Assembly (NCBI RefSeq): GCF_002979755.1
Contig: NZ_PCPP01000002.1
Coordinates: 434,001-498,000 of the forward strand
Direction: 5' to 3'
Origin: Chryseobacterium culicis
GTDB lineage: Bacteria > Bacteroidota > Bacteroidia > Flavobacteriales > Weeksellaceae
Length of the DNA stretch: 64,000 bases
Part shown: in pieces, positions 1-64,000 of the stretch
Layout: every line of letters starts with the position of its first letter
Numbering within the stretch: the stretch's first letter is position 1
Notes under the pieces: model-generated
Told to the model about the DNA's origin: nothing
Database searches by the model: none
Seen by the model: only the letters and a program-made list of their open reading frames with translations
Made by a program: the position numbers and the translations under genes

Positions 1-17
1 GTTGAAAGCGTAAAGAT

Positions 18-50
18 AAAAAGAGCAGTCAAATCTGACTGCTCTTTTTC
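18..50 (+). terminator. Intrinsic terminator of an upstream gene
   Basis: A perfect 10-bp stem (22-31 with 36-45, loop AATC) is followed by a T-run. It probably ends a gene lying mostly outside the window; an in-frame TAA at 11-13 could be that gene's stop codon. Confidence 0.8.
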
Positions 51-123
51 TTTTAAATAAGTTCTGCAATTCGAAAATAACAATTAAATTTATATCAACT
101 TTTTAGCCTTAAAGTATCATAGC

Positions 124-555
124 ATGATAAAAGGACCACATGACCATCATAAGAGTATAAGTGTAGATCCGGAAACTTCTGTCGGATTTATTCCCGCTAT
201 AAGACTGATTAATAATCCTGATGGATCATGCACTTTTGAGAAAGGTAAAATGCTCACGCTTAAACCTATCAATGCAACGGTTTTCTGGATGAGTAATGAA
301 ACGGAAGAATGGGAAAAAAGTGATCATCCAGCGCCCAGAAGACAATATGTTATTACGATCAGAGGGAATATAAGATTTAAAGTAACAGACGGCGCTACAT
401 TTATTATTAGACCAGGAATCATCCTTTTGGCTGAAGATCTTAAAGGGGCCGGACACAGCTGGGATATGGTGGAAAGTAAAGAGTGGGAGAGGCTTTATAT
501 CCCAATTTCAGAGAATGAGAGTGACTTTTTCATTCCTGATGCTGATTTTATGTAA
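124..555 (+). CDS. Small cupin-like protein
   Basis: A 143-residue protein without signal peptide or membrane segment. Residues about 70-125 have a cupin-like pattern: a beta-rich stretch (QYVITIRGNIRFKV), then TFIIRPGIILLAEDLKGAGH, resembling the second half of small RmlC-type cupins. The usual pair of metal-binding histidines is not obvious, so enzymatic function cannot be assigned. It is a single-gene unit between the terminator at 18-50 and the bidirectional hairpin at 580-607. The ATG at 124 is the first plausible start. Confidence 0.75.
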   Translation: MIKGPHDHHKSISVDPETSVGFIPAIRLINNPDGSCTFEKGKMLTLKPINATVFWMSNETEEWEKSDHPAPRRQYVITIRGNIRFKVTDGATFIIRPGIILLAEDLKGAGHSWDMVESKEWERLYIPISENESDFFIPDADFM

Positions 556-579
556 CAGCTAAAGATAAGATAGAATAAA

Positions 580-607
580 AATCCCTGTATGTTTTCATAC
601 AGGGATT
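580..607. terminator. Bidirectional terminator between convergent genes
   Basis: A perfect 12-bp stem (580-591 with 596-607, loop TTTT) lies between the plus-strand cupin gene and the minus-strand fabF gene. A-rich sequence before the stem gives a T-run for the minus strand. Confidence 0.75.
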
Positions 608-627
608 CTCAATTATTTTAATTCAAA

Positions 628-1869
628 TTAGCTGAATTTCTTGAACACTAAAGTCGCGTTATGGCCTCCGAATCCAAAAGCATTGCTTAAGGCATAGGTA
701 ATATCTTTTTCCTTTGCTTCTCCAAATACAATATTGATATCCTGAGGAATATTCTCATCAATACGGTGAAGATTGATTGTAGGAGGAATAATTCCGTTTT
801 GAATGGCTTTAATGGAAAGGATGGCTTCTACTGCTCCTGCAGCACCCAATAAATGACCTGTCATGGATTTTGTGGCACTGATGTCTAGGTTTTTACTTCC
901 TTTAAATAACTTATTAATTCCGTTCAACTCAACCAAATCTCCAAGCGGAGTAGAGGTTGCATGCGGATTAAGATAATCAATATCATCCACATTGATTCCT
1001 GCTTCATTGAGTGCCAATTGCATTGCTTTGATAGCTCCCACACCATCCGGATGAGGTGCTGTCATGTGATAAGCGTCTGCTGTCATGGCTGCTCCCACTA
1101 ACTCTGCATAGATTTTTGCGCCTCTTGCTTTAGCGTGTTCGTATTCTTCAAGAATTAATGTTCCCGAACCTTCACCCATTACAAAACCATCTCTGTCCGC
1201 ATCATAAGGACGGCTGGCAGTAGCAAAATCATCATTTCTTGTAGACATTGCTTTCATAATGGAAAATCCTCCGATTGAAGCCGGAGAAATTGCCGCTTCA
1301 GATCCACCGCTAACGATTACTTTAGCTTTTCCCAGACGAATATAGTTGAAGGCATCCATTAATGCCGTATTTCCGGTGGCACACGCAGAAACAGTGGTAT
1401 AATTGATTCCCTGCAGACCATATTTCATAGAGATCATTCCCGATGCCATATTGGCAATGAATTTTGGTACAAAGAATGGATTGAATCTTGGAGTTCCGTC
1501 ACCGGCTGCAAAATTCATGACTTCACTTTCGAAAGTCCACATTCCACCTTGTCCGGTTCCCCAGATTACTCCAATATCGAAAGGATCCATATTTTCCAGT
1601 TCAAGACCAGAATCTTTTAGAGCTTCCGCAGTGGAATACATGGCATATTGTGAAAATAAATCACTTCTTTTGATTTCGTTGTGTGTTAAATGAAGTTTTG
1701 GATCAAAGTTCTTAACCTCACATGCGAAATGTACTTTAAATTTTTCTGTATCAAAAAGGGTGATTTTATTAGCTCCACTCACTCCGTTGATACTATTTTG
1801 CCAAAATTCTTCGACATTATTTCCCAAAGGCGTCACTGCGCCCAGACCTGTAATGACAACTCTTTTCAT
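628..1869 (-). CDS. fabF: 3-oxoacyl-ACP synthase II (FabF-type)
   Basis: A 413-residue condensing enzyme of the KAS I/II family, which joins malonyl-ACP to an acyl-ACP in fatty acid elongation. The Cys-His-His triad is intact: Cys163 in VSACATGN, His303 in NPHATSTPLGD and His339 in SMTGHLLGAAG; length is typical of FabF. There is no neighbouring acpP, the usual partner of housekeeping fabF. It is instead the last gene of a TetR-thiolase-thioesterase operon, 2 nt after the thioesterase, so it may be a specialised second FabF copy. Family assignment is secure; the paralogue status is inference. Confidence 0.93.
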   Translation of the reverse strand: MKRVVITGLGAVTPLGNNVEEFWQNSINGVSGANKITLFDTEKFKVHFACEVKNFDPKLHLTHNEIKRSDLFSQYAMYSTAEALKDSGLELENMDPFDIGVIWGTGQGGMWTFESEVMNFAAGDGTPRFNPFFVPKFIANMASGMISMKYGLQGINYTTVSACATGNTALMDAFNYIRLGKAKVIVSGGSEAAISPASIGGFSIMKAMSTRNDDFATASRPYDADRDGFVMGEGSGTLILEEYEHAKARGAKIYAELVGAAMTADAYHMTAPHPDGVGAIKAMQLALNEAGINVDDIDYLNPHATSTPLGDLVELNGINKLFKGSKNLDISATKSMTGHLLGAAGAVEAILSIKAIQNGIIPPTINLHRIDENIPQDINIVFGEAKEKDITYALSNAFGFGGHNATLVFKKFS

Positions 1870-1871
1870 AA

Positions 1872-2297
1872 TTAGCTATTGATTTTGAATAAATTAGAGG
1901 TTCCTCTTGCGATTAAGCGTGTTTTGTCTGCATTCCATATTTCGCATTGTGCATTGACAAATTGCTTACCTCTTTTAATGATTTTAGTTTCGGCTACAAT
2001 ATTATCATTTTCTTTTGCAGTTGAAAAATAATCAATGACATTATTTATGGTGGTGATGAAAGAATTTTCATTTAAAGAAAACATGGTGGCACCAATGATG
2101 TCGTCTACTATTGCGGCTGTAACTCCACCATGAAGGTTTCCTATGGGGTTCAGCCATTCCGCTCTTACCGTATACTGAAATGCCAGTTGTCCCTCATCTG
2201 CAGAAAGAACGATGGGATTAAGCCATTTCATAAAAGGCGATGGTGACTGATCGAATTCTTTTCCAATGAATTGCTGTAATTGTGCTAATCTATCCAT
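1872..2297 (-). CDS. PaaI-like hotdog-fold acyl-CoA thioesterase
   Basis: A 141-residue single-domain hotdog protein. The family signature is NLHGGVTAAIVDDIIGATMF near residues 53-72, including the HGG turn and the acidic catalytic position on the following helix. Members hydrolyse acyl- or aryl-CoA thioesters in the cytoplasm. The gene lies between thiolase and fabF with gaps of 11 and 2 nt, so it is co-transcribed; it could unload acyl-CoA made or cleaved by its neighbours. The substrate cannot be read from the sequence. Confidence 0.85.
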   Translation of the reverse strand: MDRLAQLQQFIGKEFDQSPSPFMKWLNPIVLSADEGQLAFQYTVRAEWLNPIGNLHGGVTAAIVDDIIGATMFSLNENSFITTINNVIDYFSTAKENDNIVAETKIIKRGKQFVNAQCEIWNADKTRLIARGTSNLFKINS

Positions 2298-2308
2298 ACT
2301 TTCAATTT

Positions 2309-3577
2309 TTATTTTTCTAAAATCATGGTTACTCCCTGCCCGCGGGCTGCACAGATGGATATGAATCCTTTTCCGCTGCCTTTTTCATTAAGTAATTTTG
2401 CCAGGGTTGCAATAATTCTTCCGCCTGTGGCTGCAAAAGGATGTGCCGCTGCAAGGCTTCCTCCTTTTACATTCAATTTGCTTCTGTCTACCTTTCCAAG
2501 AGCTTTCTCCAGTCCGAATTTTTTGGCAAGTTCCTCATTTTCCCAGATTTTTATGGTCGCTAAAACCTGTGCTGCAAAGGCTTCATGAATTTCATAATAA
2601 TCAAAGTCAGATAGATTCATCCCTGCTTTTTTAAGCATTCTCTCTGCGGCAAAAACAGGAGCAAGAAGAAGATCCTGTTTATTTTCAACATATTCTATTC
2701 CTGCCAGTTCCGAAAAGCTGATATAAGCTAAAATTGGGAGGTTGTTAGCTTTTGCCCACTCTTCACTGGCCAGCAAAACTGCGGAAGCTCCGTCTGTAAA
2801 AGGGGTAGAATTTCCTGCGGTTAACGTTCCGTTCTGTTTATCAAAAGCGGGTTTTAGTTGTGATAGTTTTTCAATACTGCTGTCACGTCTTAGGTTATTG
2901 TCTTTATCTAAGCCAAATGCAGGAGTAATCATATCATCAAAGAATCCTTCATCATAAGCTTTAGCCATATTCTGATGACTTTTTAAAGCCAGTAAATCCT
3001 GTTCTTCTCTGGGAATATTGTAGTATTTGGCAGTAATTTCTGTGTGTTCACCCATTACCAGACCTGTTTTAGGCTCCTGTCCTTTGTAAGGAATAGGCAT
3101 CCAGTCTTTCAGTTTCGGACTTAAAAGCTGTTTTATTTTCCCAAAGGCAGATTTTTCTTTATTGGCTTTTAAAAGCGCTTTTCTTAATCTTGGCGAAGAC
3201 TCAAACGGGATGTTGCTCATTGCTTCCACACCGCATGCAATCCCTGATTCTATCTGGCCCAATGCAATTTTATTTCCGATATAAATAGCTGCTTCAATAC
3301 CTGTGTCACATGCCTGCTGAAGATCACAGGCAGGAGTTGCAGGATCAAGAGTGGTATTCATCACTGTTTCCCTGATGAGGTTGCTTTCAGAGATGTGTTT
3401 AATAACAGCTCCGCCGGCAACTTCTCCGAGACGTTTCCCCTGAAGATGATAACGGTCTATTAATCCATTCAGAGAAGCAAGCAGGAGATTCTGATTACCC
3501 TGCTCCGAATAAGCGGTATTCATTCTGGCGAAAGGAATTCTGTTATATCCTACAATAGCCACTTTTTTTGTTTCCAT
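2309..3577 (-). CDS. FadI-like acetyl-CoA acyltransferase (thiolase)
   Basis: A 422-residue thiolase. The nucleophile is Cys90 in DLQQACDTG; the distal motifs are HEAFAAQ, GGSLAAAHPFAATGGR and the C-terminal CAARGQG. The HEAFAAQ and HPFAATG versions match the FadI branch of beta-oxidation thiolases. No hydratase/dehydrogenase (FadJ-type) partner is adjacent. The start at 3577 (METKKVA) is preferred: it leaves a 10-nt gap to the TetR gene, while the upstream alternative at 3613 adds a non-homologous tail and overlaps that gene. The next gene is 11 nt downstream. Confidence 0.88.
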   Translation of the reverse strand: METKKVAIVGYNRIPFARMNTAYSEQGNQNLLLASLNGLIDRYHLQGKRLGEVAGGAVIKHISESNLIRETVMNTTLDPATPACDLQQACDTGIEAAIYIGNKIALGQIESGIACGVEAMSNIPFESSPRLRKALLKANKEKSAFGKIKQLLSPKLKDWMPIPYKGQEPKTGLVMGEHTEITAKYYNIPREEQDLLALKSHQNMAKAYDEGFFDDMITPAFGLDKDNNLRRDSSIEKLSQLKPAFDKQNGTLTAGNSTPFTDGASAVLLASEEWAKANNLPILAYISFSELAGIEYVENKQDLLLAPVFAAERMLKKAGMNLSDFDYYEIHEAFAAQVLATIKIWENEELAKKFGLEKALGKVDRSKLNVKGGSLAAAHPFAATGGRIIATLAKLLNEKGSGKGFISICAARGQGVTMILEK

Positions 3578-3587
3578 ATTGTATAAT

Positions 3588-4193
3588 TTATGATGGAAGA
3601 ATATTGAGTTCATGATCTATCATGCTGGTGATTCTGTCTAAAGCATTGTTTAGAAAACTTTGATCACCCATCGTTTTTGAAAGCAGAATTCCGCCTTCAA
3701 TAAGCATGATGAATAGAGATGCGAATTGTTCTGCATTTACGTTGCTGTTAATTTCCCCTTTCTTTTGCCCTTCCACAATAGCTGATGAAATTTTTGACAT
3801 CCATTGTTCAAAGGACTTTTTAACCTGATTTTTTAAAGCAGGGAAAGAATCATCCGCTTCCGTTGCTGCATTCATGATGGGACAGCCTCCGTTTGAGAAA
3901 ACAAACTTCCAGTTTTTCCGGTAAAAATCTACGAAAGCATGAAGCTTATCCAGAGAAGTTGGGAACTCACCCCCAAAAGAACGGCTAAGGGTTTTGCCCA
4001 GTAATCCTGCATTGTATTTATAAACCTCTATAGCGACTTCATCTTTGTTTTCAAAATTTCCATAGATACTCCCTTTCGTCAGTCCGGTTGCCTGAGTAAT
4101 GTCGGATAATGATGTGGAAATATAACCCTTCGTATTAAAAAGAGTAGCTGTTTTCTCGATGATATGCTGTTTTGTTTTTTCTGCCTTCGACAT
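3588..4193 (-). CDS. TetR/AcrR-family repressor
   Basis: A 201-residue regulator. The N-terminal TetR DNA-binding domain (about 8-55) includes NTKGYISTSLSDITQATGLT and the family's GSIYGNFENKDE segment; the rest is a helical ligand-binding domain. It is the first gene of the operon with thiolase, thioesterase and fabF. The 9-bp-arm palindrome at 4224-4245, 31 nt before its start and next to a TATATTTG box, is the natural autoregulatory operator. By analogy with other TetR regulators of lipid genes the ligand may be an acyl-CoA, but this is inference. Confidence 0.9.
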   Translation of the reverse strand: MSKAEKTKQHIIEKTATLFNTKGYISTSLSDITQATGLTKGSIYGNFENKDEVAIEVYKYNAGLLGKTLSRSFGGEFPTSLDKLHAFVDFYRKNWKFVFSNGGCPIMNAATEADDSFPALKNQVKKSFEQWMSKISSAIVEGQKKGEINSNVNAEQFASLFIMLIEGGILLSKTMGDQSFLNNALDRITSMIDHELNILPS

Positions 4194-4212
4194 TTAAATG
4201 CTTAATTATATG

Positions 4213-4245
4213 CAAATATACAAAAATATACCATTCGGTATATTT
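4213..4245 (-). promoter_or_regulatory. TetR operator palindrome and -7 box
   Basis: Perfect inverted repeat AAATATACC (4224-4232), spacer ATTC, GGTATATTT (4237-4245). On the minus strand a TATATTTG box (4213-4220) follows directly, matching the Bacteroidota -7 consensus TAnnTTTG. Repressor binding would cover the -33 region. The assignment to the adjacent TetR protein is inference from position. Confidence 0.65.
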
Positions 4246-4286
4246 GTTTGAAGATTTACATGATACAGATATTGGCGGATTACATT

Positions 4287-4340
4287 TTGGCTGAAGCCAA
4301 TGGATTTGTTTTTAAAATAAAAAACGGGCTAAAGCCCGTT
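4287..4340. repeat. Double hairpin between TetR operon promoter and osmC
   Basis: Two stem-loops stand in tandem: TTGGCT-GA-AGCCAA (4287-4300) and AACGGGCT-AA-AGCCCGTT (4323-4340), separated by an A/T-rich linker. The second, read on the minus strand, has a T-run after it and can end osmC transcription. The GGCTGAAGCC / GGGCTAAAGCCC pairing has the look of a mobile intergenic palindrome rather than an ordinary terminator. Confidence 0.55.
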
Positions 4341-4365
4341 CCTATTGATGTTGAAATTAAGATTT

Positions 4366-4785
4366 TTAATTTTCCAAAGTAGCATTCAATGTAATCTCAA
4401 AGTTGAATGCTGCACTTACAGGACATCCTTCTTCAGCGATTTTAGCAAATTTCTGGAATTCTTCTTCAGAGATTCCTGGAACTTTAGCGGTCAAAGTCAG
4501 CTCAGATTTTGTAATCTTTCCAATATTGGGATCAAGAGTGATGACCGAAGTTGTTTTTAATTCTTCAGGATTGTATCCGGCTTGTGAAAGCTCAGCATCT
4601 AATTTCATGGTGAAACATCCTGCATGAGCTGCTGCCAGTAATTCTTCAGGATTCGTACCTACACCATCCGCAAAACGGCTGTTGAAAGAATATTGAGTCT
4701 GGTTTAAAGTTGTACTTTGTGTTGTTAAATGTCCTTTTCCTTCTTTGATGGTACCGTTCCAAACGGCTGTTGCGTTACGTCTCAT
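4366..4785 (-). CDS. osmC: OsmC-family organic hydroperoxide reductase
   Basis: A 139-residue OsmC/Ohr-fold peroxidase that reduces organic hydroperoxides. Both redox cysteines are present: Cys57 in AAAHAGCFTM and Cys121 in EEGCPVSAAF. GTNPEELLAAAHA and NQTQYSFNSRF follow the OsmC rather than the Ohr subfamily, with near-colinear length. The start MRRNATA at 4785 is chosen by homology; longer open frames to 4995 run into the upstream AraC gene. A matching promoter lies at 4830-4860. Expected role: stationary-phase or oxidative-stress defence in the cytoplasm. Confidence 0.92.
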   Translation of the reverse strand: MRRNATAVWNGTIKEGKGHLTTQSTTLNQTQYSFNSRFADGVGTNPEELLAAAHAGCFTMKLDAELSQAGYNPEELKTTSVITLDPNIGKITKSELTLTAKVPGISEEEFQKFAKIAEEGCPVSAAFNFEITLNATLEN

Positions 4786-4829
4786 AATGTTTGTTTTTTT
4801 GTATTTAGTATTGTTTGATTTTGATGTTA

Positions 4830-4860
4830 CAAAGGTATGTCTGCAATGAGGCATATTCAA
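4830..4860 (-). promoter_or_regulatory. Bacteroidota promoter of osmC
   Basis: On the minus strand a TTG (-33 element, 4858-4860), a 20-nt spacer and TACCTTTG (-7 element, 4830-4837) stand about 45 nt before the osmC start. Both fit the Bacteroidota SigA consensus TTG-N19/20-TAnnTTTG. Confidence 0.6.
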
Positions 4861-4873
4861 TAGATAAAAAGAC

Positions 4874-5740
4874 TTAAATATTGTACTTTTTTCCCGAAGA
4901 GTAATTTTTTTTAAAATTTGCAGGAGTGCTTCCCGTTTTATTGGTGAAAAGACGGTTAAAATAAGCCGGATCTTCATATCCAAGCGTATAGGCAATTTCT
5001 TTAACAGGTTTATCTGTGTAGAATAATAATCTTTTTGCTTCTAACAAGATTCTGTTGATGATAAACTGGTTGGGAGAATCCAGATTTAAGCTTTTAAATT
5101 TATGGGTTAATGTTTTTGGAGCCATATGAAGCAGGTCTGCATACTCTGCCACATTATGTTTTTCTCTGAAATGAATTTCCAGATGTCTGCTGAAATCTCT
5201 GAAAACATCTAACTCAGTACCCGGAATTCGGACTGCGTTATTGTCTAAATTCTGTTGTTTCCATTTTCGGGTTGCACGGATGATGATCTGTTTTACATAG
5301 GTTCTGATCATTTCCTCGGCAGAAGAATCTTTCCATTCCAGTTCATCCTGGATATTTTGAAACAGTCCTTTTATAAGCATCGTTTCTGAATCCTCAAGCT
5401 CTACATAAGGTATTTCGAATACATTATGGAAGAGAAGCCCATCACAAGCTACTTCTTTGTCATGAATCTGGATACAATAGAAATCACGGTTGTAGAAAAG
5501 AAGAATAGATTCGTCTTTTCCTTTTAGAATATTTAGATGCTGATTGGTTAGGAAAAATAACGAGGGTTTCTTTGTCGTGTAATGATTAAAGTCTACCGTA
5601 AGCTCATATCCTGAAGGAATAAAAAATACTTTGATATCTGTGCTGAATCGATTTCCATTGAAATTCTCCAGATTTTCTTCTGAAAATACTTCCAGGCCGA
5701 GTCTTTTATAGTGGTCTTCGAAAATAAGCTGTTGCGGCAT
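4874..5740 (-). CDS. AraC-family regulator upstream of osmC
   Basis: A 288-residue regulator. The N-terminal half (about 1-150) is a beta-rich, cupin-like sensor; the C-terminal AraC domain (about 190-282) carries two HTH motifs, the second with the signature VKEIAYTLGYEDPAYFNRLFTNK... typical of the family. It is divergent from the AraC gene at 5941 and points towards osmC, 88 nt away, though osmC has its own promoter. Upstream at 5743-5761 is a near-palindrome (CTTTAACTTTAGTTTAAAG) that may be its operator. The effector is unknown. Confidence 0.87.
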   Translation of the reverse strand: MPQQLIFEDHYKRLGLEVFSEENLENFNGNRFSTDIKVFFIPSGYELTVDFNHYTTKKPSLFFLTNQHLNILKGKDESILLFYNRDFYCIQIHDKEVACDGLLFHNVFEIPYVELEDSETMLIKGLFQNIQDELEWKDSSAEEMIRTYVKQIIIRATRKWKQQNLDNNAVRIPGTELDVFRDFSRHLEIHFREKHNVAEYADLLHMAPKTLTHKFKSLNLDSPNQFIINRILLEAKRLLFYTDKPVKEIAYTLGYEDPAYFNRLFTNKTGSTPANFKKNYSSGKKYNI

Positions 5741-5940
5741 CCTTTAACTTTAGTTTAAAGATACAAAAAAGCATGATTTGAACTCTATTAAATTATTGAA
5801 ACCCAAATTTCTGATGCCTGACAGAGACAATTGGGATAAAATAAATAGGAAATATGTTTTTACATTGATATTATTTTATCATTTTTACAAAGATTTGTAT
5901 CCCGCCCTTTATTATTAACCCTTTTTTCACAACTGCCTGT

Positions 5941-6819
5941 ATGAGCGAATTAGAAAATATTCTGAGAGAAATAACTCCACTGTCTCCTGAGGATAGTTTT
6001 CTCGTATTTGACAGGATTAAAGCATCATTTGACTTTCCCTATCACTATCATCCGGAAATTGAAATCAACTTTATCTACAAAGGAAAAGGATACCGCAGAA
6101 TGGTAGGAGATCATACGGGAGAGATCGGAAATATAGAATTGGTATTGGTAGGGCCAAATTTACCCCATTGCTGGGCTAATTACAGATGCAAAAACAGAAA
6201 AACCCACGAGATCACGATACAGTTTAATCAGGATTTCTTTCACCAATCGCTGATGGAGAAAAATATTCTTAAACCTATCAATAATCTGATGAAAGATTCC
6301 ATTAGAGGAATACTTTTTTCAGCTGAAACTGCTGAGAAACTAAAAGATTCGTTTCTCAATCTGTCAAAGATGAACAGTTTTGAATCATTCATAGAAATTA
6401 TGAAGATTCTCAATGAACTGGCTGTTGCTGAAAATAAAATACTTTTATCGTCTTATAGTATTGAGCTGGAGACTTTTGCTGACAATGATAAAATGAAGAT
6501 CATCCACGATTTTGTTCATAAAAATTTTGAAAATAAAATCACGCTGGATAAAGTGGCTTCCATGGTGAATATGAGCAATGTGACTTTCAATAGGTTTATT
6601 AAGAAAAGAACCGGAAAGACTTTTATTAATTATCTGAATGAGATAAGAATCAGCTATGCTGCACGCTGGCTGATGGAAAAAAATCTTACGGTCTTTGAAA
6701 TTGCTTTTGAAGCCGGATTTAATAATATTGCCAACTTCAATAAGGTATTTAAGTCCATTAAAAAGACAACTCCCACTGAATTTAAAGAACAGTTTAAAGG
6801 AGTGAAAAAAATTGAATAA
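5941..6819 (+). CDS. AraC-family regulator at the head of the N-glycan PUL
   Basis: A 292-residue regulator: N-terminal AraC-type cupin (about 15-110; FPYHYHPEIEINFIYKGKGYRR gives the metal/ligand-type HxHxE start) and C-terminal AraC HTH domain (about 190-287; VFEIAFEAGFNNIANFNKVFK). It lies upstream of susC in the same direction but is separated by its own terminator (6875-6899), so it is a separate unit. Position suggests it senses a released sugar and activates the PUL. The 14-bp palindrome TACAAAGATTTGTA-like site at 5886-5899 sits 41 nt before its start. Confidence 0.87.
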   Translation: MSELENILREITPLSPEDSFLVFDRIKASFDFPYHYHPEIEINFIYKGKGYRRMVGDHTGEIGNIELVLVGPNLPHCWANYRCKNRKTHEITIQFNQDFFHQSLMEKNILKPINNLMKDSIRGILFSAETAEKLKDSFLNLSKMNSFESFIEIMKILNELAVAENKILLSSYSIELETFADNDKMKIIHDFVHKNFENKITLDKVASMVNMSNVTFNRFIKKRTGKTFINYLNEIRISYAARWLMEKNLTVFEIAFEAGFNNIANFNKVFKSIKKTTPTEFKEQFKGVKKIE

Positions 6820-7205
6820 TATTCTTTTACAACTTACTTTTTCTGTATCATCAGCTTAAAATAAAACACAAAACCGGGTATTTATATCCGATTTTTTTTG
6901 GATAAAATGTAAGATAAATCCCCTTTTTTCTATTGATTTTAATGTGGTGTATTTTATTGATATATAATCGTTTAGTTGCTTTTTAATAAAATTGCTGAAA
7001 AAATAATATCGTTTTATGATAAAATAGTATTATATCAGACTGGTTACAAAATTTAGATTTGTGAATGTGAATTAAATCTTAACAAAACTTTAAATTATTT
7101 AATACATAAACGATAAAATTTTGCTGAAAAAACAATAATTTTTTTTGTATTGAATAACAAAGCAATGTCATTGATTCTCAATTAAATCTAACGAATCTAT
7201 ACCTT
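6820..7205 (+). promoter_or_regulatory. 386-nt regulatory region before susC
   Basis: Very A/T-rich with no gene. It starts with a terminator for the AraC gene (stem 6875-6881 with 6884-6890, then eight T). Then come three copies of an ATCGTTTA-like motif (6967-6974, 7008-7016, and inverted at 7107-7114) and a direct repeat containing TTGCTGAAAAAA (about 6992 and 7121). TAGATTTG at 7055-7062 fits the -7 consensus, giving a leader of about 135 nt before susC; no clear -33 TTG is seen, which fits activator-dependent expression. Confidence 0.5.
6875..6899 (+). terminator. Terminator of the PUL AraC gene
   Basis: A 7-bp stem (6875-6881 with 6884-6890, one G-T pair) is followed by eight T residues (6892-6899). 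Confidence 0.6.
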
Positions 7206-10166
7206 ATGAGAAAAGCAGTTATACCCGTTCTGTTCGTTTTTTCACTTACTGCGAATGCACAGGAGAAAAAAGCGGCCGACACTACGAAGACAACCAGTAT
7301 TGAGGAGGTCGTGGTCACCTCTTTGGGGATAAAAAGGCAGGCCCGCTCTTTGACGTATTCCAGTCAGCAGATTGGTGGAGATGAGCTTACAGAAGTGAAA
7401 ACTCCCAATCTATTAAATTCGATCAATGGAAAAGTATCCAACGTACAGATCAACAGAACCAATGGTGTAGGAAGCTCCGTAAGGGTGATCATGAGAGGGA
7501 ATAAATCTGTAAACAATGCACAGCCATTATATGTAATTGATGGTATTCCAATTATCAACGGAACAGGAAAGTCAGCAGATATCGGGCAGTATTCTAATAT
7601 GCCGGATCCGGGAGATGTACTGAGCTCCATCAATCCGGATGATATTGAAAGCATCAACTTCCTAAAAGGAGCTTCTGCTTCTGCACTGTACGGTTCTGCC
7701 GGAGGTAACGGAGCTATTTTGATTACCACTAAAAAAGGGCGTGCAGGAAAAAGTTCAATTACTTACAGTTCCAGCCTTACAGTAGACAGAGCGTATAGCC
7801 TTCCAAAACTACAGCACAGTTATTTGTCTTATGATCCATCTGTTGCTGGTCAGCAGCCAGGTCAGGCGGTAGACAGCTGGGGTGCAAAAGGATCTTCAAA
7901 GGATTATCTTAAAGATTTTCTGCAAACAGGAACTACATGGGTAAACAGTCTTTCTTTCCAGTCAGGGAATGAAAAATCTACAAACTATTTCTCTATCGGA
8001 AATACGACCAATAAAGGAGTGGTTCCAATGTCGTATTTTGATCAGTATAATGTCTCTTTCAGAAACTCAAGTAAATTTTTGGATGATAAACTGACATTGG
8101 ATGCCAATTTCATCGGATCATTACAGGAAAGTAAGAACAGACAGACTCCGGGAGCTTCTTTTTCTCCTTTGACAAGTTTGTACTGGTTACCGAGAGGAGT
8201 AGATTTTGACCAATACGGAGGCGATAATTATTCTTATTTGGATAAAACAAGATTTTTGCCAGCTCAAAACTGGTGGGAAGTAAACCCGGATGGAAGTTTC
8301 AAAGGAAATCCTGTGACCCAGAATCCTTACTGGATTTTAAACAGAAACCCGGTTACGGTGAGTAACAAAAATACATACGGTGCCCTTTCATTGTCTTACC
8401 AGATTAATCCATGGTTGACTGCAAGAGTGAGAGGAAACTACAGCTGGAATATTTCAGACAGCCAGCGTGATATTGCTGCTTTTTCAGCGCCAAGCTTACT
8501 GGCTAATGGTATTAATGGTAGAATGCTTAAAAATACCTATGAAAATTCTTCTACTTATGGTGATGTTTTATTGATCGGTAGCCCTAAAGTAAGTGAATCT
8601 ATCTCTTTAGATTTTACAGTAGGAGGAAGTATCAATACGACAAGAAATAAAATAGGACAAATTGATAATGCTTATCTGGCAAATCCTAATCTTTTCACCT
8701 TGAATAACCTTCAGTGGAATGTAAACAGAGCGCCGGGAGATGGATATCATAATACCTATACGAATATGAAAAAACAGGTACAGTCTGTTTTTGCGAGTGC
8801 TTCCGTAGGGTACAAAAATATGTTCTATGTAGACATGACTTTCAGAAATGACTGGGATTCTACTTTAGCATTAACAGGAAGAACCGGATTTGATTATGAA
8901 TCTGTAGGAGCAAATGCTATATTATCTTCTGTTTTCAAACTTCCGGAAGTTATTAATTTCTGGAAAGTAAGAGGGTCTTATGCAACCGTTGGTTTGGGAT
9001 TACCTACGAATATCACCAATGCAATGGTTGAATATAATAAAGGATATGTTTATGGAGTAGATGCAGGAACGATTGTATATCCTAAGAGTTCTTTTGCTAC
9101 AGGGGCAGGTTTTGAGGCATTGCTTCCAAAGCCGGAACTTAATAAAACGTTTGAAGCAGGGACTGAGTTGAGAATGTTGAATAACAAACTGAATTTTGAT
9201 ATTACTTATTATAATTCAAATACCAGTAACCAGTTGTTGGAAACCACAATTCCTTCTTATTTAGGAGGTTTGGCTCCGGGATCCTATTATATTAATGCCG
9301 GAAAAATCCGAAATACAGGTTTTGAATCTTCATTATCTTATAAAATCTTTGATTCGGAAAAATTCGGATGGACTGCTACATTGAATGCATCGGCCAATAA
9401 AAACAAGATCGTTGAATTATTGCCAACAAGCATCAATGTTTCTAAAGACCTGACTTTTTCACTAACCGGAGGTGGTGACTATACAAGATTAAAACTGGGA
9501 GGTTCTTTTGGAGATCTTTACGGAATCAAATTTAAAAGAGATGATCAGGGCCGTGTTCTTGTGAATGAGAAAGGGGTTCCTTTAGCAGAGAGTACACCTT
9601 CTTATTTGGGTAACCCGAACCCTAAGTTTATTATGGGATTCAATAACTCATTTAATATTGGTAAACTGGGAATATCTTTCCTTATTGATGGGAAATTCGG
9701 AGGTAAAGTATTGTCACTTACAGAAAAAGCCAATGATTTATATGGAGTAAGTCAAACCACTGCTGATGCTAGAGATGCTGGAGGCGTATCAATCCCAAAT
9801 GCAGTGTATGCACCGGGAACTCCTAATGCAGGGCAGGCTTATACTGGATTGACTAATGCTAAAGATTATTATAAAGCAGTAGGAACAACCGAAGGATTTG
9901 GAAAAGGAGTTGATGAAGCCTATCTGTATAGTGCTACAACAATACGTTTACGTCAGGCATCTGTTTCATATATGTTTGATGTCAACTCAAAATATTTGAA
10001 AAATGCAACGGTAAGTTTAGTAGGAACCAATTTATTTTTCTTCTACAAGAAAGCACCGTTTGATCCTGAGCAGGTATCAGGGAATACACCAGGTGGAGTG
10101 GGAGTAGATTCATTCGGTCTGCCAGTTACCAGATCTATAGGTTTATCATTAAAAGCTAACTTCTAA
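7206..10166 (+). CDS. susC: SusC/RagA-type TonB-dependent glycan transporter
   Basis: A 986-residue outer-membrane transporter, first structural gene of the PUL. It has a signal peptide (1-18, ending ANA), a short linker, the TonB-box region TTSIEEVVVTSLGIKR, the SusC plug (about 50-165, with PLYVIDGIPI and the end motif GNGAILITTKKG), and a 22-strand-type barrel ending in a terminal aromatic (LKANF). It lacks the N-terminal carboxypeptidase-D-like domain many SusC proteins carry. With the SusD partner 17 nt downstream it should import oligosaccharides, here inferred to be high-mannose N-glycans. Confidence 0.95.
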   Translation: MRKAVIPVLFVFSLTANAQEKKAADTTKTTSIEEVVVTSLGIKRQARSLTYSSQQIGGDELTEVKTPNLLNSINGKVSNVQINRTNGVGSSVRVIMRGNKSVNNAQPLYVIDGIPIINGTGKSADIGQYSNMPDPGDVLSSINPDDIESINFLKGASASALYGSAGGNGAILITTKKGRAGKSSITYSSSLTVDRAYSLPKLQHSYLSYDPSVAGQQPGQAVDSWGAKGSSKDYLKDFLQTGTTWVNSLSFQSGNEKSTNYFSIGNTTNKGVVPMSYFDQYNVSFRNSSKFLDDKLTLDANFIGSLQESKNRQTPGASFSPLTSLYWLPRGVDFDQYGGDNYSYLDKTRFLPAQNWWEVNPDGSFKGNPVTQNPYWILNRNPVTVSNKNTYGALSLSYQINPWLTARVRGNYSWNISDSQRDIAAFSAPSLLANGINGRMLKNTYENSSTYGDVLLIGSPKVSESISLDFTVGGSINTTRNKIGQIDNAYLANPNLFTLNNLQWNVNRAPGDGYHNTYTNMKKQVQSVFASASVGYKNMFYVDMTFRNDWDSTLALTGRTGFDYESVGANAILSSVFKLPEVINFWKVRGSYATVGLGLPTNITNAMVEYNKGYVYGVDAGTIVYPKSSFATGAGFEALLPKPELNKTFEAGTELRMLNNKLNFDITYYNSNTSNQLLETTIPSYLGGLAPGSYYINAGKIRNTGFESSLSYKIFDSEKFGWTATLNASANKNKIVELLPTSINVSKDLTFSLTGGGDYTRLKLGGSFGDLYGIKFKRDDQGRVLVNEKGVPLAESTPSYLGNPNPKFIMGFNNSFNIGKLGISFLIDGKFGGKVLSLTEKANDLYGVSQTTADARDAGGVSIPNAVYAPGTPNAGQAYTGLTNAKDYYKAVGTTEGFGKGVDEAYLYSATTIRLRQASVSYMFDVNSKYLKNATVSLVGTNLFFFYKKAPFDPEQVSGNTPGGVGVDSFGLPVTRSIGLSLKANF

Positions 10167-10183
10167 CTTTTACAATTACGACA

Positions 10184-11809
10184 ATGAAAATCAATACTAT
10201 TAAAACATTGGTATTTGGAGCTGCAGTTCTGTTTTCAGCTTCCGGATGTACTAATGACTTTGACCAATATAATCAGGAAAAGCTGGGAGGCCCTGAAAAT
10301 TTTTACGCTGACTTTATCGCGGTTGTGAACCCTATGAAATCTATCCAGAGAGGGCTGCAAGCAGATTATCAGTTATATCCTAACCTGAGTGCAGATATGT
10401 ACAGTGGAATGTTCAGTACCGCAACACCATTTAACGGAGGAGTAAATAACCTTACTTATTCTATGATGGACGGATGGAATAACAGAATTATTGCCAGACA
10501 GCAGGATATTTTCAATTATTCAATCATTATCGATAATGCTGCCAAAGGAAACTATCCGGGTGTAGATTTTACGGGAACCCTTGCTGTGAAAAAAATTCTG
10601 AAAGTTATTACAGCGGCAAGAGTTTCAGACAGCCATGGTCCTGTAGTTTACAGTAAATATGAAAAACCTAACCCTAACGGAGTTACAGATTTTGATTCTC
10701 AACAAGAGGCTTACAACTATTTTATTGCAGATCTTACGGCAGCCATTACAGATTTACAGAAAGTAATTGCAATGACGGCGATACAGAATGTTGAAGATAA
10801 GACCTCATTGAAAAGTGCAGATTTAGTGTATGGAGGAAATATGGCTCAATGGGCAAAATTTGCCAATTCACTAAAGCTGAGATTAGCCATGAGAATGAGT
10901 TATGCTGATCCTGCAAAATCTAAACAATATGCAGAAGAGGCTTTGGCTTCACCTGCGGGATTAATTACTGACAATGCAGATAATGCTTTGATCAGTGTAG
11001 GACAGTCAGAATTGAGCTTCATCATTTACTCATGGGGAGACTGTTTAATAGGTGCACCTTTGATGGCTTATATGAACGGATATAATGACCCGAGACTTTC
11101 GGCATATGCAATTCCTGCAAAAGATGCTGATGTTCAGGGTAAATATATAGGAGTACGTCAGGGAATTGATTTATTAAATGGTAAATCTACCTACGGAGCA
11201 TTCTCGCAACCACAGGCAAAATCTGCCAGCGGAGATTATTTTTCCGGAACTGATGGGAAAATGAAATTATTCACTGCTGCAGAAACATGGTTCCTGAAAG
11301 CGGAAGCTGCTTTGAGAGGATACGCAGGAGCAGGAGATATTCAAACCAACTATACTACCGGAGTTCAACAGTCTTTCGGGGAATGGGGGAAAAGTGCTAA
11401 TGTCGCTGCTTATCTTGCTGATACAACTTCTACAGAAGCTCCTTATGTTGATCCAAAAAATGCAGAAAATAATGTTGCTGTAGGAAATTCTCAGCTAAGT
11501 ACTATCACTATTGCATGGAATAACGGGGATACCAACGAAAGAAAATTAGAAAGAATTATTACCCAAAAATGGCTTTCCCTTTATCCAAACGGACCGGAAG
11601 CATGGGCTGAGCAGAGAAGAACAGGCTACCCGATTCTTTTCAAGGTAAGAAAAAATGACAGCGGCGGAGCGATCAGTACGGAAGCAATGATCAGAAGAAT
11701 TCCTTTCACTATTGATACCAAAACTTCATTATATAATTACCAGCAGGCTGCACAAATGCTGAACGGACCTGATACCGGAGGCACCAAGCTATGGTGGGAT
11801 AAGAAATAA
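10184..11809 (+). CDS. susD: SusD/RagB-type surface glycan-binding lipoprotein
   Basis: A 541-residue lipoprotein with lipobox FSASGC (lipidated Cys22). The N-terminal half carries the SusD-like TPR region; segments such as WAKFANSLKLRLAMRMSY and ITQKWLSLYPNGPEAWAEQRRTGYP are typical of the RagB/SusD outer-membrane family of the SusD_like-2 kind. SusD forms the lid over SusC and captures glycan at the cell surface. It is translated 17 nt after susC, so the pair is co-transcribed. Confidence 0.94.
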   Translation: MKINTIKTLVFGAAVLFSASGCTNDFDQYNQEKLGGPENFYADFIAVVNPMKSIQRGLQADYQLYPNLSADMYSGMFSTATPFNGGVNNLTYSMMDGWNNRIIARQQDIFNYSIIIDNAAKGNYPGVDFTGTLAVKKILKVITAARVSDSHGPVVYSKYEKPNPNGVTDFDSQQEAYNYFIADLTAAITDLQKVIAMTAIQNVEDKTSLKSADLVYGGNMAQWAKFANSLKLRLAMRMSYADPAKSKQYAEEALASPAGLITDNADNALISVGQSELSFIIYSWGDCLIGAPLMAYMNGYNDPRLSAYAIPAKDADVQGKYIGVRQGIDLLNGKSTYGAFSQPQAKSASGDYFSGTDGKMKLFTAAETWFLKAEAALRGYAGAGDIQTNYTTGVQQSFGEWGKSANVAAYLADTTSTEAPYVDPKNAENNVAVGNSQLSTITIAWNNGDTNERKLERIITQKWLSLYPNGPEAWAEQRRTGYPILFKVRKNDSGGAISTEAMIRRIPFTIDTKTSLYNYQQAAQMLNGPDTGGTKLWWDKK

Positions 11810-11836
11810 AAAATATTCAGAATCACTCATCAATAA

Positions 11837-11956
11837 AGAGACATCTCAATATCAGATTTTTATTTGATACATTCATTAAGACAGGAGAATAGAGTAGAAT
11901 CTCCAAAAAAATTATAGTTTCGTTTTTAGTCTGAATGAACTTTTGAGATGTTCTCT
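11837..11956 (+). repeat. Long-range inverted repeat in the susD-MFS gap
   Basis: AGAGACATCTCAA at 11837-11849 is complementary, with one bulge, to TTGAGATGTTCTCT at 11943-11956. The arms are 93 nt apart and the second ends 25 nt before the MFS start codon. It could fold in the mRNA and modulate expression after susCD; no T-run follows. Confidence 0.4.
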
Positions 11957-11981
11957 TTTATTTAGAATCTTATTTTTAAAT

Positions 11982-13280
11982 ATGGGAAAAAACAACTCCG
12001 GAACCCGCCGGATCCAGCCAATTCTTTGGATTTCCACATTATACTTTGCAATGGGTGTTCCCTTTGTAACCATTAATGCGGTTTCAGGAATCATGTATAA
12101 AGATATGGGTGTTTCGGATTCGCAGATTACATTCTGGACAGCTCTTATCCTATTCTCCTGGACTTTAAAACCCCTTTGGAGTCCGTTTTTGGAGATCTAT
12201 AAAACAAAAAAGTTCTTTGTTATTTCTACTCAGTTTGCTATAGGAATTCTGTTTGCATTAGTCGCTTTAAGTCTTCCAATGCATGACTTTTTCAAATACA
12301 GTATTGCGCTTTTTGCCGTAATAGCATTTTGTGGAGCTACCCATGATGTGGTAGCAGACGGAACATATATTGGTTTTCTTACCAATAAAGAGCAGGCGAA
12401 ATATATCGGCTGGCAGGGTGCTTTTTACAATCTTGCCAAGATTATCAGCAGTGGTGCATTAGTTTATTTTGCAGGTATTTTAGAAAAAACAAAAGGAGTT
12501 ACTCATGCCTGGATGATCATTATGGTGATCTATGCATTACTGTTTTTTGTATTAGCGATTTATCACTATTTCATTCTGCCAAAAGAAAACAAAGAAGAAA
12601 AGAAAGATGAGAAAACAGCGGGGAATGTTCGTACAGAACTGTTAGAAGTGATTACTTCTTTCTTTACCAAAAAGAAAATTCTATGGTGTATCCTCTTCAT
12701 CATTCTGTACCGTTTTGCAGAAGGATTTGCGATCAAAATAGCTCCTTTATTTTTTAAAGCTCCAAGAACATCAGGAGGATTAGGATTATCCACTTCTGAT
12801 ATCGGACTTATTTATGGAACCTACGGCTCTGCAGCATTTATCTTAGGATCTGTATTGGCAGGATATTTTATCTCAGCCCGCGGACTGAAAAAATCTTTGA
12901 TATGGCTATGCTGTGCATTTAATATTCCTTTTGTAGTATATGCACTACTGGCTCATTACCAGCCTTCAGATCTAATGCCTGTGGGAATTGCTGTAGTCGT
13001 GGAATATTTTGGCTATGGATTTGGTTTTGTAGGATTGATGCTTTACATGATGCAGCAGATTGCGCCAGGAAAACATAAAACCGCTCATTATGCATTTGCA
13101 ACAGGAATTATGAATCTTGGAGTAATGATTCCCGGAATGTTCAGTGGGATGATCAGTGACTGGATAGGATACAAAATGTTCTTTATCTGGGTCTTGATTG
13201 CTACCATTCCTGCATTTTTAGCCACTTTATTCGTTCCTTTCCCTTATCCGGAAAATCAAAAAGAACAACAAATCAATTAA
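11982..13280 (+). CDS. MFS sugar transporter of the N-glycan PUL
   Basis: A 432-residue, about 12-helix Major Facilitator permease; a positively charged loop near the middle (KENKEEKKDEK) separates the two six-helix halves. The ATG at 11982 (MGKNNSG) is preferred over an upstream in-frame TTG at 11943. It is followed 32 nt later by the GH130 phosphorylase. The same MFS-GH130-GH92 neighbourhood is known from Bacteroides N-glycan loci, where the carrier is thought to move Man-beta-1,4-GlcNAc across the inner membrane; this substrate is inference here. Confidence 0.9.
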   Translation: MGKNNSGTRRIQPILWISTLYFAMGVPFVTINAVSGIMYKDMGVSDSQITFWTALILFSWTLKPLWSPFLEIYKTKKFFVISTQFAIGILFALVALSLPMHDFFKYSIALFAVIAFCGATHDVVADGTYIGFLTNKEQAKYIGWQGAFYNLAKIISSGALVYFAGILEKTKGVTHAWMIIMVIYALLFFVLAIYHYFILPKENKEEKKDEKTAGNVRTELLEVITSFFTKKKILWCILFIILYRFAEGFAIKIAPLFFKAPRTSGGLGLSTSDIGLIYGTYGSAAFILGSVLAGYFISARGLKKSLIWLCCAFNIPFVVYALLAHYQPSDLMPVGIAVVVEYFGYGFGFVGLMLYMMQQIAPGKHKTAHYAFATGIMNLGVMIPGMFSGMISDWIGYKMFFIWVLIATIPAFLATLFVPFPYPENQKEQQIN

Positions 13281-13312
13281 TAATAATTAAAAATAAAAAG
13301 TAAAAATACTTT

Positions 13313-14284
13313 ATGACAGCTCAATCAGTAATGATCCCTTGGCAGGATCGCCCGGAAGGTTGCAATGATATCATGTGGAGGTTTTCCGAAAACCCGATCA
13401 TTAACAGATACGCGATACCAACATCTAACAGTATATTCAACAGTGCAGTAATTCCTTTTGAGGATGGATTTGCAGGAGTATTCCGTTGTGATAACAAGGC
13501 AGTACAGATGAATATTTTTGCTGGTTTCAGTAAAGACGGAATCAATTGGGATATTAATCATGACCCTATTGAAATGCAGGCAGGAAATACGGATATGATT
13601 GAATCCGATTACAAATATGATCCCCGTGTCACTTTTATAGAAGACCGTTACTGGATTACTTGGTGCAACGGATACAATGGACCTACCATCGGTATTGGAT
13701 ATACTTTTGATTTTAAAGAATTTTTTCAGTGTGAAAATGCATTTCTTCCCTTCAACAGAAACGGAGTGTTGTTCCCTGAAAAAATCAATGGTAAGTATGC
13801 CATGTTGAGCCGTCCTAGTGATAACGGACATACACCTTTTGGTGACATTTATATCAGCTATAGCCCTGATATGAAGTACTGGGGAGAACACCGTTGTGTG
13901 ATGAAAGTAACCCCTTTTGAAGACAGTGCATGGCAGTGTACAAAGATTGGTGGTGGGCCGGTTCCTATCAAAACAGAAGAAGGATGGCTGCTTTTCTATC
14001 ATGGAGTAATTAATACCTGCAGAGGATTCAGATATTCAATGGGAGCAGCTTTGCTTGATCTTGAAGATCCTACAAAAGTATTGTACAGAACGAAACCTTA
14101 TCTGTTAGCTCCGGCTGAAGTGTACGAACTGACAGGAGATGTACCGAATGTGGTTTTCCCTTGTGCGGCATTGACTGAAGGAGACAAAGTAACAGTATAT
14201 TATGGTGCTGCTGATACCGTAGTGGCTATTGCCTTTGGATATATCTCAGAAATCATTGATTTTATGAAAAAGAATTCAATTTAA
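13313..14284 (+). CDS. GH130 mannosyl-N-acetylglucosamine phosphorylase
   Basis: A 323-residue five-bladed beta-propeller enzyme of family GH130, without signal peptide and therefore cytoplasmic. The catalytic Asp103 stands in [18 protein letters not shown], and [20 protein letters not shown] is a typical blade motif. GH130 enzymes of this length in N-glycan loci phosphorolyse beta-1,4-mannosyl-GlcNAc to mannose-1-phosphate and GlcNAc. The locus (GH92, GH125, endoglycosidases) favours that substrate over mannosyl-glucose, where a GH26 mannanase and an epimerase would be expected. The subfamily assignment is inference. Confidence 0.9.
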
Positions 14285-14400
14285 TAAAGTAATATAAAGT
14301 TTAGGAAAATAGGTTAATCATCTTAATTTTTCCATTTTCTGGGAATTTTATAATGGTTTTCCTATTTTTAAACAAAAAAATCTCCGATACCTCTCTTATC

Positions 14401-16632
14401 ATGAAAAAAGAACTGCTAATCTGCTTTTTTACCACCCTGATTTCTGTAGCTAATGCCCAGCAAAATAAGAATGATGTTTTATCCTGGGTAGATCCTTTCA
14501 TAGGCACAGGAGGGCATGGACATACATTTCCGGGGGCAACCACGCCATTCGGGATGATACAGCTGAGCCCGGATCAGAATACAAAAAGTGGCGACTGGGA
14601 CTGGTGTTCCGGATATCACTACAGCAGTAAAACGATCATGGGATTCAGTCATAACCATTTGAGCGGAACAGGATGGGCAGACCTTGGAGATATTCTGGTA
14701 ATGCCTACCGTAGGACAGGTAAAAATGGTTCCGGGAACGGAAGAGAATCCTGAAACAGGTTACCGTTCAAAATTCACGCACGATAAAGAAATTGCTTCTC
14801 CCGGGTATTATTCCGTAATGCTGGACAGCTATGGAATTAAAGCAGAGCTTACTGCTTCCCCAAGAGTAGGATTTCATAAATATACTTTCCCGAAGAGTAG
14901 TGAAGCCAATATCATTATTGATCCCACTAATAAAATCTTCGGAAACATCTACCATACGTTAGTAAGTGTAGAAGGTAATAATAAAATCAAAGGATACTGT
15001 TACAGCAACGGCTGGGGAGGTAAACGATTTGCTTACTTCGTGATGGAGTTTTCCAAACCGTTTAAGTCTTATGGCGTGTATGCTGACGGAAAAATCAAAA
15101 ATGATGAAAAAATTGCCCTTGCTAAGGATGCCAAAGCATTCGTAAGATTTTCAACCGAAGACCAGGAAAGTATTGAAGTAAAAGTATCATTGTCTCCGGT
15201 GAGCACAGAAAATGCACAGGAAAACTTCGATACCGAAGCACAAAATATAGACTTCGCAAAAGCGAGAGAAACTGCACAAAAGACATGGAGAGATCTTATT
15301 GGCAGATTCCAGGTGACAGGAGGGACAGACAGCCAGAGAAAAATTTTCTACACAGGAGTTTATCATACATTCATTGCCCCAAACCTTTACATGGACGTTA
15401 ATGGAGACTATGTTGCCGCTCAGGAAAATATGAATACCAAATGGTTTACCAACTACAGTACCTATTCCTATTGGGACGGATTCAGAGCGACTCACCCGCT
15501 GTTGACCATTATGGATCAGAAACATACAAAAGAATTCGCCAATTCCTTAATCAGCAGATATACGGATCGTAAAGACCACATGCCGATCTGGGAGCTTTGC
15601 GGATATGATAACTTCTGTATGTTGGGGTATCACAGTGCTTCGGTAATCTGGGATGCCATTTCAAAAGGAGTTCCGGGGATTGATGCTGAAAAAGCATTTG
15701 CTGCGATGAAAGATGCTTCTTTAACAGATAAAATGAGCAGCAGCGATGGTGGCGGAGGACTTAATGACTATATCAAATTAGGATATACACCATCAGAAAA
15801 TGGAGCTTCAGTTTCAGCAACGCTGGAATATGCATATGACGACTGGTGTATCCTTCAATTAGCAGAAAAATTAGGAAAAAAAGACGAAGCTGAAGTATAC
15901 AGAAAACGTTCTATGAACTTCCTGAATACTTTCAATAAAGAAAATAATCACTTCTGGCCAAGACAAAAAGACGGTAAGTTCTTAGCAGATTTTACTCTTA
16001 ACGACTGGAAAAAATTGCAACCACACTGGGTTTCCGGAAATATCTGGGCCTATGATTTCTTTGTACCGCACCAGATTGATGAAATGATGAATCTGTATGG
16101 AGGGAAAAAAGGATTTGAAGAAAAGCTGGATAAAACCTTTACAGAAGCGCTTCATATGGAAGGAGAGCAGCATGTAGATATCTCAGGATTCATCGGATCT
16201 CTAGGATTCGGGGATGAACCGGGGCATCATGTTCCCTACCTGTACAATTATGCAGGAAGTCCTTATAAGACTCAGAAAATGGTGAAATATATCCGCGACA
16301 ATATGTACGCCGCTAAACCTGATGGAATTGTCAATAACGAAGATTGCGGTCAAATGTCAGCATGGTATATTTTCTCATCATTAGGATTCTATCCTGTGAC
16401 ACCGGGGAAACCTGTTTATGCCATCGGAGCACCACAATTCCCGAAAGCATCATTAAAATTAGAAAATGGAAAAACGTTCACCGTAATTGCAGACAAAATA
16501 TCTGACAAGAATATCTATGTACAGAAAATGTTCCTGAACGGAAAAGAATACAAAAGCTGGGAGCTTAACCACAGCGATATTATGAACGGAGGTGAGCTGA
16601 GATTTGTAATGGGAAGTAAACCGGTAAAATAA
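14401..16632 (+). CDS. GH92 alpha-mannosidase 1
   Basis: A 743-residue calcium-dependent exo-alpha-mannosidase with signal peptide (1-19, VANA-QQ). Family features are WVDPFIGTGGHGHTFPGA at the N-terminus of the mature protein, the GDEPGHH segment (Glu606) before VPYLYNYAGSPYKT, and NEDCGQMSAWYIFSSLGFYPV. The GDEPGHH form is like that of alpha-1,2-mannosidases in this family, so it probably trims the outer alpha-1,2 mannoses of high-mannose glycans in the periplasm. Start at 14401 (MKKELL) gives a clean signal peptide; the frame extends upstream to 14353 without one. Confidence 0.93.
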   Translation: MKKELLICFFTTLISVANAQQNKNDVLSWVDPFIGTGGHGHTFPGATTPFGMIQLSPDQNTKSGDWDWCSGYHYSSKTIMGFSHNHLSGTGWADLGDILVMPTVGQVKMVPGTEENPETGYRSKFTHDKEIASPGYYSVMLDSYGIKAELTASPRVGFHKYTFPKSSEANIIIDPTNKIFGNIYHTLVSVEGNNKIKGYCYSNGWGGKRFAYFVMEFSKPFKSYGVYADGKIKNDEKIALAKDAKAFVRFSTEDQESIEVKVSLSPVSTENAQENFDTEAQNIDFAKARETAQKTWRDLIGRFQVTGGTDSQRKIFYTGVYHTFIAPNLYMDVNGDYVAAQENMNTKWFTNYSTYSYWDGFRATHPLLTIMDQKHTKEFANSLISRYTDRKDHMPIWELCGYDNFCMLGYHSASVIWDAISKGVPGIDAEKAFAAMKDASLTDKMSSSDGGGGLNDYIKLGYTPSENGASVSATLEYAYDDWCILQLAEKLGKKDEAEVYRKRSMNFLNTFNKENNHFWPRQKDGKFLADFTLNDWKKLQPHWVSGNIWAYDFFVPHQIDEMMNLYGGKKGFEEKLDKTFTEALHMEGEQHVDISGFIGSLGFGDEPGHHVPYLYNYAGSPYKTQKMVKYIRDNMYAAKPDGIVNNEDCGQMSAWYIFSSLGFYPVTPGKPVYAIGAPQFPKASLKLENGKTFTVIADKISDKNIYVQKMFLNGKEYKSWELNHSDIMNGGELRFVMGSKPVK

Positions 16633-16664
16633 GACTAATAAAAATAAACGAAACAAAAGTATCA

Positions 16665-18092
16665 ATGGAAAGGAGAAATTTTATTAAAACAAGTGCACTG
16701 GCCGGAGCCGGATTGCTGTTCACTCAGAATGTTTTTGCTAAAAATTTAGTATTGGACGATTTTCCTGTTGTCCGTGTTCCTAAAGAAAAAAGACATTTTA
16801 CCAGCGAATCCGTAGAAAATGCTATTGCAGCGTTTAAAAAGAAAGTGAAAAACAAAGAGCTAAGCTGGCTTTTTGAAAACAGCTTTCCCAATACATTAGA
16901 TACTACTGTTTTCTATAATGAAACCAACGGAACGCCTGATACATACGTAATCACAGGAGATATCGATGCCATGTGGCTTCGTGACAGTTCTGCACAGGTT
17001 TTCCCTTATCTGCAGTTTTCGAAAAAAGATGAAAAACTGCACAAACTGATCTCAGGAGTAATCCACAAGCAGACCACATTCATCCTGAAAGATCCTTACG
17101 CGAATGCTTTCTACAACGATGATCAGAAGATCAGCAAATGGAAAGAATACGACCATACCGATATGAAGCCGGGAACCCATGAAAGAAAATGGGAAATTGA
17201 CTCGCTTTGCTATCCAATCCGTCTGGCCTACCACTTCTGGAAAACAACAGGAGATACAAAACCTTTTGATGCCAACTGGCTGAAAGGAATTAAACTTACC
17301 CTGCAGACCTTTACAGAACAGCAGAGAAAACATGATCTTGGACCTTACAAATTCGAGCGTACAACAGCCTGGGCAACAGATGGGGTACCGATGGGAGGAT
17401 ATGGTTATCCGACAAAACCTGTAGGATTGATCAGCTCTATGTTCCGTCCAAGTGATGATGCTACCATTTATGGATTCCTGATTCCTTCCAACTTATTTGC
17501 TGTGGTAAGCTTACGTCAGGCTGCGGAAATGGTTTCTCAGATTAAAAATGAAAAAACGTTGGCTCAACAACTGAACAGTCTTGCTGATGAGGTAGATGCA
17601 GCCATCAAAAAATACGGAATTTACAATCATCCTGAATTTGGAAAAATATACGCTTTTGAAGTGAATGGCTTCGGAAGTTACAACCTGATGGATGATGCGA
17701 ACTGCCCAAGCTTGCTGGGACTGCCTTATCTGGATGCGGTGAAAGCTGATGACCCTGTTTATTTGAATACAAGAAAATTTGTGTGGTCAGAAAACAATCC
17801 GTTCTTCTTCAAAGGTAAGCTGGCAGAGGGAATAGGAGGTCCACATATCGGACTTGACATGATCTGGCCAATGAGTATCATAATGAAGGCACTCACTACT
17901 AAAGACAAAAGTGAGATCAGATGGTGTATAGATACCTTACAGAAAACGCACGGAGGAACAGGCTTTATGCATGAATCCTTCCATAAAGACGATGCCAAAA
18001 AGTTCACCAGAGAATGGTTTGCATGGGCAAATACCTTGTTTGGAGAACTGTTATGGAAAACCTTTAACGAAAACCCTGAGCTACTGACATAG
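16665..18092 (+). CDS. GH125 exo-alpha-1,6-mannosidase with Tat-type signal
   Basis: A 475-residue enzyme of family GH125 (formerly DUF1237), known for exo-alpha-1,6-mannosidase activity. Diagnostic segments are TGDIDAMWLRDSSAQVFPYL (near 85-105), WEIDSLCYPIRLAY and the C-terminal REWFAWANTLFGELL. The N-terminus ERRNFIKTSALAGAGLLF matches a twin-arginine motif, so it is likely exported folded to the periplasm, unlike the neighbouring GH92 enzymes with Sec signals. It should remove the alpha-1,6 arm left after GH92 action. It starts 32 nt after GH92 1. Confidence 0.93.
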   Translation: MERRNFIKTSALAGAGLLFTQNVFAKNLVLDDFPVVRVPKEKRHFTSESVENAIAAFKKKVKNKELSWLFENSFPNTLDTTVFYNETNGTPDTYVITGDIDAMWLRDSSAQVFPYLQFSKKDEKLHKLISGVIHKQTTFILKDPYANAFYNDDQKISKWKEYDHTDMKPGTHERKWEIDSLCYPIRLAYHFWKTTGDTKPFDANWLKGIKLTLQTFTEQQRKHDLGPYKFERTTAWATDGVPMGGYGYPTKPVGLISSMFRPSDDATIYGFLIPSNLFAVVSLRQAAEMVSQIKNEKTLAQQLNSLADEVDAAIKKYGIYNHPEFGKIYAFEVNGFGSYNLMDDANCPSLLGLPYLDAVKADDPVYLNTRKFVWSENNPFFFKGKLAEGIGGPHIGLDMIWPMSIIMKALTTKDKSEIRWCIDTLQKTHGGTGFMHESFHKDDAKKFTREWFAWANTLFGELLWKTFNENPELLT

Positions 18093-18201
18093 CCCTCCCT
18101 TTTATATGGTGTATTCATCTGAGATTCCTTCCCCAAAAAGAAGGAGTCAGGGGAATGCTATATAAAATTCAGACACCAAAACACCTTAAAAAAATTATAC
18201 A

Positions 18202-20355
18202 ATGAAAAAAAAATCCATCTTTACCGCACTGATTGCCATGATGCTTCAGTCAGGTTCTCTGATTAACGCCCAACAGCTTAGTCCTACAGGAATATGCTAT
18301 GTGGAAGTGAATAACAACAACATCCTGAATGCAGGATCGTACAAACTGCAGACATCGAACAGCTACCTGTTCAATGTGGTCAATATTTTTGCGGCTAACA
18401 TTAATTATGATACCAGCCGTGGAAGAGCTTATTTGTATTCCAATAACAACGTTACGAAAGTTCTTACCAATGCAGATACCTACATAAAACCACTCCAGCA
18501 AAAAGGAATGAAAGTAGTGTTGACGATTTTGGGAAATCACCAGGGTGCCGGAATCTGTAATTTTCCTACCCGTGAGGCGGCAAAAGACTTTGCATTACAG
18601 CTTGCCAATACAGTGAATACTTACGGTCTTGATGGGATTGATTTTGATGATGAATATTCAGAATATGGAAATAACGGAACTGGGCAGCCTAATGACAGCT
18701 CTTTTGTAATGTTGGTTCAGGAGCTCAGAGCCTTATTACCGAATAAAATTATTTCATTCTATTATTATGGACCTGCAGCTTCAAGGCTTTCCTGGAACGG
18801 AGCCAGAGTAGGAGACAATGTCAACTACAGCTGGAATGCGATGTACGGAACATTCTCAGCTCCAAATGTACCACCTCTTACCAAAGCGCAAATTTCTCCT
18901 GCGGCGGTATGGATGGGAAATACTTCCAATTCTACAACCACCAGCCTGGCTACCCAGACTAAAAATGGAGGCTATGGAGTATTTATGTGGTATGATTTGC
19001 ACGGAACCAATGAAGCAACACAGCTTTCAGCAGGAACTCAGACATTATACGGAGAGCAGACTGTTTTAAGCACTCCTTTACAATCATGGACACAAGGAAC
19101 CAATTGTGATGCACCTATCGGGTTGTATACAAGCAATCTTACAGGAACAAGCGCAAAACTAAACTGGTCAGCCGTAGGAGCCAATACTTATGATATTGAT
19201 TATAAACCAGCATCTTCAACAACCTGGACGAATGCGGTGTCAGCAACAAGTTCCACTTCCGTAACTGTTTCCGGATTAACAGCCAATACCGAATATGACT
19301 GGAGAATCAGAACGAACTGCAGTGTGAAAAGCGCTTATATGTTTGCTCCAAGATTTACAAGCTCTTCAGGAACAACGCCTACAGGTTCTTACGCTCTGTC
19401 TCTGGATGGAAGCACGGAATCAGGAGCTGCGGGAAGTATGAATCTAAGCGGTTCTGCATTATCTTTTGAAGGATGGATCAAGCCTTCATCGTTCAAATCA
19501 GCATCTCCATATATTTCTTCGATCATGGGAACGGAGATAAGTGACAGCAATTCTGCATTCTTAAGATTAGGAGATGCAGGTCTGGCAAATAATAAACTGC
19601 AGTTTGTCGTAAGTATTAATAATGTACAACAAAAACTGGCTTCTGCAACTGCTCTGAATGCCAATACCTGGTATCACGTGGCAGCTACTTATGACGGTAG
19701 CAATATGAAATTGTATATCAACGGAGTTCTGGATGCAACTAAAGCACAGACCGGAAGCGTGAATTCAAACGGAGCGTTCAACGTTGGATATTTATATAAC
19801 ACTTCCAGAAATTTTAATGGTAAAGTAGATGAGGTAAGAGTTTGGAAACGTGCATTGAGCCAGACAGAAATCAGTCAGAATATGTGTAATGTAACAGTTC
19901 CGGCTACTTCACTGGCTGCCTACTGGAAATTTAACGAAGGCAGCGGTTCTACGGTTCAGGATATTTCCGGAAACGGAGTGACTTTAACATTAACAGGTGT
20001 TGATGCTTCTAATTGGGGAACAGATCTACCATGTACAACAGGAAGTTCTCTCTTGGCAAGAACGGGTACCAATCAAAAGGCAATAAATGCAGGGCAGATA
20101 AGCGTTAAAAATCAAATAAAATTATATCCTAATCCGGTAAGCAAATCTTCATCACTTACAGTCTCTGTTCCTGATGAATACAGCAAAGGAAAATTAACGG
20201 TTTATGATTTTAACGGAAGAATTGTAGACACAAAATCCCTGAACTCAGGAGACAATCAATACGAATTGAGCAGAATTTCTGCAGGAAACTATATCCTTCA
20301 GTTTGAATCTCATGATGGAAGCTTAAAACAATCCGAAAAACTAATTGTAAAATAA
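18202..20355 (+). CDS. GH18 endo-beta-N-acetylglucosaminidase (EndoF1/EndoH type), copy 1
   Basis: A 717-residue secreted endoglycosidase that would cut between the two core GlcNAc residues of high-mannose or hybrid N-glycans. Order: signal peptide (1-23), GH18 barrel (about 26-300) with DGIDFDDEY (Asp144, Asp147, Asp149, catalytic Glu151), one fibronectin-III domain (about 302-386), LamG-like concanavalin domain (about 397-600), and T9SS type-A sorting tail (about 640-717, KLYPNPV to KLIVK). The catalytic strand and the following GNNGTGQPNDSSFV closely resemble Endo H. The tail predicts export through type IX secretion to the cell surface or medium. Confidence 0.94.
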   Translation: MKKKSIFTALIAMMLQSGSLINAQQLSPTGICYVEVNNNNILNAGSYKLQTSNSYLFNVVNIFAANINYDTSRGRAYLYSNNNVTKVLTNADTYIKPLQQKGMKVVLTILGNHQGAGICNFPTREAAKDFALQLANTVNTYGLDGIDFDDEYSEYGNNGTGQPNDSSFVMLVQELRALLPNKIISFYYYGPAASRLSWNGARVGDNVNYSWNAMYGTFSAPNVPPLTKAQISPAAVWMGNTSNSTTTSLATQTKNGGYGVFMWYDLHGTNEATQLSAGTQTLYGEQTVLSTPLQSWTQGTNCDAPIGLYTSNLTGTSAKLNWSAVGANTYDIDYKPASSTTWTNAVSATSSTSVTVSGLTANTEYDWRIRTNCSVKSAYMFAPRFTSSSGTTPTGSYALSLDGSTESGAAGSMNLSGSALSFEGWIKPSSFKSASPYISSIMGTEISDSNSAFLRLGDAGLANNKLQFVVSINNVQQKLASATALNANTWYHVAATYDGSNMKLYINGVLDATKAQTGSVNSNGAFNVGYLYNTSRNFNGKVDEVRVWKRALSQTEISQNMCNVTVPATSLAAYWKFNEGSGSTVQDISGNGVTLTLTGVDASNWGTDLPCTTGSSLLARTGTNQKAINAGQISVKNQIKLYPNPVSKSSSLTVSVPDEYSKGKLTVYDFNGRIVDTKSLNSGDNQYELSRISAGNYILQFESHDGSLKQSEKLIVK

Positions 20356-20363
20356 TAACCTCA

Positions 20364-20393
20364 GTCATTGGGCCGAAGCCCAATGACTTTTCT
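20364..20393 (+). terminator. Hairpin between the two GH18 genes
   Basis: A perfect 10-bp stem GTCATTGGGC / GCCCAATGAC (20364-20373 with 20378-20387, loop CGAA) is followed by TTTTCT. It may be a partial terminator or a processing barrier inside the PUL. Confidence 0.55.
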
Positions 20394-20412
20394 ACTACAA
20401 AATTGATATACT

Positions 20413-22821
20413 ATGAGAAAAAAATCCTTTTTTATTCCCCTGATGGCCTTAATGCTTCAGTCGGCCTCATTACTCAAAGCACAGCAGCTTGATCCTTTAG
20501 GTGTCTGCTATGTGGAAGTAAATAACAATAATCCGCTGAACGCAGGTTCCTATACTTTGCAGAATACAAACAGACAGCTTTTTGATGTGGCTATTATTTT
20601 TGCAGCGAATATCAACTATGATGTTTCCAAAAACCGTGCTTATATCTCAAACAATAACAATGTTACCAAAGTCCTTAATGATGTCAATACCTATGTAAAA
20701 CCTTTACAGCAAAAAGGGATAAAAGTATTGCTTGATCTTTTAGGAAATCACCAGGGAGCAGGAATTTCTAATTTTCCTAACCGTGAAGCAGCAAAAGATT
20801 TCGCTTTGCAGGTGGCTCATACCGTTTATACTTATGGCTTAGACGGAGTAGATCTGGATGATGAATATGCAGGGTACGGAAATAACGGAACAGGGCAGCC
20901 AAACAACAGTTCTTTCGTAATGCTTTTGCAGGAATTGAAAGCTGCAATGCCGGATAAACTGATTACATTCTATTATTACGGTCCTGCTACGACAAGACAA
21001 ACTTATAATGGAGATTTAGCAGGAAATTATATCAATTATACATGGAATGCGATGTATAGTACATACAATGCACCTGTTGTTCCGCCTCTTGATAAATCTA
21101 AAATTTCTGCTGCTGCAACATGGATCCAAAATTCGAATCCAAGTTCTACGTCAGCAACTACACTGGCAAACTTAGCAACCAGTACAAAGAATGACCAATA
21201 TGGTGTATTCATGTGGTATGACCTGGGAGGAACCAATGTAGCCAGCTATTTGAGTACAGGTTCCAATATTCTTTACAACGAAAATACGCTCTTAAGCGGT
21301 CAATTATATTCATGGTCTCAGGGACAAACCTGTGATCCGCCATTGGGACTTGATGTTTCCAATGTAACAGGAACTTCAGCAAAACTGAACTGGACTTCCA
21401 ACGCTTCCCAGTCTTATAACATTGACTACAAACCGGCCAACTCTACAGTATGGACAAACGTGGCTAATAATTATTCAGGAAATAATATTGTCATCAATAA
21501 CCTTACCCTGAATACAAATTACGATTGGAGAATACAATCCAACTGCTCACCGACATTAACAAGTACTTATATTTTTGCACCAAGGTTTAACTCCGGAAGT
21601 GGCTGCACTACGCCATCAGGATTAACTTCCGGAAGTTTCCTTGGTAATACTGCTCAGCTATCATGGGATGCAGGAAATGCAACTTCATATACATTACAAT
21701 ACAAAACAGCAGCAGCTACAACATGGTCTGAAATTCCGAATATTACAACCAATTCTTACGCACTTCAAAATCTTACCCCAAATACAAGCTATGTGTGGAA
21801 AGTACAGGCAGGGTGTGCCGGAGGAACTACAAGTACCTATTCAGGAGAAGGATCATTCAACAGCGGTTTTGCCCCTGTTACAAGTCCGGGAGCGAGGTCA
21901 CTTTCCTTTAATGGAAGTACTCACTATCTGAATGCAGGACAATTTAACCTGAGCGGAAACGCCATGACATTTGAAGGGTGGGTAAAAGTAAATGCTTTCA
22001 AAACAGGATTCCCTTATATTTCATCAGTAATGGGAGTGGAAGTAGGAGATAATAACTCGGCAATGCTTAGATTCGGTGATGGAAACCTGGCAAATAACAA
22101 ACTTCAGTTTATCCTGAGCTTCGGTTCATCACAGGTGAAGCTTAACACGAATACGGCATTCAATACCAATACATGGTATCATATAGCAGCCACTTATGAT
22201 GGGGCAGCAATGAAAATTTATGTCAATGGTAACCTTGATGCCAGCTTTGCAGTAACGGGTAACTTTACCGCAAACGGAATCCTTTATCTGGGAAGAAATT
22301 ATGACAATTCCCGTACAATCAACGGCTTCCTGGATGAATTCAGAGTTTGGAAAAAAGCATTAACACCACAGGAAATTCTGAGCAACAGCTGTAATGTTCC
22401 TGCCAACTCCACAGGTCTTGAAGCCAATTGGAAAATGGATGAAGGAAGTGGTTTAGGCGCATTAGATGCTACAACAAATACCCATTTTGCGACCCTGATC
22501 AATATGACAGATGCGAACTGGAGAACAGATGTTGCCTGTGCTTCATCTCTTGCCGTGAAAGATATTGAATCTGTAAAAGAGAACAACGCCGCTTATCCGA
22601 ATCCGGTTAAAAGAGGAAATGACATTCATTTTGCTATTAGTGATAATTCGGCAACTGAAGTGGCATTGTATGACGCATCAGGAAAATTATTCAAAAAACA
22701 GAGTATTAATCAAAATAATAATGCAGTGAATACACAGGATTTAATCAGTGGTACTTATATTTACAAGATTACATCCTCAAACAATAAAGTATTATCAACT
22801 GGTAAAATTATCGTGAAGTAA
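20413..22821 (+). CDS. GH18 endo-beta-N-acetylglucosaminidase (EndoF1/EndoH type), copy 2
   Basis: An 802-residue paralogue of the preceding gene; residues 1-160 align with copy 1 without a gap. Signal peptide (1-23), GH18 barrel (about 26-305) with DGVDLDDEY (catalytic Glu151), two fibronectin-III domains (about 308-395 and 396-485; copy 1 has one), LamG-like domain (about 495-680) and T9SS type-A sorting tail (about 725-802, ending KIIVK). The active-site strand has Leu148 where copy 1 and Endo H have Phe. Tandem duplication with domain gain is evident; whether glycan specificity differs is unknown. Confidence 0.93.
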   Translation: MRKKSFFIPLMALMLQSASLLKAQQLDPLGVCYVEVNNNNPLNAGSYTLQNTNRQLFDVAIIFAANINYDVSKNRAYISNNNNVTKVLNDVNTYVKPLQQKGIKVLLDLLGNHQGAGISNFPNREAAKDFALQVAHTVYTYGLDGVDLDDEYAGYGNNGTGQPNNSSFVMLLQELKAAMPDKLITFYYYGPATTRQTYNGDLAGNYINYTWNAMYSTYNAPVVPPLDKSKISAAATWIQNSNPSSTSATTLANLATSTKNDQYGVFMWYDLGGTNVASYLSTGSNILYNENTLLSGQLYSWSQGQTCDPPLGLDVSNVTGTSAKLNWTSNASQSYNIDYKPANSTVWTNVANNYSGNNIVINNLTLNTNYDWRIQSNCSPTLTSTYIFAPRFNSGSGCTTPSGLTSGSFLGNTAQLSWDAGNATSYTLQYKTAAATTWSEIPNITTNSYALQNLTPNTSYVWKVQAGCAGGTTSTYSGEGSFNSGFAPVTSPGARSLSFNGSTHYLNAGQFNLSGNAMTFEGWVKVNAFKTGFPYISSVMGVEVGDNNSAMLRFGDGNLANNKLQFILSFGSSQVKLNTNTAFNTNTWYHIAATYDGAAMKIYVNGNLDASFAVTGNFTANGILYLGRNYDNSRTINGFLDEFRVWKKALTPQEILSNSCNVPANSTGLEANWKMDEGSGLGALDATTNTHFATLINMTDANWRTDVACASSLAVKDIESVKENNAAYPNPVKRGNDIHFAISDNSATEVALYDASGKLFKKQSINQNNNAVNTQDLISGTYIYKITSSNNKVLSTGKIIVK

Positions 22822-22879
22822 AAATTCAGATAATGATATAATTATCAGGATTATAAATATAAAGTCTGAAATACAAAGC

Positions 22880-22917
22880 AGACAGACAGGGGGCATACTT
22901 CTGTTTGTCTGTTTTTT
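22880..22917 (+). terminator. Terminator-like hairpin between GH18 copy 2 and the ROK gene
   Basis: AGACAGACAG (22880-22889) pairs with CTGTTTGTCT (22901-22910, one G-T pair) and is followed by a run of six T. It may separate the surface-enzyme part from the distal ROK-GH92-cupin part. Confidence 0.6.
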
Positions 22918-22955
22918 CAGTCACAGGGATGTCTTGAATTTAAAATAAAAAAATA

Positions 22956-23816
22956 ATGCAGAATATTGTAGGAATAGATATCGGAGGGTCGCACATCACA
23001 TTGGCTCAGGTAGATCCGGAAAAACGTGAAATCATTTCTTCTACCTATGTAAGAGAACATGTAGATGCTTTCGAAAATAAAGAAGTTATTTTCACTGCCT
23101 GGGTTTCCGCCATTCATAAAGTGGCTCATGATCTGGTAAAAGAAAATCTTCTCATTGGTATCGCAATGCCGGGACCTTTCGATTATGAAAATGGAATATC
23201 GCTGATGCAGCAGGGGAAATTTATAGATATCTATCAGGTGAATATTAAAGAAGAACTGGCAAAAAGACTTTCCATTTCTCAGGAGCAGATTCATTTTGTA
23301 AATGATGCTGCAGCATTCATAGAAGGAGAAGTGTTCGGAGGATGTGCTCAGGGATTCAAAAGTGCTTTTGGAGTGACACTCGGTACAGGGCTGGGAACTA
23401 CCTTCTTCAACGGAGAATTTGCAACGGATGAAGATCTATGGGATTCTCCCTTCAGAAACTCTATCTGTGAAGATTATCTGGCAACACGCTGGTTTGTGAA
23501 TCATTATAAAGAACTGACAGGAGAGGAAATCTCCGGAACCAAAGATTTGCTGGATAAACCCATAGAAATACAGAACAGAATGTTTGATGAATACGCAGAT
23601 TCTTTTTCAGAATTTATTATCAGATATGTAGATTATTACAAACCGGAAGTTTTAGTTATAGGAGGAAATATTGCCAAAGCTTATCCTCATTTCGAGCAAA
23701 GATTTATTCAGAATTTAACAAAGAATAATATTAACTTGCAGGTTAAAATTTCTGCTATATTTGAAGATGCGGCCATTCTTGGAGCTGCCAGCTATGCATT
23801 AAAAAAGCTTATATAA
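22956..23816 (+). CDS. ROK-family sugar kinase
   Basis: A 286-residue cytoplasmic ROK protein. The ATP phosphate-binding motif VGIDIGGSHITLAQ lies at residues 5-18, the catalytic Asp117 in FVNDAAAFIEGE, and GVTLGTGLGTTF follows. The zinc-binding CxCGxxGC motif common in ROK glucokinases is absent; the region has SPFRNSICEDYL instead. No HTH domain, so it is a kinase rather than a repressor. In this locus mannose or GlcNAc are likely substrates, mannose being favoured because an isomerase-like cupin follows. It starts the last three-gene group of the PUL. Confidence 0.88.
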   Translation: MQNIVGIDIGGSHITLAQVDPEKREIISSTYVREHVDAFENKEVIFTAWVSAIHKVAHDLVKENLLIGIAMPGPFDYENGISLMQQGKFIDIYQVNIKEELAKRLSISQEQIHFVNDAAAFIEGEVFGGCAQGFKSAFGVTLGTGLGTTFFNGEFATDEDLWDSPFRNSICEDYLATRWFVNHYKELTGEEISGTKDLLDKPIEIQNRMFDEYADSFSEFIIRYVDYYKPEVLVIGGNIAKAYPHFEQRFIQNLTKNNINLQVKISAIFEDAAILGAASYALKKLI

Positions 23817-23837
23817 ATTAACAAACGAAACGATACA

Positions 23838-26120
23838 ATGAAGTTTATATTTTCTACTTGCTTCCTGTTATTACAGGCCTGGGCTTTAGGTCAGAATGTA
23901 TCTCCCGTAGATTATGTGAATCCTTTAATGGGAACACAATCCAAACCCTCTTTATCCAATGGAAATACCTATCCGGCCGTCGGACTTCCATGGGGAATGA
24001 ATATCTGGACTCCCCAGACCGGTAAGATGGGTGACGGATGGGCATATACCTACGATGCAGATAAAATAAAAGGATTTAAACAAACGCACCAACCCTCTCC
24101 ATGGATGAATGATTATGGCGCATTTGCCATCATGCCGGGAGTGGGAAAAGTAAAATTTAAAGAAGACGAAAGAGCAAGTTGGTTCAGTCACAAAGCTGAG
24201 GTTACTACGCCTTACTTTTATAGTGTTTATCTGGCAGATATCAATGTTACTACAGAATTTACCCCTACGGAAAGAGCCTCTTATTTTAAATTTGATTTTC
24301 CCAAAACAGACAGCGCTTACGTAGTTGTTGATGCATTAAACAAAGGATCTTATATCAAGATTTTACCGAAGGAAAGAAAAATCCTGGGTTATACAACGAG
24401 GTATTCTACCGGGAAATATGAGAATTTTAAAAACTACTTTGTCATTCAGTTTGATAAAGATTTTGAACTGACGAAAACATGGAAAGATGATAAGCTGGTT
24501 AATGATCAGTTGGAAATTACCAGTGATCATACAGGAGCTGTAGTAGGGTTTAAGCTTAAAAATAAAGAAACGGTTTATGCAAAAGTAGCCTCTTCATTCA
24601 TCAGTTTTGAGCAGGCAGAACTGAATCTTAAAAGAGAAATCGGAACCAGAAATTTTGAACAGGTAAAAACCGATGCTAAAAATATCTGGAACAAAACATT
24701 AGGAAAGATTGAGGTAAAAGGAGGAACAGACCAGCAGATGAGAACTTTTTATTCCTCTTTATACAGAACTTTATTCTTCCCGCAAAAATTATATGAAATA
24801 GATGCTCAGAACAAAATAAAACACTGGAGCCCTTACAATGGTAAAATTGTTGACGGTAGAATGTTTGCAGGAACAGGATTTTGGGATACTTTCCGGGCTT
24901 TGTATCCTTTCCTGAACCTTGTTTATCCAAGTATCAATGTAGAAATGCAGGAAGGATTAGCAAATGCTTACAAAGAAGGAGGATTTTTACCAGAATGGAG
25001 CAGTCCGGGATATTCTGATATTATGATTGGAAATAATTCCGCATCTGTAGTGGCAGATGCCTACATCAAAGGACTTCGTGGATATGATACGGAAGCGCTT
25101 TGGCAGGCTGTAAAACACGGTGCGAATCATGAAGGCCCAATAGAAGCTGTAGGCCGTGCCGGAGTGGAATATTACAATACGTTAGGCTATGTCCCTTACG
25201 ATGTGAAAATTAACGAAAATGCAGCAAGAACACTGGAGTATGCTTATGATGACTTTTCAATCTATCAGCTAGGAAAAGCCTTGGGAAAACCAGCTTCTGA
25301 AATTGATATTTATAAGAAAAGAGCCTACAATTACAAAAATGTATTTGACAAAGAAACCGGATTGATGCGTGGTAAAAACAAGGATGGAAACTTCCAGAAA
25401 CCTTTCAATCCTTTCAAATGGGGCGATGCATTTACTGAAGGAAACAGCTGGCATTACACATGGTCTGTTTTCCAGGACATTGATGGTCTGTCTGAATTGA
25501 TGGGTGGAAAAAAGAAATTTGAAGCCAAATTGGATGAAGTATTCTCATTGCCACCGGTTTTTGATGACAGTTATTATGGAGGCGTAATTCACGAAATCAG
25601 AGAAATGCAGATCATGAATATGGGGCAGTATGCTCACGGAAATCAGCCTATCCAGCATATGATTTATCTGTACAATTATGCAGGAGCTCCTTATAAAACT
25701 CAATATTGGGCAAGACAGGTGATGAATAAACTGTATCATGCTACCCCTGACGGATATTGCGGAGACGAAGATAACGGGCAGACTTCTGCGTGGTATATTT
25801 TCTCGGCCCTTGGGTTTTATCCTGTAACACCGGCAACAGATCAGTATGTATTGGGAGCACCATTATTTAAAGAAGCTACCATCCATCTTGAAAATGGTAA
25901 GAAAATTGAAGTAAAAGCTCCGGAAAATAATGCGGAGAATTTATATGTAAAATCATTGAATGTCAATCAGCAGCCTTATTCCAAAAACTGGTTAAGCCAT
26001 AAAGAACTGATGAAAGGAGCTGTTCTGGATTTTAAAATGGATAGTAAGCCTAACAAAGAAAGAGGCTCACAGGAAAAAGATTTTCCCTATTCAATGTCAA
26101 AAGAAGAATCAAATAAATAA
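23838..26120 (+). CDS. GH92 alpha-mannosidase 2
   Basis: A 760-residue GH92 enzyme with signal peptide (1-18, ALG-QN). Landmarks are DYVNPLMGTQSK near the mature start, WDTFRALYPF, YLYNYAGAPYKT and DEDNGQTSAWYIFSALGFYPV. Where copy 1 has GDEPGHH, this one has HGNQPIQH (Gln603), a replacement at the position that distinguishes alpha-1,2 from other GH92 specificities; an alpha-1,3 or other linkage is therefore likely (inference). The C-terminus has a short Lys/Ser-rich extension. Spacing of 21 and 24 nt to its neighbours indicates one transcript. Confidence 0.92.
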   Translation: MKFIFSTCFLLLQAWALGQNVSPVDYVNPLMGTQSKPSLSNGNTYPAVGLPWGMNIWTPQTGKMGDGWAYTYDADKIKGFKQTHQPSPWMNDYGAFAIMPGVGKVKFKEDERASWFSHKAEVTTPYFYSVYLADINVTTEFTPTERASYFKFDFPKTDSAYVVVDALNKGSYIKILPKERKILGYTTRYSTGKYENFKNYFVIQFDKDFELTKTWKDDKLVNDQLEITSDHTGAVVGFKLKNKETVYAKVASSFISFEQAELNLKREIGTRNFEQVKTDAKNIWNKTLGKIEVKGGTDQQMRTFYSSLYRTLFFPQKLYEIDAQNKIKHWSPYNGKIVDGRMFAGTGFWDTFRALYPFLNLVYPSINVEMQEGLANAYKEGGFLPEWSSPGYSDIMIGNNSASVVADAYIKGLRGYDTEALWQAVKHGANHEGPIEAVGRAGVEYYNTLGYVPYDVKINENAARTLEYAYDDFSIYQLGKALGKPASEIDIYKKRAYNYKNVFDKETGLMRGKNKDGNFQKPFNPFKWGDAFTEGNSWHYTWSVFQDIDGLSELMGGKKKFEAKLDEVFSLPPVFDDSYYGGVIHEIREMQIMNMGQYAHGNQPIQHMIYLYNYAGAPYKTQYWARQVMNKLYHATPDGYCGDEDNGQTSAWYIFSALGFYPVTPATDQYVLGAPLFKEATIHLENGKKIEVKAPENNAENLYVKSLNVNQQPYSKNWLSHKELMKGAVLDFKMDSKPNKERGSQEKDFPYSMSKEESNK

Positions 26121-26144
26121 TTTTAATTTAGAAATAGAAGCTGT

Positions 26145-26642
26145 ATGAGTACAGAAAAAAAAGAAATATTCGATAGAGTAGAGCGTATGCTGCAGACACA
26201 AGGATTTACCATCGCAGCAAAAGATGATACAAGACCATGGGGCGGATTCTTTGTGATTGATGAAACACAGGCACAGGATTTTGCGAATCAGTATTTTGAT
26301 GGGATTGATGTAGACAACCTTAGAATAGGAGGGAAGCTAAGCCCAAAAATTCTTATCGTAGCTCCTGAAACAAGATTAAGCTGGCAGTATCACCACAGAA
26401 GAGCAGAAATCTGGCAGGTGGTGGAAGGAACCGTTGGTATCAAAAGAAGCAACACTGATGAAGAAGGAGAATTGGGAGAATATGGTCCGAAAGATCAGGT
26501 AAAACTTCAACAAGGAGAAAGACACAGATTGATTGGTCTTGCAGGCTGGGGAATTGTAGCCGAAATCTGGCAGCATACCGATGCATCCAATCCTTCAGAC
26601 GAAGATGATATCGTAAGAGTACAGGATGACTTTGGAAGATAA
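26145..26642 (+). CDS. Cupin-type phosphomannose isomerase-like protein
   Basis: A 165-residue single cupin related to the C-terminal isomerase domain of type II mannose-6-phosphate isomerases. RPWGGFFVIDE begins the domain; the metal-binding first motif is WQYHHRRAEIWQVVEG and the second includes LQQGERHRLIGLAG. It would convert mannose-6-phosphate to fructose-6-phosphate, linking mannose released by the PUL to glycolysis. It is the last PUL gene and is followed by a strong terminator. Confidence 0.83.
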   Translation: MSTEKKEIFDRVERMLQTQGFTIAAKDDTRPWGGFFVIDETQAQDFANQYFDGIDVDNLRIGGKLSPKILIVAPETRLSWQYHHRRAEIWQVVEGTVGIKRSNTDEEGELGEYGPKDQVKLQQGERHRLIGLAGWGIVAEIWQHTDASNPSDEDDIVRVQDDFGR

Positions 26643-26650
26643 ATAATAAA

Positions 26651-26680
26651 AAAATCCGCTTCATTGAAGCGGATTTTTTT
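26651..26680 (+). terminator. Terminator of the N-glycan PUL
   Basis: The stem AATCCGCTTC / GAAGCGGATT with a three-base loop is followed by seven T. It ends the plus-strand run of PUL genes. Confidence 0.85.
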
Positions 26681-26683
26681 ATT

Positions 26684-26719
26684 GAGTCAGGAAGCTTGAG
26701 GCTGGAAGAAGGAAGTTAC
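26684..26719 (-). repeat. Intergenic repeat, degenerate inverted copy
   Basis: GGAAGCTTGAGGCTGGAAG and GGAAGTTACT carry, in inverted and rearranged order, the submotifs of the 37-bp repeats at 26824-26860 and 33905-33941. Confidence 0.4.
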
Positions 26720-26823
26720 TGAAAGCTTTCAGAATCTCTAAATATCATTATTAAAACAATCTGTGAAATTTTATTTAGAGTATACCGGTAATTTATCGCA
26801 AATAAGAGTTCCATCGACTAATA

Positions 26824-26860
26824 TAACTCCCAGCTTCATTCTTCCAGTTTCCAGCCTTTA
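26824..26860 (-). repeat. 37-bp intergenic repeat ending at the TonB receptor stop codon
   Basis: Shares 32 of 37 positions with 33905-33941, and its last three bases form the stop codon of the minus-strand receptor gene, exactly as in the other copy. Confidence 0.6.
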
Positions 26861-29563
26861 AAACGTCACATCCAGTCCTACATAGAAGTTTGCCTTCATA
26901 ATTGGAGCGTATACCATTCCTCCGTCAAAATAATTTCCGAAAGGATTTTTAAAATCAACAATCGCATTTTTCTGATAATAAGAAGTCAGGTTTTCACCTC
27001 CTACGTAAGCTCTGATCTTTTTATTGAAATTTTTTGAAATCTGAGCATTCAGAACGGCATAAGATTCAGAATAGGTTGCTAACTGAAACTCTGCCGGATT
27101 ACTTGATGTATCAGGAAGTCTCTGTTTTCCAACCCAGTTTAAAGTCGTATCAAAGCTCCAGAATCCTCCTTTATCATTCTTATTGGTTGAATAGGCTAAA
27201 TTCACAAAACCTCTGTGTTTTGCCATAAAAGGAACTTCTCTTCTTCCACCGATATAATCAGCCTGCACATCATAATACTTATAAGCAAGTCTTACATCAA
27301 AGTTTTTGAAAGGAGTGAAATCCCACTGAGTCTGGAATGAATTTGCAAATGATTTTCCTTCCAGATTATAGAATGTCAGCTGCTGTGGAGATTTGTCTAA
27401 ATCTACCAATACCTGATCCTGAAAATCTGTTCTGAAGAAGTCGGCAACAATGCTGGATTTTCTTCCGAATAATTTGAATTCCTGTTGTAAGCTTACACCA
27501 TAGTTCCATGCAATTTCAGGTTTTAAGCCATAAATATTTCCTCCGTTGGGTAAAATATTAATCGCTCTGTTTGATGCAAAATACTGCTGGCTTTCCGCAA
27601 ATACATTGGCTGTTCTGAACCCTCTTCCTGCAGAAAGTCTTACAATAGTCTGAGGGGTAAAATCATACTTGAAATTAAGCCTTGGCGTAAACTGAGTCCC
27701 TGCCAGATTATGAAAATCTACTCTGGAACCTGCTACTAAAGTATATTTTAACCCTGTTAAAGTATACTCAGCAAAAATTCCCGGTACAATTTCATTTCTT
27801 CTCATATCATCTATCAAATAGGTTTCTTTATAACCGTCATATAAGAAACTTGCTCCTGCTTTATACTTATGATTGGTATTTCCGATGATACTTTCAAAAA
27901 TTAGATTGGAGTAATAGGTGTGCTGCTGCCCCGCATAATTTCTCAATCCGAAGAAACTATCCTGCTGATGATAAACGTACTGGTTCATCCAGCCGATACT
28001 TTGATAAGGTTTTCCTTTAAAAACATATCCTGTTTTATTCCACACCTGAAATCTTGAGATGTCAATTCCTACCCCATAAAAAGGTTGTTTGTCCTGCGCT
28101 AATTTTTTATCAAAACCAACCTGTCCTGCTGTTCTTTCATCTCGGATAAAATTAATTCCGAAGTGAGACCCGAATCCTGATTTTTCAAGGTCATTATAAT
28201 TCAGCAAATAAGCGGCATTGATCTGTGTTCCTTTCGGTCTGTCCAGGAAACCATCATGATTCATATCCGTATTCCCGAAAGTTCCGTTTCCGTGAAGAAG
28301 GAAAGTCTGAGACCATTTATCGTTGATAGGAGAAACATTGGTAATATTTACTTCAGCTCTTCCATTGAAATCGGAGAAAAGATTTAGTGAAGTTTCCGGA
28401 GTTTTTGCATTCTTTAAAAGTTCAGTATTAATCTGTCCTGTGATGCTTTCATAACCATTCGTTACAGTGCTTCCTCCCTTAGTAAGCTGGATACTTTCAA
28501 TCCACCTTCCCGGAATAAAATTTAAACCATAGGCAGAAGCCAGACCCCTGATTTCAGGTAACTGTTCTTTCGTTAAGCTGGTATATTTCTGATCCAGACC
28601 AAGCATTTTCAGTTGTTTTGTTCCCGTAACGGCATTGCTGAAAGAAACATCCACAGTTGCGTTGGTTTCAAAACTTTCAGACAGATTACAACAAGCTGCC
28701 TTTAACAACTCTTTTTTATCAATATTAAAAACAAGTCCTGCTTCTTTCTTGCTTAAAGCCGTCGCTGCCTTGGAACCTGTTACTACAACTCCGTCAATGC
28801 TTTTTTCATGCTGAGAGTGATCTTCTTTCGTTGATGAAGCCTCATTGTCTTTATGATCTTCATGTTTGGTTTCTTCTTCATAATGTACCTTTGGATTCGG
28901 TTCACCAAAAGTAAACTCCCTGTCATACAGGCAACATCCCGGAAGTCCATTATAAACAGCATCTGAAGCTTTGTATTTTTCATTGTCATGACCAGCATCA
29001 GCAATTGCTTTTAAAATTTTATCTGATGAGGTTTTTGAAGGGTCAAAATTCAGTGTAACCGTTTGTTTCTCTGCATTCCATTCTGCAGCATTGGCACCGG
29101 CATCTTTTGACGCTTTTTCTATTCTGGCTTTACATGAAGCACAGTTTCCTCTTACGTAGAACTCATTTTCTTTTTTTGTAGAAGCCGTAGTGCTTGTAGG
29201 GTGCTCATGATGAGACTCTGCCTGCGATGGCTGAAGATCTCTGTCATAATGACAACACCCCGGAAGCCCTTCATAGGTTGTGTCAGATGCTTTGAATTTT
29301 TCATTATCATGACCTGCTTCAGCTACTTTTTTCAGAATATCATCCGTGGATACTTTATCTGTCTCTAACGTCAGTGTCTGAAGATCGATAGAGTAAACTG
29401 CTGTTTTTGCGCCTGCTTTTTTAGCTGCACTTTCAATTCTTGTTTGGCACATTTCACAGTTTCCCTTTACCTTGAACTGGGTTTTTGAAAGTGTCTGAGC
29501 AGATATAAATTGTGTAAATAGGAATAATGCACCAAGTATAAACCTGGAAATAGGTAATTTCAT
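26858..29563 (-). CDS. TonB-dependent receptor with two N-terminal HMA domains (copper-related)
   Basis: A 901-residue outer-membrane receptor. After the signal peptide (1-22) come two heavy-metal-associated domains, with Cys36/Cys39 (KGNCEMCQTRIE) and Cys141/Cys144 (RGNCASCKARIE). Each is followed by GHDNEK and a GLPGCC segment (Cys103-104, Cys210-211). Then a His/Glu-rich linker (about 228-253), TonB box DGVVVTGSK, a plug containing another CC (AACCNLSESFE), and the beta-barrel ending in LDVTF. HMA domains bind Cu(I) or similar soft metals, so metal capture or sensing tied to transport is inferred. It is last in a three-gene minus-strand group with two other metal-ligand-rich proteins. Confidence 0.92.
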   Translation of the reverse strand: MKLPISRFILGALFLFTQFISAQTLSKTQFKVKGNCEMCQTRIESAAKKAGAKTAVYSIDLQTLTLETDKVSTDDILKKVAEAGHDNEKFKASDTTYEGLPGCCHYDRDLQPSQAESHHEHPTSTTASTKKENEFYVRGNCASCKARIEKASKDAGANAAEWNAEKQTVTLNFDPSKTSSDKILKAIADAGHDNEKYKASDAVYNGLPGCCLYDREFTFGEPNPKVHYEEETKHEDHKDNEASSTKEDHSQHEKSIDGVVVTGSKAATALSKKEAGLVFNIDKKELLKAACCNLSESFETNATVDVSFSNAVTGTKQLKMLGLDQKYTSLTKEQLPEIRGLASAYGLNFIPGRWIESIQLTKGGSTVTNGYESITGQINTELLKNAKTPETSLNLFSDFNGRAEVNITNVSPINDKWSQTFLLHGNGTFGNTDMNHDGFLDRPKGTQINAAYLLNYNDLEKSGFGSHFGINFIRDERTAGQVGFDKKLAQDKQPFYGVGIDISRFQVWNKTGYVFKGKPYQSIGWMNQYVYHQQDSFFGLRNYAGQQHTYYSNLIFESIIGNTNHKYKAGASFLYDGYKETYLIDDMRRNEIVPGIFAEYTLTGLKYTLVAGSRVDFHNLAGTQFTPRLNFKYDFTPQTIVRLSAGRGFRTANVFAESQQYFASNRAINILPNGGNIYGLKPEIAWNYGVSLQQEFKLFGRKSSIVADFFRTDFQDQVLVDLDKSPQQLTFYNLEGKSFANSFQTQWDFTPFKNFDVRLAYKYYDVQADYIGGRREVPFMAKHRGFVNLAYSTNKNDKGGFWSFDTTLNWVGKQRLPDTSSNPAEFQLATYSESYAVLNAQISKNFNKKIRAYVGGENLTSYYQKNAIVDFKNPFGNYFDGGMVYAPIMKANFYVGLDVTF

Positions 29564-29632
29564 TTTGTTTAAAAGTTTAAATTAATTAAAAAACAGCTCA
29601 TTACATAGTATAATGAACTCGTGATATTTTAA

Positions 29633-29995
29633 TTAACCTATCTTAGGCGGTTGCCAGATTTCCTTTAAACGGTCTGAAAGATATGGATCTGAATATTGAA
29701 ACTGAGGATTCTTATTCGCTTTGTAATAAGACAGTTCCAAACGTAGATTTTTTGAGAAAGGCGTTTCAATAAAAGTATAGCAGGCAACGCATGATGAACA
29801 GCAGTCATCATTACATGATTTTGTTTTATCATGTTGGCTGTCTTTTTTTGAAGAATGATTTTTGCAGCAGTCCATTTTCTTGGAAGATTCTGCTTTACAG
29901 CATGTTTCCTGCATTCCTTGTGCATAGAAGTTATCCTTGGGAATCAAAAAGATTCCCAGGCAAAACACTATTGCAAGTATGTGAAACAGCTTCAT
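29633..29995 (-). CDS. Small Cys-rich exported protein of the copper locus
   Basis: A 120-residue protein with signal peptide (1-26) and a mature part carrying nine cysteines as CC, CC, C, CC, C, C pairs within a Lys/His-rich segment, then a C-terminal half ending WQPPKIG. The CC pairs and terminal PPK recall the flavobacterial HYC_CC_PP group often encoded beside metal-related TonB receptors, though the HYC motif is missing. Start at 29995 is chosen for the signal peptide. It lies 69 nt before the HMA receptor gene. A periplasmic or surface metal-binding role is inference. Confidence 0.78.
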   Translation of the reverse strand: MKLFHILAIVFCLGIFLIPKDNFYAQGMQETCCKAESSKKMDCCKNHSSKKDSQHDKTKSCNDDCCSSCVACYTFIETPFSKNLRLELSYYKANKNPQFQYSDPYLSDRLKEIWQPPKIG

Positions 29996-30014
29996 ATCTG
30001 CAAAAATACAAAAT

Positions 30015-30665
30015 TTATGGTAAAGGATCACCAACTTTTAGAGAACAGCTGTGCCAAGGCTCGCCATGTGCCGGATTCAGTTTGGGTTTTTCACCCATTG
30101 CCAGATTCTGTGCAGCTGGTGCGGGAGCAGGCGCTGGTGTTGTCTGAATTACATTTTGTGTAGCTTGTGGAGTTGGAGCAGGTTTACTGTTTAAAGGCTG
30201 TCCTACCGGAATATCACAGCGGTGTCCCGGTTGCCCGTGAGGAGGATTCATTCCGGGAGCTGTTTTTACCTGTTTCCCGTTGTTATCAAGGGTAATTTTC
30301 CCTGGAGATACTGCATTAGGATCAATTTGAATGGTGTTGGCTCCATTCACGTTTACATTCTGTGTAGTGGGAGTAGCTCCTGCAGGTTTACTGTTCAGCG
30401 GTTGTCCTACCGGAATATCGCATCGGTGGCCAGGTTGTCCGTGTGGAGGATTCATTCCGGGAGCTGTAGCCATCGGAGCAGGGGCAGGGCTGGATTGGAT
30501 GCCTGTCTGATCCATCAGGGCCGTTTTTGAGGAGGTATTAAGTGCCACGTTGGGCTGGCCAGCGTTGGCTTCTTCTTTTAAATAAGTAGCTCTTTCATCC
30601 TTTTTACAAGAGGCAGCTAGTAGTGATACGGCGATCAAACCTATAAATGTATTCTTCATATCCAT
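30015..30665 (-). CDS. Lipoprotein with repeated NPPHGQPGHRCDIPVG motifs
   Basis: A 216-residue lipoprotein (lipobox LLAASC, Cys20) followed by a Pro/Ala-rich chain holding two near-identical copies of PGMNPPHGQPGHRCDIPVGQP and a third diverged C-terminal copy, LNPAHGEPWHSCSLKVGDP. Each copy has two His and one Cys, a plausible soft-metal site. The first two DNA copies lie 204 bp apart. It starts the group that continues with the Cys-rich protein and HMA receptor, 19 nt apart. An ATG at 30659 is an alternative start. Metal binding is inference. Confidence 0.83.
   Translation of the reverse strand: MDMKNTFIGLIAVSLLAASCKKDERATYLKEEANAGQPNVALNTSSKTALMDQTGIQSSPAPAPMATAPGMNPPHGQPGHRCDIPVGQPLNSKPAGATPTTQNVNVNGANTIQIDPNAVSPGKITLDNNGKQVKTAPGMNPPHGQPGHRCDIPVGQPLNSKPAPTPQATQNVIQTTPAPAPAPAAQNLAMGEKPKLNPAHGEPWHSCSLKVGDPLP
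30178..30470 (-). repeat. Two direct coding repeats in the lipoprotein gene
   Basis: Units of about 88 bp beginning at 30178 and 30382 (offset 204 bp, 68 codons) encode near-identical peptides but differ at several third codon positions, so the duplication is not recent. Confidence 0.7.
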
Positions 30666-30737
30666 GGGTATGAAACAAAATTAGCAAAACATTTTCAATT
30701 GTTTTGCTAATTTTATACTTATAATTTGATTTTTGGA

Positions 30738-31424
30738 TTAATTTTTTACCAAAAGTCTAAATCCTTCTCCGTGAACGTTGATAATTTCCAATCCTTCGTC
30801 GTCTTTTAATAATTTACGAAGCTTCGCAATATATACGTCCATACTTCTTGCGGTGAAGTAATTTTCTTTTTTCCAGATCTTTCTTAAAGCAAGATCTCTC
30901 GGCATGAAATCATTTCTATGGATGCAAAGAAGTTTTAATAATTCATTTTCTTTAGGAGAAAGTTTGTATTCTTTATCACCTACTTTCAGCTGTCTCAACA
31001 TAGAGTCGAAGAAAATATTGCTGATTTTGAATTGCTCCTGCTCCTCATTTTCCAATGTAGAACTTCTCTGAAGAATCGCTTTGATTTTGTACAAAAGAAG
31101 TTCAGTATCAAATGGCTTTGTGATATAATCATCAGCGCCCAGCTGATATCCTTTCAAAATGTCTTCTCTCATATTTCTTGCTGTAAGGAATATGATGGGT
31201 GTATTTTTATCAATCTTTTTTACATCTTCCGCTAATGAAAACCCATCTTTTTTAGGCATCATTACGTCAAATATGCAGATATCGAATTCATTTTCTGTAA
31301 ATTCTTTAAGTCCCTGCTCCCCATCAGTGGCAAGAGTTACTTCAAAATTATTGATGGTCAAATAATCTTTAAGCACCGCCCCGAAACTCTGATCGTCCTC
31401 TACTAATAATATTCTGTTGCTCAT
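30738..31424 (-). CDS. OmpR/PhoB-type response regulator
   Basis: A 228-residue regulator: receiver domain (about 4-118) with acidic pocket EDD (10-11), phospho-acceptor Asp53 in IFDVMMPKKDG and Lys in YITKPF; then a winged-helix OmpR domain (about 130-226; SPKENELLKLLCIHRNDFM, DVYIAKLRKLL). It pairs with the histidine kinase gene 160 nt upstream and resembles the RprY group of Bacteroidota. The lipoprotein gene of the copper locus begins 72 nt downstream on the same strand, so read-through is possible; a regulatory link is not shown. Confidence 0.92.
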   Translation of the reverse strand: MSNRILLVEDDQSFGAVLKDYLTINNFEVTLATDGEQGLKEFTENEFDICIFDVMMPKKDGFSLAEDVKKIDKNTPIIFLTARNMREDILKGYQLGADDYITKPFDTELLLYKIKAILQRSSTLENEEQEQFKISNIFFDSMLRQLKVGDKEYKLSPKENELLKLLCIHRNDFMPRDLALRKIWKKENYFTARSMDVYIAKLRKLLKDDEGLEIINVHGEGFRLLVKN

Positions 31425-31584
31425 AACTTTTAATAATTAATAATTAACATTAAGAATGAACTTCCTCACTCTATCTTCTATATTTTGATATTTGGTTTAA
31501 CCTTTTTTATAATTGATGAATGATAAATGATAGTTGATCTGAAAGGAATTATTTTATCATTTATCGCTTATCATTTATATATTT

Positions 31585-33129
31585 CTAACCCATCGGCAGT
31601 TTTATCGTAAACGTACTTCCTTTTCCTTTATGAGAATCTACGATAATCTGTCCTTTGTGCAGTTCTACAATTTTCTTAACGTAGGAAAGACCTAATCCCT
31701 GTCCTTTTACGTTGTGAATATTTCCGGTTTCTTCTCTGAAGAATTTTTCGAAAATTTTGGTTTTATTCTGGGTGTCCATTCCCATTCCTTTGTCGGAAAT
31801 TTCAATGATATACCAGTGTCCCTCATTTTTTGTTTCCACATGTATTTCCGGTGCTTCAGGAGAATATTTATTGGCATTGTCCAGTAAGTTGACCAGCATA
31901 TTCGAGATGTGGAACTCGTCTATTTTGAAATTATAATGAGTGGCATTGAATTTCTGAGTAAGAGAACCGTTTCTTTGCTGTACAATCAGATTGAAAGATT
32001 CGGTTGTTCTTTTGATCAATTCCCTTACATTGGTTTCTTTTAAGAATAATTCTACTTCATTCCTTTCAAGCTTAGACATATTGAGTACGTTTTCCACCTG
32101 CTTTTTCATCCTTAAGTTCTCCTGCTTAATCAGTTCGGAGTAATATTTTACCTTATCCGGATTGGTTGCGATTTTGTCATTAGCTAATGAATCCGTAGCT
32201 ACAGAAATGGTTGCCAATGGTGTTTTAAACTCATGGGACATATTGTTGATGAAGTCTGTTTTTACTTCAGCAAGTTTCTTCTGCCTCATCATATAATTGA
32301 TGGAAATAATGTAAATCCCAAGAATCGTAAGAAGAGATAGGAATGTTCCCAGAAGCATGGGCCAGTTGTTCATCGCAAGAGAATACTCTTTTTTAGGGAA
32401 GACTAATGCGAGGCTGTATAACGTATTTTTCTTATCGGCAAAAAGAGGAAAGCTGTAGGTATTGCTGTCTTTTTTCTCTTTGTAAGCCTTATTGGCAATG
32501 CTTGTAAGCTTATTGTTACTGTCCAGAACTCCATATCCGAATTTGGCCGTTATACCTCGTATTTTAAGTTCTTTTGCAATAACAGAGTCCAGCGTTTTCG
32601 GATCCACTCTTTTAGTAATAGGAAGGTTGTTTCCATATACTTTGACGAATTCTTTCATGGAGTAATCTCCTGTCTCAATTTCCTGATTGATATCTTGGGT
32701 TAGAAGTTCGCGATTGGTGGTGTCTCTTTTTATTTTATAGGCAGCTTCATCTGTATATAAAGTGGTCAGCTTAATAGAATCTCCTTTTTGGGAAATGGGA
32801 AGCTGTGTTTTTTCAATAATATTTTTAGAATAGATAATCTGTCTCTGAGTACCGGAATCCTCCACCTGCTGGATGGTGGTTAAAGATGGCTGTTTGCTGT
32901 TGGCAAGAATATTTTTCCTGAAATCTTTATAATCCTGATTCAGGTATTTGTCAGCCTCAATTTCTTCAATACTTTTTGAAGTACTTTCCAAAACTGCATA
33001 CACTTTATTTGAAAAATCCTGTTCCAGTACGCCGTAATAGCCTTTCAACCAATAAAATTGGAGCGTTACAAAGACAATCAGTGAGATCGTCATAAACACT
33101 GAAATTATTGGGATGAATTTGTTATTCAT
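31585..33129 (-). CDS. Sensor histidine kinase
   Basis: A 514-residue membrane kinase: transmembrane helix (about 7-29), a periplasmic domain of about 225 residues without recognised fold, second helix (about 257-279), HisKA domain with phospho-acceptor His299 in NNMSHEFKTPLA, and a HATPase_c domain with N-box LVNLLDNANKYS and G-boxes ISDKGMG and GQGLGLS. It resembles RprX-type kinases paired with RprY. The gap to the regulator gene contains repeated TTATCATTTA motifs able to form a hairpin (about 31515-31577). Confidence 0.92.
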   Translation of the reverse strand: MNNKFIPIISVFMTISLIVFVTLQFYWLKGYYGVLEQDFSNKVYAVLESTSKSIEEIEADKYLNQDYKDFRKNILANSKQPSLTTIQQVEDSGTQRQIIYSKNIIEKTQLPISQKGDSIKLTTLYTDEAAYKIKRDTTNRELLTQDINQEIETGDYSMKEFVKVYGNNLPITKRVDPKTLDSVIAKELKIRGITAKFGYGVLDSNNKLTSIANKAYKEKKDSNTYSFPLFADKKNTLYSLALVFPKKEYSLAMNNWPMLLGTFLSLLTILGIYIISINYMMRQKKLAEVKTDFINNMSHEFKTPLATISVATDSLANDKIATNPDKVKYYSELIKQENLRMKKQVENVLNMSKLERNEVELFLKETNVRELIKRTTESFNLIVQQRNGSLTQKFNATHYNFKIDEFHISNMLVNLLDNANKYSPEAPEIHVETKNEGHWYIIEISDKGMGMDTQNKTKIFEKFFREETGNIHNVKGQGLGLSYVKKIVELHKGQIIVDSHKGKGSTFTIKLPMG

Positions 33130-33329
33130 TATTTAATTATATAGGTTTTGGAAAAATGAATGTTAAAATTAATTGTTTTAAGAGTACATAAACAAAAAAC
33201 GAGCCAAATAATTGTTTTTTTTTTCTTAAAAGAGTGTTTTTTAACAATTATTTATGAATTATCCTTTAGTTGTCATATGAAAAGTCCCTTTCATAAATAA
33301 AGTGCTAACTTTATTAAAAATAAATATTT

Positions 33330-33821
33330 ATGGAATCTAATATCATTTTCAACAAAGATTTTGATGCAGCAAGTACGTATGTCATGAAGATTTATAAAGC
33401 TGATGTTTCAACAGTGTGGAACTATTTTACCCAGGCTGAATTACTGGATCAATGGTGGGGTCCCAAACCATGGAAATGCGAAACGATAAGTCAGGATTTC
33501 AGGGAAGGAGGAATCTGGATGTATGCAATGGTAGGCCCAAACGGAGAAAAAGGACCTATGTATTCTAAAACTCAGTATGGGGAGATAATGGAACACAGAA
33601 GTCTTGATTGGTTGAGTGCTTTCGCTGATGGAGCAGGAAATATCAATGAAGATTTTCCAAGGTCAAAATGGCTGATCGGGTTTACCGGAATAGAAGAAGG
33701 AACCAAAGTAACCATCAATATTCATTACCATTCTCCGGAAATAATGAAGAAAATTATGGAGATGGGATTTGAGGGCGGTTTTACAATGGGGCTTAATCAA
33801 TTGGAAGAATTGATTGGATGA
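33330..33821 (+). CDS. SRPBCC/AHSA1-family protein
   Basis: A 163-residue START-like (SRPBCC, activator of Hsp90 ATPase homologue) domain protein. ADVSTVWNYFTQAELLDQWWGPKPW is the typical first helix and strand, with DFREGGIWMYAM and the C-terminal helix GFEGGFTMGLNQLEELI. Such proteins have a hydrophobic cavity; the ligand is unknown. A TAACTTTA box at 33306-33313, a near match to the -7 consensus, lies 16 nt before the start. The gene is monocistronic. Confidence 0.87.
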   Translation: MESNIIFNKDFDAASTYVMKIYKADVSTVWNYFTQAELLDQWWGPKPWKCETISQDFREGGIWMYAMVGPNGEKGPMYSKTQYGEIMEHRSLDWLSAFADGAGNINEDFPRSKWLIGFTGIEEGTKVTINIHYHSPEIMKKIMEMGFEGGFTMGLNQLEELIG

Positions 33822-33852
33822 ATTTGAACATGTTAAAAAATACTTATTTATA

Positions 33853-33889
33853 AAAAAAAGAGGATTTTCCATTGGGAAACCCTCTTTTT
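33853..33889. terminator. Terminator after the SRPBCC gene
   Basis: AAGAGG...TTTCC pairs with GGAAA...CCTCTT around ATTG, with A-rich and T-rich flanks, so it can act in both directions between convergent genes. Confidence 0.65.
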
Positions 33890-33904
33890 ATTTATCGACA
33901 GGAT

Positions 33905-33941
33905 TAACTTCCTGCTTCATTCTTCAAACTTCCAGCCTTTA
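33905..33941 (-). repeat. 37-bp intergenic repeat ending at a stop codon
   Basis: Second full copy of the element at 26824-26860 (32 of 37 identical). Its last three bases are the stop codon of the minus-strand gene ending at 33939. Confidence 0.6.
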
Positions 33942-34280
33942 TAAAAGCTCCTCCTCCTGAAAGTATTGGATAATTGCCTTTTTCATCAGCAATGTCTGCT
34001 CATTAGGTTTTAACTCCGGAAGCTCTTCCAGGCTTTCAAACTGCGGCCATCCGTCTTCATAGTGTGTGAATTTATAATATCCAAAAGGTTCAAGCAATCT
34101 GCAGACTGCAATATGAATCAGGTTTACCTTGTCTTCTTTTGTATATTTTTGCTGGCCGCTTCCCAGTTCCTGAAGCCCTATCAGAAATAAAAGGGTTTCA
34201 ATGGGCGGGTTTTTCTCCGTCTGGAAATTGTCTTCAAAGAATTGTTCTATTTTTTTCCAGTATTCAGCTTCGTTGATCAT
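33939..34280 (-). CDS. Conserved hypothetical protein after ptrB
   Basis: A 113-residue soluble acidic protein, mostly helical, without recognised domain. A conserved-looking core runs from IETLLFLIGLQELGSGQQ to HYEDGWPQFESLEELP. Its start overlaps the end of the oligopeptidase gene by 4 nt (ATGA), so the two are translationally coupled. No function can be assigned; co-occurrence with the peptidase is the only hint. Its stop codon lies within the 37-bp repeat. Confidence 0.8.
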   Translation of the reverse strand: MINEAEYWKKIEQFFEDNFQTEKNPPIETLLFLIGLQELGSGQQKYTKEDKVNLIHIAVCRLLEPFGYYKFTHYEDGWPQFESLEELPELKPNEQTLLMKKAIIQYFQEEELL

Positions 34281-36325
34281 TCTTTTTGATTTTCTAGTTT
34301 TAATAAAAATACAAATTCCAATGCATCTTCCTTCAGAGATTCAAATCTTCCACTTGCTCCTCCGTGTCCTGAGCTCATGTCCGTTTTAAAGACTAAAATA
34401 TTATCGTCTGTTTTTAATTCTCTCAGTTTTGCTGTCCATTTTGCCGGTTCCCAATACTGCACCTGAGAGTCATGGAATCCTGTAGTGATCAGCATGTGAG
34501 GGTAATCTTTAGCCTCTACATTATCATAAGGAGAGTAGTCTTTCATATAATGATAATATTCCTCGTCGTTAGGGTTTCCCCATTCATCATATTCTCCGGT
34601 TGTCAAAGGGATTGTATCATCAAGCATCGTAGAAACAACATCTACAAATGGTACCTGTGCCACGATTCCATTGAATAACTGAGGTTCATAATTCACCACA
34701 GCACCTACCAATAGACCTCCGGCACTTCCTCCCATCGCATACATATGTTTTGATGAAGTATAATTTTCCTTGATCAGATATTTTCCTGCGTCAATAAAAT
34801 CAAAGAAAGTATTTTTCTTAAACAGCATTTTTCCGTCTTCATACCATTCTCTTCCTAAATATTCTCCACCACGGATATGGGCAATAGCATAAATAAAACC
34901 TCTGTCAAGCAAGGATAGTCTTACATTTGAAAAACTGGCATCAACAGTATGTCCATAACTTCCATACCCATACAACAGAAGTGGGGTGTCTGCTGATTTT
35001 TTGGTGTCTTTATGATATACTAAAGAAATAGGAACTTTTGCTTCCCCATCTCTGGAGTCTGCCCAGATTCTTTCTGAAATATAATTTTCAGGGAAAAACT
35101 TTCCACCCAGTACTTCCTGTTGTTTCAGGAGCTTTGTGGTTTTGTCCTTCATATTGTATTCATATGTGGAACTCGGCTGTGTAAGAGAGGTGTAGCCATA
35201 ACGTAGAATCTCTGTATCAAATTCCAGGTTGATTCCGATATAGGCCGTATAAGTAGGATCGGAGAAAGGTAAATAATAAGATTCCTGGGTCTTTTCATCA
35301 ATAATTTTGATCTGAAGTAATCCTCTTTCTCTTTCCTCAAGAACAAGATAGTCTTTGAAAATTTCAAAGCCTTCCAGTAAAACTTCTGCACGGTGAGGGA
35401 TAACATCCACCCAATTTTCCATACTGCAGTTGTCAATCTTCGTTTTTACAATTTTGAAATTGATTGCATCATCAGCATTGGTAATGATGTAAAATTCATC
35501 TTCATAATGCTCTACAGAATACTCAAGATCATCTATTCTGGGCTGAATTACCTTCCATTCTTCAAATACATTATCAGAAGGGATAAAGCGGTGCTCATCA
35601 GAAATTGTACTTGAACTTGCAATGAAAATATACTGTAAAGATTTTGTTTTAAATACATTCACATCAAAAGTATCATCCTCTTCGTGGAAGATCAGTACAT
35701 CGTCTGCAGAATCTGTTCCCAGCTGGTGTCTGTATACCTGGAATGCACGCAGACTCTTATCTTTTCTAATATAAAAGACATGCTGATTATCATTTGCCCA
35801 AACTGCTTTTCCTGTTGTATTCGGAATTGTGTCTGCAAGAATTTCACCTGTCTTTAGGCTCTTGAAGTTAAGAGTGTAAATTCTTCTTCCCACATCATCT
35901 GAAGAAAAAGAAGCCAGTTCATTATTGGGGCTTACTGCTACGCTTCCTACTTCAAAAAATTCTTTGCCATCTGCCAGGATGTTAACGTCAAGTACAATTT
36001 CCTCATCATTGTCGAGACTTTTGTGTTTTCTGCAGAAAATAGGATATTCCTTACCTTCTTCATAACGTACAATATACCAGTACTCATTAAAGAAGTAAGG
36101 CAGAGATTCATCATCCTTTTTATAACGGGCTTTCATCTCTTCGAAAAGCTCTTCCTGAAGAGCTTCCGTATCTTTCATGATGAATTCTTCGTAGGCATTT
36201 TCTTCCTCAATATATTTGATGACTTCAGGGTTTTCCCTTTCATTCAGCCAAAAGTAATTATCGGTTCTTTTATCGCCGTGGGTTTCTAATATTTTTTCTA
36301 TTTTTTTTGCCTGTGGAGCTTTCAT
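34277..36325 (-). CDS. ptrB: Oligopeptidase B (S9A prolyl oligopeptidase family)
   Basis: A 682-residue serine peptidase with an N-terminal seven-bladed propeller (about 70-400) and a C-terminal alpha/beta-hydrolase domain. Nucleophile Ser534 stands in GGSAGGLL, His654 in SSGHGGASGRF; AHIRGGEYLGREWYEDGK is the family motif before the nucleophile. No signal peptide, so cytoplasmic; it would cut short peptides after basic residues. It is coupled to the small gene at 33939. A shared leader with hemD is unlikely because of the hairpin at 36436-36472. Confidence 0.93.
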   Translation of the reverse strand: MKAPQAKKIEKILETHGDKRTDNYFWLNERENPEVIKYIEEENAYEEFIMKDTEALQEELFEEMKARYKKDDESLPYFFNEYWYIVRYEEGKEYPIFCRKHKSLDNDEEIVLDVNILADGKEFFEVGSVAVSPNNELASFSSDDVGRRIYTLNFKSLKTGEILADTIPNTTGKAVWANDNQHVFYIRKDKSLRAFQVYRHQLGTDSADDVLIFHEEDDTFDVNVFKTKSLQYIFIASSSTISDEHRFIPSDNVFEEWKVIQPRIDDLEYSVEHYEDEFYIITNADDAINFKIVKTKIDNCSMENWVDVIPHRAEVLLEGFEIFKDYLVLEERERGLLQIKIIDEKTQESYYLPFSDPTYTAYIGINLEFDTEILRYGYTSLTQPSSTYEYNMKDKTTKLLKQQEVLGGKFFPENYISERIWADSRDGEAKVPISLVYHKDTKKSADTPLLLYGYGSYGHTVDASFSNVRLSLLDRGFIYAIAHIRGGEYLGREWYEDGKMLFKKNTFFDFIDAGKYLIKENYTSSKHMYAMGGSAGGLLVGAVVNYEPQLFNGIVAQVPFVDVVSTMLDDTIPLTTGEYDEWGNPNDEEYYHYMKDYSPYDNVEAKDYPHMLITTGFHDSQVQYWEPAKWTAKLRELKTDDNILVFKTDMSSGHGGASGRFESLKEDALEFVFLLKLENQKE

Positions 36326-36435
36326 CCGGGTATTTTGATTTTTTTATTGAATAGAATCTGCTTTATACTTTTCTTCTGAAAGTAAGTGATTTACACAGAG
36401 ATTCCATCAATGTTAATTTTTGTTCAAATTTAGGT

Positions 36436-36472
36436 AAAAAAAAACCATCTTTCCTTTATTGAAAAGATGGTT
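36436..36472 (-). terminator. Terminator of hemD
   Basis: On the minus strand AACCATCTTTTC pairs with GAAAGATGGTT and is followed by a run of nine T (36436-36444). Confidence 0.75.
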
Positions 36473-36495
36473 GATTGTATTTTTATATTTAAAGA

Positions 36496-37245
36496 CTATT
36501 TATGAAGTGCTTTAATATACTTTTCAAGGGCCATTGTCATAGAAGGAGTTTCCTTCGTAGGGGCCATTAAATCTACTTTTAATCCTGCTTCTTCTGCGGC
36601 TGCCAAAGTCGTGTTTCCGAAAACTCCGATCTTTGTTTCATCCTGCTTGAAGCCAGGGAAATTTTGTTGTAACGATTTGATACCTTGCGGACTGAAGAAA
36701 ATCAACATGTCGTAATCTTTGACATTGATATCTGTAAGGTCGCTGCATACGGTACGGTACATAATTGCTCTTGTCCAGTCTACATTAGATGCATCCATGG
36801 TTTTTACAATATCCGGACTTAAAACATCTGAAGATGGCAACAGATATTTTTCAGTTGGGAATTTTTTGAAAAGAGGAAGCAGGTCTGAGAAGTTTTTCTC
36901 CCCAAAGCTGATTTTTCTTTTTCTGTACACAATATGCTTTTGAAGGTAGTTGGCAATTGCTTCCGACTGGCAGATGTATCTCATTGTATCCGGAACAGCG
37001 AAACGCAATTCCTCTGCTAGTCTGAAGTAATGGTCAATCGCATTTTTACTGGTAAAAATAATACCGGTATACTGCGTCAGATCTATTTTCTGTGTTCTGA
37101 GCTCTTTATTGTCAACCCCTTCGACGTGGATAAATGGACGGAAATCAATCTTTATTTTTTCCTTCTTCGCTATATCCAAATATGGAGAAGACTCACTAGG
37201 CGCTGGTTGAGAAACCAATATAGACTTTATTCTCATCATTGACAT
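36496..37245 (-). CDS. hemD: Uroporphyrinogen-III synthase
   Basis: A 249-residue HemD-family enzyme that cyclises hydroxymethylbilane to uroporphyrinogen III in haem synthesis. The fold is recognised from KSILVSQPAP at the start, YTGIIFTSKNAIDHYF, the LLPSSDVLSPDIVKTM and YDMLIFFSPQGIKSL segments, and GNTTLAAAEEAGLKVDLMAPTKETPSMTMAL at the end. HemD is poorly conserved in sequence, so support is mostly the segment order. The DUF4271 gene ends 3 nt upstream, a pairing often seen in Flavobacteriia. An internal ATG at 37239 is also possible. Confidence 0.88.
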   Translation of the reverse strand: MSMMRIKSILVSQPAPSESSPYLDIAKKEKIKIDFRPFIHVEGVDNKELRTQKIDLTQYTGIIFTSKNAIDHYFRLAEELRFAVPDTMRYICQSEAIANYLQKHIVYRKRKISFGEKNFSDLLPLFKKFPTEKYLLPSSDVLSPDIVKTMDASNVDWTRAIMYRTVCSDLTDINVKDYDMLIFFSPQGIKSLQQNFPGFKQDETKIGVFGNTTLAAAEEAGLKVDLMAPTKETPSMTMALEKYIKALHK

Positions 37246-37248
37246 TTA

Positions 37249-37917
37249 TTAAAAAAATAACAACTTCCAAAGCAATAATAATGGTGCGATTTGGAGGGTG
37301 CAAATATACAAAAATTTATAATACCATTTCTCGGGAAGAATCTTGTTCTTGTGAAATAAATAGAAAAAAACTTTGAAAATGAATACAAAAGCGAAGAAGC
37401 AGAAATAATATAAAAACATTTTATTTCTGTCTATCGGGAAGTAATAATGGGCTACACAAAGAATTATTAGCAAAAATGAAAGAATGAAATAAAATTTTGT
37501 GGAGGTAAAATAGAAAATAGTCCATTTTTTTCCATCCCCTATACTTTGATAAAATAAAAAACCGAATGTTGATTTTATTAAATAAAAAAAAAGTACTGCC
37601 AGCAAAGTATATCCAAATTTATTAAGCTGATATCCAAAAAGCTGAAGATCGGCAATATATTTCGGGACAATAGGAACGTATTGTGAAATTAAGACGGACA
37701 GTGTGAGCGTTGTCACACATGAGGTGATAATCCAGCTGGGAAGGTTATTGCTCGCATCAAAATATTTCTGAAGCAGAAAATCTTTGAGACTGGCATCCCT
37801 TTCTATGACGTTCATCATAAAAACATACAAAAATATACAGCCCACGAGGATAAAAATTACCCAGTCATTATTCTCAGGTATTCTTACGTGATTGACAAAG
37901 TGTTGTGATGATGGCAA
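37249..37917 (-). CDS. DUF4271 membrane protein
   Basis: A 222-residue integral membrane protein with about six helices (near 17-35, 66-85, 100-120, 138-160, 165-187, 200-220) and a conserved polar turn SIGDGKKWTIFYFTS. It belongs to the DUF4271 family, usually next to hemD in Flavobacteriia. Function is unknown; the position suggests co-expression with haem synthesis. The short loops argue against a large extracytoplasmic domain. Confidence 0.85.
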   Translation of the reverse strand: MPSSQHFVNHVRIPENNDWVIFILVGCIFLYVFMMNVIERDASLKDFLLQKYFDASNNLPSWIITSCVTTLTLSVLISQYVPIVPKYIADLQLFGYQLNKFGYTLLAVLFFYLIKSTFGFLFYQSIGDGKKWTIFYFTSTKFYFILSFLLIILCVAHYYFPIDRNKMFLYYFCFFAFVFIFKVFFYLFHKNKILPEKWYYKFLYICTLQIAPLLLLWKLLFF

Positions 37918-38140
37918 AATTTAAGTTTTTTATTTATTATTTAACTTCATATAACACAATACGGCACAGATTTTCCTGTGACCTGATTCGTGAATTTGCA
38001 GTTAAAATATTTGCTCCCACAGATTTTACAGAGTGTTCAGATCTATTGAATAAAAGTTTCTGTTTCATCCGCTTAATCCCTGAGAAATATTTTTGCAAAA
38101 TTATAGATTATTTTGTATAAAATAAAAAGGTTAAATAAAC

Positions 38141-38148
38141 TATCTTTG
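38141..38148 (+). promoter_or_regulatory. -7 box just before the mannosyltransferase start
   Basis: TATCTTTG fits TAnnTTTG and ends 9 nt before the ATG at 38158, so a transcript starting about 7 nt downstream would have almost no leader. The nearest TTTTG is 25 nt upstream, a long spacer. Confidence 0.45.
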
Positions 38149-38157
38149 CAAACTGAA

Positions 38158-38874
38158 ATGAAAAAACTCGTCATCATCCCAACATACAACGAAAAGGAAA
38201 ATATTGAAAATATTATTTCCGCAGTTTTTGCATTGGAGGACGACTTTCATATCTTAGTGGTAGATGATTCTTCTCCGGATGGAACTGCAGAGATCGTAAA
38301 AGAGTTGCAGAAGAAAAATCCGCATTATCTTCACCTGTCGATAAGACATGTGAAAGATGGCTTGGGAAAGGCATATATTCATGGTTTTAAATGGGCAATT
38401 GAAAATAAATATGATTATATTTTCGAGATGGATGCTGATTTCTCACATAACCCGAATGATCTTCCAAAACTTTTTGAGGCTTGTAAAAATGCAGATATGG
38501 CCATTGGTTCCCGTTACTCAAAAGGAGTGAATGTGGTGAACTGGCCAATGGGAAGAGTATTGTTGTCTTACTTTGCCTCAAAATATGTAAGGTTTGTACT
38601 GGGACTTCCCATTCATGATACGACAGCAGGATTTGTGTGTTTTTCAAGAAAAGTATTGGAGGAAATAGGATTGGATAATGTGAAATTGAAAGGCTATGGG
38701 TTTCAGATAGAGATGAAATTCAGAGCATTTAAAAAAGGTTTTAGAATTGTAGAAGTTCCTATTATATTTACCAACAGAATTTTAGGAGAAAGCAAAATGA
38801 ACGGAGGAATTATCCATGAAGCCGTTTTTGGAGTACTGAACTTAAAATGGAAATCAATCATCAACAGATTATGA
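38158..38874 (+). CDS. Polyprenol-monophosphomannose synthase (GT2)
   Basis: A 238-residue family 2 glycosyltransferase resembling dolichol-phosphate mannose synthase. Key motifs are IPTYNEKENI (7-16), VVDDSSPDGT (34-43), the metal-binding DAD at 92-94 in FEMDADFSHNP, and GSRYSKG. There is no C-terminal membrane domain, as in the soluble one-domain group. It would transfer mannose from GDP-mannose to polyprenyl phosphate at the inner membrane. The start at 38158 (MKKLVIIP) is preferred to 38113. The DUF4296 gene overlaps its stop by 4 nt. Confidence 0.92.
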   Translation: MKKLVIIPTYNEKENIENIISAVFALEDDFHILVVDDSSPDGTAEIVKELQKKNPHYLHLSIRHVKDGLGKAYIHGFKWAIENKYDYIFEMDADFSHNPNDLPKLFEACKNADMAIGSRYSKGVNVVNWPMGRVLLSYFASKYVRFVLGLPIHDTTAGFVCFSRKVLEEIGLDNVKLKGYGFQIEMKFRAFKKGFRIVEVPIIFTNRILGESKMNGGIIHEAVFGVLNLKWKSIINRL

Positions 38875-39248
38875 AACTGATGAAAAAGCTAATCTTTATT
38901 TTCGTTTTGCTGGGCCTGTTTTCGTGCGGCGATTATATTGATAAGCCTAAAAATCTGATCGATAAAGAGATGATGGCAGAAATTATTGCCGATCTTGCGA
39001 TCAATGATCAGGCTATTTTTGTATATCCTGATAAAAATATGGAAGCAGGTACAAGAGCTGTGCTGAAGTCTCATAAAGTAAAATCTGATGACTTTGTAGA
39101 CAGTTTCAAATACTATGTGATTAAAGAAGAAATGGATGGGATTACCAATGATGCACAGGAAATATTGCTGAAAAAAGATCCCAAAGCAGATAAATACATA
39201 AAGGATAAACTGAAACAAAATGGTGTTGTAATGCCTGTCGTAAGGTAA
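38871..39248 (+). CDS. DUF4296 lipoprotein
   Basis: A 125-residue lipoprotein (lipobox LGLFSC) of the DUF4296 family, predicted to be anchored in the inner or outer membrane. The mature part is helical and charged (MMAEIIADLAINDQAIF). The start at 38871 gives an ATGA overlap with the mannosyltransferase; an ATG at 38880 is also possible. The family often follows this glycosyltransferase in Flavobacteriia. Function unknown. Confidence 0.85.
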   Translation: MKLMKKLIFIFVLLGLFSCGDYIDKPKNLIDKEMMAEIIADLAINDQAIFVYPDKNMEAGTRAVLKSHKVKSDDFVDSFKYYVIKEEMDGITNDAQEILLKKDPKADKYIKDKLKQNGVVMPVVR

Positions 39249-39279
39249 AATGACCCGGACGTTTCGATCCTACAAGAAT

Positions 39280-39298
39280 CACTGGTAAAACAGTGTTT
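39280..39298 (+). terminator. Weak hairpin before tgt
   Basis: CACTG-GTAAAA-CAGTG (39280-39295) followed by TTTT. It may attenuate read-through into tgt. Confidence 0.35.
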
Positions 39299-39313
39299 TA
39301 AAAAAGTATAGAG

Positions 39314-40444
39314 ATGAAATTTTTTAATATAGAAAAAACCTCTGAAGGAAAAGCCAGAGCAGGGGAAATTACCACAGATCACGGGAAGATTCAAACTCCC
39401 ATTTTTATGCCTGTGGGAACTGTAGCAAGTGTGAAAACAGTTCATCAGAGAGAATTAAAAGAAGACATTAAAGCTCAGATTATTCTGGGAAATACTTATC
39501 ACCTATACCTTCGTCCCGGAATGGAGACGATGCAGGATGCTGGTGGTTTACATAAATTCATGAACTGGGATCTTCCAATCCTTACCGATTCCGGAGGTTT
39601 TCAGGTGTTTTCCCTGGCGAGCAACAGAAAGATGACAGAAGAAGGTGCGAGATTCAAATCTCACATCGACGGTAGTTACCACATGTTCTCCCCGGAAAGA
39701 TCAATGGAAATTCAAAGACAGATCGGAGCCGATATTTTTATGGCTTTTGATGAATGTACTCCTTATCCTTGTGACTACAACCAGGCAAAATCATCTATGG
39801 AGCTTACACACCGTTGGCTGAAAAGATGTATTGAATGGACGAATGATAACCCTGAATTATACGGGTACAAACAAAGACTTTTCCCAATTGTTCAGGGATC
39901 TACCTATTCCGATCTTAGAAAAATTTCTGCAGAAGTGATTTCTGAAGCAGGAGCAGAAGGAAATGCCATCGGAGGACTTTCTGTTGGAGAACCGGAAGAA
40001 GAAATGTACAGAATTACAGATGAAGTAACAGACATTCTTCCAAAAGAAAAACCAAGATATTTGATGGGAGTAGGAACTCCATGGAATATTCTTGAATCCA
40101 TCGGGTTAGGAATTGATATGATGGATTGTGTAATGCCCACAAGAAATGCAAGAAATGCAATGCTTTTCACATGGCAAGGGGTGATGAACCTTAAAAATGA
40201 AAAATGGAAGCGTGATTTTTCGCCTTTGGACGAATTCGGAACCAGTTTTGTGGATCGTGAATATTCAAAAGCGTATCTTCGCCACCTGTTTGTATCCAAA
40301 GAATATCTGGCAAAACAGATTGCTTCGATTCATAATCTTGCATTCTACCTGGATTTAGTAAAAGTAGCCAGAGAACATATTATTGCAGGAGATTTCTATG
40401 AATGGAAAAACTCTGTAGTACCGATTCTTAGACAAAGACTGTAA
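39314..40444 (+). CDS. tgt: tRNA-guanine transglycosylase lacking the zinc cysteines
   Basis: A 376-residue TIM-barrel enzyme that exchanges guanine-34 in the tRNA anticodon for a queuosine precursor. Both catalytic aspartates are present: Asp92 in LTDSGGFQ and nucleophile Asp271 in DCVMPTRNARN. The C-terminal zinc site is changed. Gapless comparison with the Zymomonas enzyme places Gly309, Ser311 and Asp314 at its Cys318, Cys320 and Cys323, while the fourth ligand His349 is retained as His340. The structure around it (YSKAYLRHL, IHNLAFYL) is kept. It is followed 6 nt later by an LptF/G-type gene. Confidence 0.94.
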   Translation: MKFFNIEKTSEGKARAGEITTDHGKIQTPIFMPVGTVASVKTVHQRELKEDIKAQIILGNTYHLYLRPGMETMQDAGGLHKFMNWDLPILTDSGGFQVFSLASNRKMTEEGARFKSHIDGSYHMFSPERSMEIQRQIGADIFMAFDECTPYPCDYNQAKSSMELTHRWLKRCIEWTNDNPELYGYKQRLFPIVQGSTYSDLRKISAEVISEAGAEGNAIGGLSVGEPEEEMYRITDEVTDILPKEKPRYLMGVGTPWNILESIGLGIDMMDCVMPTRNARNAMLFTWQGVMNLKNEKWKRDFSPLDEFGTSFVDREYSKAYLRHLFVSKEYLAKQIASIHNLAFYLDLVKVAREHIIAGDFYEWKNSVVPILRQRL

Positions 40445-40450
40445 GAAAAT

Positions 40451-41563
40451 ATGCTTAAAATTGTAGACAGATATATCATTAAAAAATACCTTGGAACTTT
40501 CAGTTTCATGTTGGTATTATTGTCTATAGTCGTATTGGTAATTGATGTTCAGCAAAAGATTCCAAGGATAGAAAACGCCAAGGCCATTGATCCGAAATTG
40601 GATCTGACTTATTTCCTTATCCATTTTTATCCCTTCTGGATCATCAATCTTGTAGTGACTTTCCTTTCCATTCTGGTATTTATTTCGGTGATTTATTTTA
40701 CCTCCAGGATGGCAAATAATACTGAAATTGTTGCTATTATCAGTAGTGGAGCCAGTTTTCACAGGTTTTCCAAACCTTATCTGTTTACCTCTATTTTTAT
40801 TGGGTTGATTGCTCTTGTGGTGTATCATATGGTTCTTCCATGGGCCAATATCAAGAAAAATGAACTGGAAGCTTATACCTATAATGCAGCCAATAAAGAG
40901 AAGATTTTAGGAACAGCACCCGCTTCTTCACAGCTGAGTAAAACGGAATATATTTTCGTTGATTCATGGAATAAAAGAGAAAAAAGAGGATCGAGTTTTG
41001 TCTATCAGAAATATGATAAAGACAGAAAAATGACCTACGAGCTGAAAGCAAGCGAAGTATATTGGGATAAAACAAAAAAACAGTTTGTTCTTAATAATTA
41101 TCTGGAAAAAACCATCAATAAAGACAATACCGAAAAACTAGGAAACGGAATAGAATTAAGAAAAAATTACGGTCACTCACCGGAAGAACTTTTTCCTAAC
41201 GAGCTTTTGGGGCAAAATAAAACCACACCGGAACTTTTGAAATTTATTGAAAGAGAAAAGGCAAGAGGAAACAGTAACCTGAATTCCTATCTGAATGAGC
41301 TTCACCAAAGAACATCGATGCCTGTTTCCATCATTATTCTTACTTTCCTGGCTCTTTCCCTGTCATCACAGAAGAAAAGAGGAGGATTGGGAGTTAACCT
41401 GGCAATAGGGATTTCATTGGCCTTTATTTTCGTGTTTTCATTTGAAGCCTTAAAAGTGGTTTCTGAAAATAAAAGCTTGTCTCCGGCTGTAGCCATGTGG
41501 CTGCCGAATATGGTATTCCTGCCGCTTACCCTTTATTTGTACATTAAAAGAGCAAATCAGTAA
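40451..41563 (+). CDS. LptF/LptG-family permease
   Basis: A 370-residue YjgP/YjgQ protein of the LPS-export ABC transporter. Three N-terminal helices (about 12-35, 57-82, 98-121), a periplasmic beta-jellyroll domain (about 135-285) and three C-terminal helices (about 295-312, 322-342, 349-366). The coupling segment RMANNTEIVAIISSGASFHRF and the SMPVSIIILTFLALSLSS region are typical. Whether it is LptF or LptG cannot be decided. Its end overlaps the convergent birA gene by 7 nt. Confidence 0.9.
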   Translation: MLKIVDRYIIKKYLGTFSFMLVLLSIVVLVIDVQQKIPRIENAKAIDPKLDLTYFLIHFYPFWIINLVVTFLSILVFISVIYFTSRMANNTEIVAIISSGASFHRFSKPYLFTSIFIGLIALVVYHMVLPWANIKKNELEAYTYNAANKEKILGTAPASSQLSKTEYIFVDSWNKREKRGSSFVYQKYDKDRKMTYELKASEVYWDKTKKQFVLNNYLEKTINKDNTEKLGNGIELRKNYGHSPEELFPNELLGQNKTTPELLKFIEREKARGNSNLNSYLNELHQRTSMPVSIIILTFLALSLSSQKKRGGLGVNLAIGISLAFIFVFSFEALKVVSENKSLSPAVAMWLPNMVFLPLTLYLYIKRANQ

Positions 41564-42270
41564 AGTAATTTTACTTCCTTGTGATAAAAGGAATGCATTC
41601 CGTCTTCCAGTTCGATCCAGAGTTCGCCCTTCTCGTCTGCATGTCGGATAATGCCATTTTGTCGCTCTTTTTCAATTTCAAAGACAGATACCTGATCTTT
41701 TCTGAAAAGATTTTTATTAAACCCATCCAGAATTTCCTGGTCAGAAGGGATGTTTTTTAGTTTTTCAGATAGGTATTCATGGAGATTTAAAGCCAGTTCT
41801 TCAAGGTCAAATTGTATTTCCGTCTGGGTCAGAAGTGATCCCGCATTGGATATTGTATCAAAATCTTCCTGGAGGATGTTGATTCCTGCTCCTATGATGA
41901 AATAATTATTTTGATTAATTTTTTTCTTTTCTATTAAAATTCCAACGATTTTTTTACCTTTAAGGATGATATCATTCGGCCATTTGATTTTTACCTCAGA
42001 GTCAGACAATTTGGCAAGGAAATCCCGAATCACCATTGCGGTATAATAATTGAATATAAAGTCGGAGCACAGGATGTTCTGAGTACTCACTGCCAGCGTA
42101 TAAGCCAGGTTTTTTCCGGCAGTCTGAGTCCAAACATTTCCATACTGACCACGGCCTTTAGTTTGATTAAAAGTATGAAGTCCTATAAAATTTGAATTTC
42201 CGTAAAGTAAAAACTTTGATATTTCGTCATTAGTAGAAGAACATTCTTTCAGGTAGAAGAGTTGGCTCAT
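41557..42270 (-). CDS. birA: Biotin-[acetyl-CoA carboxylase] ligase
   Basis: A 237-residue enzyme that activates biotin with ATP and attaches it to the carboxyl carrier protein. The biotinyl-AMP binding loop is GRGQYGNVW (near residues 39-47), and KWPNDIILKGKKIVGILIE is the second signature. It lacks the N-terminal HTH of bifunctional BirA, so it is a ligase only, as usual in Bacteroidota. A short C-terminal SH3-like domain follows. It is divergent from rsfS and convergent with the LptF/G gene. Confidence 0.93.
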   Translation of the reverse strand: MSQLFYLKECSSTNDEISKFLLYGNSNFIGLHTFNQTKGRGQYGNVWTQTAGKNLAYTLAVSTQNILCSDFIFNYYTAMVIRDFLAKLSDSEVKIKWPNDIILKGKKIVGILIEKKKINQNNYFIIGAGINILQEDFDTISNAGSLLTQTEIQFDLEELALNLHEYLSEKLKNIPSDQEILDGFNKNLFRKDQVSVFEIEKERQNGIIRHADEKGELWIELEDGMHSFYHKEVKLLY

Positions 42271-42329
42271 TTAAGAAAAATTTAAGACATTAGGAGGGTA
42301 AAAGTAAGGTTAAAGTAAAGAAAAAACAA

Positions 42330-42337
42330 TAAATTTG
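42330..42337 (+). promoter_or_regulatory. -7 box of rsfS-ftsH
   Basis: TAAATTTG fits the Bacteroidota -7 consensus and lies 20 nt before the rsfS start; no good -33 TTG is present. Confidence 0.45.
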
Positions 42338-42357
42338 CAGATTATAGTATTTTTTTA

Positions 42358-42723
42358 ATGAATAAAACAGCAGAAAAACAAGCGTTAATAGATAAAATCG
42401 TTGAAGCTATCCAGGATGTAAAAGGAGAAGACATTATGATCTTTGATCTTTCCAACATCGAAAACTCCGTAGCAGAAACGTTCGTGATATGTAGTGGAAA
42501 CTCAAATACACAGGTAGCTGCATTAGCAGGAAGTGTAGAGAAAAAAGTAAGAAACGAACTGCAGGACAGACCTTGGCACGTAGAAGGGACTGAAAATGCG
42601 ATGTGGGTATTGGTGGATTACGTTTCAGTGGTGGTTCATATATTCCAAAAACAAGTACGTGAGTACTATGATATAGAAGAGCTTTGGGGTGACGCAGTCA
42701 TTACCAAAATTGAAAATGAATAA
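42358..42723 (+). CDS. rsfS: Ribosomal silencing factor
   Basis: A 121-residue RsfS/Iojap-family protein that binds ribosomal protein L14 and blocks subunit joining when nutrients are low. Signature stretches are VETFVICSGNSNTQVAALAGSVEKK-like sequence, RPWHVEGTENAMWVLVDY and VVVHIFQKQVREYYDIEELWGDA. It is 21 nt upstream of ftsH, a conserved pairing in this phylum. Confidence 0.93.
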   Translation: MNKTAEKQALIDKIVEAIQDVKGEDIMIFDLSNIENSVAETFVICSGNSNTQVAALAGSVEKKVRNELQDRPWHVEGTENAMWVLVDYVSVVVHIFQKQVREYYDIEELWGDAVITKIENE

Positions 42724-42744
42724 TAAAAATTTTAAAAAGTCTAA

Positions 42745-44766
42745 ATGAATAATAAAGGATTCAACTGGTTCTTTCCTATTGCAATCATAGCTCTTTTGCT
42801 GTTCTTTGGCTCCAATTTCCTTGGAGGCGATACTGCAAAATCTATTGATGAAGATGGTTTCTTTAGAGAAATGCAGGCGGGCAAAGTCCAGAATATAATT
42901 ATATACAAAGACATAGAGAAAGCGGATGTTTTCCTAACAAAAGAAGCAAAATCGGCAATGGTTTCCAAAGCCGGAAAAGAAAACAACCCACTTTCCGTCC
43001 TGGACATGGCTCCTAAAGCAGATTTTTCTGTGAAATATGGAGACCTTCAACTTTTCCTTCAGAAATTTGAGCAGGTCAAAGCCAGCAATCCGGTTATTAA
43101 AACAACTAAAGATTACGGTACAGGAAAAAGCGCATTAATGGATATTTTAATTCCTGCGCTGGTTTGGATTTCTATCTTAGGATTATTCTACTTCCTTCTT
43201 TTCAGAAAGATGGGTGGAGGTGGAGGTCCTGGCGGACAAATCTTCTCTATCGGAAAATCTAAAGCAAAACTTTTCGACGAAAAAGAAAGAATTCAGGTAA
43301 CATTTAAAGATGTTGCAGGATTGGAAGGTGCTAAAGAAGAAGTTCAGGAAGTAGTAGATTTCTTGAAAAACTCTGAAAAATATACAAAACTGGGAGGTAA
43401 AATTCCTAAAGGAGTTCTTTTGGTAGGCCCTCCGGGAACAGGTAAAACCTTATTGGCAAAAGCTGTTGCTGGTGAAGCTAAAGTTCCGTTCTTCTCACTT
43501 TCAGGATCTGATTTCGTTGAAATGTTTGTTGGGGTAGGAGCGTCAAGAGTAAGAGACCTTTTTGCCCAAGCTAAAGCAAAATCTCCGGCAATTATCTTCA
43601 TTGATGAGATTGATGCTATCGGACGTGCAAGAGGAAAAAATAATTTCTCAGGCGGAAACGATGAAAGAGAAAATACATTGAACCAGCTTCTTACTGAAAT
43701 GGATGGTTTCGGAACAGATGTGAATGTAATTGTAATGGCTGCAACCAACAGAGCAGATATCCTTGATAAAGCTTTGATGAGAGCAGGACGTTTTGACCGT
43801 TCTATCTATGTAGACCTTCCGGAGCTTCATGAAAGAAGACAGATCTTTGATGTTCACTTGAAAAAGATCAAACTTGATGATAATGTTGACAGAGATTTCT
43901 TAGCCAAACAAACTCCTGGTTTCAGTGGGGCAGATATTGCTAATGTTTGTAATGAAGCAGCATTAATCGCAGCAAGATATAACCATACTTCTGTTACAAA
44001 ACAGGACTTCCTGGATGCGGTAGACAGAATTATCGGTGGACTTGAGAAGAAAAATATGGCCATCAAGCCATCTGAAAAGAGAAGAGTAGCTTACCATGAA
44101 GCAGGACATGCAACTATTTCCTGGTTAGTAGAACATGCATCACCACTTTTAAAAGTAACAATTGTTCCAAGAGGACGTTCTTTAGGGGCAGCATGGTATC
44201 TTCCGGAAGAAAGACAGCTTACCACTACTGAGCAGATGCTGGACGAAATGTGTGCAACATTGGGAGGTAGAGCCGCAGAGCAGGTGATCTTCAACAATAT
44301 CTCTACAGGAGCACTTTCTGATCTTGAAACAGTAACGAAGAGAGCCCAGGCAATGGTGACAATCTATGGATTAAGTCCGAACATTGGTAATATTTCTTAC
44401 TATGACAGTTCAGGACAGTCTGAATATTCTTTCGGAAAGCCTTACTCTGAAGAGACGGCTACTAAGATTGATGCAGAGATCAAATTGATTATCGAAAATC
44501 AGTACGAAAGAGCAGTAAGAATTCTTGAAGAAAATAAAGATAAGCTGGATGCTTTAGCTAATAAACTGTTGGAAAAAGAAGTGATCTTCCGTGAAGACTT
44601 AGAAGAAATATTCGGTAAGAGAGCATGGGATCCTGAATTGACAGAGAAACCTGTTACCAATACTATTCCTGAGAAAGATCAGCCAACAGCAGTGGAAACA
44701 CCTCAGATCAAAGAAAAAGAAGAAGAAAGCGAAATTCAGGCTCCAGAAAGCCCAACACAGCTTTAA
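42745..44766 (+). CDS. ftsH: ATP-dependent zinc metalloprotease FtsH
   Basis: A 673-residue membrane-bound AAA+ protease that degrades unfolded or regulatory membrane and cytosolic proteins. Transmembrane helices near 7-24 and 132-153 bracket a periplasmic domain; then a Gly-rich linker, AAA domain with Walker A GPPGTGKT (228-235), Walker B IIFIDEIDAIG and second region of homology ATNRADILDKALMRAGRFDR. The M41 peptidase carries HEAGH (His451, Glu452, His455). The last 40 residues are a charged disordered tail. A strong terminator follows. Confidence 0.96.
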   Translation: MNNKGFNWFFPIAIIALLLFFGSNFLGGDTAKSIDEDGFFREMQAGKVQNIIIYKDIEKADVFLTKEAKSAMVSKAGKENNPLSVLDMAPKADFSVKYGDLQLFLQKFEQVKASNPVIKTTKDYGTGKSALMDILIPALVWISILGLFYFLLFRKMGGGGGPGGQIFSIGKSKAKLFDEKERIQVTFKDVAGLEGAKEEVQEVVDFLKNSEKYTKLGGKIPKGVLLVGPPGTGKTLLAKAVAGEAKVPFFSLSGSDFVEMFVGVGASRVRDLFAQAKAKSPAIIFIDEIDAIGRARGKNNFSGGNDERENTLNQLLTEMDGFGTDVNVIVMAATNRADILDKALMRAGRFDRSIYVDLPELHERRQIFDVHLKKIKLDDNVDRDFLAKQTPGFSGADIANVCNEAALIAARYNHTSVTKQDFLDAVDRIIGGLEKKNMAIKPSEKRRVAYHEAGHATISWLVEHASPLLKVTIVPRGRSLGAAWYLPEERQLTTTEQMLDEMCATLGGRAAEQVIFNNISTGALSDLETVTKRAQAMVTIYGLSPNIGNISYYDSSGQSEYSFGKPYSEETATKIDAEIKLIIENQYERAVRILEENKDKLDALANKLLEKEVIFREDLEEIFGKRAWDPELTEKPVTNTIPEKDQPTAVETPQIKEKEEESEIQAPESPTQL

Positions 44767-44790
44767 GACTCTAAAAAATAGAATTAACAA

Positions 44791-44824
44791 AAACCTGACA
44801 ACTGCAAAATTGTCAGGTTTTTTC
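44791..44824 (+). terminator. Terminator of rsfS-ftsH
   Basis: A perfect 10-bp stem (44792-44801 with 44810-44819) is followed by seven T. Confidence 0.85.
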
Positions 44825-44842
44825 ATATTTGAAGAGATATTT

Positions 44843-44875
44843 TGGACACTATTGTAATTTATTTTCTATTTTTGT
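44843..44875 (+). promoter_or_regulatory. Promoter of the LUD-cdsA-psd genes
   Basis: TTG (44843-44845), 22-nt spacer and TATTTTTG (44868-44875), which fits the -7 consensus; the TTG start codon of the first gene is 26 nt downstream. Confidence 0.5.
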
Positions 44876-44901
44876 ATAAAGTTGACTAAAAATAGATTAA
44901 G

Positions 44902-45483
44902 TTGAATTTATTCAAGAGGATTGTAAGCAAACTTACCAACCAGCCTGAAGAAGAGGACAAACAGAGCCTGGAGAAGCTTGGGGATTCGCTGAAAAATGCG
45001 GATCTTGACTATAAGTTTGCGCAATTATTTACGCATTCGGGGGGATTTTTTAATTATTGTGCAGATGAAGCGGAAGCTCTACAAACTTTAAATCAAATTA
45101 TCAAAATAGAAGGTATTAACAACCTTTTCTGTTGGGATAAAGAACTTCAGAACTTTTTGAACGTTGTGAAGTCTACTTATACTTCAGAACTGCAGTCTTC
45201 TAATGAGGCCGCATTCATTACTTGTGAGTACCTGATTGCCTATGATGGCAGAATCATGCTTTCCCATAATAATATCCTTCATTATCATTCTTCAAGGCTT
45301 CCTGACAAAATTATTATCATTGCCAATGTTTCTCAGATTGTGAACAACCTGAATGATGCAATGGGGAAAATAAAAAGAAACGGAAATATCAAGAACCTTA
45401 CTTCCATCAGCGGAAGCCAGTCAAAAATGGACAGTTCTTCCAATGCCAATACAAAACTGTTTTTATTGCTGCTTGAAGATTAA
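44902..45483 (+). CDS. LUD-domain (LutC-like) protein
   Basis: A 193-residue protein of the LUD family (lactate utilisation LutB/LutC type). Segments AAFITCEYLIAYDGRIMLSHN and LPDKIIIIANVSQIVNNLNDAM correspond to the domain's core strand and helix. The start codon is TTG at 44902: no in-frame ATG precedes the conserved N-terminus and the promoter ends 26 nt upstream. It lies before cdsA, so a lactate role is doubtful; conserved placement near ftsH/cdsA is common in Flavobacteriia. Confidence 0.8.
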   Translation: MNLFKRIVSKLTNQPEEEDKQSLEKLGDSLKNADLDYKFAQLFTHSGGFFNYCADEAEALQTLNQIIKIEGINNLFCWDKELQNFLNVVKSTYTSELQSSNEAAFITCEYLIAYDGRIMLSHNNILHYHSSRLPDKIIIIANVSQIVNNLNDAMGKIKRNGNIKNLTSISGSQSKMDSSSNANTKLFLLLLED

Positions 45484-45507
45484 GCAACCACTTCTAAATT
45501 TTAAATT

Positions 45508-46380
45508 TTGGACAAAAACCTCATTCAAAGAACCGTATCAGGGATAGTGTATGTAGCCGTCATTATTCTTTGTTCTACACCGTTGGGAGCACAGCTGCTG
45601 AACAGTATTGTACCTGGTCTCATCAAACAGCAGTATCTTTTTTATGGCTTAATGAGTCTGTTGCTGATTGTGGGAACCTGGGAATGTGTCAAAATCATGA
45701 AATTTGGAAACGGATATGAAAAATGGGTGGTATTCCCATTAGTCATGTTTATTTTCTATATTTTTTCCAAAAGATATTTTAGTCACGATTTCTTTTTTGA
45801 TTTCAGACTTAGTGAAATACTGGCACTGGCGCTTATTGGGATTGCTGTGGTTACCTTATTCAAATATCCTAACGAATTATACTTCGACAGTGGGAAACTC
45901 ATTTTTACCGTTATTTATGTAGCTCTGCCGTTCAGTTTTGCATTGGGACTTCCAAAGTTCTCCAGCTATACAGACAGTTTCTCCCTGGAGGTTCTGTTTC
46001 TGTTTATCCTGATCTGGAGTAGTGATACCTTTGCGTATCTGGTAGGGAAGTTTTTCGGTAAACATAAAATGGCTCCTAAAATTTCTCCTAAAAAAACATG
46101 GGAAGGATATGCCGGAGGTGTAGTTCTTACATTGGTTCTGTCTTATTTTATTGAACATTATCAGCCTGAGCTGAGAGGAAACTGGATGATCGTAGGATTC
46201 CTGGTTGCTGCCTTTGCTCCTTTGGGGGATTTAGTAGAAAGTCAATTGAAAAGAAATTTCGGTGTAAAAGACAGTGGAAACATCATTCCTGGCCATGGTG
46301 GAGTTTTAGACAGACTGGATAGTTTTATTATCTGCGTTCCTGTCGTATATTTGTACTTTATTTTAGAAAAATTTATTTAG
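45508..46380 (+). CDS. cdsA: Phosphatidate cytidylyltransferase
   Basis: A 290-residue integral membrane enzyme with about eight helices, making CDP-diacylglycerol from CTP and phosphatidate. The C-terminal signature includes SDTFAYLVGKFFGKHK, SPKKTWEG and KDSGNIIPGHGGVLDRLDS. The start codon is TTG at 45508; an in-frame stop two codons before it and the position of the first helix exclude other starts. It lies 24 nt after the LUD gene and 4 nt before psd, so CDP-DAG synthesis and phosphatidylserine decarboxylation are coupled. Confidence 0.94.
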   Translation: MDKNLIQRTVSGIVYVAVIILCSTPLGAQLLNSIVPGLIKQQYLFYGLMSLLLIVGTWECVKIMKFGNGYEKWVVFPLVMFIFYIFSKRYFSHDFFFDFRLSEILALALIGIAVVTLFKYPNELYFDSGKLIFTVIYVALPFSFALGLPKFSSYTDSFSLEVLFLFILIWSSDTFAYLVGKFFGKHKMAPKISPKKTWEGYAGGVVLTLVLSYFIEHYQPELRGNWMIVGFLVAAFAPLGDLVESQLKRNFGVKDSGNIIPGHGGVLDRLDSFIICVPVVYLYFILEKFI

Positions 46381-46384
46381 TCTC

Positions 46385-47041
46385 ATGAAATTACATAGAG
46401 AATCAAAAGGAACAATTACCGTTGCAACCCTGCTTTTTATTATTCTGGGTGCTTTAGCAATTTATTTCCTTGAAATATGGTCACTGGTGATCATTATGCC
46501 TTTGTTGGTTATTTACGGTTTAGTTTTCTGGTTCTTCAGAGTTCCGGATCGTAATATCCTTGATCACAAAGAAAACGTAATAGCTCCGGTAGACGGAAAA
46601 GTGGTAATGATCAAAGAAGTGGATGAAGGTGAATTTATTAAAGGAAAAGCCATCCAGGTTTCTATTTTCATGTCTCCACTGAATGTTCACATCTGTAGAT
46701 ATCCGGTTTCGGGAGAAGTGATTTATAAAAAATATCACCCGGGAAAATATCTGGTAGCATGGCATGAAAAGTCTTCTACGGAGAATGAAAGAACTACGGT
46801 AGCCGTACAAACGATGACCAATCATAAAGTAGTCTTCAGACAGATTGCCGGATATGTGGCAAGAAGAATCGTTTTCTACTGTAACGAAGGTGATAAAGCA
46901 AAAGCCGGGCATGAGTTCGGATTTATTAAATTCGGTTCCAGAATGGATGTATTCCTGCCGCTGGATACGGAGATCATCTGCAAGATTGGTGATATTACAA
47001 AAGGAGGTGAAGATATAATCGCCAAACTGAAAGAAAATTAA
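46385..47041 (+). CDS. psd: Phosphatidylserine decarboxylase
   Basis: A 218-residue proenzyme of the short PSD group that forms phosphatidylethanolamine. Two N-terminal helices (about 12-30, 33-50) anchor it. The self-cleavage site is Gly184-Ser185 in KFGSRMDVFLP, where the Ser becomes the pyruvoyl group; SPLNVHICRYPVSGEV is the other signature. It completes the pathway with cdsA, ending at a strong terminator. Confidence 0.93.
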   Translation: MKLHRESKGTITVATLLFIILGALAIYFLEIWSLVIIMPLLVIYGLVFWFFRVPDRNILDHKENVIAPVDGKVVMIKEVDEGEFIKGKAIQVSIFMSPLNVHICRYPVSGEVIYKKYHPGKYLVAWHEKSSTENERTTVAVQTMTNHKVVFRQIAGYVARRIVFYCNEGDKAKAGHEFGFIKFGSRMDVFLPLDTEIICKIGDITKGGEDIIAKLKEN

Positions 47042-47063
47042 TATTCTTATTGTAAATACATAT

Positions 47064-47093
47064 AAAAAGAGAGCCGTAACGGCTCTCTTTTTT
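47064..47093 (+). terminator. Terminator of LUD-cdsA-psd
   Basis: An 11-bp GAGAGCCGT-type stem (47067-47077 with 47079-47089) is followed by T-rich sequence. Confidence 0.85.
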
Positions 47094-47132
47094 ATTTTGA
47101 CAGTATGAAGTTCAGTAGAGTATTTGAGTTTA

Positions 47133-47196
47133 ACTACGCACGCGTAATATTGCGTACTGGGGCATTGAAACTTTCTGGTGTGGATTAATAATTTTG
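47133..47196 (+). promoter_or_regulatory. Shared motif, site A, with -7 box
   Basis: ACTAC (47133-47137), GTAAT (47144-47148) and GTACT (47154-47158) keep an 11/10-bp spacing identical to site C. TAATTTTG (47189-47196) follows after exactly 30 nt. A TTG at 47165-47167 gives a possible -33 element with a 21-nt spacer. Confidence 0.6.
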
Positions 47197-47447
47197 TATG
47201 CTCAAAAAACACAGGTCTTTAATGTTGATTTTTTATCATTGCTCATAATTTGTTTAATAATTTAATCTGAATTTTAGTAAATTGGAACTGAAAAACACGA
47301 ATCATATTCTTTTATCATTAAAAATTACAGGCGAACATTTTGTCTTGTTAGTTTTTATTTTATTGAGAAGCTATTAATATTGGGAAATTTATGCTTTCAG
47401 TAGTACGAATGCCAACTTGAGCTTGTGAAAACATAAAAAACAACAAG

Positions 47448-48440
47448 ATGATTTATAAGTTTTTCTTTAAGATGATCAATGACGAAACAGAGAAGATGGA
47501 TGACGATTTTGACAGTAATTATCTGCATCTTATCAATCGGTATCTGCTTTTACTGTTTTTCATATTTCTGTTTTATTCCATTTTTATTATCGCTTTTTTC
47601 GGAGATATGTTGATCTCAACATTTCTTACCGTAATTACCTTTTTCTGGCTGTTTCTTATGGCTATAAAAGGAAAAACCAGGCGGTTTAAAAAGGTTTTGA
47701 AAACTTCTATTATCGGTACATTTGTTTTACTGACTTTTATTGTCAACTTTTTTAATATTTATACTTACAAGAATGCAGGGGTAGAATATTTCTACTTTTG
47801 TCTTCTGTTTGCGGTTCCTTTCTTCCTGAATTACAAAAAAGATTCTTTTTCCATCTTTTTTATTACATTCATGATCAGCATCAATTTTATAGTATGTCTG
47901 TATTTTGATTTTGATTTTCTGCCAAAGAGCAGATTTATAGAAAAAGAAGATTTTAAAACAATAAAACTGTTGAATATTTTATTTTCTATTGCTTCCTTTT
48001 TGATGGATATTGTCTTTATTACCCAGAAGGATGCCCTTATCCACGGCTTAATTACGGACAGAAAAGAAAAAGACTCTACCATCAAGGATCTGGTGAAAAC
48101 AAATACAGAACTCATGAAGCACCAGATGCTTATCAATCATCTTTCAGAAGAAAATATCGAGGAAATTTTAAGCCTGGCTGAAAATAATTCGCCTATGTTT
48201 TTTGAAAAATTTCAGGTGTTTTTTCCTCATTTTATTCCTGATATTTTAAAAATAAATCCTAATCTTATCCATTCTGAACTGTATTTCTGTGCTTTGATGA
48301 AACTTGATTTTGATACCAAGAAAATAGCACAATGTACCAATAACAGTATTCGTGCGGTAGAAAGTAAAAAATACAGAATCCGGAAAAAACTGAACATCTC
48401 CTCAGAGATCAACGTTAATAGCTTTCTTATTAAAATTTAA
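47448..48440 (+). CDS. Membrane-anchored HTH (LuxR-like) regulator
   Basis: A 330-residue protein with six predicted helices (about 32-51, 54-73, 86-103, 113-127, 133-152, 173-193), a probable coiled coil (about 200-235) and a C-terminal cytoplasmic LuxR-like HTH (about 270-325; HSELYFCALMKLDFDTKKIAQCTNNSIRAVESKKYRIRKKL). This points to a transcription factor acting from the membrane, possibly sensing the envelope. No kinase or receiver domain is present. It is preceded by motif site A, as are the next genes by sites B and C. Whether it binds those sites is unknown. Confidence 0.82.
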   Translation: MIYKFFFKMINDETEKMDDDFDSNYLHLINRYLLLLFFIFLFYSIFIIAFFGDMLISTFLTVITFFWLFLMAIKGKTRRFKKVLKTSIIGTFVLLTFIVNFFNIYTYKNAGVEYFYFCLLFAVPFFLNYKKDSFSIFFITFMISINFIVCLYFDFDFLPKSRFIEKEDFKTIKLLNILFSIASFLMDIVFITQKDALIHGLITDRKEKDSTIKDLVKTNTELMKHQMLINHLSEENIEEILSLAENNSPMFFEKFQVFFPHFIPDILKINPNLIHSELYFCALMKLDFDTKKIAQCTNNSIRAVESKKYRIRKKLNISSEINVNSFLIKI

Positions 48441-48460
48441 ACAAAATTCCGATTTTTGTT

Positions 48461-48522
48461 ACTTATACGTAGTGTTGAGTAGTATTTGATGGCATTTTTT
48501 GTTTTTCTTGTCAATATTTTTA
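48461..48522 (+). promoter_or_regulatory. Shared motif, site B, with -7-like box
   Basis: Two direct GTAGT pentamers (48469-48473 and 48479-48483) in GTAGTGTTGAGTAGT, then TATTTTTA (48515-48522), a one-base variant of the -7 consensus, after 31 nt. The next start codon follows 15 nt later. Confidence 0.55.
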
Positions 48523-48537
48523 CTTAAAAATATTGTG

Positions 48538-48951
48538 ATGAATATTAAGAACATTCATATTGGGAGTCTGGTCAGATCCAAAGTAGAAGAACATCAGATT
48601 TCAATAGAAAGAATTTCCCGATTTTTAAACAGAGCGGAAGATGAAATAGAAATGATGTATCATGCAAGAAGCATGGATACCGAAGTTCTGTTGAAGTGGT
48701 GCAAGCTTTTAAAATTTGATTTCTTTAGGTTTTATACCAGCCACCTGATTTTATATGCTCCTCAGTCAAGAATTGATAATACAGCCATCCAAAAGGGAAA
48801 GGCGATGGTTTTCCGGAAAAGTATCTATACCCAGGAAGTAAAAGATTTTATACTTGAAAAAATTGATAGTAGTACAATGACGGCTAACGATGTTGTGGAA
48901 CGGTATAAGATTCCTAAAACCACCTTATATAAATGGATGAAAAAAATATAA
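48538..48951 (+). CDS. Small DNA-binding protein with C-terminal transposase-like HTH
   Basis: A 137-residue basic protein. The N-terminal part (SLVRSKVEEHQISIERISRFLNRAEDEIEMM) looks like an XRE-type helix bundle, and the C-terminus (MTANDVVERYKIPKTTLYKWMKKI) is a helix-turn-helix of the transposase-OrfA type. There is no catalytic domain, no terminal repeats and no paired transposase, so it is a stand-alone regulator. The ATG at 48538 is preferred over an upstream in-frame TTG at 48499, inside its promoter. The next gene starts 1 nt after its stop. Confidence 0.78.
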   Translation: MNIKNIHIGSLVRSKVEEHQISIERISRFLNRAEDEIEMMYHARSMDTEVLLKWCKLLKFDFFRFYTSHLILYAPQSRIDNTAIQKGKAMVFRKSIYTQEVKDFILEKIDSSTMTANDVVERYKIPKTTLYKWMKKI

Positions 48952-48952
48952 T

Positions 48953-49273
48953 ATGATGCCTGACTATAAGCAGATTTATACTGATATTCTTCAAGAAAAA
49001 TTCCCTGAAAAATTAATAGATAGCACCATCATGTTTAAGTTGGAAACTCTCCATTCTGCTATTGATATTCTGAAATTTAATCAAATCATTTTTGGTGAAC
49101 CTGAATATACGTTGGGGCGCAAAAGCCAAAGACTCCGTTCTTATGACGAAGAATCTATTTTGAAGATTCTCAGTTATCAGAAAAGAAATGAGCTTACCAA
49201 TCTTCAGCTCAGTCATCATTTTAAAATAAGCCGAAATACCATTGCCAAATGGAAAATCATTTTTAAAGTATGA
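48953..49273 (+). CDS. Second small HTH protein
   Basis: A 106-residue protein without recognised domain except a C-terminal helix-turn-helix (NELTNLQLSHHFKISRNTIAKWKIIFKV), of the same style as the preceding gene. Segment LGRKSQRLRSYDEESILKILSYQK is basic and probably contacts nucleic acid. One nt separates it from the gene before, so the two form a translational pair. Function not identified. Confidence 0.75.
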   Translation: MMPDYKQIYTDILQEKFPEKLIDSTIMFKLETLHSAIDILKFNQIIFGEPEYTLGRKSQRLRSYDEESILKILSYQKRNELTNLQLSHHFKISRNTIAKWKIIFKV

Positions 49274-49574
49274 ATAATTGTGTTTCATTTAATCTCTTGG
49301 CGTTATGATTTTAAATAAATAATCAATAATGATATTTGTGTTGTTTCTGTTTTTCTTTTTTATTTTATGTTTGAGATTTATTAAATAATTCAACTTTTTG
49401 TTAGTGCTTTTTCACGATTGTAAGTTGTTGACTTTTTGTGAGTTTTACTACGCGTGAGTAGTATTGCGTAGTGGGAATTAATTAGTAATGGTCTGTGAAT
49501 GATAATTTTGTGACGGTTAAATGACTGAGCTGCTTGGTTGAAATTTTAATCATTAAACAATTATAATTCATACA
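49274..49574 (+). promoter_or_regulatory. 301-nt region with motif site C before the secreted-protein gene
   Basis: A/T-rich, without a gene or convincing terminator. Its main content is motif site C (49447-49472) and the -7 box at 49503-49510; a leader of roughly 60 nt follows. Confidence 0.6.
49447..49510 (+). promoter_or_regulatory. Shared motif, site C, with -7 box
   Basis: ACTAC (49447-49451), GTAGT (49458-49462) and GTAGT (49468-49472), the last two as GTAGTATTGCGTAGT; ACTACGC and GCGTAGT also form an inverted repeat. TAATTTTG (49503-49510) follows after 30 nt. No -33 TTG is evident, consistent with activator-dependent transcription. Confidence 0.6.
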
Positions 49575-51386
49575 ATGATGGACACAAAATTTACAATGTT
49601 CCCAATCAAAGTCTTGCTGATAGCAATGCTCTTTGCTTTTGGAAAAATTTATTCACAGGCTAATAATGGAGCGGTAGGAATTAATACTACTGCACCCAAT
49701 TCAAACTCTGTTTTGGATGTTGTTTCAGGAAATAATAACAAAGGAGTACTTATTCCGAGGTTAACTGAAACAGAGCGAAATGCAATTGTAATTAATCAAT
49801 CCAAAGATGATGGCTTGACAATTTACAATACCACAGAAGACTGTTTTAATTACTGGAGTCTTGCTGACAATGAATGGAAAAGTGTCTGCGGACAAATGGG
49901 GAAAGCTGTTTTTACCATAGACTGCTCCTCTTCCAAAGCAATGGGAAGCTACGTGAAAGGGAAAGAACTTACCAATTCGAATTACCTGAGCATTGCTGTT
50001 AATGTTACAAAACCAGGGAATTATACCATTTCCGGAACGACAACAAATGGATATAACTTTTATGGAACCGGAGTATTCCTTAATACCGGAACTCAAACCA
50101 TACAGATTCCGGGACAGGGAGCTCCTCAGAATATTCAGACAGATAATGTAGCCCTTGAAGCCAACGGAACTGCTGTTACCTGTACTCCTGCAATTTCTAT
50201 TACGGTACTGAGTCCTTCCGGAACATATACTATGAGCTGTGGAAGTGCAACGGTAAACGGAGTCTATAAAGTAGGAACTGCTCTTACAGCTTCCAATACG
50301 ATTACTTTGCCAGTGAATGTTTCAACACTTGGAAGTTACACCATTACCACCAATACTGTTGATGGAATTTCTTTCAGTGGATCAGGAGTATTTGCTGCTA
50401 CAGGAAATCAGAATATTACACTGCAAGGGACAGGTACACCTTCCTCCACGACTGTAAAAACAATGACCATTACTTCTGACAGCCAGGGAGGAGTTTCCAC
50501 CACATGTACTGTCAATGTGATTGTGGTGGTTCCCAAGAAAAAACTTTTAACCATTGGAACAGCTCCAAATGGTTGTGGATATAATGTATCAGGAACTTCA
50601 CCATCAGGTATGGTGACTAAAGCTGCCGCTAATTTTGGAACACTGGCAAACAGTATTGTAAAATACGAAGGATGGGATCAGATCATAGATGGTACAGACA
50701 GTCCAAATGCCACACAGCTGACAACCTGGACAACGGGAGCAAATCCTGTAGATATTATTGTTATTGGATATGCATGGGGAATGAATGCTGCAGAGGCTCA
50801 GGTATTAAAAAATTATCTGGCAAAAGGAGGTGTAATCGTTGCTTATTCTGAAAGTAATAGCGGAATGCAGAACCTTTTCAGAAATGTTTTTGACGGATCT
50901 GTAAATACCGGAAGTGTAAACAGTGCGGGAGCTATCTATAAACTTCCACTTACCAATGACGAAATACTGAATGGCCCTTTTGGCGATATAAGAGGATTGC
51001 AATGGGGTGAAGATGCTTCTTCTACAACATATGCAACAGGGCTGCCTTCCAGTGAGATTACTGTATATTCAGGAGATACAAATATTTCTACAGCTTCACC
51101 CACAGGAAATGTAGGTCGTGTAACAGCATTTAAGCATAACACCCTGAACTTTATCTGGGTAGGAGATGGAGGATTTAACTCTCAGTGTGGAACTGTTACT
51201 TCTCCCAATACTTCAGATACGATATGTCCATTCTATGCAGATACGAACTATAAACCAATTCCTAAACCCAACTATGGAAATGGGGCAGCTGCCTATGAAA
51301 TGAATGTATATAACTCAATATTCTATGCAAATGCTCTTGCCTGGGCAATTAAAAAGGCAGAATTCAGTGGAATAAACACAAAATGA
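49575..51386 (+). CDS. Secreted surface protein with two Ig-like repeats
   Basis: A 603-residue exported protein. Signal peptide (about 1-27), a stalk-type N-terminus GAVGINTTAPNSNSVLDV followed by KGVLIPRLTETERNAI as in many Bacteroidota surface proteins, then two homologous beta-rich repeats (about 112-215 and 218-320, each with SN..S/TLPVNV, GSYTI and GSGVF). The C-terminal part (323-603) contains DIIVIGYAWGMNAAEAQVLKNYLAKGGVIVAYSES, suggesting a Rossmann-like glutamine-amidotransferase-type fold. No T9SS tail is clear. Site C lies upstream. Function unknown; adhesion or cell-surface binding is inference. Confidence 0.82.
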   Translation: MMDTKFTMFPIKVLLIAMLFAFGKIYSQANNGAVGINTTAPNSNSVLDVVSGNNNKGVLIPRLTETERNAIVINQSKDDGLTIYNTTEDCFNYWSLADNEWKSVCGQMGKAVFTIDCSSSKAMGSYVKGKELTNSNYLSIAVNVTKPGNYTISGTTTNGYNFYGTGVFLNTGTQTIQIPGQGAPQNIQTDNVALEANGTAVTCTPAISITVLSPSGTYTMSCGSATVNGVYKVGTALTASNTITLPVNVSTLGSYTITTNTVDGISFSGSGVFAATGNQNITLQGTGTPSSTTVKTMTITSDSQGGVSTTCTVNVIVVVPKKKLLTIGTAPNGCGYNVSGTSPSGMVTKAAANFGTLANSIVKYEGWDQIIDGTDSPNATQLTTWTTGANPVDIIVIGYAWGMNAAEAQVLKNYLAKGGVIVAYSESNSGMQNLFRNVFDGSVNTGSVNSAGAIYKLPLTNDEILNGPFGDIRGLQWGEDASSTTYATGLPSSEITVYSGDTNISTASPTGNVGRVTAFKHNTLNFIWVGDGGFNSQCGTVTSPNTSDTICPFYADTNYKPIPKPNYGNGAAAYEMNVYNSIFYANALAWAIKKAEFSGINTK

Positions 51387-51405
51387 TAAGGTTTTTTAAA
51401 GATGG

Positions 51406-51437
51406 CTCCGGCACGATTATTCGTGCCGGAGTTTTTT
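51406..51437. terminator. Terminator between the surface-protein and DUF1801 genes
   Basis: A perfect 11-bp stem CTCCGGCACGA / TCGTGCCGGAG (loop TTAT) is followed by six T. It ends the plus-strand gene and abuts the stop codon of the minus-strand DUF1801 gene. Confidence 0.85.
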
Positions 51438-51783
51438 ATTTTATATATCTTTTAACCTCCTGTGTCAGGTTTAATATAAATTCCACAGGGATATCCTCTT
51501 CTGTATTGATAAGTAGAATTTTGAACTTCTTTCTGCCATCCTGAATCAGTTCAGGATAATCAAGTCTGTCACCGTGATAAAAACTCAGATAGTGTTTTTG
51601 GTATTTTTTGCTGTAATAGAAGTAGCACAGCATTTTCTTTTTGTATTTAATAAACGGAAGTCCGAAACTGAATGTTTCTGTAATATTTTCCGGATCTGAA
51701 GCTAAAATAGTATCACGCAAAAACAAAAGAGTACTTCTTTCAGGCTCTTCGATTCTGTAGAAATACTCTTGTATGGGGTTCAT
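51436..51783 (-). CDS. DUF1801 family protein
   Basis: A 115-residue soluble protein with the pattern ETFSFGLPFIKYKKKMLCYFYYSKK followed by LSFYHGDRLDYPELIQDGRKKFKILLINTEEDIP, matching DUF1801 (YdhG-like). No enzymatic activity is established for the family. It is 18 nt downstream of the ABC exporter gene on the same strand. Confidence 0.83.
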   Translation of the reverse strand: MNPIQEYFYRIEEPERSTLLFLRDTILASDPENITETFSFGLPFIKYKKKMLCYFYYSKKYQKHYLSFYHGDRLDYPELIQDGRKKFKILLINTEEDIPVEFILNLTQEVKRYIK

Positions 51784-51801
51784 TGTAATTCAGTTAAATG
51801 A

Positions 51802-53640
51802 TTAGTCAAAGTTTTGAAGTTCAACCAGTTTGTGGTATACGCCTCTTTTAGCAATCAGATCATGGTGTGTCCCTTGTTCTACAATATCACCTTTTTCCAT
51901 GACCACAATCCAGTCTGCTTTCTGAATGGTTGAAAGACGATGGGCAATGACTAAAGAAGTTCTGTTTTCCATCATTTTTTCCAGTGCATCCTGTACAAAT
52001 CTTTCAGATTCCGTATCCAGTGCAGAGGTGGCTTCATCCAGAATCATAATAGGTGGGTTTTTCAACACTGCTCTGGCAATAGAAACCCTTTGTTTCTGAC
52101 CTCCGGAAAGCTTTCCGCCATCATCACCGATATTGGTATCATATCCTTCTGGAAGATTGGTGATGAAGGTGTCTGCATTGGCAATTTTAGCGGCTGCAAT
52201 CACTTCTTCTCTGGTGGCATCAGGTTTACCCATCAGGATATTGTTGTAAACGGAATCATTGAATAATACAGATTCCTGTGTTACCATTCCCAGAAGCTTA
52301 CGGTATTTCTGTAATTTTAAATGCTTGATGTCTGTTCCGTCAATCAGAATTTCTCCTTCCGAAACATCATAGAATCTTGCTAAAAGATTGGCAATAGTTG
52401 TTTTACCACTTCCACTTTGCCCAACAAGAGCAACCGTTTTTCCTTTTTGGATGGAAAGTGAGAAATTTTTAAGAATCGTATGATCTTTATCGTAGTAAAA
52501 ACCAATATTATTAAACTCGATTGATTTATTTAATGTTGAGATGGAAACAGGGTTCGCTATTTCGTCAATTCTTACATCAGCATCAAGAATTGCCAACACC
52601 CTTTCAAGAGATGCTTCTCCTTTCTGCACATTCGAAATGGACTGGGATAAACTTTTTACAGGAGGTAAAATCTGGAAGAAAATACCCAGGAAAACCAGGA
52701 AATCTGCAGGTGAGATGCTTTGTTCTACAATGATTTGCTTTCCACCGTACCAGGCAATAATTAAAAAAGTAACGGAGCCTAAAAATTCGCTCATTGGAGA
52801 GGCCAATTCCTTTTTTCTTCCTAATCTTATTGAACTGTTAATCCATTTCTGCATAGACTGCATAAAACGGTTGTCCATTATTTTTTCTGCACTGAAAATC
52901 TTAATCACCTTTGTAGACTTTAATGTTTCGTCTACAATGGAGAAAATATTTCCCATCTCATTTTGAGCCTCGTGAGAATCTTTTTTCAGACTTTTTCCTA
53001 TTAAAGCAATCATTGTTCCCATTACAGGTAATACTAAAAGCGAGAAAAGAGTCATTTCTGTACTTAAAAAGAAAAGAGTCACCAACGTGCTTATCAGCAT
53101 AAAAGGAGCGTTGATTAATTCAACTAAACTTCCCAAAATATTCCCTTCAACTTCACCCACATCATTTGACATACGAGACATCAGATCTCCTTTTTTGCTT
53201 TCTGTAAAAAAGGAAACAGGCAGAGAAAGAATCTTTCTGTACATCGCTCCACGCAGGTCTTTAGTAACACCCACACGATAATTGATCAATAAAAATGAAC
53301 CTAAATATCTGAAAAGGTTTCTCAGTAGAAACATAAAAGCCGTTATCACGCAAAGCCAGGCCAAAACGTTAAGTGCCCCATGTTCGGTTACTAAACTCTG
53401 AACATAATAATTGGCATATTCTTTTGCATAAGAGAAAAAGTCTAAAATTTCTCCCGAATACACAGGGGGTTGGCTGTATTTTTTAGCCTCAATGGTGCCG
53501 AAAAGCATTCCCAAAACGGGTAGAATAGTTCCCAAAGAAGCAATTTGAAATACAGAATACAGGAGATTAAAAAATAAACTTCCGTAGATGTATTTTTGGT
53601 GGGGTCTTGCGAACTTTAGTATTTTAATATATTGGTTCAT
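51802..53640 (-). CDS. MsbA-like ABC exporter
   Basis: A 612-residue half-transporter: six-helix membrane domain (about 20-340) and ATPase domain with Walker A GQSGSGKT (near 404-411), signature LSGGQKQR (near 510) and Walker B MILDEATSALD. The architecture matches MsbA and multidrug exporters. Lipid A export is possible, but other lipids or drugs cannot be excluded. It runs with the DUF1801 gene. The unusually long insert before helix 2 is a loop of about 30 residues. Confidence 0.9.
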   Translation of the reverse strand: MNQYIKILKFARPHQKYIYGSLFFNLLYSVFQIASLGTILPVLGMLFGTIEAKKYSQPPVYSGEILDFFSYAKEYANYYVQSLVTEHGALNVLAWLCVITAFMFLLRNLFRYLGSFLLINYRVGVTKDLRGAMYRKILSLPVSFFTESKKGDLMSRMSNDVGEVEGNILGSLVELINAPFMLISTLVTLFFLSTEMTLFSLLVLPVMGTMIALIGKSLKKDSHEAQNEMGNIFSIVDETLKSTKVIKIFSAEKIMDNRFMQSMQKWINSSIRLGRKKELASPMSEFLGSVTFLIIAWYGGKQIIVEQSISPADFLVFLGIFFQILPPVKSLSQSISNVQKGEASLERVLAILDADVRIDEIANPVSISTLNKSIEFNNIGFYYDKDHTILKNFSLSIQKGKTVALVGQSGSGKTTIANLLARFYDVSEGEILIDGTDIKHLKLQKYRKLLGMVTQESVLFNDSVYNNILMGKPDATREEVIAAAKIANADTFITNLPEGYDTNIGDDGGKLSGGQKQRVSIARAVLKNPPIMILDEATSALDTESERFVQDALEKMMENRTSLVIAHRLSTIQKADWIVVMEKGDIVEQGTHHDLIAKRGVYHKLVELQNFD

Positions 53641-53824
53641 TCAATGAAAAAATTGGATAGCAAAATTACGTAAAATTAAAAGATAAGACGTTCTTAATCC
53701 TGTTTTACTTTAATGGATAAGTTTCAAAAAATGTCTTTTTGTTACAACTCACAACTATTGAATCTTATTTTTTGAATCAATAAGACTAAAGAACAGGAAG
53801 TAAAAGACTAAGGCTGTTTAATGC

Positions 53825-53848
53825 AAAAACCGCTATCTCAGCGGTTTT
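53825..53848 (-). terminator. Terminator of the M28 peptidase gene
   Basis: A 9-bp stem AAAACCGCT / AGCGGTTTT (loop ATCTC) with a minus-strand T-run. Confidence 0.8.
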
Positions 53849-53862
53849 CATATATGGTTTAA

Positions 53863-54783
53863 TTAAAATTTCACTTGGTCATTATATTTCGGAGCAAAGT
53901 TTTTAGGATTCAGTTTGTCCAGTGTTTTTCCCAAATTATTGATGATGTGGGTCATATTATCAAAATCTACAATATTGATATCATCATTTTCGTGGTGATA
54001 ATGAGATGCTTTGGTCATATCAACGGTTGAAAATGAATGGGCAATGATTTTCTTTTTTACAAAACTCACATTGTCTGAACGGTAGAAAAGCTGTTGTTTT
54101 GCATATGGGTCTGCATTGATTTTTAATCCATTCACAGCATTTTGATTGAAAAGTTCATCAAGATCCGAGAATCCGTCTCCTGTCATATATAATGCGTTTT
54201 TTCCCCATTGAGATTCTGTAGCGACCATTTCAAAATTGAAAAGAGCAGTCATCTTATTATAAATAGGATCCAGATTTTTATCCGTTGAAATAGCTCTTGA
54301 GCCCAGCATTCCTTTTTCTTCCCCATTGAATGCCATGAACACCATAGAGAATTCCGGTTTTTTGTTTTTGAAATAATCGGCAATACCTACCAGGGTGGTA
54401 ATTCCGCTGGCATCATCATCCGCTCCGTTGTAAATATTGTCTCCGCTTTTATCACTGGTTCCGATATGATCAAAATGCCCTGAGAATCCAAGATATTGAT
54501 CAGTTTTTCCCTTTTTGATTCCACAGACATTATATACCGTTTTTCCATTATAATCAAAAGGAACCAGATAAGATTTTCCGGTACAGTATTCCAGGTTATT
54601 TTCTTTGAAAAGCTTTGCAATATAGTTGGCAGCATTTTCATTTTCCTGAGTTCCGATTTCACGGCCTTTCATTTCATCTGAAGCAAGAGTGGAAAGAACT
54701 GTTTTTACTCTTTCCTTGGAAACCTCCTGTGCAAAAGTAAATATGGAGAATAGTGATAATGTAAGATACGTTAGCTTTTTCAT
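53863..54783 (-). CDS. M28-family zinc aminopeptidase
   Basis: A 306-residue secreted metallopeptidase. Signal peptide (1-18, TFA-QE), then the di-zinc centre of family M28: GHFDHIG, NGADDDASG, the catalytic NGEEKGMLGS (Glu-Glu), FEMV and the final His in ASHYHHENDD. It would release N-terminal amino acids from peptides in the periplasm or outside. Monocistronic, with a terminator at 53825. Confidence 0.93.
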   Translation of the reverse strand: MKKLTYLTLSLFSIFTFAQEVSKERVKTVLSTLASDEMKGREIGTQENENAANYIAKLFKENNLEYCTGKSYLVPFDYNGKTVYNVCGIKKGKTDQYLGFSGHFDHIGTSDKSGDNIYNGADDDASGITTLVGIADYFKNKKPEFSMVFMAFNGEEKGMLGSRAISTDKNLDPIYNKMTALFNFEMVATESQWGKNALYMTGDGFSDLDELFNQNAVNGLKINADPYAKQQLFYRSDNVSFVKKKIIAHSFSTVDMTKASHYHHENDDINIVDFDNMTHIINNLGKTLDKLNPKNFAPKYNDQVKF

Positions 54784-54872
54784 TGTCTTTTATTAAAAGT
54801 TATATGATCTGTCGTATTTCTGATCAAAAAGTTGCAATGAAATTACATAAATTAAATAAGAATATGAGATAA

Positions 54873-54902
54873 ATAAAAAACAGCTCCTTAAAAGAAGCTG
54901 TT
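54873..54902 (-). terminator. Terminator of the DUF4293 gene
   Basis: AACAGCT (54879-54885) pairs with AGCTGTT (54896-54902); the minus strand has a T-run immediately after. Confidence 0.65.
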
Positions 54903-54926
54903 CTCACTCAAAAAATCGTTGTAAGG

Positions 54927-55316
54927 CTATCGAAGTCTGTCTACAGATTTTACGAGCCTCTCATCTTTTCGGATGCAAATGTTTGCAATAAGCAGACAGA
55001 TCACCGCAAGCAATGGGAAAATCGGCTCAATACCCTTCTCAGGAAAATGAATTCCTCCGGATAAGTTTAGTAACCAGTACGCCAATACACCAATCAACAA
55101 AACGTTTATAATGATGCTGATGGTATTCAGCAAAATTTGTCTTTTTCTGTTTTTGAAACTAAAAATACTTAATGCTCCTGTAATAACAAGCACGATACAG
55201 CTTATATTAAGCAAGGGAATACTGTCAGAAATGACAACATCCTGTCCTGTTATGAAAAGGAAAACTGCAGCTAAAACTGCTAATAAAGTCCATATAGTTT
55301 GTATTCTCTGTAGCAT
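54927..55316 (-). CDS. DUF4293 membrane protein
   Basis: A 129-residue protein with four predicted helices (about 6-24, 33-52, 60-84, 97-114) and a basic C-terminus ending ERLVKSVDRLR, matching DUF4293. The family regularly lies divergently beside rho in Flavobacteriia, as here; both promoters interleave at 55335-55381. Function unknown. Confidence 0.87.
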   Translation of the reverse strand: MLQRIQTIWTLLAVLAAVFLFITGQDVVISDSIPLLNISCIVLVITGALSIFSFKNRKRQILLNTISIIINVLLIGVLAYWLLNLSGGIHFPEKGIEPIFPLLAVICLLIANICIRKDERLVKSVDRLR

Positions 55317-55334
55317 TGAATATTAAATTCTAGG

Positions 55335-55381
55335 CAAAAATAATATAAATTTTGCACAATTCAAAAATAAGTGTAGATTTG
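55335..55381. promoter_or_regulatory. Interleaved divergent promoters of DUF4293 and rho
   Basis: Plus strand: TTTG (TTG 55352-55354), 19-nt spacer, TAGATTTG (55374-55381) for rho. Minus strand: TTG (55362-55364), 19-nt spacer, TATTTTTG (55335-55342) for DUF4293. Each -33 element lies within the other promoter's spacer. Confidence 0.6.
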
Positions 55382-55459
55382 CATTATACAATGTACTTGA
55401 AAACCAAAGTCACCGGACTTACTTTTCTTACTCACAATTAATTACATTTTTACATAAAT

Positions 55460-57289
55460 ATGTTTAACATAGAAACGTTAAGGTCAAAATCCGTAACGGA
55501 ACTGACTAAAATCTTAAAAGATTTGGGCGTTAAAGTTGCAAGAACCAGCAATGAAAATGACAAGATCTTTGCTATTCTTGACTTTCAGGCTTCTAACCCT
55601 AAAGTTGCAAAAGATTATTTCAACGCCACAGAAACCACCAGTGTAAATACTGAAGAGGCCTCAGCAGAAAAACCTGCTAAAGCCCCGGCAAGAAAAGCTG
55701 CCCCCAAAAAACCGGCAGCCCCCAAGCCAAAAGCAAATACAAAAGCTCCGGTAGAACCTAAAGAAGAGGAAAAAATAGAAGAAAAGGTTCCTGCTGCTGA
55801 AGAAGTAAAACAGGAAGAGCCCAAAGCTGAAGCCACTGCAATCGTAACAGAAGATACATCAGCCACCGCTCAAGCTAAAAAGAAAAGAAAAAGAGTTTCT
55901 ACCAATACAGGTAATACTGAAGTATCTCAGGAAAAACCAGAAGCTCCAAAAAACACAGATTCTCAAGAGCCTGCCCAGGCCGAAGAAAAGCCTAACAATC
56001 CTCCTCAACAACAGGCTAACAGACCTCAAAAAGGACATAACCATCCACAGAACAGTGGAAACCAACATAAAAACCAAAACCAGAACCAACATCAGCATCA
56101 AAACCAAAATCAGAATCAAAACAGACATTCTGAAAAGGCAGAGGAGCAGCACGACCATAAAAAAGAATTTAATTTCGATGGATTGGTAAGCATTGAAGGG
56201 GTGTTGGAAATCTTACCCGATAACTACGGATTTTTACGTTCCTCAGATTTTAGCTATATCTCTTCTCCGGATGACGTGTATGTATCTACAGCACAGATCA
56301 GGAATTATGGGTTGAAAACCGGAGATACAGTTAAAGGAATTGTAAGACTTCCGAAAGAAGGAGAGAAATATTTTTCATTATTGAAACCTACAGAAGTTAA
56401 CGGGCGTGACCTTGCATTTATCAAGGACCGTGTAGCTTTTGAATATTTGACTCCGCTTTTCCCGGAAGAAAAATTCAATTTGGCAGGAAGTAACTCCACT
56501 ATTTCGACAAGAATTGTAGATTTATTTGCCCCTATTGGAAAAGGACAAAGAGCAATGATTGTTGCACAGCCTAAAACAGGTAAAACAATGTTGCTTAAAG
56601 ATATCGCCAATTCTATTGCGGCCAACCACCCGGAGGTATATATGATGGTTCTTTTGATCGATGAACGTCCGGAAGAAGTTACAGATATGGAAAGAAGTGT
56701 AAATGCAGAAGTAATTGCATCTACATTTGATGAAGCGGCAGAAAAACATGTGAAGGTAGCTAATCTTGTTCTTGCAAAAGCACAAAGAATGGTAGAATGT
56801 GGACATGATGTGGTGATTTTGCTGGACTCTATTACAAGACTGGCAAGAGCATACAATACGGTTACTCCGGCATCAGGTAAAGTTCTTTCTGGTGGGGTAG
56901 ACGCTAATGCGCTTCACAAGCCAAAAAGATTCTTTGGAGCCGCAAGAAAAATTGAAGGTGGAGGATCTTTAACAATTATTGCAACAGCATTGATTGACAC
57001 AGGATCTAAAATGGATGAAGTAATCTTTGAAGAATTTAAAGGTACAGGAAATATGGAGCTTCAGTTAGACAGAAAAATTGCTAACAGAAGAATTTATCCG
57101 GCTATCGATTTAATTTCTTCCAGTACTCGTAGAGATGATCTTCTTTTAGATGAAGTGACTTCTCAGAGAATGTGGATCTTCAGAAAATATCTTTCTGAAA
57201 TGAATCCTGTAGAAGCTATGGAATTTGTTAATAAGAACATCAAAGGAACTCTGAATAATGAAGAATTCCTGATGTCAATGAATAAATAA
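55460..57289 (+). CDS. rho: Transcription termination factor Rho with a large N/Q/H-rich insert
   Basis: A 609-residue RNA-dependent hexameric ATPase. Rho-N helix domain (about 1-50), then a low-complexity insert (about 60-235): an Ala/Pro/Lys/Glu part followed by Asn/Gln/His-rich sequence; next the cold-shock-like RNA-binding domain ([23 protein letters not shown]) and the ATPase with Walker A PKTGKT near residue 371. E. coli Rho (419 residues) lacks the insert. In Bacteroides thetaiotaomicron a similar disordered region drives Rho phase separation (established there), so a like role is plausible. Confidence 0.95.
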
Positions 57290-57311
57290 ATTTAATTTAA
57301 TATTGTTAAAT

Positions 57312-57343
57312 AAAAAGCACGGATCATTAGGTTCGTGCTTTTT
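57312..57343 (+). terminator. Terminator of rho
   Basis: AAAAGCACG / CGTGCTTTT stem with a T-rich tail. Confidence 0.75.
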
Positions 57344-57428
57344 GTTAGTATTTAATAAAAAAATAAAACTTAATTCATTCTAAATCAATATATCAATGTT
57401 AAAGATTTATTAAAGTAATCCACAATCC

Positions 57429-57459
57429 TTGATAATCCCTTAAATATTGGCTAATTTTG
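57429..57459 (+). promoter_or_regulatory. Promoter of sodA
   Basis: TTG (57429-57431), 20-nt spacer and TAATTTTG (57452-57459), which fit the Bacteroidota consensus; sodA starts 25 nt later. Confidence 0.6.
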
Positions 57460-57484
57460 AATTATAACATTAAAAATAAAGATT

Positions 57485-58081
57485 ATGTCATTTGAATTAC
57501 CAAAACTAGGATATGCATACGATGCATTAGAGCCAACTATCGATGCAAGAACTATGGAAATCCACCATACAAAACACCACCAGGCATATATTGACAATTT
57601 AAATAAAGCAATTGAAGGAACTGAACTAGCAGGAAAAACGATTGAAGAAATCTGCCAGACAGGAACAGACAAACCAGCAGTAAGAAACAACGGTGGAGGT
57701 CACTTCAACCACTCTTTATTCTGGGAAATTTTAACTCCAGGAGGAAGCAAGGAGCCAGTAGGAAATGTAAAAGCTGCTATTGAAAATTATGGTGGTCTTG
57801 ACAAATTCAAAACTGATTTTTCTGATGCTGCTAAAACAAGATTCGGTTCAGGATGGGCTTGGTTAGTAAAAAATGCTGACGGTTCTGTATCTGTTTCTTC
57901 TACACCTAATCAGGATAACCCATTAATGCCTGTAGCAGACGTTAAAGGAACACCTGTTTTAGGATTAGATGTTTGGGAGCACGCTTATTATTTAAACTAC
58001 CAAAACAGAAGACCTGATTATGTTTCTGCATTTTTCGATGTAGTAAACTGGGATAAAGTAGAGGAATTATTCAATAAATAA
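57485..58081 (+). CDS. sodA: Superoxide dismutase (Mn/Fe family)
   Basis: A 198-residue enzyme dismutating superoxide. Metal ligands: His27 in [12 protein letters not shown], His76 in [10 protein letters not shown], Asp162 and His166 in DVWEHAYYL. The Gln in STPNQDNPL supports the Mn-type, though cambialistic use is possible. No signal peptide, so cytoplasmic. Own promoter and terminator. Confidence 0.95.
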
Positions 58082-58102
58082 TTTTCAGCTATTATAAAAA
58101 TG

Positions 58103-58133
58103 AAAAGGTTCAGAATTACTCTGAACCTTTTTT
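58103..58133 (+). terminator. Terminator of sodA
   Basis: An 11-bp stem AAAGGTTCAGA / TCTGAACCTTT followed by a T-run. Confidence 0.85.
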
Positions 58134-58152
58134 ATTGGGAATTATGTAATAC

Positions 58153-58572
58153 TTACCTTATGGAGTCACTTCCGGTTAGCCCGTTCAATCTTAGTTTGTA
58201 TTTCCAGTTGACATACACGAAAACCTGGTATAATTTATATTCAAACTTGATCCCGTACTTTTCCTGAGGATCATAATCTATCCCGGATTCTATAATATCT
58301 CTATATCTGCCGGAATTATAATAGCCGTTCCATTCGTTGACCAAAAATGTATTTTTTGTCTTGAGATAAGATTCTGTATACTGACTGATGGGTTTAGCCA
58401 CTGCGTTCAGAAAATAATCAAACTGAGTATCAATGACCGTAAGATCCCATTCGCCGTCTTCGTTTTTAGAAGGCTTCATTTCATGTTGCTCTTTATCTTT
58501 CTTAGGAGTTTCCTGAGAAAAACAGCTGAAAGGGATCCATGCAATCATTATTAATAAAAAAATATTTTTCAT
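58153..58572 (-). CDS. DUF6146 lipoprotein
   Basis: A 139-residue lipoprotein (lipobox around IPFSC, Cys17) with a charged linker and a C-terminal domain (TQFDYFLNAVAKPISQYTESYLKTKNTFLVNEWN...) matching the flavobacterial DUF6146 family. The start at 58572 gives a proper lipoprotein signal; an upstream in-frame ATG at 58605 would overlap the preceding terminator. No function is known. Confidence 0.83.
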   Translation of the reverse strand: MKNIFLLIMIAWIPFSCFSQETPKKDKEQHEMKPSKNEDGEWDLTVIDTQFDYFLNAVAKPISQYTESYLKTKNTFLVNEWNGYYNSGRYRDIIESGIDYDPQEKYGIKFEYKLYQVFVYVNWKYKLRLNGLTGSDSIR

Positions 58573-58589
58573 GATATAGGTATTTACAT

Positions 58590-58616
58590 AAAAAAAGCAC
58601 TCCAATAAGAGTGCCT
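58590..58616 (-). terminator. Terminator of the endonuclease-fold gene
   Basis: GCACTC-CAATAA-GAGTGC (58597-58614) with a run of T on the minus strand, 18 nt before the DUF6146 start. Confidence 0.75.
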
Positions 58617-58623
58617 AACTTTT

Positions 58624-59814
58624 TTATGGTTCTTTCTGAAGAACTACAAATGCCGGAAAGTGGTCACTATAGCCTCCTGTAAACTGGTCTCCATTCCAGG
58701 ATCTGAAAGGATATCCTTTATAATTTCCTTCTTTATTGACTAAATAAGCGGGTGCAAAAATCTCTGCCTTATAAACAGAATATTCTTTTGTCACCTGATC
58801 TGAAATTACGTTTTTAGAAACGATGATCTGGTCAAACAGGTTGGGAGCATCCTGATAAGCCAAAGAAGCCACTCCTTTCTTATATAAAGGATACATCAGA
58901 TTTAGATAAGGTGTTTCTTCACTTAAATCTTTAGGGCTTGCCTGGGCTTTCAGGTGGTTTTTTAAACTTGGGCTTACAGGATCATCGTTAAAGTCACCCA
59001 TCGCAAAAAGCTTTGTGGTTGGGTCTGCAGCTCTTACACTGTCCATCTGTTGTTTTAACAATGCAGCGGCTGCATTTCTTTTAGGTAAAGAAATCGCTTC
59101 ACCACCTCTTCTGGAAGGCCAGTGGTTCATGAAAAATGCTACTTTTTCATTATCTAAAAACCCAGTTACGACAAGGATGTCTCTGGTATATTCTCTTTTT
59201 CCGTTGTCACCGTAAATTTTCAGTTCTTTTTTTAATGAATTGGTAGGGGTGAATCTTCTTTTCTGGTAGATCAGCGCTACGTCAATCCCTCTGTAGTCAT
59301 AAGAATTGTAATGAATAATTCCGTAGTCATATTTCTTTAAAGCAGGTTCGTTCACAAGATCCTGAATGACCTGTCTGTTTTCAACCTCGATTAAGCCAAC
59401 TACTGCCGGAGCTGTTTTGGTATACTGTGCGCCCATTTCGGAAATTACTTTAGCTTCATTAGCCAGTTTCGCTTTGTAAATTTTAGTTCCGTAGTTCTTG
59501 GCACTTTTTGGGGTAAATTCCTCAGATCCACTTTGTTCTCTTACGGCTTTTTTTCCTTTTAATGCTCCGTCACTCCATGGTCCGTCGTATTTTTCAGCTT
59601 CCAGAAATTTGATAGAATCCATAGGGATACTTCTGTGGAAAGCAGGATTTTTTATGTCTTTTGTTCCGTCAATATAATCTGCTGAACGGATAGTGTCCCA
59701 AAGGTTTTCTACATTTAAAAAACCTACGGTAGCTACTTTTCTCAGTTTTCCCTGTTGTTGTGAGAATGCCACGATCGAAATAAGAATGGCAAACAGACTC
59801 GAAAATCTCTTCAT
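58624..59814 (-). CDS. Secreted endonuclease/exonuclease/phosphatase-fold protein
   Basis: A 396-residue exported protein: signal peptide (1-18, AFS-QQ) then the EEP fold with VGLIEVENRQVI (metal-binding Glu), YNSYDYRGIDVALIY, FFMNHWPSRRGG, AMGDFNDDP and GGYSDHFPAFVVL (catalytic Asp-His). Such enzymes cut nucleic acids, lipids or phosphoesters. The divergent receptor and DUF5689 lipoprotein, whose family is often linked to secreted nucleases, suggest extracellular nucleic-acid or phosphate scavenging (inference). Confidence 0.9.
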   Translation of the reverse strand: MKRFSSLFAILISIVAFSQQQGKLRKVATVGFLNVENLWDTIRSADYIDGTKDIKNPAFHRSIPMDSIKFLEAEKYDGPWSDGALKGKKAVREQSGSEEFTPKSAKNYGTKIYKAKLANEAKVISEMGAQYTKTAPAVVGLIEVENRQVIQDLVNEPALKKYDYGIIHYNSYDYRGIDVALIYQKRRFTPTNSLKKELKIYGDNGKREYTRDILVVTGFLDNEKVAFFMNHWPSRRGGEAISLPKRNAAAALLKQQMDSVRAADPTTKLFAMGDFNDDPVSPSLKNHLKAQASPKDLSEETPYLNLMYPLYKKGVASLAYQDAPNLFDQIIVSKNVISDQVTKEYSVYKAEIFAPAYLVNKEGNYKGYPFRSWNGDQFTGGYSDHFPAFVVLQKEP

Positions 59815-59991
59815 CTCTTTAGCGTTTTATTATTCTGTTAATTACAAATTTACTTTTTTTTAATTCACTGCGTTTTAAATATTTGTAAATTTAAAAGCAG
59901 TAATTCGAACCTCTCTTTTATAATGATTCTTAAAAGATTGCAATGTTATGAAAAAATAATGTTAAAAAAGTTCTGAATTACAAAATTTGAT

Positions 59992-59999
59992 TAAATTTG
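59992..59999 (+). promoter_or_regulatory. -7 box of the TonB receptor gene
   Basis: TAAATTTG, fitting the -7 consensus, 62 nt before the start; a -33 TTG is not clear. Confidence 0.4.
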
Positions 60000-60061
60000 T
60001 GCCCCCAACTTTTAAACTGTTGAAAATTAACAAGAAAAGTATTTAAAAAATAAATATACTC

Positions 60062-62938
60062 ATGATTAAAAAATTATCATTGATCTCTTTATTTACTTTG
60101 CTGCCTGCTTCATATTATTATGCGCAGACAACTGTGTTTGCGTATCTTAAGGATGCAGACGGTAAACCTGTTGAGCAAGCAAGTGTAGATTTAAAAGGAG
60201 CAGGAAATGATGCAAAGGCAGACAAAATCGGATATTTCCAATTTAAAGATTTGATGCCTGGACATTATCAGATTATGGTTACAAAACCCAATTTTGAAAC
60301 TAAAATTTTTGAATTTGATGTAACCAGTGATGAGAAAAGAAAAGATCTTGGAGTAATTACTCTTTATTCTGTATTGAACGGTGCAGATCAGGGATTGGCT
60401 ATCGTAGAAGATTCTGGAGAAAGTGATGGCGGTGGTGCTCAGCAAACCGCAACTGTAGGTTTGCTACAGTCTTCTCAGGATGTTTTCAACAGAATTGCAA
60501 GTTTCGATTTAGGACCATACTGGTTCCGCCCAAGAGGAATTGATAGCAGAACAGGGGAGAATATGATCAACGGGATTTCTATGGCCGCAGCAGATAATGG
60601 AGATGTAGACTTCAGTACCTGGGGAGGATTGAACGAAATTACCCGTTACCCGGAAATTGCAGTGAACCATGCCCCGTCAGAATATGCTTTCGGAGGAACT
60701 ACCGGAGTATTTTATAAGAATACAAAAGCCAGTGAGTACAGAAAAGGAAGTCAGCTGACGTACTCTCTAACCAACAGAAACTATACCAACAGATTATCCT
60801 ACAGATTCTCTTCCGGAATGAACAAGAACGGATGGGCATTTACAGGAATGATTGCAAGAAGATGGGCACAGGAAGGGATTCAGGATGGTACCGCTTATGA
60901 TGCTTACAGTGGATATATTGGTATTGAGAAGAAATTCAGTGACAGTCATACCATGACTTTAAATGCCATTGGTTCTAAATATGCAAGAAGTTCTTCAAGC
61001 CCAAGTACTCAGGAAGTATATGACTTCAGAGGAGTTCATTACAACTCTTACTGGGGATGGCAAAACGGAGATAAAAGAAATGAAAGAGTAAAAAGAGGTT
61101 TCCAGCCAATGATCCAATTGCAGGATTTCTGGAAAATCAATAAAAACTCTCAGCTATGGACATCTGTTTCTTACCAGTTTGGGAAAGAATACAGTTCGAG
61201 ATTGGATTGGTACAGAGCGAATAACCCGTCTCCAACCTATTATCGTAATCTACCAAGTTATTGGTTAAATTATACAAATCCGTCTCCGGAGCAGAGTGCC
61301 AACATCGGAATTACAAGAGACTGGTGGACGAATGATGATCAGTCTCATACACAGATCAACTGGGATAATCTTTATAATGCCAACAGAAACGTAGAATACA
61401 ATGCGTTACTTGGCGGAAGAAGAGCAGCGTATTATCTTGTAGATGATGTTAAAGATGATAAAGTATGGAATGTATCTACTCACTATACGTATAACTTCAC
61501 CGATACTTCCCGTTTTATCTTAAACTTATCGTACCAGAACTACAGATCTGAACAGTACAGAGAAGTAAACGACCTTTTAGGTGCTGATTTTGCCCTGAAT
61601 ATGGATCCTTTTGCATCCAATACCACAGCAGGAAGTGTTTGGGGTAAATTCAATACAAGAGAAAGTGACACCGATGTTGCCAAAAGAGAAGGTGATAAAA
61701 TCGGGTACAGTTATATTTTCAGAAGACAGGAATTCAAAATAAACCCAGCTTTCAAATTCTCAACAGGAAAATTTGATGTTTTTATTTCCGGATTATTCGG
61801 ATATACAACAAACAGCAGAGAAGGATTGTTCCAGCATTATCTGTATGAGTCATCTTATGGAAAAGGAGCAGATCAAAACTTCTGGAATGCAGGGGTTAAA
61901 GGTCAGGTTACTTATAAAATTAACGGGAGAAACTTCCTGGTTTATAACGGAGCTTACTTTTCACAGTCTCCTTTCTTAAATGATATTTATTTTAATACAA
62001 GAGTAAGTGGTGTAACAACTCCTGGTATCAAGAATGTTGTTGTTGATGCCAACGATTTGAGTTATGTTATCTCTACTCCGATTGTTAAACTTAGACTGAC
62101 AGGTTACCTTGTTAATACTCAAAACGAAACAAGTGTACAACGATATTTCGCACAGGGTGTTAAACTGACAAACCTTACTGAGAGCGGTGATCAGGCTCCA
62201 ATTCAGGATGGTGCTTTCATTACACAGGTATTAGCCGGAGCCAATAAGAGAAATATGGGTATTGAACTTGGCGCACAGGTGAAGGTAACTCCTACTTTAA
62301 CTGCCAGTGGATTATTAAGTTTAGGACAATACACGTATACCAATAATCCTACTGTTTATTTTGCATCTGATGCGGTTGGAACATTCAGAGAGCTTGACGG
62401 AAACGGAAATATCGTGTCAAGATCTTATACCAACATGGGTGAAGCAACACTTAAAAACTACAAACAAGGTGGTACTCCTCAGGAGGCATATACGCTAGGC
62501 CTTCGTTACAGCAGTCCTAAATACTGGTGGCTGGGAGCAACATGGAACTACTTCGGGCATTCATTCCTGGATCCGTCTCCAGTAACCAGAACAGACAGAT
62601 TCTATACCAATCCTGGCACACCGGGAGTTCCTTATGACCAGGTAAATGATGAAGAGCTTGCAAGAGTTCTTACGCCTACAAAGCTTCCTTCAGCATTTTT
62701 CTTCAATGTAAACGCAGGGAAGTCCTGGATGATTGGTAAATATTATGTATTGGTGTCTGCATCTGTCAATAACATCCTTAATAACAGAAATTATATTACT
62801 GGAGGATTTGAGCAGACCAGAAACGTTAACTATATTGATTATTCGAAAGATTATGACAGTGGAAACATGGTTTTCGCACCAAAATATTGGTATAATCAAG
62901 GGCGATCTTATTTTGTTAACCTTCAATTCAGATTCTAA
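60062..62938 (+). CDS. TonB-dependent receptor with carboxypeptidase-like domain
   Basis: A 958-residue outer-membrane receptor. Signal peptide (1-21), carboxypeptidase-regulatory-like domain (about 23-110; VFAYLKDADGKPVEQASVDLKG), plug (about 125-230; FRPRGIDSRTGENMINGI) and barrel ending VNLQFRF. Not SusC-type: no SusD partner, but a DUF5689 lipoprotein gene follows 26 nt later. The cargo is unknown; the neighbouring secreted nuclease-fold protein hints at nucleotides or phosphate. Confidence 0.92.
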   Translation: MIKKLSLISLFTLLPASYYYAQTTVFAYLKDADGKPVEQASVDLKGAGNDAKADKIGYFQFKDLMPGHYQIMVTKPNFETKIFEFDVTSDEKRKDLGVITLYSVLNGADQGLAIVEDSGESDGGGAQQTATVGLLQSSQDVFNRIASFDLGPYWFRPRGIDSRTGENMINGISMAAADNGDVDFSTWGGLNEITRYPEIAVNHAPSEYAFGGTTGVFYKNTKASEYRKGSQLTYSLTNRNYTNRLSYRFSSGMNKNGWAFTGMIARRWAQEGIQDGTAYDAYSGYIGIEKKFSDSHTMTLNAIGSKYARSSSSPSTQEVYDFRGVHYNSYWGWQNGDKRNERVKRGFQPMIQLQDFWKINKNSQLWTSVSYQFGKEYSSRLDWYRANNPSPTYYRNLPSYWLNYTNPSPEQSANIGITRDWWTNDDQSHTQINWDNLYNANRNVEYNALLGGRRAAYYLVDDVKDDKVWNVSTHYTYNFTDTSRFILNLSYQNYRSEQYREVNDLLGADFALNMDPFASNTTAGSVWGKFNTRESDTDVAKREGDKIGYSYIFRRQEFKINPAFKFSTGKFDVFISGLFGYTTNSREGLFQHYLYESSYGKGADQNFWNAGVKGQVTYKINGRNFLVYNGAYFSQSPFLNDIYFNTRVSGVTTPGIKNVVVDANDLSYVISTPIVKLRLTGYLVNTQNETSVQRYFAQGVKLTNLTESGDQAPIQDGAFITQVLAGANKRNMGIELGAQVKVTPTLTASGLLSLGQYTYTNNPTVYFASDAVGTFRELDGNGNIVSRSYTNMGEATLKNYKQGGTPQEAYTLGLRYSSPKYWWLGATWNYFGHSFLDPSPVTRTDRFYTNPGTPGVPYDQVNDEELARVLTPTKLPSAFFFNVNAGKSWMIGKYYVLVSASVNNILNNRNYITGGFEQTRNVNYIDYSKDYDSGNMVFAPKYWYNQGRSYFVNLQFRF

Positions 62939-62964
62939 AAAACTAAAATTAAAAATCGAAAACA

Positions 62965-64000
62965 ATGAAAAATATATATTTTAAAGCGGCGATCTTTAGT
63001 GCTATTTCAATACTGTCATTCTCGTCTTGTGTAAAAACTGATGATTATGAATTACCGGAAATTAAATGTACTAACAAATTTGCAGCAGCTAATCACCCGT
63101 TAACTGATCTTGCTACTATTGCAAAAGCAAAACCAACGGAAGCGGATATCATTAAAGAAGATTACATCGTTGAAGCCTATGTTTCTTCAAGTGATGAATC
63201 AGGAAATATCTATAAAATGATGTTCCTTCAGGATAAGCCTGAAAACCCGACACAAGGGATTGAAATTGACATCGATGGTGGAAATCAGTATCTTGATTAT
63301 CCTACCGGATCTTTAGTAAGAATTAACCTGAAAGGATTGATTGTTCAAGGTATTAACGGGAACATTAAAGTAGGTTCTTTTGATCCTAACTATCCTATCG
63401 GTAGAATCAATCCTAATAAAGTTTCAAATTATATTGCAAGAGTTTGTGACGGACAAAAGGCTGTAGTAACTGCAATAAAGCCATTAGAGTTTAATTCTAT
63501 CGCTGATGCTCTTAAAAATGGTGCTCACATCAATCAGCTTGTAAAAATTAAAAATGTTCAGTTCGAAGAGCCTGAATTGACAAAAACTTTTGCTGATGAA
63601 TCAGGAACAGGGGATCGTTATATTACTGATAAAAAAGCTGGTAGATTAGATCTTCGTTTCAGTAACTATGCAACTTTTGCGAAATCTCCGATCTCTCCTA
63701 AATATGCAAAAAGTGGTGAAATCGTCCTGCTTTTGAGCCGTTTTACAAGCTCAAGTAACGCAACGGTTTTCACGGATCAGGCGTATATCAGAAATCTTGA
63801 TGATATAAACTTCCCGAATGACAGATTCAATCCAGGTGAACCAGATGCTCCTTCTGCTTCTGCTGTAAACCTTTTCGCAGGATCAGACTTTGAAAACTGG
63901 ACAACTTTCTTATCAAGTGTAAATACTTTCGGTCTTAAGCCTTACGCTACACAAGGTGTGGGTCTGGGATACAATGGTACAAATTCACTTCAGATCAAAG
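62965..64000 (+). CDS. DUF5689 lipoprotein (3' end outside window)
   Basis: At least 345 codons, open to the window end. Lipobox SFSSC at residues 18-22, then the OB-like DUF5689 domain (about 55-280; DYIVEAYVSSSDESGNIYKMMFLQD) and the start of a choice-of-anchor-J type domain (FENWTTFL). DUF5689 proteins accompany TonB receptors and secreted nucleases in Flavobacteriia; a surface-binding role is inference. Co-transcribed with the receptor upstream. Confidence 0.88.
   Translation, partial: MKNIYFKAAIFSAISILSFSSCVKTDDYELPEIKCTNKFAAANHPLTDLATIAKAKPTEADIIKEDYIVEAYVSSSDESGNIYKMMFLQDKPENPTQGIEIDIDGGNQYLDYPTGSLVRINLKGLIVQGINGNIKVGSFDPNYPIGRINPNKVSNYIARVCDGQKAVVTAIKPLEFNSIADALKNGAHINQLVKIKNVQFEEPELTKTFADESGTGDRYITDKKAGRLDLRFSNYATFAKSPISPKYAKSGEIVLLLSRFTSSSNATVFTDQAYIRNLDDINFPNDRFNPGEPDAPSASAVNLFAGSDFENWTTFLSSVNTFGLKPYATQGVGLGYNGTNSLQIK

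Follow-up and report, generated by a model that had tools for sequence, protein, structure and literature searches.

Copper hand-over after outer-membrane crossing is a poorly known step, and a locus of Chryseobacterium culicis raises the question of whether a receptor could itself carry the acceptor for the metal. The window analyzed here is the whole 64,000-nt stretch of contig NZ_PCPP01000002.1. In it, three genes lie on the minus strand in the order lipoprotein, Cys-rich protein, and receptor, just as an earlier note made from the sequence alone had placed them; that note had read the trio as a periplasm-facing relay that receives or senses copper at the inner face of an outer-membrane transporter. 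With receptor and putative acceptor joined in one protein, the hand-over step would be directly testable.

The receptor joins a plug and barrel to an N-terminal pair of HMA-type repeats

26858..29563, minus strand: TonB-dependent receptor with an N-terminal HMA-HMA extension, 901 aa (sequence, Pfam, AlphaFold model, and Foldseek)
29240..29485, minus strand: HMA-like repeat 1, aa 27-108, with CEMC and LPGCCHYDR (identity to repeat 2 and predicted HMA fold; below the Pfam threshold)
28913..29170, minus strand: HMA repeat 2, aa 132-217, with CASC and LPGCCLYDR (PF00403 score and predicted fold)
28799..28912, minus strand: His/Glu-rich linker, aa 218-255 (sequence; pLDDT below 50 at 227-264)
28775..28795, minus strand: TonB-box-like DGVVVTG, aa 257-263 (putative, assigned from position and similarity)
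28688..28693, minus strand: plug Cys-Cys pair C291-C292 in KAACCNLSESFETN (invariant in two alignments; CC at this site in 120/120 orthologues)

The barrel was recognized by PF00593 at 96.4 bits (cut-off, 27), and the plug scored just below the PF07715 cut-off (19.5 versus 23.9), which orthologues exceed; the plug region was also aligned in the Foldseek matches. The AlphaFold model showed a standard plug and barrel with a mean pLDDT of 79.1, and values fell below 50 in the linkers and in plug parts 289-297, 302-324, and 343-351. Solved TonB receptors, OprC among them, matched this model across plug and barrel in Foldseek, and the closest named receptors, those of C. sediminis and C. panacisoli, were 95% identical. 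As the earlier note had claimed, two HMA-type repeats precede the TonB box, each with a CxxC (CEMC at residue 36 and CASC at residue 141) and then a GLPGCC (residues 99 and 206). The ten cysteines of the receptor are all paired, in two CxxC, two CC, and the CC at 291-292 in the plug.

Over 86 aa, the two repeats share 56% identity. Only repeat 2 passed the Pfam cut-off for PF00403 (40.0 bits; cut-off, 24.8) and repeat 1 was not reported, so we call the latter HMA-like because of its homology to repeat 2 and its predicted fold. Modeled alone, the pair formed two HMA folds (pLDDT, 80.8), whose best solved matches were the HMA pair of Bacillus subtilis CopA, ATP7B, and CopZ; Atx1, MerP, ZiaA, and ZntA were matched as well. 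Pfam found only three HMA matches in the whole genome of the strain.

The HMA unit accompanies the receptor and was fused to it at least twice

With the thresholds used, receptor orthologues were detected in 52 of 60 sampled genomes of the family and in 68 of 296 genomes of the phylum. Of 120 Bacteroidota receptor loci, 117 have an HMA unit in the receptor itself, in an adjacent gene, or in both places (fused only, 49; adjacent only, 63; both, 5; neither, 3), and in the unfused relatives it is a separate exported protein encoded by the adjoining gene. On a quick tree of the receptor core, the fused forms fell in two places, Weeksellaceae and Sphingobacteriaceae/Chitinophagaceae, requiring two changes, and a single origin in one clade was rejected (p-AU 4e-46). 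The HMA-receptor fusion arose at least twice, independently. The fused receptors of Weeksellaceae carry one to three HMA units, and those of Sphingobacteriaceae/Chitinophagaceae mostly have the HMA ahead of the usual CarboxypepD-like domain. Occurrence as separate genes in some lineages and as a single protein in others is a classical sign of proteins working together. Because the HMA pair of the window receptor lies ahead of the TonB-box-like DGVVVTG and a separate HMA gene neighbors the receptor in unfused relatives, a metal-linked, periplasm-facing role for the pair is supported at the sequence level, and this part of the earlier relay proposal stood.

Two features of gene context were seen in subsets of the loci. 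Eight Flavobacteriaceae/Pedobacter loci encode an HMA-plus-membrane protein, a candidate inner-membrane partner, which is absent here. A two-component system is linked to the receptor in part of Weeksellaceae only.

Associated genes favor copper as the metal

29633..29995, minus strand: Cys-rich exported small protein, 120 aa from the preferred start (ATG at 29995), with CVAC, 43 residues, and then PP near the C terminus (aligns with the HYC_CC_PP proteins that occupy this gene position elsewhere)

The gene preceding the receptor encodes a protein with ten cysteines, nine of them, the number given previously, after a signal peptide that was judged by eye and with a simple pattern. In all 29 related loci, the receptor has as its direct neighbor a Cys-rich protein with PPK a few residues from its C terminus, and therefore the arrangement is not due to chance. 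More widely, a Cys-rich gene stood ahead of the receptor in 113 loci, either as its immediate neighbor or separated from it by one or two genes, usually an HMA gene. Outside Weeksellaceae, the protein in this position belongs to the NCBI family HYC_CC_PP (NF047658). The NF047658 model (cut-off, 28 bits) did not match the window protein and did match the same-position proteins of other families; the window protein aligned with HYC_CC_PP at the CC and PP, in a weak alignment of 25% mean column identity. A 30% identical relative in the same genome is located in a copper-type cluster, a paralogous set composed of a Cys-rich protein, an HMA-DUF3347 protein, and a multicopper oxidase.

HYC_CC_PP paralogues away from the receptor, encoded in the same genomes, provided further evidence on the metal. 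A heavy-metal efflux or copper marker occurred within ~7 kb in 42 of 48 such loci, and an RND pump in 38 of 48. The best PDB match of these pumps was CusA, and 26 of 28 long pumps keep all three CusA copper-site methionines; multicopper oxidases and DUF3347 proteins accompany some of the paralogues. The same marker scan returned 2 of 120 receptor loci, a comparison set that serves as background from related genomes and not as random windows, and a placement of the receptor loci within efflux clusters was rejected on this count. COX1 (PF00115) was also tried as a marker of copper need and, being present in 285 of 296 genomes, was uninformative. Copper is thus the best-supported metal by association, reached through the leader family members and the HMA because copper genes do not adjoin the receptor loci themselves.

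The same architecture could instead serve another soft metal (silver, mercury, zinc, or cadmium) or a metal complex. HMA domains with CxxC are not metal-specific and also serve Hg, Zn, and Cd proteins, and MerP and Zn ATPase domains were among the fold matches of the pair. However, the Cu/Ag Met triad kept by the neighboring pumps, together with the multicopper oxidases and DUF3347 proteins beside some HYC_CC_PP paralogues, argues against this alternative, which we consider unlikely.

The Cys-rich protein looks like a regulatory leader

Two exported Cys proteins, CruR and CutF, carry a terminal PP, sense copper during their own synthesis, and control the next gene (PMC9426467, PMC9973294), and in CruR the CXXC and RAPP are 45 residues apart, a distance conserved within one or two (PMC9426467). 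CutF-like proteins have been listed in Bacteroidota with TonB-like neighbors (PMC9973294), and a survey of RAPP/RGPP leaders found copper-related leaders lacking in this phylum (PMC12992588). Under the search rules for CutF-like proteins (shorter than 150 aa, PP in the last 15 residues, an N-terminal export signal, and a same-strand gene within 1000 nt), the window Cys-rich protein falls within the class: its PP is at 116-117, its N terminus is hydrophobic, and the receptor begins 69 nt downstream. Across loci, the median gap from leader to next gene was 75 nt.

The CxxC-to-PP offset is 44 in the window protein. Among 20 non-redundant Weeksellaceae leaders, selected for more than 40% difference across the last 40 spacer residues, the offset was 42-46 in 18 (44-46 in 17 and 42 in one) and two had no CxxC; four dissimilar spacers of equal length shared a mean identity of 23%. 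In HYC_CC_PP proteins, the CC-to-PP distance is mostly 55-60. A spacer of constant length and changing sequence fits a distance measured along a nascent chain better than it fits a folded metal carrier. This anatomy suggests a regulatory leader of the CutF/CruR type, with putative arrest, more than it does a relay member.

Two elements were seen in the intergenic DNA.

29595..29619, minus strand: hairpin then T-run, in the gap separating the Cys-rich and receptor genes (fold z -3.47; covariation over 12 rows)
30681..30710, minus strand: inverted repeat that overlaps a promoter-like TAnnTTTG element ahead of the lipoprotein gene (sequence)

In 12 Chryseobacterium-type sequences, the group in which covariation was examined, 90.7% of the hairpin cells were paired and 5 pairs had changed on both sides, compared with at most 2 in slid controls. 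Post-leader gaps across loci folded slightly better than other intergenic gaps (mean z -2.67 versus -2.04, given without a significance test). With up to 3 mismatches allowed, the inverted repeat occurred only once in the genome and was rejected as a regulon-wide operator.

The lipoprotein is an optional neighbor

30015..30665, minus strand: lipoprotein-like protein with three HGxPxHxC repeats, optional neighbor (sequence and locus comparison)

The repeated motifs reported for this protein were recovered: PPHGQPGHRCDIPVG occurs twice without change, and PAHGEPWHSC is a diverged third copy. The lipoprotein was found near the receptor, on either side, in 26 loci of Weeksellaceae, the only family in which the two are linked, and is absent from most receptor loci; its motif occurred in 20 of 296 genomes, from four genera. 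In Flavobacterium it sits among unrelated genes and is not linked to the receptor, a gene context that rules it out as an obligate part of the system; it is an optional neighbor.

These data bear on the proposal that the three proteins together form a physical metal relay, in which the HMA pair, the Cys-rich protein, and the His/Cys lipoprotein pass copper along the periplasm. All three are adjacent and each has potential metal ligands. However, the Cys-rich spacer keeps its length and not its sequence, the protein ends in PP, and the lipoprotein is missing from most receptor loci and unlinked in Flavobacterium. We therefore regard a relay of all three proteins as quite improbable, and of the earlier proposal it is this part that fell, whereas the metal-linked HMA pair, with copper assigned by association, was retained.

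Proposed copper import and its control

We propose that the receptor would import copper, as the ion or in chelated form, in a TonB-dependent manner. Metal leaving through the plug would be caught in the periplasm by the HMA units on the receptor's own N terminus, using the CxxC and the added LPGCC cysteines and possibly passing the plug Cys-Cys pair. Inward transport is suggested by the receptor class and by the parallel with the CruR-BfrG/CrtA system of Bordetella pertussis, in which the receptor imports copper and copper lowers receptor expression (PMC9426467, PMC12914433); hand-over to the HMA is suggested by its position. The Cys-rich protein would act as a CutF/CruR-type leader and not as a carrier, sampling periplasmic copper with its CxxC during its own export. 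Sampling would alter ribosome arrest at the terminal PP, and arrest would in turn set receptor expression through the intergenic hairpin. Alternatively, the HMA extension could serve in sensing or gating instead of accepting the metal, as the STN domain does in FecA/FpvA, where it likewise precedes the TonB box, but this is improbable, since the neighbor genes in the window included no ECF sigma or anti-sigma gene beside the receptor, a linked two-component system is confined to part of Weeksellaceae, and the separate exported HMA protein of unfused relatives suits a carrier; a surface-signaling role for the HMA thus found no support.

We hold the whole reading, a copper importer that carries its own periplasmic acceptor and is controlled by a copper-sensing leader, to be an even call, and are more confident of the copper link alone. 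More tentatively still, as a generalization somewhat more apt to fail than to hold, the locus may represent a phylum-wide Bacteroidota copper-import module. In such a module, a metallochaperone was twice fused to the periplasmic end of the receptor, the transported copper would never be free, and control would lie with a nascent-chain copper sensor having a non-RAPP PP at a fixed distance from its CxxC. With the adjoining leader, the known nascent chains that sense copper would gain a Bacteroidota form whose arrest motif is different.

Comparison with known systems

A search of open-licence papers returned none on the HMA-receptor fusion or on HYC_CC_PP, and no experiment on this gene set; Rfam elements were not found near the locus. 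The nearest parallel is the CruR-BfrG/CrtA operon, which shares with the window set a small exported CxxC protein with a C-terminal PP and a spacing near 45, encoded immediately ahead of a TonB-dependent receptor. The window leader differs in having WQPPK instead of RAPP and no match to DUF2946 (PF11162), for which the whole genome gave none. Moreover, no PepSY_TM gene was noticed among the window neighbors, HMA units are present on the receptor, and CrtA, unlike the window receptor, has no conserved Cys. CutF-CutO of Rhodobacter capsulatus (PMC9973294) likewise has a short exported Cys protein with a terminal PP and a short gap with a hairpin before the downstream gene, but that gene encodes a multicopper oxidase, CutO, in place of a receptor. 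HYC_CC_PP proteins share gene position, the CC and PP motifs, and export with the window Cys-rich protein, which escapes their model, lacks HYC, and has a different spacer.

On the receptor side, the copper receptor OprC/NosA (PMC8610252) has the same TonB-dependent fold, whereas the window receptor adds the HMA extension and the CC plug motif. The OprC copper motif CxxxM-HxM was not found at the plug, where the only cysteines, C291-C292, are followed by NLSE with no Met at +4. The tandem HMA domains of CopA/ATP7B share the CxxC and the predicted fold with the receptor's pair, which instead is placed on the periplasmic side of an outer-membrane receptor and has an extra LPGCC after each domain. 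By motif, the receptor is not of the OprC type, and by Pfam, the leader is not a CruR member; the leader nevertheless seems designed to act in the CutF/CruR manner.

HMA proteins beside receptor and copper genes

An HMA domain joined to a small membrane protein was encoded next to the receptor gene in eight loci, at position -1 in L073, L151, L167, L175, L177, L179, and L180 and at +1 in L157. The membrane part was MauE-like as judged by eye, and this protein is a candidate inner-membrane partner of the receptor. Separately, a small HMA-like domain was fused to an AraC-type DNA-binding domain in three loci, and these fusion genes adjoined copper ATPase or CusA-type genes:

L004:9319-9879, HMA-like/AraC-type fusion
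L189:5985-6563, HMA-like/AraC-type fusion
L191:9702-10286, HMA-like/AraC-type fusion

Elsewhere in the C. culicis genome, a copper-type cluster (C2) was found:

L009:7300-14838, genes for a Cys-rich PPKIG protein, an HMA-DUF3347 protein, a DUF3347 lipoprotein, a haem-binding protein, a multicopper oxidase, and a TonB receptor

Surroundings of the lipoprotein and receptor genes

Two features preceded the lipoprotein gene in the window:

30681-30710, perfect inverted repeat 5′ of the gene, overlapping TAnnTTTG
30738-33129, RprY-like response regulator and histidine kinase, upstream

Hairpins also occurred at the same site in other genera, but with differing sequence. The response regulator scored below its cut-off, and linkage of the regulator/kinase pair was limited to part of Weeksellaceae. 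In Weeksellaceae loci, a methionine sulfoxide reductase B-like gene often lay 3′ of the receptor on the opposite strand (e.g., L092 and L094), and 45 Flavobacteriaceae receptor loci carried two conserved genes, exosortase-like by eye, 5′ of the putative leader gene.

Follow-up and report, generated by a model that had tools for sequence, protein, structure and literature searches.

A proposed membrane-anchored local activator and its 34-bp operator at a near-constant promoter distance in Chryseobacterium culicis

Introduction

NarL, VraR, LiaR and DosR are two-component response regulators that bind inverted or tandem short half-sites. CadC and ToxR have an OmpR-like winged helix at the N-terminus and, as a rule, a single membrane segment, and regulators of this kind often act on a neighbouring operon. 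ComA is a soluble response regulator. To our knowledge, operators are known for few of the transcription factors found in Flavobacteriia. In the parts of the ComA literature drawn on here, the elements RE1-RE4 of Bacillus subtilis combine an inverted repeat with a downstream direct repeat (5-nt spacer) and are associated with type I and type II activation (PMC4797271).

Here, four consecutive genes, P1 followed by P2, P3 and P4, are described from the 5.01-Mb genome of Chryseobacterium culicis; they lie in a window of 64,000 nucleotides, the whole stretch of DNA that was analysed (contig NZ_PCPP01000002.1, positions 434,001 to 498,000). Like ComA, P1 is a putative activator with a tetrahelical NarL/LuxR-type HTH, and in its operator an inverted repeat is again followed by a direct repeat with a 5-nt spacer. 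As far as that source describes them, the ComA elements are hexamers with spacers of 4 nt (inverted) and 5 nt (direct), whereas the P1 operator, TACKC-NN-GMGTA-N5-GMGTA, consists of pentamers with spacers of 2 and 5 nt, and its direct and inverted pairs have one arm in common, unlike those of ComA. On this partial comparison, the ComA operator is the closest described to that of P1, which would work in a similar way but is not the same operator and does not class as ComA-type. P1 also differs from ComA in its membrane segments and in that no receiver domain was found in it. The DNA-binding domains of NarL, VraR, LiaR and DosR resemble the modelled C-terminus of P1 in fold, although P1 has no detected receiver domain. 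With CadC and ToxR, P1 appears to share a membrane-embedded sensor joined to a DNA-binding domain; it differs from them in its NarL-type HTH, which lies at the C-terminus, and in the number of its hydrophobic segments, of which there are several. The protein class is thus already known, and the novelty lies in how the operator is built, in its constant position and in the specificity variants that go with it. The earlier note on this DNA had named no described regulon with this site, and none was found among open-licence PMC papers, subscription literature lying outside the scope.

Organization of the cassette

The features of the cassette, in window coordinates, are as follows.

47125 to 47158, + strand: operator A, 34 bp, before P1; contains the 15-mer 47144-47158; from the letters and a comparative matrix
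47189 to 47196, + strand: -7 box of promoter A, TAATTTTG, 30 nt after operator A, spacing conserved
47448 to 48440, + strand: P1, 330 aa; NarL/LuxR-type HTH at the C-terminus, hydrophobic segments within residues 25-193; proposed operator-binding regulator
48450 to 48483, + strand: operator B, before P2; its left, inverted arm reads TACTT and is weak
48515 to 48522, + strand: -7 box of promoter B, TATTTTTA, 31 nt after operator B and 15 nt before the P2 ATG
48538 to 48951, + strand: P2, 137-aa HTH protein; N-terminus Cro/C1-like, C-terminus like a transposase HTH, all below Pfam cut-offs
48953 to 49273, + strand: P3, 106-aa HTH-like protein, paired with P2
49439 to 49472, + strand: operator C, before P4; top score among the three operators
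49503 to 49510, + strand: -7 box of promoter C, TAATTTTG, 30 nt after operator C
49575 to 51386, + strand: P4, 603 aa; by eye, N-terminus like a signal peptide; contains beta domains, C-terminal part variable; putative target

The reading that we favour, with a probability of roughly 0.75, is that P1 serves as a membrane-anchored, autoregulated local activator of P2-P3 and of the secreted P4 via operators A, B and C. The N-terminal membrane part of P1 would sense a signal, and its C-terminal NarL/LuxR-type HTH would bind the three operators, each comprising an inverted GMGTA pair (centre at about -60), a further half-site one turn downstream (at about -47) and, upstream, a fourth, outer one that is for the most part degenerate; given this layout, two P1 dimers are probably accommodated side by side. 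Bound P1 would bring RNA polymerase to the promoter and thereby activate the P2-P3 HTH pair, P4, which may act at the cell surface, and, in positive feedback, its own gene. Judged by sequence, the three adjoining genes with their common 34-bp control site are most likely a small self-contained switch for a secreted protein.

Architecture of the operator

The 15-mers reported by the earlier note are present exactly at 47144-47158, 48469-48483 and 49458-49472. As a unit, however, the 15-mer is only the downstream part of a 34-bp composite site, which emerged when the upstream regions of 70 orthologous P1 loci (L037-L106) were compared; these come from a collection of 173 genus genomes, one per species, orthologues being accepted at a best E below 1e-95 (the next-best match was at 4.3e-78). 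The site consists of the inverted pentamer pair TACKC-NN-GMGTA and a direct GMGTA one turn downstream, so that the pentamer occupies positions 11-15 (inverted), 18-22 and 28-32 (direct). The 34-bp sequence of operator C is TGAGTTTTACTACGCGTGAGTAGTATTGCGTAGT, and C13, C15, G20, G28 and G30 are strong columns in the 70-locus comparison. The additional upstream half-site that had been claimed for A and C is real and corresponds to the inverted arm of the dyad, which is weak in site B. Positions 1-5 are mostly TGAGT or similar and in a few loci read TACGC or TACGT, a mirror of positions 28-32, which suggests a complete layout of four half-sites.

None of 576 shuffled regions scored above 6.7; with this value as the threshold, the site was detected before P1 in 51 of 70 regions, before P2 in 51 of 58 and before P4 in 63 of 64, counts that are descriptive because the matrix was trained on the same loci. 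In the 19 P1 regions where up to 500 nt yielded no detectable site, P2-P3 precede P1 in 14 and do not in 5. Mean information by group amounts to 0.9-1.6 bits per base within the site and 0.35-0.85 within the spacer.

Operators A and C have the flank TGAGTTT in common, as would be expected if they were recent duplicates of one promoter whose similarity carries no regulatory meaning. This explanation is very improbable, since loci with as little as 50% P1 identity still have the site, with a diverged spacer, and the geometry is retained where the half-sites are others (see below).

Within the 5.01-Mb genome, the exact 15-mer occurs in three places only, all in the cassette. The genome-wide search suggested by the earlier note thus confined the exact motif to the three sites, but it gave no enrichment with one mismatch (7 matches against 9 for a reversed control); with three mismatches allowed, there are 16 matches in the window against 11.4 expected. 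The significance of the motif therefore rests on clustering and conservation.

Fixed distance to the promoter

The distances of 30, 31 and 30 nt from site to box described earlier are correct, and the second box ends in A, not G. That the distance is constant in other loci, which had been named as a decisive point, is borne out: among sites scoring 15 or more, a TAnnTTT box follows at 30 or 31 nt in 157 of 162 (30 nt in 80, 31 nt in 77), and this spacing is an independent measure, unlike the matrix scores trained on the same loci. The five exceptions concern P4 of L041 and P2 of L063, L094, L095 and L097. The spacer itself is less conserved than either the site or the box. By eye, and in the numbering used here, TTG lies exactly at -33 in none of the three promoters; a conserved TTTG stands at this place in some of the orthologous P4 promoters.

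In the part of the Flavobacterium psychrophilum work drawn on here, the TAnnTTTG box is placed at -12 to -5 (PMC9723704). With this numbering, the dyad would be centred at -60.5 or -61.5 and the last half-site would lie at about -47. Such positions (about -60 and about -47) are usual for activators that touch polymerase. The idea of a transcription-factor site with fixed promoter geometry is thus supported by the 30/31-nt spacing across orthologous loci, and the geometry suggests that the factor probably activates by contact with RNA polymerase.

Operators that serve autoregulation frequently turn out to be repressor sites, and P1 might bind and repress, or repress in one state and activate in another. 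We consider this unlikely, because the site, with its end at about -43, lies upstream of the -7 box, and a near-constant distance of 30/31 nt is what polymerase contact would require.

The P1 transcript is predicted to have a leader of approx. 247 nt (47197-47447), and that of P2 one of only approx. 11 nt; among 51 loci, the distance from the box to the P1 ATG has a median of 280 (range, 169-383). The site lies upstream of the predicted start, for which reason an RNA element was rejected as its explanation. An alignment of P1 leaders (16 of 51) contained no block conserved like the site, the start-codon stretch excepted. By eye, an inverted repeat accompanied by a run of T (47066-47095), located between operator A and the gene before it, looks like a terminator; four sub-threshold Rfam matches, all within 47048-47124, lie around the inverted repeat.

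The P1 protein

P1 has hydropathy peaks at residues 25-75, 83-106, 132-157 and 171-193. Hydrophobic segments and an HTH-like fold (approx. residues 264-330) thus stand in one chain, as in membrane-anchored one-component regulators, with insertion being predicted. The C-terminus is nearly invariant among orthologues. The structure model is poor overall (pLDDT 59.7) and reaches 73-85 over residues 231-330, the C-terminal third. With Foldseek, the C-terminus matched VraR, LiaR and ComA (prob up to 0.97, E above 1); with VIA, approx. residues 264-330 of the model matched DosR, VraR, LiaR and ComA at Z 6.8-7.4 and rmsd 1.7-3.0, where a Z under 8 may reflect a common arrangement. The modelled C-terminus resembles the NarL/LuxR tetrahelical HTH, a C-terminal domain of four helices and about 60 residues. 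Since no Pfam HTH family scored above cut-off in P1, this assignment is supported by the fold and not by sequence alone.

Neither Pfam (E up to 1) nor NCBIfam (E up to 0.1) reported a receiver domain or an autoinducer-binding domain in P1, whose residues 25-193 are largely hydrophobic; P1 accordingly classes neither as a two-component response regulator nor as a quorum-sensing LuxR protein. No solved structure matches P1 by sequence. Residues 246-321 match positions 476-551 of the 563 of NCBIfam family BT3442_fam (NF053779) with an E of 3.9e-7, far below the family cut-off (29 versus 940 bits). According to the part of the source drawn on here, BT_3442 is a TPR protein clustered with perforin-like and other uncharacterised proteins (PMC2954219); how it is regulated is not dealt with there. 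On that description, BT_3442 has TPR motifs and P1 has membrane segments, the likeness being confined to P1 residues 246-321. The named relatives recovered with P1 (26 loci) are all Chryseobacterium records. In Chryseobacterium sp. E1 (L160/L099), the matches to P1, P3 and P4 are split over frames, and in L105 (G118) stops lie inside P1; either decay or sequencing errors may account for both.

Which protein tracks the site

The site is present in 70 of the 70 genomes with a P1 orthologue and in 1 of the 103 without. The sole P1-less genome with the site, G053, holds a lone A-type operator (L161, 5968-6001) behind the gene that also precedes operator A in the window; no match to P1-P4 was found within 12 kb of it, and this operator is apparently the scar of a lost cassette.

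The earlier note had put forward all three HTH proteins, encoded at 47448, 48538 and 48953, as candidate binders, and it is also conceivable that P2 and/or P3 bind the operators and regulate the cassette, with P1 as a co-regulated sensor. Both proteins have HTH-like motifs and are encoded between operators B and C, P2/P3 pairs lie near P1-type genes in many loci, and P2 paralogues elsewhere in the genome are possible binders. In 12 of the 70 loci, however, there is no adjacent P2 match, and the site before P4 is kept in all 12 (in 11 above the null maximum; in L083, it scores 5.2, below that maximum, and is apparently one base out of register). P2-like HTH genes, moreover, occur in 166 of 173 genus genomes (at most 20 matches in one, G061) as against 71 genomes with the site, and the same operator architecture stands at P1 paralogues L163-L165 and L223-L226, where no P2/P3 match was found in the stretch. 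Because the site persists without P2, and P1 paralogues have altered half-sites in the same geometry, P2 and P3 fit badly as the binders, P1 fits, and a P2/P3-driven cassette is improbable, somewhat more so than repression by P1. A defence or transposase reading of P2/P3 was rejected, as the matches are weak and sub-threshold only.

At least 19 P4 homologues lie away from P1 loci, of which 4 stand beside P1 paralogues, 8 were examined and 7 were left out. None of the eight examined, which lie away from P1 genes and have 38-65% local identity, has such a site; four are in genomes without P1 and four in genomes with P1 elsewhere. L217 and L221 are near contig ends, with their neighbours out of view; in L218 and L219, the only HTH-type match is a few kb away, and L220 has a weak symmetric stretch that 5 of 100 shuffles reach. 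Since P1, the operators and P4 are physically linked, their co-occurrence cannot fully separate them.

Local distribution of the site

The dispersed regulon implied by the earlier note did not materialize: the genome itself has three sites only, all in the cassette, also under a laxer search to E 0.1. A scan of the genus with the profile found the site in 71 of 173 genomes at E 0.01, with at most 3 per genome except for 4 in G092, and among the matches listed, the sites adjoin P1 loci, G053 excepted. The fourth match of G092 (24 bits, unlinked, no TAnnTTT box within 60 nt) looks like chance. Across a wider family sample of 148 genomes over 33 genera, the site was found in 8, all Chryseobacterium. 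These large scans were strictly filtered, so weak sites may be missed.

The exact 15-mer has 39 matches in the genus versus 23 for the reversed control, namely 28 at P1 cassettes, 1 at the G053 remnant and 10 elsewhere; the extended site surrounds none of these 10 (the second G088 match was viewed inside the locus of another match). A genome-wide regulon was thus rejected, given that the three sites of the genome are all in the cassette, one-mismatch matches are not enriched and, among the matches listed for the profile in the genus, all but that of G053 lie at P1 loci.

The secreted protein P4

P4 is modular: its first approx. 320 residues are conserved, and the remainder switches between distinct versions among close species. 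Because of this switching, overall P4 identity (window 49575-51386, compared with L135-L159) falls into two classes, 90-94% or 65-69%, in species with 88-94% identity in P1. Given the marked differences in the C-terminal half among close species, surface variation may be under the control of the switch. A fold search returned beta-domain matches with TM-scores below 0.3.

No P4 match was found in 6 of the 70 loci, four of which were inspected (L175-L178). In L175 and L178, what follows the site is another protein that looks secreted and has a similar motif at its N-terminus; L176 has a site after P1, but within approx. 1.4 kb no ORF of at least 60 aa begins. No second site was found in L177.

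Paralogous regulators and other genera

The operators of P1 paralogues were sought with a symmetry score 29-31 nt before any TAnnTTTG box, against 60 shuffles, at 14 paralogue loci. Seven beat all 60 shuffles (L163-L166, L209, L210 and L214), with other half-sites in the same geometry; as they come from only about three regulator groups, they are not seven independent cases. L213 was borderline (5 of 60 shuffles), and the score revealed no such operator in the remaining six (L162, L167-L169, L211 and L212). L163-L165 have GAGTG/GAGTA as half-sites, whereas those of L166, L209 and L214 are GNGGG-like; L210 differs.

In a second genus, g23, P1-like genes occur in four sampled genomes (L223-L226) as tandem pairs before a lipoprotein-like gene. 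All four loci carry, ahead of the pair, CACTT or TACTT, then CACTC-NN-GAGTG and a further GAGTG, in 5-bp steps and 31 nt before the box, with a maximal operator score (21 of 21) that 0 of 100 shuffles reach. A second site lies 30 nt before a box between the tandem pair and the lipoprotein-like ORF, which has the C-terminal domain of P4 (36-38%). In a third genus (L227), the symmetry score revealed no such operator. When gaps of 5-60 were scanned in 12 chosen loci, high-symmetry sites lay at 29-33 nt, with a peak at 31, and in one locus each at 17 and 19.

The letters of the recognition helix vary in step with the half-site (SxRA with GMGTA, TxKS with GAGTG, SLKAxEG with GNGGG), a correlation over few groups in which the tandem-pair assignments are ambiguous. 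We tentatively suggest, at somewhat less than even odds, that the P1 family comprises mutually insulated membrane-sensor/operator pairs in this bacterial family, with 5-2-5 pentamers approx. 30 nt before the -7 box, half-site letters that follow the recognition helix, and each pair controlling a neighbouring, fast-diversifying secreted protein. If so, DNA recognition could be read from these pairs as a code, and the pairs would provide orthogonal switches ready for use. More generally, regulator, operator, promoter position and targets are suggested here from sequence alone, in 70 genomes with natural specificity variants, which predicts changes in DNA recognition and bears on promoter activation in bacteria with the unusual -7 type.

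In L210 (G146), the P4 homologue on the reverse strand at 6485-8290 (67-69%) is preceded by another P1 paralogue that has another operator; it looks as though the two, regulator and operator, had been swapped jointly.
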